From a virus, in the IMG/VR virus record IMGVR_UViG_3300041809_000448, positions 1-23,571 of that record: a stretch of DNA of 23,571 bases. One strand, given 5' to 3'. Of the stretch, positions 1-23,571 are shown piece after piece. The translations under genes were made by a program, and so were the position numbers. The notes under the pieces are model-generated. The model ran no database searches. It saw nothing but the letters and a program-made list of their open reading frames with translations, and was not told where the DNA came from. Position 1 is the stretch's first letter. Each line of letters begins with the position of its first letter.

Positions 1-1
1 A

Positions 2-283
2 ATGATGTACAATGAAGCCGAGGCGCGAAGGGCCGATGGCTTCCGCGCGCACCGGCACGTGGTTGCGGCCAGCCTTGCCGGCATCAACCACATCGAAGGG
101 GCCTATGGCGAAGGCAACCAGGCACCTGGGGCAGCGCGCAGGGAACGCACGTTCGAAGCACGTTCGATGCACGTTCGATGCATGCTGAACCTAGGGGGTA
201 TGGGGGTCGAAAAGCCGCCGGCGAGTTCTCCCGCGACCGTGTGGTCCTCAAAGTTTCACCGTTCGGAGAATTTAAGAGAATAA
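2..283 (+). CDS. Doubtful reading frame, possibly the 3' end of a gene entering from the left
   Basis: I do not recognise this product. The frame is open from the left edge to a TAA ending at 283, so it could be the C-terminal end of a longer gene. In its first 120 bases the third codon position is rich in G and C, as expected for coding DNA here. Against it, the frame runs through an 11-bp tandem repeat (147-179) whose unit is not a multiple of three, and the last third is low-complexity. No ribosome site can be judged because the upstream sequence is missing. The other strand is also open over bases 1-150. It may be non-coding DNA next to the packaging genes. Confidence 0.22.
   Translation: MMYNEAEARRADGFRAHRHVVAASLAGINHIEGAYGEGNQAPGAARRERTFEARSMHVRCMLNLGGMGVEKPPASSPATVWSSKFHRSENLRE
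147..179. repeat. Three tandem copies of an 11-bp repeat, GCACGTTCGAW
   Basis: Three back-to-back copies of GCACGTTCGA(A/T) start at 147, 158 and 169, followed by GCATGC at 180-185. The 11-bp period is close to one helical turn, so a protein could contact all copies on one face of the DNA. The position upstream of HNH and terminase genes fits a terminase- or regulator-binding site. That role is inferred from position only. Confidence 0.6.
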
Positions 284-369
284 TGTTGCTAACTCCTTGC
301 TAAGCGTGTTACATTTCAAGACGTAACATCCATTCACGCCGGCAATCCGGCGAGGCGCCAATTCCTGGA
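284..369 (+). promoter_or_regulatory. Non-coding region before the packaging operon: direct repeat, two palindromes, possible promoter
   Basis: TTGCTAA occurs twice at 11-bp spacing (286-292 and 297-303). An inverted repeat TGTTAC/GTAACA lies at 307-312 and 323-328, and a perfect 6-bp stem CGCCGG/CCGGCG with a CAAT loop at 337-352. A weak sigma70-like pair, TTGCTA (286-291) and TACATT (310-315), has 18-bp spacing. Such a region could carry the late promoter, an operator, or part of a cos site. The repeats are visible; the functions are inferred. Confidence 0.35.
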
Positions 370-666
370 ATGGCCTCCATCACTCTTATCCCAATCGCAA
401 ACCCCATACCTGGCCGCAAGAACGTAATCGGCTCAGAACACGCGACCCGATTACAATCACAGGGCTTGGGACGCGTCGAGGCCGGCGTGTTTGTCTACAA
501 ATACCCGGCCTCCAAATCTGATCCCGCCAGATTCCATTGCGATGGAATCCCCGTGGTGTTACAATTTGACGGCTACGACGCATTTCCCAACAGGGCCGTG
601 CTCCCGCCTTCGGGCGAAGTGATGGCGGAGTTGAGTTCATTGTGTGGCCGGCGGCGGGGTGTCTGA
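370..666 (+). CDS. Small unknown protein coupled to the HNH gene
   Basis: This 98-residue product matches no family I recognise. It has no obvious membrane segment, cysteine motif or coiled coil. The middle has a hydrophobic, beta-like look and the last residues are basic (CGRRRGV). Its TGA (664-666) overlaps the ATG of the HNH gene by one base (TGATG), typical of translational coupling in phage operons and the main reason to believe it is real. The start is ATG 370, preceded by a short CTGGA rather than a good Shine-Dalgarno site. It would be the first gene of the packaging operon. A non-coding leader is the alternative. Confidence 0.45.
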   Translation: MASITLIPIANPIPGRKNVIGSEHATRLQSQGLGRVEAGVFVYKYPASKSDPARFHCDGIPVVLQFDGYDAFPNRAVLPPSGEVMAELSSLCGRRRGV

Positions 667-998
667 TGCCTAATCTTGCACTGCATCCGTGTCTCGGTAT
701 GTGCGGCCGGCTCTTGCCGAGTGGTACACCCTACTGCGCCGTATGTGGCCGGACGAAAGAGTTGCGGCGCGGAAAGACCGCGGAGCGTGGTTACGATAGT
801 GCACACCGCCGGCTGCGCCTCGCGGTTCTGGCGGAGTTTCCGATCTGTCAGCTTCGCTTGGTATGTCAGGGAACGGTGGCGACAGACCTCGATCACATCA
901 TTCCGATCAGCCGTAGGCCAGACTTGCGCCTCGTGCGATCTAACGTCCAGTCAAGCTGCCAGCCGTGCAATGTGGCTAAGCGGGATCGCGTGTTATGA
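666..998 (+). CDS. HNH endonuclease
   Basis: This is a 110-residue HNH nuclease of the type encoded beside terminase genes. The nuclease core is clear: LDHIIPI with D76-H77, N93, and the closing CQPCNVAK with C98, C101, N102 and K105. C61 and C67 with C98 and C101 are the likely zinc ligands. A further CxxC (C24, C27) lies near the N-terminus. In HK97-like phages such HNH proteins work with the terminase to cut DNA at cos during packaging. I chose ATG 666 because it overlaps the previous stop as TGATG; an in-frame ATG at 642 would extend into the upstream gene. The stop overlaps the small-terminase start as ATGA (995-998). Confidence 0.9.
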   Translation: MPNLALHPCLGMCGRLLPSGTPYCAVCGRTKELRRGKTAERGYDSAHRRLRLAVLAEFPICQLRLVCQGTVATDLDHIIPISRRPDLRLVRSNVQSSCQPCNVAKRDRVL

Positions 999-1306
999 AG
1001 CCCAAGCTCGATCTAGTAATTCCCACAGGCCTCTCTGAGAAGGCACAAGCGCAATGGCTGGAAATCAACCGAGACAGCGTAATCGATGCGGCGGCGGCTC
1101 CAATCCTGATTCTTTATTTACGGGCTCTCGATGAGGTTGACGAAGCACAGTTACATATTGCCGAAGAGGGCACTGTGATGAAGGACCGTTTCGGCATACA
1201 GAAAATCAACCCGTGGGTAACCCGCGCGCGCGATTCCGCGCACACCGCGGGCAAAATGTTCCGCCTGCTCGGGTTTGACCAGGAACCGCGCGGTGCCTCG
1301 CATTAA
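995..1306 (+). CDS. terS: Terminase small subunit, P27-like
   Basis: This 103-residue protein fits the P27-type small terminase, which recognises phage DNA and hands it to the large subunit. Family-like features are a helical N-terminal part (PTGLSEKAQAQWLEI), a central helix with an EEGTVMKDRFGIQKINPWV turn, and the closing MFRLLGFDQEP helix before a short tail. It is somewhat shorter than many P27 members, which often have a longer basic N-terminus. It starts at ATG 995 inside the HNH stop (ATGA) and its end overlaps the large-subunit start. The order HNH, small terminase, large terminase supports the call. Sequence similarity is moderate, so the assignment leans partly on context. Confidence 0.8.
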   Translation: MKPKLDLVIPTGLSEKAQAQWLEINRDSVIDAAAAPILILYLRALDEVDEAQLHIAEEGTVMKDRFGIQKINPWVTRARDSAHTAGKMFRLLGFDQEPRGASH

Positions 1307-3194
1307 CCGCAAAGTTCGCGTGCGGCCACAGAATCGGGTCACCCGTGCCCAGATCCTGGAGCTGCTGATCGGTCCCAACGGCAAGACCGTCTTCGCTCTA
1401 GGGGAGGACGCTGAAGCGCTCTGGGCCGATCTGGAAACGACCTATAGCCCTGCCTTTATCCGTACCTGGTATGCGGCGTCCCTGTTCGGCGCCGCCGTGC
1501 CGGGTGGCTCGATTCCTGCCCCGAAGCGATTTGCCGAGATTGCCCGCGAATATGCCGAGCGCGTGGTGGATGGGCGTATAGACGCCTGCAAATGGACGAA
1601 ACTCGCCTGCCAGCGGCACTTAGATGATTTGGAGCGTGATGCAGCCTGCTGGAAGTACCACTTCGACGTGTCGAAGGCGGAACGAATTTGCCGTTTTCTC
1701 GAGTTACTGCCTCATGTCAAAGGCGGCTGGGCTGCGAGCGGCGAGTATATGGCGTTGCAGCCATGGCAGATTTTTATTCTCTGTGTCTTGTTCGGCTGGG
1801 TGAAAGCGGACACCGGGATGCGCCGTTTTTCATTGGCCTACATCGAGGTTCCGAGAAAGAACGGCAAGTCGCAGCTCGCCGCTGGTATTGGGCTCTATCT
1901 GCTGGCGTGCGATGGCGAGTTTGGCTCCGAAGTGTACTCTGGCGCGACCACGGAACGCCAGGCCCACGAGGTTTTCAGGCCCGCCCGGCAGATGATCGAG
2001 AAGTGTCCCGAGCTGGCCCGGGTACTGGGTTGTCCGGCGCCGACGAAGCGCATTAGCCGTCCTGAGGACCTGAGCCGGTTTGAGGTTGTGGTTGGGAAAC
2101 CCGGTGACGGGGCAAGCCCCCATTGTGGAATTGTGGACGAGTATCATGAGCATGATTCGGATACGCTTTTCGACACGTTCCGCACCGGAATGGGCGCCCG
2201 CCGGCAGCCGTTGCTCTTCGTGATTACGACCGCTGGCGATAATACCACTGGCCCATGCAAGCTGCTGCAAGGCGATGTCTGCCGAATCCTCCAGGGCGAG
2301 TTTGCCCGTGAAGAGGTTTTTGGAATCATCTACTCGCTCGATCTGGGAGACGACTGGAGTTTGCCGGAAGTTCTCGCGAAAGCGAACCCAAATCTCGATG
2401 CGAGCGTGTTCCGCGAGTTTTTGGTCACTGAGCAGCAAGCGGCGATCCGGAATCCCCGGAAACAAGGCGTATTCCAAACCAAGCATCTGAATATCTGGGT
2501 AGGCGCGGCGTCGAACTATTTCGATGTCAACCGCTGGCAGGAGCTGGGGGATTCGAAGCTCGCCCCGGAACAATTCATTGGCGACGCCTGCATTGTATCG
2601 GGTGATCTTTCGACGAAGCGTGATTTCACGGCGCGCATTGTGATGTTCAAGCGGCGTATCGATGGTAAGGATCACTACTACGTCTTCCCGCGATTCTATT
2701 TGCCGTCCGCGCAAGTAACACCGGAAGCTCCGCATTACAAAGACTGGTCCGCGCAGGGATGGATTCGGACGCATGAAGGTACGACGGTCGATTTTGGCAC
2801 GATCGAAGATGAGACGGTGGCGGATGTGACTGCCTACAATGCCACAGAGTTTGCGTTCGACCCCTGGAATGCAAGCCCATTGGCTCAGGCAGTCGGAAAG
2901 CGGACTACCGCGGTCCCGGTTGAAATTATTCAAAGCGCAAAACTCCTCTCGCCGCCAATGAAGGAACTTGATGTGCTAATCGCCGACGGGCGTATTCATC
3001 ACGACGCCAGCCCGGTGCTGACGTGGATGATGGGGAACGTGATGGCGAAGGAAGACGCGAATGAAAACGTCTTTCCGCGCAAGGAAGCCGGCCGCGAAGA
3101 GAATAAGATCGACGGTGCCGTGGCGACAATCATGGCTTTGAGCCGGGCTATGGTAGCTGTCCCAAGCGAAGCTGAAGCAATCGAGGTCTGGTAG
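1293..3194 (+). CDS. terL: Terminase large subunit (packaging ATPase and nuclease)
   Basis: This is the DNA-packaging motor and headful/cos nuclease, 633 residues from GTG 1293. The N-terminal ATPase carries a Walker A, PRKNGKS (about 187-193), the deviant form typical of HK97-type terminases, and a Walker B, GIVDE (279-283). The coupling segment FVITTAGDN follows. The C-terminal RNase H-like nuclease shows three likely metal-binding acids: D438 in VSGDLSTKRD, D523 in FDPWN and D607 in NKIDGAVA. GTG 1293 has AGGA eight bases upstream; an in-frame TTG at 1275 would add six residues. The start lies inside the small-terminase gene, and the TAG is followed directly by the portal start. Confidence 0.96.
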   Translation: MPRINRKVRVRPQNRVTRAQILELLIGPNGKTVFALGEDAEALWADLETTYSPAFIRTWYAASLFGAAVPGGSIPAPKRFAEIAREYAERVVDGRIDACKWTKLACQRHLDDLERDAACWKYHFDVSKAERICRFLELLPHVKGGWAASGEYMALQPWQIFILCVLFGWVKADTGMRRFSLAYIEVPRKNGKSQLAAGIGLYLLACDGEFGSEVYSGATTERQAHEVFRPARQMIEKCPELARVLGCPAPTKRISRPEDLSRFEVVVGKPGDGASPHCGIVDEYHEHDSDTLFDTFRTGMGARRQPLLFVITTAGDNTTGPCKLLQGDVCRILQGEFAREEVFGIIYSLDLGDDWSLPEVLAKANPNLDASVFREFLVTEQQAAIRNPRKQGVFQTKHLNIWVGAASNYFDVNRWQELGDSKLAPEQFIGDACIVSGDLSTKRDFTARIVMFKRRIDGKDHYYVFPRFYLPSAQVTPEAPHYKDWSAQGWIRTHEGTTVDFGTIEDETVADVTAYNATEFAFDPWNASPLAQAVGKRTTAVPVEIIQSAKLLSPPMKELDVLIADGRIHHDASPVLTWMMGNVMAKEDANENVFPRKEAGREENKIDGAVATIMALSRAMVAVPSEAEAIEVW

Positions 3195-4970
3195 TTGCCC
3201 TTACAGACTGGCCTATTCTCCGAGTTGATCGCTGAGGAGCGCGAAGCGCTCGCCATCGAACGCCGGAGCAGTCTCGAAAATCCGCAGACGCCATTATCTT
3301 ATCCCGCTGAATGGCTGCTCGACATTTTCAACGGTGGCCGGACGGATTCCGGTATCCGGGTTTCGGAACTGACCGCGCTGCAATGCGTCACGGTGCTAGC
3401 TTGCGTCGATATTATCGCAGGAAAAATCTCGTCGTTGCCGTGGCATGTGTTTGAGAGAGTCCCCGGTAAGAATGGCCGACAGGTTCACCGGATTGCTTAC
3501 GAGCACCAGTACTATGATCTCTTGCACACCGAGCCCAATGCAGAGATGACTTGGCGCACACTTACCAAGGCCTATCTCTGCCACGCGCTGCTCTGGAATG
3601 GCGGATACCAGGAAATCCAGCGTGACGCTGGCAATCAGGCCGTCGCTATCTGGCCGCGCAATCCATCGAAGACTAGGCCCGTGAGGGTGGCACATCAGAT
3701 TACACTTGACGCGGAGCCGTGGCGCCCCTTCCCGGTCACGATTCGCGCCGGCGAGATGTGCTTCGAGACTACGGATGGAATCGACGATCAGGATATGTCC
3801 TCCGATGGCGCTCACGGTAACCGGACGGCGCGGAAGATCCCCATGGCGGACATGCTCCATCTGCCCGGCCTCGCGCTCGATGGCCGCATCGGACAATCCG
3901 CGGTATGGCTCGCGCGCAACACGCTCGGCCAGATCCTGGCCATGGAGAAATTCGGTTCCAAATACTTCGCTAACTTCGCGAAGCCCGGTGGGATCTTGGA
4001 GCAACCCGCGAATCTACTGCCGGCCGATAAAGAGATATCGAAGCGCTCTTGGCAGGAAGCTCAAGGCGGAGAAAACGCGCATCGGGTTGCTATGTTGCCG
4101 CCGGGCTGGAAGTTCACTCCGATGTCGCACAATCCGCAAGAGGCTCAGACCCAGGAGATGCGGATCTTCTTGCGCACCGAGGTCGCGTCCGCGTTCCATG
4201 TTCCAGCTCGCATGGCTGGCGACACATCGACTAAGACGCGCGGCTCGACCGAGCAGGAAAATCAGGAACTGCTCGACTTTGCCCTTGCGCCGTGGATCGA
4301 GGCGATCCGACAGGAGTATAAGCGCAAGCTGTTTCCGCATTCCGGCGTTGGCCGCAAACCAAAGAATCCGTTCTTTCTCGATTGTGACACCTGGGAGCTG
4401 GTCCGTGGCGATTCTGCAAGCCGGGAAAAGTTCTACGCGTCAGGGCGTCAATGGAGCTACCTGTCGGCGAATGATGTGCGCGGCTTTGAAAAACTGAATC
4501 CCGTCGAAGAGCCCTGGGCCGAAGAATACCATCTGCCGATCAATATGACGCTCGCCAGCACGCCGGTTGATCCAACCCACCAGGATGGCTCGGGTAACGG
4601 TGATGTTGAGCCGGTTGCAACGGCTTATGGCCGCGTCTTTCGGGATGCTTACGGGCGCTTTCTCGCTCGCGACAAGCGGGATCTCCATGCGATACAGGGC
4701 TGTTTCAGCCCCTTTCTCTATGCATTGCGAGACCTTTTCGGAGCGCTGGCGGCTCGTGAAATGCGCACCGATGCCCGCCCGAATTCGGACTCCGAACGTT
4801 TCATCGCGGAGTATCTTGCTACCATGCAGAAACGTTCCAGTGTTTGGACCATCGAAGCCGCCGATGAGACGTGTAGTGAAGAGTTAGGCCGCGCCGCTAA
4901 GGCCGTGCGCGTTGCTGTGTATCGGGAAATCGCGGCGGAAAAAGCTAAAGAGCCGATGATCGTCGGCTGA
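3195..4970 (+). CDS. Portal protein, HK97 family, with long C-terminal extension
   Basis: The portal forms the dodecameric ring at one capsid vertex through which DNA passes. HK97-family signatures are LTALQCVTVLACVDIIAGKI near the N-terminus, MLHLPGLALDGRIGQSAVW, an amphipathic stem region around SKYFANFAKPGG, and the STEQENQELLDFALAPW segment. At 591 residues it is longer than the usual 400-450; the extra length is C-terminal (roughly residues 460-591), mostly helical and charged, and unknown to me. The start is TTG directly after the large-terminase TAG, with GAGG eight bases upstream. The bacterioferritin-like gene follows after 16 bases. The family call is firm; the role of the extension is open. 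Confidence 0.95.
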   Translation: MPLQTGLFSELIAEEREALAIERRSSLENPQTPLSYPAEWLLDIFNGGRTDSGIRVSELTALQCVTVLACVDIIAGKISSLPWHVFERVPGKNGRQVHRIAYEHQYYDLLHTEPNAEMTWRTLTKAYLCHALLWNGGYQEIQRDAGNQAVAIWPRNPSKTRPVRVAHQITLDAEPWRPFPVTIRAGEMCFETTDGIDDQDMSSDGAHGNRTARKIPMADMLHLPGLALDGRIGQSAVWLARNTLGQILAMEKFGSKYFANFAKPGGILEQPANLLPADKEISKRSWQEAQGGENAHRVAMLPPGWKFTPMSHNPQEAQTQEMRIFLRTEVASAFHVPARMAGDTSTKTRGSTEQENQELLDFALAPWIEAIRQEYKRKLFPHSGVGRKPKNPFFLDCDTWELVRGDSASREKFYASGRQWSYLSANDVRGFEKLNPVEEPWAEEYHLPINMTLASTPVDPTHQDGSGNGDVEPVATAYGRVFRDAYGRFLARDKRDLHAIQGCFSPFLYALRDLFGALAAREMRTDARPNSDSERFIAEYLATMQKRSSVWTIEAADETCSEELGRAAKAVRVAVYREIAAEKAKEPMIVG

Positions 4971-4986
4971 AAAAAGGAGAAGTTAT

Positions 4987-5457
4987 ATGAAGGGATCGCC
5001 GGAAGTCATCAGGAGTTTGGTTGCGGCGTTGCCGCTGGAAGCGCATCTGAATATCCAGTACCGTCATGATTGGCGCGTTGTGAAATACATGGGAGTCAAG
5101 ACCACCGCGAAACACCTGCATGGTCTCGGCAGTGATGCGCATGCGTTCATGAAAAAAGTGGCGGATCGGACTCTCTTTCTCGGCGGCGACACGGCCTATT
5201 CCATGGCACCTGTCACGAATCAGGCCACGCTTACCGAAATCTTCGCCAACGAACTGGCGCTTGAAATGGCAATCATAGTGCCTTATGAGCAGGCTATCCA
5301 AGTTTGTATGAAGGCGCTCGATGACACTTCACGGAATCTCTTCGAGCATCTGCTGAAATGGCACCAACAGTCCATCGGCTGGATCGAACAGCAGCAACGG
5401 CGCATGGCTGCGATGGGCGGCGAAGCCGAGTACATCCAGACCTTCGCTCGTAAATAG
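4987..5457 (+). CDS. Bacterioferritin-like (ferritin-fold) protein with a degenerate ferroxidase site
   Basis: This 156-residue protein lines up almost gap-free with Escherichia coli bacterioferritin (158 residues). It starts MKGSPEVI like the family's MKG..VI, has RTLFLGG where the family has RILFLEG, ALE before the third helix, SRNLFEHLL for SRD..E.L, and IGWIE for IDWLE. By this hand alignment two ferroxidase glutamates remain (E18 and E93 for E94), but E51 is A51, H54 is F54, E127 is H126 and H130 is S129. The haem methionine 52 is H52. So the four-helix fold is likely kept while classical iron oxidation and haem binding are probably lost. AAGGAG lies just upstream. It sits between portal and protease, a strange place for such a gene. 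It could be a capsid component, an iron binder or a host-interference protein. Confidence 0.8.
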   Translation: MKGSPEVIRSLVAALPLEAHLNIQYRHDWRVVKYMGVKTTAKHLHGLGSDAHAFMKKVADRTLFLGGDTAYSMAPVTNQATLTEIFANELALEMAIIVPYEQAIQVCMKALDDTSRNLFEHLLKWHQQSIGWIEQQQRRMAAMGGEAEYIQTFARK

Positions 5458-5466
5458 GAGGCTTCC

Positions 5467-7026
5467 ATGGAGTTCCGATTCGGTAAAATGAATTTGCAAA
5501 CGACTGCAACTCCCCCGTCGTCAGCTGGCGTGCTGGAGTTGCGCTCGCTGCGCGCTCCCGAACTGCGCGCCGAGAAGCGCGGCTCGGAAATCTATCTCAT
5601 AGGTTATGCGGCGACTTACGGAACGCTCAGCCAGAACTTCGGTGGCTGGCGGGAACGGATTATGCCGGGAGCCTTCGCGCGCGCGATTGCCGAAAAACAG
5701 GACGTTTCCCACACAGTGAATCACGATAAGAATCTCGTCCTGGGACGCACCGGCGCCGGCACTACCGTGCTTCGCGAGGACGGTAAAGGTTTGGGTTTCG
5801 AAACCAAACTCGGGACTCGAAGCTACGAAACCGATCTGTGTGAATCGGTTGCTCGCGGGGATGTCACCGGAAATAGTTTCGGTTTCATCTGCCGCAAGGA
5901 AACCTGGGTGGAAGAGCGCGACGCGGACACGAAACAAAAGATCGACGTGCGCGAGCTGCGCGACTTGGACCTAGTGGATATCTCCACTGTGACATATCCG
6001 GCCTACCCCGATACATCAGTTGGTATCGATTCTCGCGCGATGTTTCCCGAAGGTGCGCCGCTGGAATTGCGGAGCCGCGTACAGCAGTCCGCGCCGAAAC
6101 CGGGATTGATTGAGACGGCGGTTCGCCCGGAATGGTTCGAGCGTTCGCTGGCGATTATCTCTCGCGACAGCCGGCGTAATGTGGAGTTCCGCGCCGCTGC
6201 CGATCAGCAGGGCGTGCTCGAACTCTACATCTACGATGACATCGGCGAGTCCTGGTTCAGTTATGGAATCACAGCGAAAGGCGTCAAGGCGGCGCTCGAT
6301 AGCGCATCGGCTCCCTACGCAACCATCAGGCTCTGCATCAACTCAATGGGCGGCGATGCGAATGAAGCTACGGCGATCTATAACTTACTCCGGGCGCGTG
6401 CCTCGCAGGGAAAGAAGATTGAGGCGCGCATCGACGGCGGAGCTTACTCCGCAGCCTCGGTAATCGCGATGGCCGGCGACACAATCACCATGGGCCGCGG
6501 GGCTATGATGATGGTCCATTGTAGTTCCTGCGGTTATTGGGCGAATGCGGCGCAATTCCGCGCTATCGCCGATTGGCTCGATATCTGCGACGATGCGATT
6601 GCGGATATCTATATCGCGCGTACCGGCAAGAGTGTAGCGCAAGTGAAGGCGCTCATGGAAGCCGAGACATGGATGGGGCCGCAAGATTGCATAGACCAGG
6701 GATTCGCGACCGGGTTGAGCGTGAACGACAACGCGGCTCCGGTAGTTCCCGAAGAAACGGATTGCGTGTGTGCTTGCGAGGCGTGTGCGGCCGGTCGTTG
6801 CTCGGACTGTTCGAATCAGGATTGCGAGGATACGGACTGCATGAATTGTCCGATGCAGGCGGCGACAGCGAAAATCGCAGATGCCTCCGGGCGCTCCGCT
6901 TACCTGCTCGCTTCCTATCGAAATGTGCCGGATGCGGTTCGGTGCGCCAGTGAGCGCATAGCAAAGTTACAAAGCGCTAGGGAGCGCCGGATGCGGCTGC
7001 GTTTGGCGGAGGCGGAGACTTCGTAA
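5467..7026 (+). CDS. Fused head-maturation protease: HK97 prohead protease plus ClpP-like protease with cysteine-rich tail
   Basis: This 519-residue protein appears to join two unrelated head-maturation proteases. Residues about 20-200 look like the HK97 prohead protease (herpesvirus-protease fold): GYAATYG, MPGAFARAI, VNHDKN with H86 and GNSFGF with S137 as likely catalytic pair. Residues about 235-420 look like a phage ClpP: SMGGDANEA, GGAYSAAS with nucleophile S328, MVHCSS with H351, and the AETWMGPQDCIDQGFATGL closing motif. Residues 433-461 hold nine cysteines (433, 435, 437, 440, 445, 448, 453, 458, 461), suggesting metal binding, followed by a basic helical tail. AGGAGG overlaps the previous stop. 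Phages normally use one protease type. The frame is continuous, so this is not a sequencing join I can see. Confidence 0.9.
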   Translation: MEFRFGKMNLQTTATPPSSAGVLELRSLRAPELRAEKRGSEIYLIGYAATYGTLSQNFGGWRERIMPGAFARAIAEKQDVSHTVNHDKNLVLGRTGAGTTVLREDGKGLGFETKLGTRSYETDLCESVARGDVTGNSFGFICRKETWVEERDADTKQKIDVRELRDLDLVDISTVTYPAYPDTSVGIDSRAMFPEGAPLELRSRVQQSAPKPGLIETAVRPEWFERSLAIISRDSRRNVEFRAAADQQGVLELYIYDDIGESWFSYGITAKGVKAALDSASAPYATIRLCINSMGGDANEATAIYNLLRARASQGKKIEARIDGGAYSAASVIAMAGDTITMGRGAMMMVHCSSCGYWANAAQFRAIADWLDICDDAIADIYIARTGKSVAQVKALMEAETWMGPQDCIDQGFATGLSVNDNAAPVVPEETDCVCACEACAAGRCSDCSNQDCEDTDCMNCPMQAATAKIADASGRSAYLLASYRNVPDAVRCASERIAKLQSARERRMRLRLAEAETS

Positions 7027-7186
7027 AGTTCGAAGGTTGTACCCGGGCCCCTGTTTGGCGGGATGCCGCTTCGCCTTAGATGGTGGAAACAGGGACTCCG
7101 GTTTGTGTGGCGCGGTACCGGCTGGTAGCGCGAAGCTGCAAAGTTTCATTCTTTTCCCAATCTTAAATCAAGCGAGGATTCTAACG
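7027..7186 (+). promoter_or_regulatory. Structured leader before the major capsid gene
   Basis: This 160-base gap is one of the longest non-coding stretches in the operon. It contains CCCTGTTT (7049-7056) pairing perfectly with AAACAGGG (7087-7094), with an inner GGCG/CGCC pair (7057-7060 with 7072-7075). A smaller CTTCG/CGAAG pair (7019-7023 with 7031-7035) spans the preceding stop. No T-run follows, so a classical terminator is unlikely. An mRNA processing or stabilising element that lifts capsid expression is plausible. The capsid Shine-Dalgarno GAGGA is at 7174-7178. Confidence 0.45.
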
Positions 7187-8536
7187 ATGCAACTTACTCA
7201 AGCTCGGGATCTGCGCGAACAGCGAGCCAAACTGGTACAGCAGGCCCGCGATGCGTATGACTCCAAAACCGGCACGCCCGAAGAGCGGAGCGCCAGGTTC
7301 GACAGCATTATGGCGGATGCCGACAGGCTGAAGCCTGAAATCGACCGCGCGGAACGTCTCGAAGCGGCCGAAACCGAAACCCGTTCCAGCGGCGCACCGC
7401 CCCAAGCCGGCCTGCCCTCCGCCGGAAACGACCCGGACGAAGAGACGCGGAAGCGTTACGACCGTGCCTTCACTAACTACCTGCGCTATGGCTTCGATCC
7501 GAAGCCGCAATTCAGTATCATGGGAATCACGCCGGAGGAAAGGGCGATTCTCACGCCGAAACGTCAGAGTGTCCAGGTGGAAGCTCGAGACCTCGGCCCG
7601 CAATATCGCGACATGGGATCGGGCGGCCAGGGCGCCTATCCGGGTGCAACCACGGGCTTCTTTGTCCCGGTTGGATTCACGGACAAAATCACGGAAGCCT
7701 TGAAGTACTACGGCAATATGCTGGCGGAGGCGGAAGTATTCGACACCTCAACCGGACAACCCCTGCCTTTCCCGACTGACAACGACACCTCGATCATTGG
7801 TGAGTTGGTAGGTGAGAATCAGCAGGTCAACGCGCAGGACGTGTCGATTGGTCAGATCATGTTCGGCGCCTACAAATTCAGCTCCAGGTTGGTCAAGGTG
7901 TCCATCGAACTCTTGCAGGACTCGGCGTTCGACTTTGACGCTTTCCTGACCCGCAAGTTCGCCATCCGTCTGGGCCGCATCCTGAACAACAAGTTCACCG
8001 TGGGAACCGGAACCAATCAGCCGACCGGCATTATCACGGCGGCAACCGCCGGCCCAACTGCGGTTGGCTCCTTTGCCAACGACGGAGTAGGCGGAGCCAA
8101 TACCATTGGGTCCGACGATCTGATCGAGCTGGAACATTCGGTCGATCCGCTCTATCGTCCGGGTGCCAAGTACATGATGAACGACCTGACGCTCAAGGTG
8201 CTCAAGAAGCTCAAGGACAAGTTCGGGCGCCCCTTGTGGTTGCCTGGCCTGGCCGTAAAGGAACCGGATACGATCAACAGCTATCCGTTTTCGATCAACA
8301 ACGACATGGCGACGCTGCCGTCTACGGTTGCTTCGCCGCCGGTGCCCTACATCTCAGTGGCTTTTGGGCAGTTAAAGCTCTACGGTATCCGCCGCGTCAA
8401 GGACATGAGCGTGCTGCGTCTGGAAGAGCGTTTCGCTGACTTCGGCCAGGTGGCATTTCTGGCTTTCTACCGCGCCGATGGCAACTTGCTCGATGCGGGC
8501 ACTCACCCGGTAAAATATCTCACCAATCAGTGCTAG
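7187..8536 (+). CDS. Major capsid protein, HK97 fold
   Basis: This 449-residue protein is the main shell subunit. Residues about 1-100 are charged and helical (REQRAKLVQQARDAYD onward), like the HK97 delta domain that acts as internal scaffold. The capsid fold follows: TGFFVPVGFTDKI, the extended E-loop region, FSSRLVKVSIELLQDSAFDF, the GTGTNQPTGIIT segment, YMMNDLTLKVLKKLKDKFGR, and the C-terminal VAFLAFYRADG. Cleavage by the upstream protease is expected near residues 120-135 (TPKRQSVQ). I start at ATG 7187, eight bases after GAGGA; an in-frame TTG at 7037 would add 50 residues unlike a capsid N-terminus. Structured RNA elements flank the gene on both sides. Confidence 0.95.
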   Translation: MQLTQARDLREQRAKLVQQARDAYDSKTGTPEERSARFDSIMADADRLKPEIDRAERLEAAETETRSSGAPPQAGLPSAGNDPDEETRKRYDRAFTNYLRYGFDPKPQFSIMGITPEERAILTPKRQSVQVEARDLGPQYRDMGSGGQGAYPGATTGFFVPVGFTDKITEALKYYGNMLAEAEVFDTSTGQPLPFPTDNDTSIIGELVGENQQVNAQDVSIGQIMFGAYKFSSRLVKVSIELLQDSAFDFDAFLTRKFAIRLGRILNNKFTVGTGTNQPTGIITAATAGPTAVGSFANDGVGGANTIGSDDLIELEHSVDPLYRPGAKYMMNDLTLKVLKKLKDKFGRPLWLPGLAVKEPDTINSYPFSINNDMATLPSTVASPPVPYISVAFGQLKLYGIRRVKDMSVLRLEERFADFGQVAFLAFYRADGNLLDAGTHPVKYLTNQC

Positions 8537-8567
8537 CTCCCGGCATGTCCGGTTGTCTTGCTTGCCT

Positions 8568-8602
8568 CGTGCGGAGATTCGATAGATATCGGTCTCCGCG
8601 CG
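8568..8602 (+). terminator. Strong hairpin after the major capsid gene; terminator, attenuator or mRNA stabiliser
   Basis: GCGGAGA (8571-8577) pairs with TCTCCGC (8593-8599), extended outward by a T-G wobble and two more pairs (8568-8570 with 8600-8602). Inside, CGAT (8580-8583) pairs with ATCG (8588-8591) around an AGAT loop. The result is a long stem with one bulge. The following bases lack a T-run, so full intrinsic termination is doubtful. It lies 31 bases after the capsid stop and 30 before the next gene. Confidence 0.5.
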
Positions 8603-8632
8603 GAACGATTTCCAAAAAACAGGAGAATAAAC

Positions 8633-8998
8633 ATGGCGGAAGTTATCGTTTCAACTTCACCGGACCTTGCGGCCGGTATGAAATGCGTCACCGAGAGCGC
8701 CGCGGGCGCTATCGGAATCACGCGCGGTTTGGTCATTATCATTGCCGGCAGCGGGGTTCAACTTACGCTAGCCGCGCCCGTGGCGGGCCAGGACGATGGT
8801 AAAGAGCTAGAGATCGTTTCCACGACGGGCTTTCAGCATACCATCTACACACCTGCGAATGGCATCAATGGAGCTTACAGAACGTTCACCTTCAGCGGCA
8901 TCATCGGCGCTGCCGTGCGTTTCCGCGCCTACAACGGTGTCTGGTGGGTGGGCGTCACGGCGTCGGCTGCGTCTCCGCCCGAAGGCGGACTCAGTTAA
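8633..8998 (+). CDS. Probable head decoration protein
   Basis: This 121-residue protein follows the major capsid gene, the usual place for a decoration or capsid-stabilising protein. It looks all-beta: a glycine- and valine-rich centre (GLVIIIAGSGVQLTLAAP), then a segment like those in phage fibre and decoration proteins (VAGQDDGKELEIVSTTG, then FTFSGI, then VWWVGV), ending in a short loop-rich tail. It lacks signal peptide or cysteine pattern. ATG 8633 has AGGAG seven bases upstream; an in-frame ATG at 8558 would extend through the hairpin and is rejected. The fold and role are inferred from composition and position; I cannot name the exact family. Confidence 0.7.
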   Translation: MAEVIVSTSPDLAAGMKCVTESAAGAIGITRGLVIIIAGSGVQLTLAAPVAGQDDGKELEIVSTTGFQHTIYTPANGINGAYRTFTFSGIIGAAVRFRAYNGVWWVGVTASAASPPEGGLS

Positions 8999-9034
8999 GT
9001 TCAAACCTCACTCAATGCTTTTCGGGCGGTTCCG

Positions 9035-9127
9035 ATGGCCGTGGTATCGATTGCTCACACAGTCGGCCTTTACGGGCCAGCGCCACTTGCAACGCCGGAG
9101 CCGCCCGATACTTTCCCTTTCCCATGA
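9035..9127 (+). CDS. Possible 30-residue minicistron
   Basis: A short frame begins at ATG 9035 (MAVVSIAHTVGLYG...) and ends in a proline-rich tail; its TGA overlaps the ATG of the next gene as ATGA (9124-9127). The 125-base gap after the decoration gene otherwise holds nothing I recognise. The overlap suggests ribosomes could pass from it to a downstream start that lacks a Shine-Dalgarno site. It may be translated only for coupling. No family is recognisable. Confidence 0.3.
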   Translation: MAVVSIAHTVGLYGPAPLATPEPPDTFPFP

Positions 9128-9339
9128 TTCACGATCTCTGTGATTACTGTTACCGTGAGTTCGGCTATCAGCCTGGACAGAAGACTATCTGTACGAATTG
9201 CGGGCTGGAAAACGTGCGCGAACAAAAAACGGCGACGGTTCCGCCTAAAACTCCGAAGGTTGAGGCTGCCGTGATCGAGGCCGCTGCGGAGCAAGCTACT
9301 TTATTTGGCCGGCTCCAGGGCCGCAAGAAGAGGCGCTAA
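9124..9339 (+). CDS. Small zinc-ribbon protein
   Basis: This 71-residue protein has two CxxC knuckles, CDYC (C6, C9) and CTNC (C23, C26), 14 residues apart, the spacing of a small zinc ribbon. An alanine- and glutamate-rich helix follows, and the tail is strongly basic (GRKKRR), which could bind nucleic acid. The start at ATG 9124 has no Shine-Dalgarno site (CTTTCCC precedes it), but overlaps a minicistron stop. Its TAA is followed directly by the GTG of the adaptor gene. The role in the virion or assembly is unknown. The cysteine pattern and exact abutment with the next gene make it a likely real gene. Confidence 0.65.
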   Translation: MIHDLCDYCYREFGYQPGQKTICTNCGLENVREQKTATVPPKTPKVEAAVIEAAAEQATLFGRLQGRKKRR

Positions 9340-10083
9340 GTGGGATACTGCCGTCAGACATCTTTACCTGCTCAAGAGCCTGTATCGCTCGCGATGCAGC
9401 GTTCGTTCTTGCGCTTGCCATCGAGTTTTACTTCCGAGGATTCCTTACTTACCGGCTTCATTCAGGCGGCGCGCGAAAATGGCGAGATACTGACCGGCAA
9501 GGCTCTGGCGCAACGCAGTTTCACGCAAGTGCTCGACTCGCATCCGTACTACACCGATGCGGTGCAGAGCATGCAGGCCTATCCGCCCGATTACTATTCT
9601 CTGCCGAGATATTCGACTACGCTCTGGAATTACTCGCAGATGATAAAACTCGGTTACTCGCCGGTCATCCGCGTCGATGTGATGACTTACGTTGATAGCA
9701 ATGGCAACACCGAAATGCTGTATCAGGACCGGGACTTTATATTAGACCGGATCACGGAGCCTTCGCGAATTTTCCCGTTGCCCGGCCAGTACTGGCCAGC
9801 GGATCTCTATGTGGCGAACGCCGTACAGATCGACTTTACCGCCGGTTATGATCCCGATCCAACGGCGGTCGATACGCACTTTCTCTCGCCGCCGCAAAGC
9901 CCGCCAAGTCAGCAGCCGGAGTCGGTGATCGTGAGCGGGATTCCGCAGCAGATGATTCTCGGAATTCTGAATCTGGCAGCCTACTGGTGGAATAACCGGG
10001 GCGCGGCTGGCTCGGTACCGGACAACATCGCCAACATTTTCTTAGGTCATGCCATTGTGGACTGGTCGCCGACAAGAGGATAG
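9340..10083 (+). CDS. Head-tail connector (gp6-like adaptor)
   Basis: This 247-residue protein fits the gp6-like adaptor family, whose ring binds below the portal. Typical features are the N-terminal helical part LLTGFIQAARENGEILTGKA with QRSFTQVLD, a beta region with IRVDVM and DRDFILDRI, the AVQIDFTAGY motif, and the C-terminal helix IPQQMILGILNLAAYWWNNR. It is longer than many adaptors because of an N-terminal extension and a proline/serine loop (about residues 180-195). GTG 9340 directly follows the previous TAA, with AAGAGG six bases upstream. The next gene starts after six bases. Position between capsid and head closure agrees. Confidence 0.85.
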   Translation: MGYCRQTSLPAQEPVSLAMQRSFLRLPSSFTSEDSLLTGFIQAARENGEILTGKALAQRSFTQVLDSHPYYTDAVQSMQAYPPDYYSLPRYSTTLWNYSQMIKLGYSPVIRVDVMTYVDSNGNTEMLYQDRDFILDRITEPSRIFPLPGQYWPADLYVANAVQIDFTAGYDPDPTAVDTHFLSPPQSPPSQQPESVIVSGIPQQMILGILNLAAYWWNNRGAAGSVPDNIANIFLGHAIVDWSPTRG

Positions 10084-10089
10084 GATGCC

Positions 10090-10287
10090 ATGACGGTTCG
10101 CGAATTGAAAGAGAAGTTGCCGGAAACTGATGTTACAGAATTGAAGGATGGCGTGCGGTACATTCTTCGACTTCCGGACTCAGCTCGCTCTTATGATATT
10201 GATCGCGCCCGGCAAGTTGTTGCTGAGTTTGGATTGAACGCGCTTGTGGTGCCTCATAGTGTCGAGTTGTTTGAAATCGTGGAATAG
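10090..10287 (+). CDS. Small conserved-looking phage protein of unknown role
   Basis: This 65-residue, charged protein (MTVRELKEKLPETDVTELKDG...) looks like a compact alpha/beta fold, with a helix at the start, a beta strand GVRYILRL, a helix DIDRARQVVAEFGL and a closing strand. I do not recognise the family. AGAGGA lies eight bases upstream of ATG 10090. The gene fits exactly between adaptor and head closure, with its TAG directly before the next ATG. Small proteins at this place in other phages are often assembly factors or connector parts; that is only a positional guess. Confidence 0.7.
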   Translation: MTVRELKEKLPETDVTELKDGVRYILRLPDSARSYDIDRARQVVAEFGLNALVVPHSVELFEIVE

Positions 10288-10671
10288 ATGCCCCGGCGCC
10301 CGGTGGTTTCCTTTGTCGGTGGATGGCCCACGCTCGATGTGGGACGTTTGGTTCATGCGATTACCATCTACCAGCAGCAGATGCAAAGCCCTCCCGAGTA
10401 TGACGCCGCGGGCATGGTGGTTCCATGGAGTCCGATTGCCACGGCAATGGCGGCCATCGAGATCATGCGCGGAACGGATGTGATCCGCTCCGGTCAAGCG
10501 ACCTCTCAATTATTCATCGAAGTTACTCTGTGGTGGCAGCCGGGAATCGAACCGAACATGCAGATAGTCTCGGACAACTGCAGCACCTATATCATTCAGT
10601 CCGTCGAAAACGTGAATGAGCGGAATGTGGTATTGCGTTTGAACTGCCTGGGCCTCGGTGCGAACGTATGA
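10288..10671 (+). CDS. Head closure (head-tail joining) protein
   Basis: This 127-residue protein resembles the SPP1 gp16 / HK97 head-closure family, which plugs the connector and offers the tail-binding surface. It has a small beta-barrel pattern: VVPWSPIATAMAAIEIMRG in the middle, then LFIEVTLWWQPGI, MQIVSDNCSTYIIQSVENV and the closing VVLRLNCLG strand. It lacks the usual longer N-terminal segment. The start is ATG 10288 directly after the upstream TAG; its TGA overlaps the ATG of the first glycosyltransferase (ATGA, 10668-10671). The overlap shows that the sugar-transferase cassette is translated as part of the head-tail operon. Confidence 0.78.
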   Translation: MPRRPVVSFVGGWPTLDVGRLVHAITIYQQQMQSPPEYDAAGMVVPWSPIATAMAAIEIMRGTDVIRSGQATSQLFIEVTLWWQPGIEPNMQIVSDNCSTYIIQSVENVNERNVVLRLNCLGLGANV

Positions 10672-11321
10672 ACGGGCCTCTGGTTACGTGCGTTTGTATC
10701 ACCCGCAACCGGCGCGCATGGCTCCCGCAGGCGATTGCCTGTTTTGAATTGCAGACGTATGTCAACCGGGAACTGCTTATCGTGGCGGATGGCGAAGACG
10801 TGAGCGATCTCATTTCTAGCGAAGATTCGCGGATTCGCCTGCTTTGCTGTGGAACGCCGCTTTTAATTGGTCCGAAACGGAACTGGGCAAACGAACGCGC
10901 GCAAGGTGAGCTGATAGCTCACTGGGACGATGACGATTATTCCGCTCCCGGAAGACTCACGGACCAGGTTGCGCGGCTTGAGCAGACAGGCGAGGCGGTC
11001 ACCGGCTACTACTCGATGAAGTTTACCGATGGAGTGAATTGGTGGAGGTATGTCAATTCTTCACTGGATTCAGGACATGCTCTTGGAACCTCGCTTCTGT
11101 ATCGCCGGGAATACTGGGAATCGCATCCTTTCGGGGATTTCAAAACTGGCGAGGATCAGATTTTCAGCGTCCGGGCGCATCAGGAAAATCAACTCACTGC
11201 CGCCGATGCATCGAGCGACCTGGAGCCGCGATGCACTGCGCAAGATCTGATGTATGGGTCCATCCATGCCGGGAACACCTCGAAAAAGAATACCGAATGC
11301 GCGGTCTGGAGGAAACTGTGA
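10668..11321 (+). CDS. Glycosyltransferase family 2, first of five
   Basis: This 217-residue protein has a GT-A fold of the family 2 type. The N-terminal strand-loop VTCVCITRNR and ELLIVADGED are the nucleotide-sugar binding part. GPKRNWANERAQGELIAHW leads into D87-D88-D89-D90 (DDDDYSAP), the metal-binding DxD motif. The C-terminal GEDQIF segment holds the likely catalytic acid, and SIHAGNTSKKN is a common tail of phage and bacterial members. It is short and has no membrane segment, so it is probably cytoplasmic. The ATG overlaps the head-closure stop, and its TGA overlaps the next GTG. Donor sugar and acceptor cannot be told from sequence. Confidence 0.9.
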   Translation: MNGPLVTCVCITRNRRAWLPQAIACFELQTYVNRELLIVADGEDVSDLISSEDSRIRLLCCGTPLLIGPKRNWANERAQGELIAHWDDDDYSAPGRLTDQVARLEQTGEAVTGYYSMKFTDGVNWWRYVNSSLDSGHALGTSLLYRREYWESHPFGDFKTGEDQIFSVRAHQENQLTAADASSDLEPRCTAQDLMYGSIHAGNTSKKNTECAVWRKL

Positions 11322-12019
11322 GCGTCTGGTTTGCGATTCCTTCGGCGCGTCCCGCCCATGAAGTGGAAGATCGTCTGCGTCTCTGGCGAGAGCGCGGTTA
11401 CAAGATTGCTTTGTTTTGCGATGTCAAGCGCTCGCATATGCCCGTTGCGGAGATTCTGCTGATCGGTGAGTACCTGGGATACGCCCTGGCCGTGAATGCG
11501 CTGGTGGCTGAAATTCTTTGCCGCGATTCGGACGCTGCATGGGTTGTGACCGGCGGCGATGATACCGACCCAGATAACTCCCATATGGCGCGAGAAATTG
11601 CGGAAGAGTGCTCGAAGCACTTTACGGGTACTTTCGGCGTCATGCAGCCCACGGGGGATCGTTGGGATGGCGGCTGTATTGACCGGATCTGCGGCTCTCC
11701 GTGGTTGGGCCGGGAATTCTGTGAGCGCGCCAATCAAGGCCGTGGCCCTCTCTGGTACGAATATACGCATATGTTTGTGGACGAGGAGTTACAAAACGTC
11801 GCTATCGGTTTGGGAATCTTATGGCAGCGGCCGGATCTAACTCACATCCATCATCACTTCTGCCGAGTAGGGGATCGAGTTGATTGGGCGCGCGGGCGTC
11901 AGGCAATGCCCGAATTTTTGCGCGAAGCCAACAGCCTCGCCCATTGGGAAAAGTTCCGCGCGTTGTTTCAAGCGCGCAGGGCGGCCGGCTTCCCCGGTTC
12001 GGAGCCGCTGCCCGCATGA
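11318..12019 (+). CDS. Glycosyltransferase-like protein, second of five
   Basis: This 233-residue protein from GTG 11318 looks like a compact GT-A transferase. It opens VWFAIPSARPAHEVEDRL with a strand YKIALFCDV, continues through VNALVAEILCRDSDAAWVV to the acidic GGDDTDPDN motif (D81, D82, D84), the likely metal and sugar-nucleotide site. The later parts GVMQPTGDRWDGG, SPWLGREFCERAN and WYEYTHMFVDEEL, then HIHHHF, resemble the acceptor half. The GTG start overlaps the first transferase's TGA (GTGA) with GGAGG six bases upstream. The frame is also open upstream to 11039, but that part overlaps the first transferase. I recognise the fold, not the enzyme. Confidence 0.82.
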   Translation: MSVWFAIPSARPAHEVEDRLRLWRERGYKIALFCDVKRSHMPVAEILLIGEYLGYALAVNALVAEILCRDSDAAWVVTGGDDTDPDNSHMAREIAEECSKHFTGTFGVMQPTGDRWDGGCIDRICGSPWLGREFCERANQGRGPLWYEYTHMFVDEELQNVAIGLGILWQRPDLTHIHHHFCRVGDRVDWARGRQAMPEFLREANSLAHWEKFRALFQARRAAGFPGSEPLPA

Positions 12020-12069
12020 AGGGTCCACAAGAAATGGAGAAACACATTCCGGCGCGGCCCCGCTCTTAA
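12016..12069 (+). CDS. Possible 17-residue minicistron bridging two transferases
   Basis: ATG 12016 overlaps the stop of the second transferase as ATGA and gives a 17-residue basic peptide (MKGPQEMEKHIPARPRS) ending in TAA at 12067-12069, seven bases before the next ATG. That next start has no Shine-Dalgarno site, so this short frame may serve to carry ribosomes across the gap. It has no recognisable function as a peptide. Confidence 0.25.
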   Translation: MKGPQEMEKHIPARPRS

Positions 12070-12076
12070 ATCCCCC

Positions 12077-12703
12077 ATGAATAACCTGAAGCAATTGACG
12101 CTGGTCGTAGTTGGCAAGGATGAATCCAGCTTGCGCCGATTCGATCTCGCTCACATCGGCGCTGCGGAGTGCGTGCTGCTGGTCAACTACAGCAAGGTTC
12201 CGCTATCAGTAATCGGTAATCGCTTCCTCGATGCCTGTCTTCCCTTATTCGGTATGGTCCATGCGGATGTCTCTTTTGGTCCGACCGCCCTCGATGTTTT
12301 CGCCGATGCCGTTGAATCTGGAAACGTTTGCGGCGTGGTGGGCTGGAACTGCGATCTAAAACCGGGAGATCCGGGAGCTAATCCGGGAGACAAGGGAGGC
12401 CGCGCTGGCGAGGTATGGTGCTATCAGAACCCCGGTCCGGTTTCTACGCTCGATTCCGCCGCCGTGTTTTTCCGCCGCGATTTGGAATTGCGTTTTGATG
12501 AGAAGACTTTTGATGGCTTCCACTGTCACGTGGAAGACCTCTGTATTCAAGCCTCCGAGCGCGGCATTCCAGTTGCTGTGCCGTCTGCGAACGCAACCCA
12601 TAACTCAGCGTTGAATCCGCCAGCCGAATGGCGTAGCGATTACGATGTCTACTACCGGCGGCTCAAACAGAAATGGCCGCACGTGAGATTTGGAGTCACA
12701 TAG
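12077..12703 (+). CDS. Glycosyltransferase-like protein, third of five
   Basis: This 208-residue protein looks like a trimmed family 2 transferase. The first strand LTLVVVGKDESSL, the HADVSF segment with D64 (possible DxD equivalent), and STLDSAAVFFRRDLELRF, followed by FDEKTFDGFHCHVEDLCIQA, match the acceptor half of such enzymes, where the HVEDLC acid would be catalytic. A proline/glycine loop (GDPGANPGDKGG, about 97-108) is unusual. The start ATG 12077 has no Shine-Dalgarno site and is preceded by ATCCCCC. The gene ends TAG two bases before the next possible start. The fold call is fairly safe; substrate and activity are not. Confidence 0.78.
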   Translation: MNNLKQLTLVVVGKDESSLRRFDLAHIGAAECVLLVNYSKVPLSVIGNRFLDACLPLFGMVHADVSFGPTALDVFADAVESGNVCGVVGWNCDLKPGDPGANPGDKGGRAGEVWCYQNPGPVSTLDSAAVFFRRDLELRFDEKTFDGFHCHVEDLCIQASERGIPVAVPSANATHNSALNPPAEWRSDYDVYYRRLKQKWPHVRFGVT

Positions 12704-12706
12704 TAT

Positions 12707-13522
12707 GTGGACGATGGCAGGTACACATCGGAGTACCCGGTCGCTCTTTGGGCGTGTCACATTGAAGTTGCGCGGACTCTTCGAAAGCCGATGAACGTGC
12801 AAATTACCACCGTCGGCTGGACCGGCTGGTACCCGCGCGGCGTGGCGAGAATGCAGGAGCATTTTGAGCGACTGTCGCCCGGCTATCGAGTTACGCCTTG
12901 GGTGAGTGAGTTGCCGCCCGGCGCTCCGTTTTCGGAGGGAGACTACACCGGCTATTGCGCGAAGCCTTACGCTCTGTGGCATCTCATGAACGAAGGTGCG
13001 GACATTGGCATTCTGCTCGATGCCTCGTACTTCCCAATTCGAGATATTACGCCACTGGTCGATCACATCGCAAGCGTCGGCTATTACATGACGCCCGATG
13101 GATACACGCTTGGGCAGTGGATGAGCGAACGGATGCTTGAAGGATTTGGGCTGAACCGTGAAGATACACTCGGCTGGCCGGGCTGTGCTTCCGGTTGTGT
13201 GGGAATCGACTTCCGGCGCAGCAAGGGCCGCTCTCTGGTGAATGAGTGGTGCGCGGCGTGGCCGCTGTTCGCTGGCTTTCATTCGAACGAAAAAGCGGCC
13301 GATCAGTCTCACTCCTACCGGAATGTGGGCTGGGTATCGGACGATCCGCGCGTGCTAGGTCACCGGCAGGATCAGAGCGCGTTAGTCGTAATCGCGCGTC
13401 GGCTCGGTATGACGGACTATTTCACGGCTCCGCATTTCGCGGCTTACTCGGCATCGCATAAGGACTGCATCGAGTGCTGCCGCGCGACCGAGGACACGGT
13501 TTTACTTTGCGAGGGCATGTGA
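12707..13522 (+). CDS. Glycosyltransferase-like protein, fourth of five
   Basis: This 271-residue frame contains a second type of GT-A-like domain. YCAKPYALWHLMNEGADIGI followed by LLDASYFPI (D105) is like the acidic strand of nucleotide-sugar transferases that move capsule or lipopolysaccharide sugars, but the second acid of DxD is replaced by serine. HRQDQSALVVIARRLGM is the common DQSAL helix. I list GTG 12707, which has GGAG 11 bases upstream. An in-frame ATG at 12791 (MNVQITTVGW) would give 243 residues and also starts at a sensible strand. A separate 29-residue frame from ATG 12705 ends there as ATGA. The stop overlaps the fifth transferase as GTGA. Confidence 0.72.
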   Translation: MDDGRYTSEYPVALWACHIEVARTLRKPMNVQITTVGWTGWYPRGVARMQEHFERLSPGYRVTPWVSELPPGAPFSEGDYTGYCAKPYALWHLMNEGADIGILLDASYFPIRDITPLVDHIASVGYYMTPDGYTLGQWMSERMLEGFGLNREDTLGWPGCASGCVGIDFRRSKGRSLVNEWCAAWPLFAGFHSNEKAADQSHSYRNVGWVSDDPRVLGHRQDQSALVVIARRLGMTDYFTAPHFAAYSASHKDCIECCRATEDTVLLCEGM

Positions 13523-14418
13523 AGCTGATCGCCGGGATGCTTGCGCGCAACGAAAGCTGGGCTCTCGGTATGACCGCCCGCGCTGTGCTTCAGTGGTGCG
13601 ATGAGCTAATCATCCTCGATCACGCGAGCACGGACGATACGCGATTGATTGCGATGCAAGTCGCCTGGGAGCATCCGAAGCGTGTCGCGGTTCTATATGA
13701 GCCTTCGCCGGTCTGGGAAGAGATGCGCCACCGGCAGCGGATGCTCGACACGGCGCGCGAACACGGAGCCACGCATTTTGCGATTGTGGACTCTGACGAA
13801 ATTCTCACTGCGAATCTGCTGCCGAAGATCCGCGGTTACGTCGAAGAGACGCCCGCCCGTTCGATCCTGATGTTGCCCTGGGTGTGTCTGGCGCGCGGGC
13901 CCGAGCGCTATTACTCTTCGGGTATCTGGTATCGGAACTGGGTGGTTACGGCGTTCCAGGACGCCCCGCAGCTCAACTGGTCCGCATCCATTCGTGGTGG
14001 CTATGACTTCCATCAGCGGAGCCCGTTCGGATGTGCCTGGGGAATTCATCGTCCGGTTGACCAGGCGCTATCAAATCACCAGGGTGGATTGATGCACCTG
14101 CAATTCGTTAACGAGCGCCGGCTGAAGGCGAAGCAATATCTGTATCAGCTCACCGAACGGCTGCGCTGGCCCGGTCGCGAGCCGGTGTCCGCGGTAGTGG
14201 CGCGTTACCGCCCTGCGATTGTGCAGAGCGACCCGTTTGTGGTATCGACCGCGCCCGCGCCGATTGCCTGGTGGGGCGGTTACAGTAATCTGTTACCGCA
14301 CTTTCATGCTGCCCAGGAGCCTTGGCAAATCGCGGAGATTTCCCGGTTGCTGCGCGAGAAGCCGGAACTTGCCGTCGGTCTCGATGATTTCGGGTTGCGC
14401 GCGGAGATGGCGGCGTGA
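13519..14418 (+). CDS. Glycosyltransferase family 2, fifth of five
   Basis: This 299-residue enzyme is a clear family 2 transferase. It opens IAGMLARNESWAL with LIILDHASTDDT, the nucleotide-sugar binding motif of the type seen in LgtF-like enzymes, and has the DxD motif IVDSDEIL (D91, D93). The central RYYSSGIWYRNWV and HLQFVNERRLKAKQYLYQ segments fit the acceptor half, and a C-terminal extension of about 90 residues is helical. No membrane segment is seen. The start is GTG 13519, overlapping the previous TGA; an upstream in-frame ATG at 13474 lies within the previous gene. Its own stop overlaps the tail-terminator start (GTGA, 14415-14418), tying the cassette to tail genes. Confidence 0.9.
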   Translation: MKLIAGMLARNESWALGMTARAVLQWCDELIILDHASTDDTRLIAMQVAWEHPKRVAVLYEPSPVWEEMRHRQRMLDTAREHGATHFAIVDSDEILTANLLPKIRGYVEETPARSILMLPWVCLARGPERYYSSGIWYRNWVVTAFQDAPQLNWSASIRGGYDFHQRSPFGCAWGIHRPVDQALSNHQGGLMHLQFVNERRLKAKQYLYQLTERLRWPGREPVSAVVARYRPAIVQSDPFVVSTAPAPIAWWGGYSNLLPHFHAAQEPWQIAEISRLLREKPELAVGLDDFGLRAEMAA

Positions 14419-14825
14419 CCGAAAACGGTATTGTACAGCTCGTGCAGGGGAACGCTGCGGTTGCCGCGCTGTGTACTTCGGGCGGCGGATTTCTTGCAGA
14501 GCTTCCCAAGGGACAGCCGCTGCCGAGTTGGACCTACCAGACGATTTCGAATGTGCCGGAAGGTCGCGCGCTCGCCAGTATCGGCGGCTTGCGGCGCTGG
14601 CACGTGCAGATCGATTGTTTCGGCTATGCCGCATCGGATGTCATCAGCCTGAGCGAAGCCGTCATTCAATCGCTCAACGGATTCAAGGGAGCGCTGTCCG
14701 ACACGGATAAGACCTCGGTCGATTCGGCGTTCTGGATAGACTCGCACGATCCCGAGTTTGATTCGGTAAGCCGTACTTGGCGCCGGGTGATTGAGTTCGA
14801 AGTGTTCTACACAAGTCAGTTCTGA
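14415..14825 (+). CDS. Tail terminator protein (DUF3168-like)
   Basis: This 136-residue protein resembles the tail terminator/tail completion family, a ring that caps the tube and joins the head. It has the expected opening helix (IVQLVQGNAAVAALC), the PLPSWTYQTIS strand with the conserved proline, LRRWHVQIDCFGY, then helix VISLSEAVIQSLNGF and closing strands RRVIEFEVFY. GTG 14415 overlaps the stop of the fifth transferase. In related phages the terminator directly follows head closure or a gp10-like protein; here 3.7 kb of transferases intervene. The tube protein follows after 29 bases. Confidence 0.82.
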   Translation: MTENGIVQLVQGNAAVAALCTSGGGFLAELPKGQPLPSWTYQTISNVPEGRALASIGGLRRWHVQIDCFGYAASDVISLSEAVIQSLNGFKGALSDTDKTSVDSAFWIDSHDPEFDSVSRTWRRVIEFEVFYTSQF

Positions 14826-14854
14826 AACCCACAACAAAAGGAGATTCCACGATC

Positions 14855-15319
14855 ATGCCTTTCGATATGCCCACTACCTACGTCTCTCAAGGCGGTACCG
14901 GATACGGTTCCACCTTTTCCATCGGCTCGCCGCCCGCGCCGGTTCTCGAAATCAAGTCCTTTGACATTGATCCGCTCAGTATCCCGGAAGTCAATGTCAC
15001 GCATCTGCTTTCGCCAAACGCCACGGAGGAGTTGCGCCCTGGGCTGGCGAAGCCGGGTCTGATTCAGATGACAGGAAATTTCATCGGCGATGCGAGCCAG
15101 ACCGGTTTGCTCACGATGGCTGTCGAAGGCGCGCAGCAGAATCCGCAGACTCAGCCCTTCTCTGCCGTGGCTCCGATGAAGGACTCGACAAAGACGCTGA
15201 CTGTCACGGGTATCGGCTATATCTCGAAATTCAAAATGGGCGCCTTCGCCAACGGCAAGCCCGTCGATTTCGAGTGCTCGGTTCAGATCACTGGCTTGAT
15301 CTCGATCAACGTAGCGTAG
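14855..15319 (+). CDS. Major tail (tube) protein
   Basis: This 154-residue beta-rich protein has the shape and place of the tail tube subunit. It has a short N-terminal arm (MPFDMPTTYVSQGGTGYG), strands such as APVLEIKSFDIDPL and LIQMTGNFIGDA, and a C-terminal pair of strands ending GLISINVA. It lies between the tail terminator and the chaperone pair that precedes the tape measure. AAGGAG lies 11 bases before ATG 14855. It has no extra Ig-like domain, so it is a minimal tube protein. The stop at 15317-15319 is only eight bases from the tRNA. Confidence 0.85.
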   Translation: MPFDMPTTYVSQGGTGYGSTFSIGSPPAPVLEIKSFDIDPLSIPEVNVTHLLSPNATEELRPGLAKPGLIQMTGNFIGDASQTGLLTMAVEGAQQNPQTQPFSAVAPMKDSTKTLTVTGIGYISKFKMGAFANGKPVDFECSVQITGLISINVA

Positions 15320-15327
15320 ACTTTCGG

Positions 15328-15402
15328 CGCGGGGTAGACAAACGGTAAGTCGCCTGGCTCATAACCAGGAAATTCAGGGTTCGATTCCCTGCCCCGCTAC
15401 CA
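15328..15402 (+). tRNA. tRNA with CAU anticodon, initiator-like
   Basis: A full cloverleaf folds by hand. Acceptor CGCGGGG (15328-15334) pairs with CCCCGCT (15392-15398) except at the first pair, C1 x U72; the discriminator is A and CCA is encoded (15400-15402). D stem GAC/GTC has A11-U24. Anticodon stem CCTGG/CCAGG holds loop CTCATAA with CAU at 15360-15362. T stem CAGGG/CCCTG holds loop TTCGATT. An unpaired 1-72 and purine 11 with pyrimidine 24 are marks of bacterial initiator tRNA, as in E. coli fMet, but pair 29-41 is T-A, not G-C. It could be initiator Met, elongator Met or Ile (lysidine). It lies in sense between the tube and chaperone genes. Confidence 0.93.
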
Positions 15403-15407
15403 TCTCC

Positions 15408-16091
15408 ATGAATCTCCCCTCTCAGGCAAGGCGCGGGCTTCCCTATCGCTCGCTCACTGGTGGTGCTCCGTTCGCGTTCGCGGGGTGCCGCTGGTGGCTG
15501 CGGATGACGTACCGTGTCCTGCTCGAGTGCGAAGAGATTGCGGAGGTCAATCTGCTATCGCCTTCGTTCGACGTGACCAGACCATCGGCCCGGTTGGTGC
15601 GGGCGTTGCTTTGGGCCGCGCTCGTTTCCGCTGGCTGCGAACTGAGCGAGAAGCAAGTGGGAGCGAAGCTCTCTTTGCGCGGGGCTTCGCGGGCGCACGC
15701 GGCGTTACTCGATGCGTGGCTGGCTTCGATGCCGAAGGTCGCGACAAAGCCGGACGCGGAAGGCAAGCCGCATGCGTGGCCCGACTCGTGGGCGTTTGCG
15801 GTTGAATCCCTTGGGCTCACCACCGAACAATGGCTCGACATGACGCCGTTACAGGTGGAAGCTCTGCGCGCGGTCTACATGGAGCGGTTACAGAGAGAAG
15901 AGTACCTGGTCGGAGTGATCGCTTCCACGATGGCGAACTTTGGGGCGCGCGTCGTGCATAAGCCGCTCAAACCGGAGTCTTTTATGATTCACCCATTCGA
16001 AGCTCCCGATACTCCGGTTACGGGCGAAAAGCTCTTGTCCGTGTTCATGCCGATTAAGACATATCTCGACCAAAAGGGAAAGGCTTCATGA
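15408..16091 (+). CDS. Tail assembly chaperone, gpG-like (upstream half of frameshift pair)
   Basis: This 227-residue protein sits between tube and tape measure, where lambda has gpG. The first half has a chaperone-like stretch: LVRALLWAALVSAGCELSEK, then QVGAKLSLRGAS and LDAWLASMP. The second half (WPDSWAFAVESLGLTTEQW, then LDMTPLQVEALRAVY and IASTMANFGAR) resembles tail-assembly proteins of gene-transfer-agent type. Near its end the heptamer GGGAAAG (16076-16082) lies in the phase needed for -1 slippage into the next gene. ATG 15408 has no Shine-Dalgarno site and shares ATCTCCATG with the 16459 gene; in-frame ATG 15504 (MTYRVLLECEE) is an alternative start with GGTGG upstream. The assignment leans on position and the slip site. 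Confidence 0.72.
   Translation: MNLPSQARRGLPYRSLTGGAPFAFAGCRWWLRMTYRVLLECEEIAEVNLLSPSFDVTRPSARLVRALLWAALVSAGCELSEKQVGAKLSLRGASRAHAALLDAWLASMPKVATKPDAEGKPHAWPDSWAFAVESLGLTTEQWLDMTPLQVEALRAVYMERLQREEYLVGVIASTMANFGARVVHKPLKPESFMIHPFEAPDTPVTGEKLLSVFMPIKTYLDQKGKAS
16076..16082 (+). other. Candidate programmed -1 ribosomal frameshift site GGGAAAG
   Basis: The heptamer reads G GGA AAG in the upstream gene's frame. A -1 slip gives GGG AAA, then GGC TTC ATG ACG, which is exactly the frame of the gene starting at 16088. The same heptamer drives gpG-gpGT frameshifting in lambda. The upstream stop (TGA 16089-16091) is only seven bases further, so slipping would bypass it and yield a fusion of about 348 residues. 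Confidence 0.75.
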
Positions 16092-16453
16092 CGAAGTTCA
16101 CCTTTGAAAACGATCCGCAGCAGTACGTGATGGATTTCGATTTTAACGCGCTCTGCGATGCGGAAGCCGAGTTGCGTCTGGAACTCTTACCCGCGATTAT
16201 GCGCTGGCCGATGCAATCCGCGCTGGAGCTTCGTGGCGTCGTGTATGCGCTGATGAAAACCAAACATCCACTGGTCACCGTTGCGGAAGTAGGCGGATTG
16301 CTCACACGGCAGTTTACCGCGATGCGCAAGGTTCTGGCGCTGGAGTTGGTAGAGGCCGGGATCTATGAGCCGCGCGAAGAGATCGATGAGTCCGCGCCTG
16401 TTGCGCCCGGCCATGCTCCGCTTCCGCAGCAGCCCGAAACGGTTTCGAGCTAA
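16088..16453 (+). CDS. Tail assembly chaperone, gpT-like (downstream half of frameshift pair)
   Basis: This 121-residue product can be made from ATG 16088 (good AAGGGAAAGG upstream) or as a -1 frameshift extension of the preceding gene. It resembles gene-transfer-agent-type tail chaperones: VMDFDFNALCDAEAEL, then ALELRGVVYALMKT and VAEVGGLLTRQF, followed by a helix VLALELVEAG and a disordered acidic/proline tail (APVAPGHAPLPQQPE). In the lambda model the short form coats the tape measure and the long form recruits tube subunits. Because the downstream part also looks like a full chaperone domain, an independent second chaperone is possible. The next gene follows after five bases. Confidence 0.75.
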   Translation: MTKFTFENDPQQYVMDFDFNALCDAEAELRLELLPAIMRWPMQSALELRGVVYALMKTKHPLVTVAEVGGLLTRQFTAMRKVLALELVEAGIYEPREEIDESAPVAPGHAPLPQQPETVSS

Positions 16454-16458
16454 TCTCC

Positions 16459-17007
16459 ATGGCATACCGCGGCGATAAGGATATCGTTCACTACATCTCG
16501 GGTACGATTGAGCCTTCGGTGCATGTGGAGGGCATAGAGGATGTGGTCGAAGCGTTTACGGATTTGCCGAAATATATGCAACTGGCGGGGATGCACCGTG
16601 CCCTGACAGCCGCTGGCAACGTTCTAATGGCCGCAATTGAGCCTAGAATACCGATCCGCCTCGAAATATCTGATGGCGAGTTACGTGTGGCTGGCGGCCA
16701 ACTCAAAGATGCTATGAAATCCGAAGTGACCCTCGATTCCAACTATCGTGGCGGCATGATTGAGATCCATTTCGGAAAACTAGGCTTTATTGCTAATTTT
16801 GTGGAATACGGCCACGTCATGCTATCTCACGCGGGGAAGACGCTCACCGGACCCAAGACGCCCGGTGGGTTCGTGAAAGCGTATCCGTTTATTCGTCCCG
16901 CCGTCGATGGTTGCTGGGAACAAGCTATTGACGTGTTTACCGACTCGATGGACCTGACCGTCCGACAATGGGCTATGAAGTGGGGCGGTGTGGAGTTGGC
17001 GGTTTAA
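16459..17007 (+). CDS. HK97-gp10-like minor tail/connector protein
   Basis: This 182-residue protein matches the HK97 gp10-like pattern. HVEGIEDVVEAFTDLPKYM opens with the family's helix, GMHRALTAAGNVLMAAIEPR IPIR is the helix-turn before a loop, LKDAMKSEV follows, and FVEYGH with KAYPFIRPAVD close the domain. The family helps connect heads and tails and usually lies between head closure and tail terminator. Here it lies after the chaperone pair, directly before the tape measure. ATG 16459 follows the upstream TAA by five bases (TCTCC) with no Shine-Dalgarno site. The family call is good; its job at this new position is uncertain. Confidence 0.8.
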   Translation: MAYRGDKDIVHYISGTIEPSVHVEGIEDVVEAFTDLPKYMQLAGMHRALTAAGNVLMAAIEPRIPIRLEISDGELRVAGGQLKDAMKSEVTLDSNYRGGMIEIHFGKLGFIANFVEYGHVMLSHAGKTLTGPKTPGGFVKAYPFIRPAVDGCWEQAIDVFTDSMDLTVRQWAMKWGGVELAV

Positions 17008-17012
17008 TCCCT

Positions 17013-19214
17013 ATGGCGAGAAACGCAAGAGTTATTCGGACTGTTTTCGAGGCCGGCACTGGAAGTTACTTTGCTGATGTCGATAAGGCGAAGGCGAAAA
17101 TTATAGACTATGGCCAAGCTGTCGTTGGGTGTAACGGCAGAATGCGAGAGAATGCCGCCGTGGTGCGGGCTCTCTCGGGAGATCTGAAAGGCACGAATAG
17201 AGAACTCGCGATGATCCTCACTAACTCGCTGGGCTTGGGGCCGGTGCTCAGCGCGGCGTTCAAGGTTGCTGGGCCAGCAATCCTCGCTGTGTCGGTGGTG
17301 GACTTGGGAGTGAAGGTCAAGAAATTCTTCGATGATATGCGCGAGATGCCCGCGCGAATCAATACGACGTTTCGTGATCTCACCGGGAGTCTGCGAACCG
17401 CCGACGATGAATTACGTGTTTCGAATGCCCGGCTTGAAAATGAGATAGCAAAGCTCGAAGGCAAGCCGACCAATAATCTGAAAACCGCTATAGAAGAGAC
17501 CATCGCTGCGGCCGATAAGCTCGGAGAGCACCTGGAGAGAAACCTCGACAAAGCTCTGGAGGATTTACGTAAGCTGCGCCCCGGCGTGTTCACCTCAGCC
17601 TTTCAGCTTGCCGTAGGGATTCATGCTCCCAATTTGGTCGAGCGCGAGACTGCGGCATTTTCGGCGACGCAAAAAGAAGATATTTCGTTCGAGAAAGACT
17701 CTGCTGCAATTCGCGCTAATGCTGCTCTGTCCGATAAACAAAAAGAAGCCCTGTTGAAGGCCGCCGCAGAGCGGCATTACCGTGCCTTGCTTGATATTCA
17801 GAGGGCGGCTAGGGAGTGGTACGAAGCCGAGTTAGAGCGCATCGCGCCCACGAAGAAGATTCCCTACGAGACCGCGACCGGCGTGGAATATCGCGTTCCG
17901 AAGCCCCCCGCTGGTATTCCTTCGGGCTATAAGGAGGAGGTTCAGGGGATGCTCCTCAACTATCAGCGTCAAATGGAGGAGATGCAGGACCAGTTGAAGA
18001 ACACCGACCTACAAGGGAAGCTCGGCCCCGCTCAGGACGCATCGTCGCAGCGTAAAAAGGATGCGGAAGCGGCCAAAAAAGCGGCGGAAGCGGACAAAGA
18101 GCGTCTGCGTTTTCTGGCTCGTCTCGATGAGCACATGGCCAAAGAAAAGGAAGAAGCCATCGAAACCTTTGACAAATGGGTTGAGGCCGAAGGCAAACAG
18201 GAGAAAATGTTCGCTAAGGCCGATGAGCGCCGGCAGGACCGCGAGAAGGAATCAGCGGATCAATTAAGTACCGGACTCCCCGGTTTTGCCGGCGTACTTC
18301 CGCAGCGTCCTTCCGGTTTCCAGACCACAGCCGAGATCGAGGAAGCGGCGCGCCACACCTCCGAAATGGATACCATCGGCGGCCGGGGCCGCACCGGAGC
18401 GAGCGCCCGCGAGCAATATGAGTTAGCGGCCGAGACAGCCCGCGCCCGCATCGCGGCTGCCCAGGAAGTGCTGCGCCATGAGCTGGCGATCCTCGATGTC
18501 AACCGGGATCAGGTCAAGGTCCAGGAGGCCAAGGATAAGGCCGCAGTCGCGACGGCGCGCGCCCAGAATGAACAGGCGGAGCGGGATCTCCAGATTCAAG
18601 AGCAGCAGTTCGAAAAGTTCAAGCAAGCCATCGAACCGCTCATCAACGACATCTCCGGCCAATTAGCGGACACTCTAACAGGCAAGAAAACCAACTGGGG
18701 AAAGAGTCTCGAAAACACGGGCCGGGGAATGCTGCAATCCGGGATTCGCGGCGGCTTCGACCGCGTACTCGGCTTGGCAAAGCCCGATGGTTCGCGTTCG
18801 AATCCAATGTGGACTCGTAACGCCGACGGAGCCCCATCTCTCCCGGGCATTCCGGGCGCCGGTACTCCGGGCAATGCCGCTGGCGGTTTGGGTGTTCTGG
18901 GCCTACTGACGAGCCTGTTTCCGCTGTTTCCGCATCGAGCTGCTGGTGGCCCGCTCTCGGCCTCGGGAATGACTATTGTTGGCGAGAACGGTCCTGAGAT
19001 CCTGAGCGGCGTATCGGGCTACATTACCAGCAACGCAGATGCGCACCGGATGTTCGGCGGCGGCGGAGTCACGGTGCCAGTTTCCGTGGATGCGCGCGGC
19101 TCGGATATTGGAGTCTACCATCGAGCGGTGGATGCCGCGCGGCACTTGAGCCAAGCGGCCATGAGCGGTGCGATGCGAGCTCAGGCGGAACGTTCGCGAA
19201 GGGTACCAGTCTAA
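17013..19214 (+). CDS. Tape measure protein
   Basis: This 733-residue protein sets tail length; at about 0.15 nm per residue it predicts a tail near 110 nm. The N-terminal part is helical, with a hydrophobic stretch at about 73-100 (LGPVLSAAFKVAGPAILAVS inside). Long charged coiled-coil regions follow (about 120-180 and 330-590), rich in Lys, Glu, Ala and Arg. The C-terminus has the common tape-measure motif AAGGPLSASG then VGENGPE (656-662), a proline/glycine linker (about 610-640) and a basic tail. No peptidase domain is seen. I start at ATG 17013, five bases after the upstream TAA; ATG 16968 in frame would overlap the previous gene. Confidence 0.92.
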   Translation: MARNARVIRTVFEAGTGSYFADVDKAKAKIIDYGQAVVGCNGRMRENAAVVRALSGDLKGTNRELAMILTNSLGLGPVLSAAFKVAGPAILAVSVVDLGVKVKKFFDDMREMPARINTTFRDLTGSLRTADDELRVSNARLENEIAKLEGKPTNNLKTAIEETIAAADKLGEHLERNLDKALEDLRKLRPGVFTSAFQLAVGIHAPNLVERETAAFSATQKEDISFEKDSAAIRANAALSDKQKEALLKAAAERHYRALLDIQRAAREWYEAELERIAPTKKIPYETATGVEYRVPKPPAGIPSGYKEEVQGMLLNYQRQMEEMQDQLKNTDLQGKLGPAQDASSQRKKDAEAAKKAAEADKERLRFLARLDEHMAKEKEEAIETFDKWVEAEGKQEKMFAKADERRQDREKESADQLSTGLPGFAGVLPQRPSGFQTTAEIEEAARHTSEMDTIGGRGRTGASAREQYELAAETARARIAAAQEVLRHELAILDVNRDQVKVQEAKDKAAVATARAQNEQAERDLQIQEQQFEKFKQAIEPLINDISGQLADTLTGKKTNWGKSLENTGRGMLQSGIRGGFDRVLGLAKPDGSRSNPMWTRNADGAPSLPGIPGAGTPGNAAGGLGVLGLLTSLFPLFPHRAAGGPLSASGMTIVGENGPEILSGVSGYITSNADAHRMFGGGGVTVPVSVDARGSDIGVYHRAVDAARHLSQAAMSGAMRAQAERSRRVPV

Positions 19215-19215
19215 G

Positions 19216-19611
19216 ATGCCAGCCGGAAGCGCGATAACGATTCCTTCGAGTCCGCCCGCTCCCGCTTCGATTGAGGCGGCTCCAAGGCGCAACGCGTCGA
19301 TGAAGGTTAACCCCTTCACCAAGGCGCAACAAACGCAGGACTGGGGTGTCAATTGGGAAGAGTTATCCGTCTCCTGGCCGCCGATGAATCAAGCGGAGTT
19401 CGCAACCTGGCAGACGTTCCTCGCGGCGCTTGACGGCGTCGTCAACTACTTCACGTTTTCGGCGGCGGCATGCGCGCAGTATCCGGTTGAGTTGACAAAT
19501 GGCGCGACTCCCACCGGGCCGTTGAACTTCCGGTTGAAACAGGACCCGCATTACACCATCGAAAAAGATCGCTATTACCGGCTCACCTTCGAAGTGATCC
19601 AGGCTTTGTAA
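19216..19611 (+). CDS. Minor tail protein near the tip
   Basis: This 131-residue protein follows the tape measure. It has a proline-rich disordered start (about 1-25), then NPFTKAQQTQDWGVNWEELS, SWPPMNQAEFATWQTFLAAL with DGVVNYFTF, and closing strands YYRLTFEVIQAL. Proteins of this shape, with PPM..aE...W..FL..L.G, occur at this place in many siphoviruses and are probably part of the tail-tip hub. The start ATG 19216 lies one base after the tape-measure TAA. I do not claim an exact lambda counterpart. The next gene starts 17 bases later. Confidence 0.72.
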   Translation: MPAGSAITIPSSPPAPASIEAAPRRNASMKVNPFTKAQQTQDWGVNWEELSVSWPPMNQAEFATWQTFLAALDGVVNYFTFSAAACAQYPVELTNGATPTGPLNFRLKQDPHYTIEKDRYYRLTFEVIQAL

Positions 19612-19628
19612 GCGTTTGCAAACTCTCC

Positions 19629-20201
19629 ATGCCCCGGCCGATCCCACCCGCGATGCTTGCCGCACTCTGTGCGCCACAACTGAAACCGGCGCTTTTCGTC
19701 GAGATGCACTTCGTGGGAACTGTAGTCTACCTCTGGAGCGGTCAGGGATCGATCACATGGAATGGCCAGACTTGGAGCGGGAGCTTTCTCGATATCTCGC
19801 TTCCGGCCGATGGAACGCAAGTGGAAGCGAAGGGCCTGGTGTTGACGTTTTTTGGCCTCGATCCGACGGTAGCTCCGCTCGTTCAGAATTATTTCAAGTT
19901 GGGGCTGCCGGTGAAAGTGTACCTTGGGATTTATTCGGGCGGCAGCCTGATCGATTCGCCGGTGATTGCCTGGGCAGGCCGGATGGATCAGCCGACGTTT
20001 CGTGTTTCGCCAGAGGATCTGACCCTCTCGATCAACTGCGAGACGCGAATGATTGACATGAATATCCCGGTGGCGTTCCTCTACACGAATGAGCAGCAAC
20101 AGGCGCTCTATCCAGGTGATCTCGGTTTCTCTTTTGTCGATTCGATCCAAGAGAAAACGCTCTTCTTTGGCGGCTATCCGGGCGGGTATAAGACGAGCTA
20201 A
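19629..20201 (+). CDS. Tail-tip protein with YLWSG/WNG motif
   Basis: This 190-residue protein has a run typical of a tail-hub family in siphoviruses of Gram-negative hosts: PALFVEMHFVGTVVYLWSGQ, then ITWNGQTWSGSFLDISLP, VEAKGLVLTFFGLD, and a C-terminal ETRMIDMNIPVAFLYTNEQ block. It is beta-rich and probably forms a ring around the tip beneath the tube. It looks like part of the distal hub, perhaps binding the J-like protein that follows after five bases. The start ATG 19629 has CTCTCC before it and no Shine-Dalgarno site. Exact orthology cannot be settled here. Confidence 0.74.
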   Translation: MPRPIPPAMLAALCAPQLKPALFVEMHFVGTVVYLWSGQGSITWNGQTWSGSFLDISLPADGTQVEAKGLVLTFFGLDPTVAPLVQNYFKLGLPVKVYLGIYSGGSLIDSPVIAWAGRMDQPTFRVSPEDLTLSINCETRMIDMNIPVAFLYTNEQQQALYPGDLGFSFVDSIQEKTLFFGGYPGGYKTS

Positions 20202-20206
20202 GACAC

Positions 20207-23200
20207 ATGGGCGGAATCGCTTCCCTATTTTCGAGTGTTTCATCCGCGCTGGCTCCGCTTGCGCCTTGGATGGCACTAATCCAGGCGGGCGCCGGTCTCA
20301 TCGTCAAAGAGTTGGGAACTTTGATCGGCGGCAACCATCCCCACATTCCTGGTATCGCGCAACGCAACCCCATCGAACCGTGGCAGGTCTGCTACGGACG
20401 TTGCAAGACGGGCGGCGCGTTGATCTTCGAAAACGTCTGGGGAGATAATAATCAGATACTCGATCTCGTTTTCGTCCTGGCCTGCCATCCCTGCCAGAGC
20501 GTCGATGAACTGCTGATCGATAACAAGCGTATCCAGATCAACACCAATTCCGTTCCGAAGTCGGCTTTTGGCCCAGGTCCAAACAGCGGAACCAGCTTCT
20601 CTCCCGCCAATGAATCCTACGCCATCAGCGAGATTTCGCGTAGCAACGATGTGGTGAATGTGGTCTGCGCTCAGGACATCCCGTGGCTGACTGCCGGCGA
20701 CAACGTCTTCCTTGAACAAATACCAAGCGCCATCGATCAGAATCTGAACGGCAGTTACAACGTCTCGCAGATTCTTTCGCGGCTCTCCGCTGGCGGAGTT
20801 ATCAGTATGGCTCAGGTATCGGGAGCCTTAGGCACGGGCTATATGGTACAGAACAACGTGCCTGTCTTGGGTGGTTCCGGCGCCGGACTGACCATCAACA
20901 TTACTTCGGTTTCGTCGCTCGGAGAGATCCTGGCTTGGACGTTGAACGACCCAGGCCAAGGCTATGGCTTCAGCTCCTCGATGGGCAATCAGCTCTATGT
21001 GAATCAGATCACGTCGAACGGAACCGCGAGCAACGCGCTTTTTACGATCTCTTCGGTAGCGGGCGCAGGGAACGTCACATTCACGGTGCTGAATGGAGGT
21101 CCGACCATCGCGCCAGTGAGCACGGGTCTGGGTAGTGCGCAAGTCACCACCAACTGGCAGACTTACCTTTCGACTATCTATATCGAAACGATGCTCGGCA
21201 ATCAGACACTCGGACAGACCTTCGCTGGTATGACAGACGGGACTCCTTGGCTCGGAAGCACCCAGAACTTCGTGAGCCCCGAAAATCCAGGTAAGGCTGG
21301 CAGCAATACATCCGGCCAGCAGTTCAATCCCTGGACGAACTATTGCAGCCTGCTCGGTAAGACGGCGGTCTTCATCCGCTTGACGAATAACCAGGGTTGG
21401 AGCTATAACGGCATTCCGCAATTCTCTTTTTTGCTCCACGGTAAGAACAACATCTATGATCCGCGCAACGGCCCGGCGGTCTCGCAATCGAACGGCGTAG
21501 TTATCTCTGGCGTGGCCGCAGTCGGTCTGGTATCTCCCGGATTGTCTTTCGTCTCGGGCGATGTGCTCTCTCTCACGCAAACAGGCGGCTCTGGAGTTCA
21601 TATCGTAGTGGACACGGTGGACGGCTCTGGCGCGATTCTGACTGCATTTCTTGATCCGAACAACCAAGGTATGGGCTACTTCGTGGCGAATGGAGTTTCA
21701 GCCACGGGCGGTCATGGGTACGGCGCGATCTTTAATATTTTATCGGTTGGCTCCGCGTCGGGCATTGATAGCGTGAATTCGGCGAGTCCCACCGGCAGCG
21801 GAAGCGCCTACAAGATTGGGGATCTCTGCCAGGTAGTTCAATTCGGAGCTGAAGGCGGCTTCGTTAACATCACGGGGGTGACTCCATCCGGCGGGATTAC
21901 TGGAGTGATGCCGTGCTTGGTTGCCGGTTGCCAGGGCTGGGGGTACACGCCGGCAAACGGGCTTTCCCTGGTAGGCGGCAGCGGGACTGGTGGCCAGGTG
22001 AACATTGTTTCCGTCACTGGACTGAACGCGGCAAATTCGTTCGGCAATTATCCGGTCGGCTATTCGGAGAACTCGGCTCTCTGTATCGCGGACTTTCTCT
22101 GCGATCAGACCTGGGGTTACAAATATGCTTACGGCACCGATGTTCCGCTTGATGACTTGTCCAACCAGGCCTATGTGTGTGATACCCCGGTACCGATGCT
22201 GATCGGCTCGACGGAAACAACGGAGCCGATGTACGCCTGCAACGGCTCGTTTAAGCTCGACGCGGGAACGATGCGCGGCAAAATTCTGAAGGATCTAATG
22301 ACTTCGTGCGGCGGTCGGCTGGTTCAGTACGGAACGATTATTGGCTATCAGTATTTCATCCGGCCTGCCATCTGGCCGGTGAACACAATCCTGCCGGGTT
22401 ATACGATCCCGAGTTATGATCTGCTCGCCAATGCCGATGGGCCAGTCGAATGGAAGGCGGCTCCTAGCGTCAGTGAGTTGTATAACGAGGTCCGCGGCGT
22501 CTATGTCTCGCCGGATAATTTCTGGAACCGGACGAACTTTCCGGCTTATAAGCAGGACCACGATCACGGCTACGATCCGCTGAATGAATACCCGCAGTAC
22601 TCGGGAGACATCAACCTTGCCGCCGACTTAGGCGAACGCCGGACGCTCGATATCGAGTTGCCCTTTACGGTTTCTTGTGCATGCGCCCAGCGCCTGGCGA
22701 AGATCGAGCTTTTGCGCCGCCGCCAGTGGGGCAGTGGGACGGCAAAACAGTTGATGGCCGCCTGGCAGTTCGTTCCGCCGGACGTGGTAAATATGTCGTT
22801 CTCGCCGCTGGGTTGGAGTGCGCGCACGGTCGAGATCTCGTCGGTGCGTCCGCTGGTGGAAAAGGCGCAACAGGACGGCGCGGAGACAGTGCAACTGGGC
22901 TGCGAAATCGAATTTCAAGATACCGATGCGAGTGTTTACGAGTGGAGCACCGAAGAGCAGCTGAGCCCGCAGGGATATGTCCAGTCGAACTACCAGACCG
23001 GGTTCGAAACGGAGCTTGTGCCGTATCCTTGGAGCCCCGGCTATGCCGTCCCCCTGCCCGGCGACGCAATCAATGGTCCGGCTACTTTCGGATTGACGCC
23101 GGTTTACGGATTCGAGCAGCCTGGCAATCCTACCTTCGGGCTCAAAATAGTCGGTACGCCCGCGCTGAACAATCTGGATGATGGAATTGAACCGCCGTAC

Positions 23201-23571
23201 ATTCAGTGCTTCCCGAGCGGGACAGGGGGTGCCTTGCCGCAAGGAGCGAGTTTCGTGGTGGGCGTCTCGGCAAGATCGGCTGGCGGCGCAAGCTACCAGG
23301 TAACCGATTACAATGACGTGTGCCACGTCACGATTCCGCTCGGCTCTCCGCTTGAGCCTACCGGGTCGATAGCGGTCAACATCAACTATGGTGCGGGAGA
23401 CGTGGGCGCGGATATTTATCTGGCCCTTTACGTCCCAGGCAAAGCGTACCAATGGCACTGGGTGGCCACGGTGGGAGCCGGAGTTTCGAGTTATACGATC
23501 ACGGGGAACGAGCAGGCGCCGAATAACTGGCAATCGACCGCAGGCGGCCCGGACACGGTGCAATATCGCCA
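20207..23571 (+). CDS. Very large tail-tip (J-like) host-attachment protein, incomplete at right edge
   Basis: The frame is open from ATG 20207 to the window edge, at least 1121 residues. A hydrophobic N-terminus (LAPLAPWMALIQAGAGLIV, about 14-32) precedes a J-like hub start (IEPWQVCYGRCKTGGALI). J-type motifs appear later: NSALCIADFLCDQTWGY, then YACNGSFKLDAGTMRGKILK with a helix. Between them (about 220-605) are three glycine/serine-rich modules with GGSG and GYG turns (about 221-286, 438-514 and 531-604), like fibre repeats, plus cysteine pairs. The last 200 residues look like beta-sandwich or fibre domains. By analogy it is the tip protein that contacts the host. Five bases separate it from the preceding gene. 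Confidence 0.85.
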   Translation, partial: MGGIASLFSSVSSALAPLAPWMALIQAGAGLIVKELGTLIGGNHPHIPGIAQRNPIEPWQVCYGRCKTGGALIFENVWGDNNQILDLVFVLACHPCQSVDELLIDNKRIQINTNSVPKSAFGPGPNSGTSFSPANESYAISEISRSNDVVNVVCAQDIPWLTAGDNVFLEQIPSAIDQNLNGSYNVSQILSRLSAGGVISMAQVSGALGTGYMVQNNVPVLGGSGAGLTINITSVSSLGEILAWTLNDPGQGYGFSSSMGNQLYVNQITSNGTASNALFTISSVAGAGNVTFTVLNGGPTIAPVSTGLGSAQVTTNWQTYLSTIYIETMLGNQTLGQTFAGMTDGTPWLGSTQNFVSPENPGKAGSNTSGQQFNPWTNYCSLLGKTAVFIRLTNNQGWSYNGIPQFSFLLHGKNNIYDPRNGPAVSQSNGVVISGVAAVGLVSPGLSFVSGDVLSLTQTGGSGVHIVVDTVDGSGAILTAFLDPNNQGMGYFVANGVSATGGHGYGAIFNILSVGSASGIDSVNSASPTGSGSAYKIGDLCQVVQFGAEGGFVNITGVTPSGGITGVMPCLVAGCQGWGYTPANGLSLVGGSGTGGQVNIVSVTGLNAANSFGNYPVGYSENSALCIADFLCDQTWGYKYAYGTDVPLDDLSNQAYVCDTPVPMLIGSTETTEPMYACNGSFKLDAGTMRGKILKDLMTSCGGRLVQYGTIIGYQYFIRPAIWPVNTILPGYTIPSYDLLANADGPVEWKAAPSVSELYNEVRGVYVSPDNFWNRTNFPAYKQDHDHGYDPLNEYPQYSGDINLAADLGERRTLDIELPFTVSCACAQRLAKIELLRRRQWGSGTAKQLMAAWQFVPPDVVNMSFSPLGWSARTVEISSVRPLVEKAQQDGAETVQLGCEIEFQDTDASVYEWSTEEQLSPQGYVQSNYQTGFETELVPYPWSPGYAVPLPGDAINGPATFGLTPVYGFEQPGNPTFGLKIVGTPALNNLDDGIEPPYIQCFPSGTGGALPQGASFVVGVSARSAGGASYQVTDYNDVCHVTIPLGSPLEPTGSIAVNINYGAGDVGADIYLALYVPGKAYQWHWVATVGAGVSSYTITGNEQAPNNWQSTAGGPDTVQYR

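Follow-up and report, generated by a model that had tools for sequence, protein, structure and literature searches.

A bacterioferritin-derived protein that has lost iron-handling residues is encoded in the head operon of mostly uncultured phages

A gene between portal and protease

The window, i.e., the whole 23,571-nucleotide stretch analyzed here (IMG/VR record IMGVR_UViG_3300041809_000448), carries a head operon on its plus strand. Based on PHROGs, which we used to assign the neighboring genes, this operon includes genes for the large subunit of the terminase (1275..3194; phrog_9, 9e-163), the portal protein (3195..4970; phrog_12, 9.5e-85), a head maturation protease (5467..7026), and the HK97-type major capsid protein (7187..8536; phrog_10, 1.2e-56). 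The gene at 4987..5457, also on the plus strand, starts with ATG, encodes a bacterioferritin (Bfr)-like protein of 156 residues, and is separated by 16 bases from the end of the portal gene at 4970 and by 9 bases from the start of the protease gene at 5467. A ribosome-binding site, AAGGAG (4974..4979, plus strand), can be read from the sequence 7 bases 5' of the start codon. The initial annotation had placed the gene in a head operon with this site and these gaps; its coordinates were confirmed, and the PHROGs assignments of the terminase, portal, protease, and HK97-type capsid genes agree with it. The Bfr-like gene is supported as a real gene under selection.

The protease encoded downstream is a double protease with an S78 domain (residues 34 to 191; PF04586, 1.2e-39) followed by a ClpP-like domain (residues 280 to 414; PF00574, 1.6e-18) and a Cys-rich tail; in the protease of one relative (L137, 6498..8084), the ClpP-like and S78 domains occur in the reverse order. 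The C-terminal region contains the motif CxCxxCxxxxCxxCxxxxCxxxxCxxCPMQ (6751..6860), which is possibly metal-binding and is present in many relatives as well. A link between this domain and the Bfr-like gene was considered and rejected: a strict regular expression detected the domain in 13 of 31 loci with the Bfr-like gene versus 4 of 75 loci without it, and a profile detected it in 19 of 31 versus 27 of 75 loci, i.e., the domain is widespread among relatives rather than specific. Further downstream, glycosyltransferase-like genes and genes of unknown function occupy 10668..14418 between the head-completion and tail genes, and a homolog of the gene at 10668..11321 recurs in three other loci (L003, L015, and L019). 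A tRNA-Met (CAT) gene is located at 15328..15402 between two tail-region ORFs.

Bacterioferritin ancestry, distribution, and exchange of the gene

A Bfr-like fold had been claimed from a hand alignment, and this claim held up in HMM searches, structure prediction, and comparison to the PDB. The window protein matches the Pfam Ferritin family (PF00210) with an E value of 1.2e-11 and 45.1 bits versus a gathering score of 24.5, and it matches the NCBIfam family TIGR00754 (bfr) with an E value of 3.5e-15, i.e., the relationship is above chance, at 56.3 bits versus an equivalog cut-off of 125.55. All 18 members of set A1 match PF00210 at an E value of ≤0.01, and a divergent member (L056) scores below the cut-off at 19 bits. 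Using phmmer against the PDB, the best E value was 1.2e-9 with matches to Bfr, and there was one weak sequence match to Dps (E value of 0.12). The AlphaFold2 model of the window protein, which like all models used here is of a single chain, has a pLDDT of 95.1, a pTM of 0.87, and the five helices of a Bfr subunit (A, 5 to 34; B, 38 to 64; C, 82 to 109; D, 113 to 142; and E, 146 to 153). The top structural matches in the PDB identified using Foldseek are all Bfrs with TM scores of 0.87 to 0.96, mostly at 1.2 to 1.5 Å. Thus, the window protein descends from bacterioferritin and has kept the five-helix subunit fold. It shares with Bfr (TIGR00754; PDB 1bcf, 8sqr, and 5xx9) its length, the N-terminal MKG..VI, and helix E. 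Its identity to cellular Bfrs is ~30% or less, while identity among the phage proteins averages 60%.

Approximately 30 IMG/VR contigs, mostly from uncultured phages, encode this family, which is found only in phages. Pattern scans of IMG/VR identified 24 loci, and a second set of patterns identified the same 24; further members were found using a helix-C pattern (L043), as additional loci (L137 and L140), and via the portal, which identified three contigs with a divergent form (L056 to L058). In a tree with 8 cellular Bfrs, 27 phage sequences are on one side of a branch with a support of 100/100, i.e., they are monophyletic. Two pattern scans of 84,980 species genomes, in which divergent copies could be missed, identified no member, PHROGs contained no match for the Bfr-like protein, and tblastn against 50,697 phage records identified no member, its hits being to a bacterial chromosome labeled as a phage. 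The latter, Acinetobacter phage MD-2021a (CAKLQH020000007.1; L049), contains smc, zipA, ligA, and bfr and was discarded; similarly, matches on plasmids are ordinary cellular Bfrs and served as comparators. In agreement with the earlier remark that no standard head module is known to have such a gene, none of the reference phages in the collections that we searched carries it. In the open-licence literature, we found no paper on a phage bacterioferritin in head modules and no earlier account of an iron-less cassette of this kind, derived from Bfr and located in a head operon.

A search of related phages for the same gene at the same position had been proposed, and in nearly all loci, the gene order is portal, Bfr-like gene, and protease, with the Bfr-like gene immediately after that of the portal. 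The neighbors themselves vary. In L039, they are unrelated to those in the window, the portal being of lambda type (phrog_21) and the protease occurring as a protease-capsid fusion (phrog_4523), and the protease belongs to phrog_53 in L031 and is a ClpP-S78 fusion in L137. On one contig (L025/L040), the gene is located between two capsid-protein-like genes and not between those for portal and protease. Among 80 relatives of the portal, 5 have the gene, 54 have the portal abutting the protease, 16 have other content, and 5 have no visible junction; the gene is, therefore, present at 5 of 75 visible junctions and optional. Other small genes are found at this junction, just after the portal (L059, L071, L075, L078, L082, L099, and L026/L003). 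The occupants in relatives encode proteins of ~135 to 150 residues as well as proteins with weak ParB-like (L099) and winged-helix (L026) matches; an Ig-like identity considered for those in L075, L078, and L082 was dropped, as they have no Pfam match.

The Bfr-like gene has also been replaced on its own. Between L034 and L027, the large terminase subunit, portal, protease, capsid protein, and downstream protein are 94 to 97.5% identical at the amino acid level with a dS of 0.12 to 0.34, while the Bfr-like proteins are 65.4% identical with a dS of 1.95. The drop in DNA identity coincides with the gene and has sharp edges, and each allele recurs in at least two contigs (L027 and L028; L034, L036, L016, and L018). 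This synonymous divergence shows allele replacement of a single gene and not fast evolution of the protein. More broadly, the identity of the Bfr-like protein is only moderately correlated with that of the portal (r of 0.48). The nearest relative of the window portal is in L056, the Bfr-like protein of which is among the most distant from that of the window (45%). Because Bfr-like proteins can be 43 to 45% identical where portals are 75 to 76% identical (L056) and 65% identical where portals are 97.5% identical (L034/L027), we conclude that the gene is exchanged independently. Slow evolution of the Bfr-like protein, considered based on its mean identity of 55% at a portal identity of <35%, was abandoned in favor of this explanation. 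The portal-protease junction would be a cassette site at which phages cleanly exchange individual genes.

Iron-handling residues and the conserved stretch in helix D

We mapped the published functional sites of E. coli Bfr, including the pore residues (PMC4319037; PMC3467274), onto 26 of the phage proteins and onto 8 cellular Bfrs; L140 is outside this table. At the ligand positions, the window protein has E18, A51, H52, F54, E93, H126, and S129, exactly as the hand alignment had it, and two of six ferroxidase ligands are kept. In all tabulated members, ferroxidase residue E51 is replaced by A/S/T and H54 by F/W/Y, and E127 is His in 26 of 26. E18 is kept throughout, E94 (E93 in the phage proteins) is kept except for an Asn in L056, and H130 is kept as H129 in 24 of the 26, Ser at this position being peculiar to the window phage. 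The heme ligand Met52 is replaced by His (22 members) or Gly (4 members), and the iron-guiding E47 is replaced by a hydrophobic residue (F/L/I/Y). The B-channel acids D34, D132, and D139 are mostly Phe, Gly, and Arg, respectively, the 4-fold residue Asn148 is lost from every member, and Gln151 is kept by the window protein only. H28, which is present in 8 of 8 cellular Bfrs, is Asp or Asn in the phage members. In L140, E93 is the sole survivor of the six ligand positions (A18, S126, and R129), and the model has the same five-helix fold (pLDDT of 93.6), which argues that no metal site is needed family-wide.

In ferritin cages, helices B and D face the cavity. Their combined net charge, a helix-level proxy for the acidity of the cavity rather than a computed surface, is 0 to +6 in the phage proteins versus −5 to −11 in cellular Bfrs. 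The suggestion that the protein is no longer an iron store is borne out by the family-wide loss of the ferroxidase site, heme Met, channels, and acidic interior, and, as judged from these residues, the family appears to have given up iron oxidation, iron entry, heme binding, and iron storage. Together with the location in a head operon and the score below the equivalog cut-off, these losses distinguish the phage protein from Bfr, and we treat it as a novel form of the ferritin fold rather than as a bacterioferritin.

The most conserved stretch comprises codons 112 to 126 (DDTSRNLFEHLLKWH; 5320..5364, plus strand) in the first half of helix D, with a mean entropy of 0.15 versus 0.9 to 1.6 elsewhere. 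R116, N117, and E120, which correspond to positions 117, 118, and 121 of the Bfr 3-fold pore, are invariant in 26 of 26 members, and this invariance is inflated because most members were detected using helix-D peptide patterns. Only L056 (via its portal) and L043 (via the helix-C pattern) were ascertained independently of these patterns, and both keep D112, D113, R116, N117, L118, E120, H121, L122, K124, W125, and H126. The 3-fold-pore residues are not highly conserved among Bfrs (PMC3467274); in the table, they vary among the cellular Bfrs and are fixed in the phage family. Most close pairs have a dN/dS of ~0.1, demonstrating purifying selection among them.

Possible functions

The initial annotation had proposed a structural or binding protein, perhaps part of the capsid or portal vertex. 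This proposal is supported in part, in that the protein appears to be no longer an iron store. An essential part, or one matched to the portal or the protease, is disfavored by the optional nature of the gene, which most relatives of the portal lack, by its location beside an unrelated portal in L039, and by its clean replacement as a single gene between near-identical phages. Instead, we tentatively favor a noncatalytic, oligomeric ferritin-fold protein with a conserved helix-D face that is encoded by an optional capsid-operon cassette and has an accessory role in the virion. We infer late expression, since the gene lies in the capsid operon and would be expected to be produced together with head proteins, and recombination at the gene edges would swap the cassette between phages. 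Among the aligned members, 3-fold positions of a 24-mer cage are kept and 4-fold residues are lost. The protein is most likely a non-ferroxidase homo-oligomer, i.e., a cage or a trimer-based assembly, and the conserved helix-D face, which corresponds to the 3-fold region in ferritin cages, may hold the oligomer together or bind a partner. We consider an accessory virion role, either on the head or inside it, the most likely use, and the location in capsid operons with unlike head modules favors it.

A more specific version, which we consider doubtful, is that phages recruited a Bfr as a structural or cargo part of HK97-type heads: the ferritin-derived oligomer would reside on or in the virion, its gene would be exchanged as a single-gene cassette, and the arrangement would be a phage counterpart of the encapsulin-ferritin partnership. 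Encapsulins are likely derived from HK97-type phages, and in encapsulin systems whose cargo is ferritin-like or a Bfr, a gene for an HK97-fold shell and one for a ferritin-fold protein also share an operon (PMC8346489). In contrast to these systems, the phage gene lies amid a full head module, and its product has no ferroxidase site and ends with helix E, is not longer than cellular Bfrs, and has no encapsulin targeting peptide. If correct, the favored reading would clearly exemplify how a ferritin can lose its iron chemistry and be taken up into the head operons of phages, and, should virions contain the protein, it would link ferritin cages to HK97-fold shells on the virus side and bear on the origins of encapsulin-ferritin systems.

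The main rival is a host-directed role, which is possible but rather unlikely. According to this explanation, a late protein binds a variable host factor in anti-defense, superinfection, or host takeover, the ferritin fold is a scaffold only, and the gene occupies the head operon because the junction tolerates insertions and is expressed late. This would fit with the optional nature of the gene, the single-gene allele replacement, the poorly matching gene relationships, and the other small genes at the junction, including those with weak ParB-like and winged-helix matches. However, it does not readily account for the capsid-module location across different portal and protease families or for a conserved face that maps to an oligomer axis. 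The accessory virion role has its own difficulties, as exchange independent of the portal, protease, and capsid genes speaks against close contact with their products and is just as compatible with a host-directed gene, and as L025/L040 places the gene outside the portal-protease junction.

We regard a metal-binding function, in which E18, E93, H126, and H129 form a remodeled single-metal site instead of the di-iron site, as improbable. The replacement of E127 by His in all 26 tabulated members, H129 in 24 of them, and the nearly constant E18 and E93 resemble coordinated change rather than random decay. However, a 2-Glu/2-His site is broken in the window protein (S129), L020 (Q129), L137 (I129), L056 (Asn at 93), and L140 (E93 only, with the fold kept), and metal binding, which had been put forward earlier, cannot, therefore, be the general function of the family. 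Still less probable is a dominant-negative subunit that is built into the bacterioferritin cages of the host and prevents them from storing or releasing iron. The Bfr-like subunit fold with helix E would allow this, and natural hetero-Bfr cages consist of unlike subunits with ≤45% identity, those of Shewanella (SoBfr1/2) providing a precedent for subunits with lost motifs such as the helix-2 ExxH (PMC12120770). By contrast, the phage protein lacks both heme Met52 and the ferroxidase center, we noticed no bfr gene for a partner next to its own gene, its identity to cellular Bfrs is low, and H28 is replaced; moreover, because the 3-fold positions, which vary in cellular Bfrs, are fixed in phages and the 4-fold Asn/Gln are missing, contacts with host Bfr subunits are probably unmatched.

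An ordinary auxiliary iron store or antioxidant is very improbable given the family-wide loss of iron-handling features, even if phages with genes for Dps and Mn-catalase, ferritin superfamily enzymes thought to act in oxidative stress, are known (PMC8008677). Matches of the window protein in BFVD, some of which are large and named prohead protease or Dps, are only 10 to 15% identical with TM scores of 0.6 to 0.84, and none is known as a portal-protease cassette. Three of these from uncultured phages (A0A6J7XDU5, A0A6J7WIS1, and A0A6J7WPK9), all annotated as prohead proteases, resemble the ferritin fold in structure with TM scores of 0.62 to 0.66, and these models suggest that ferritin-like domains may be fused to proteases elsewhere in phages.
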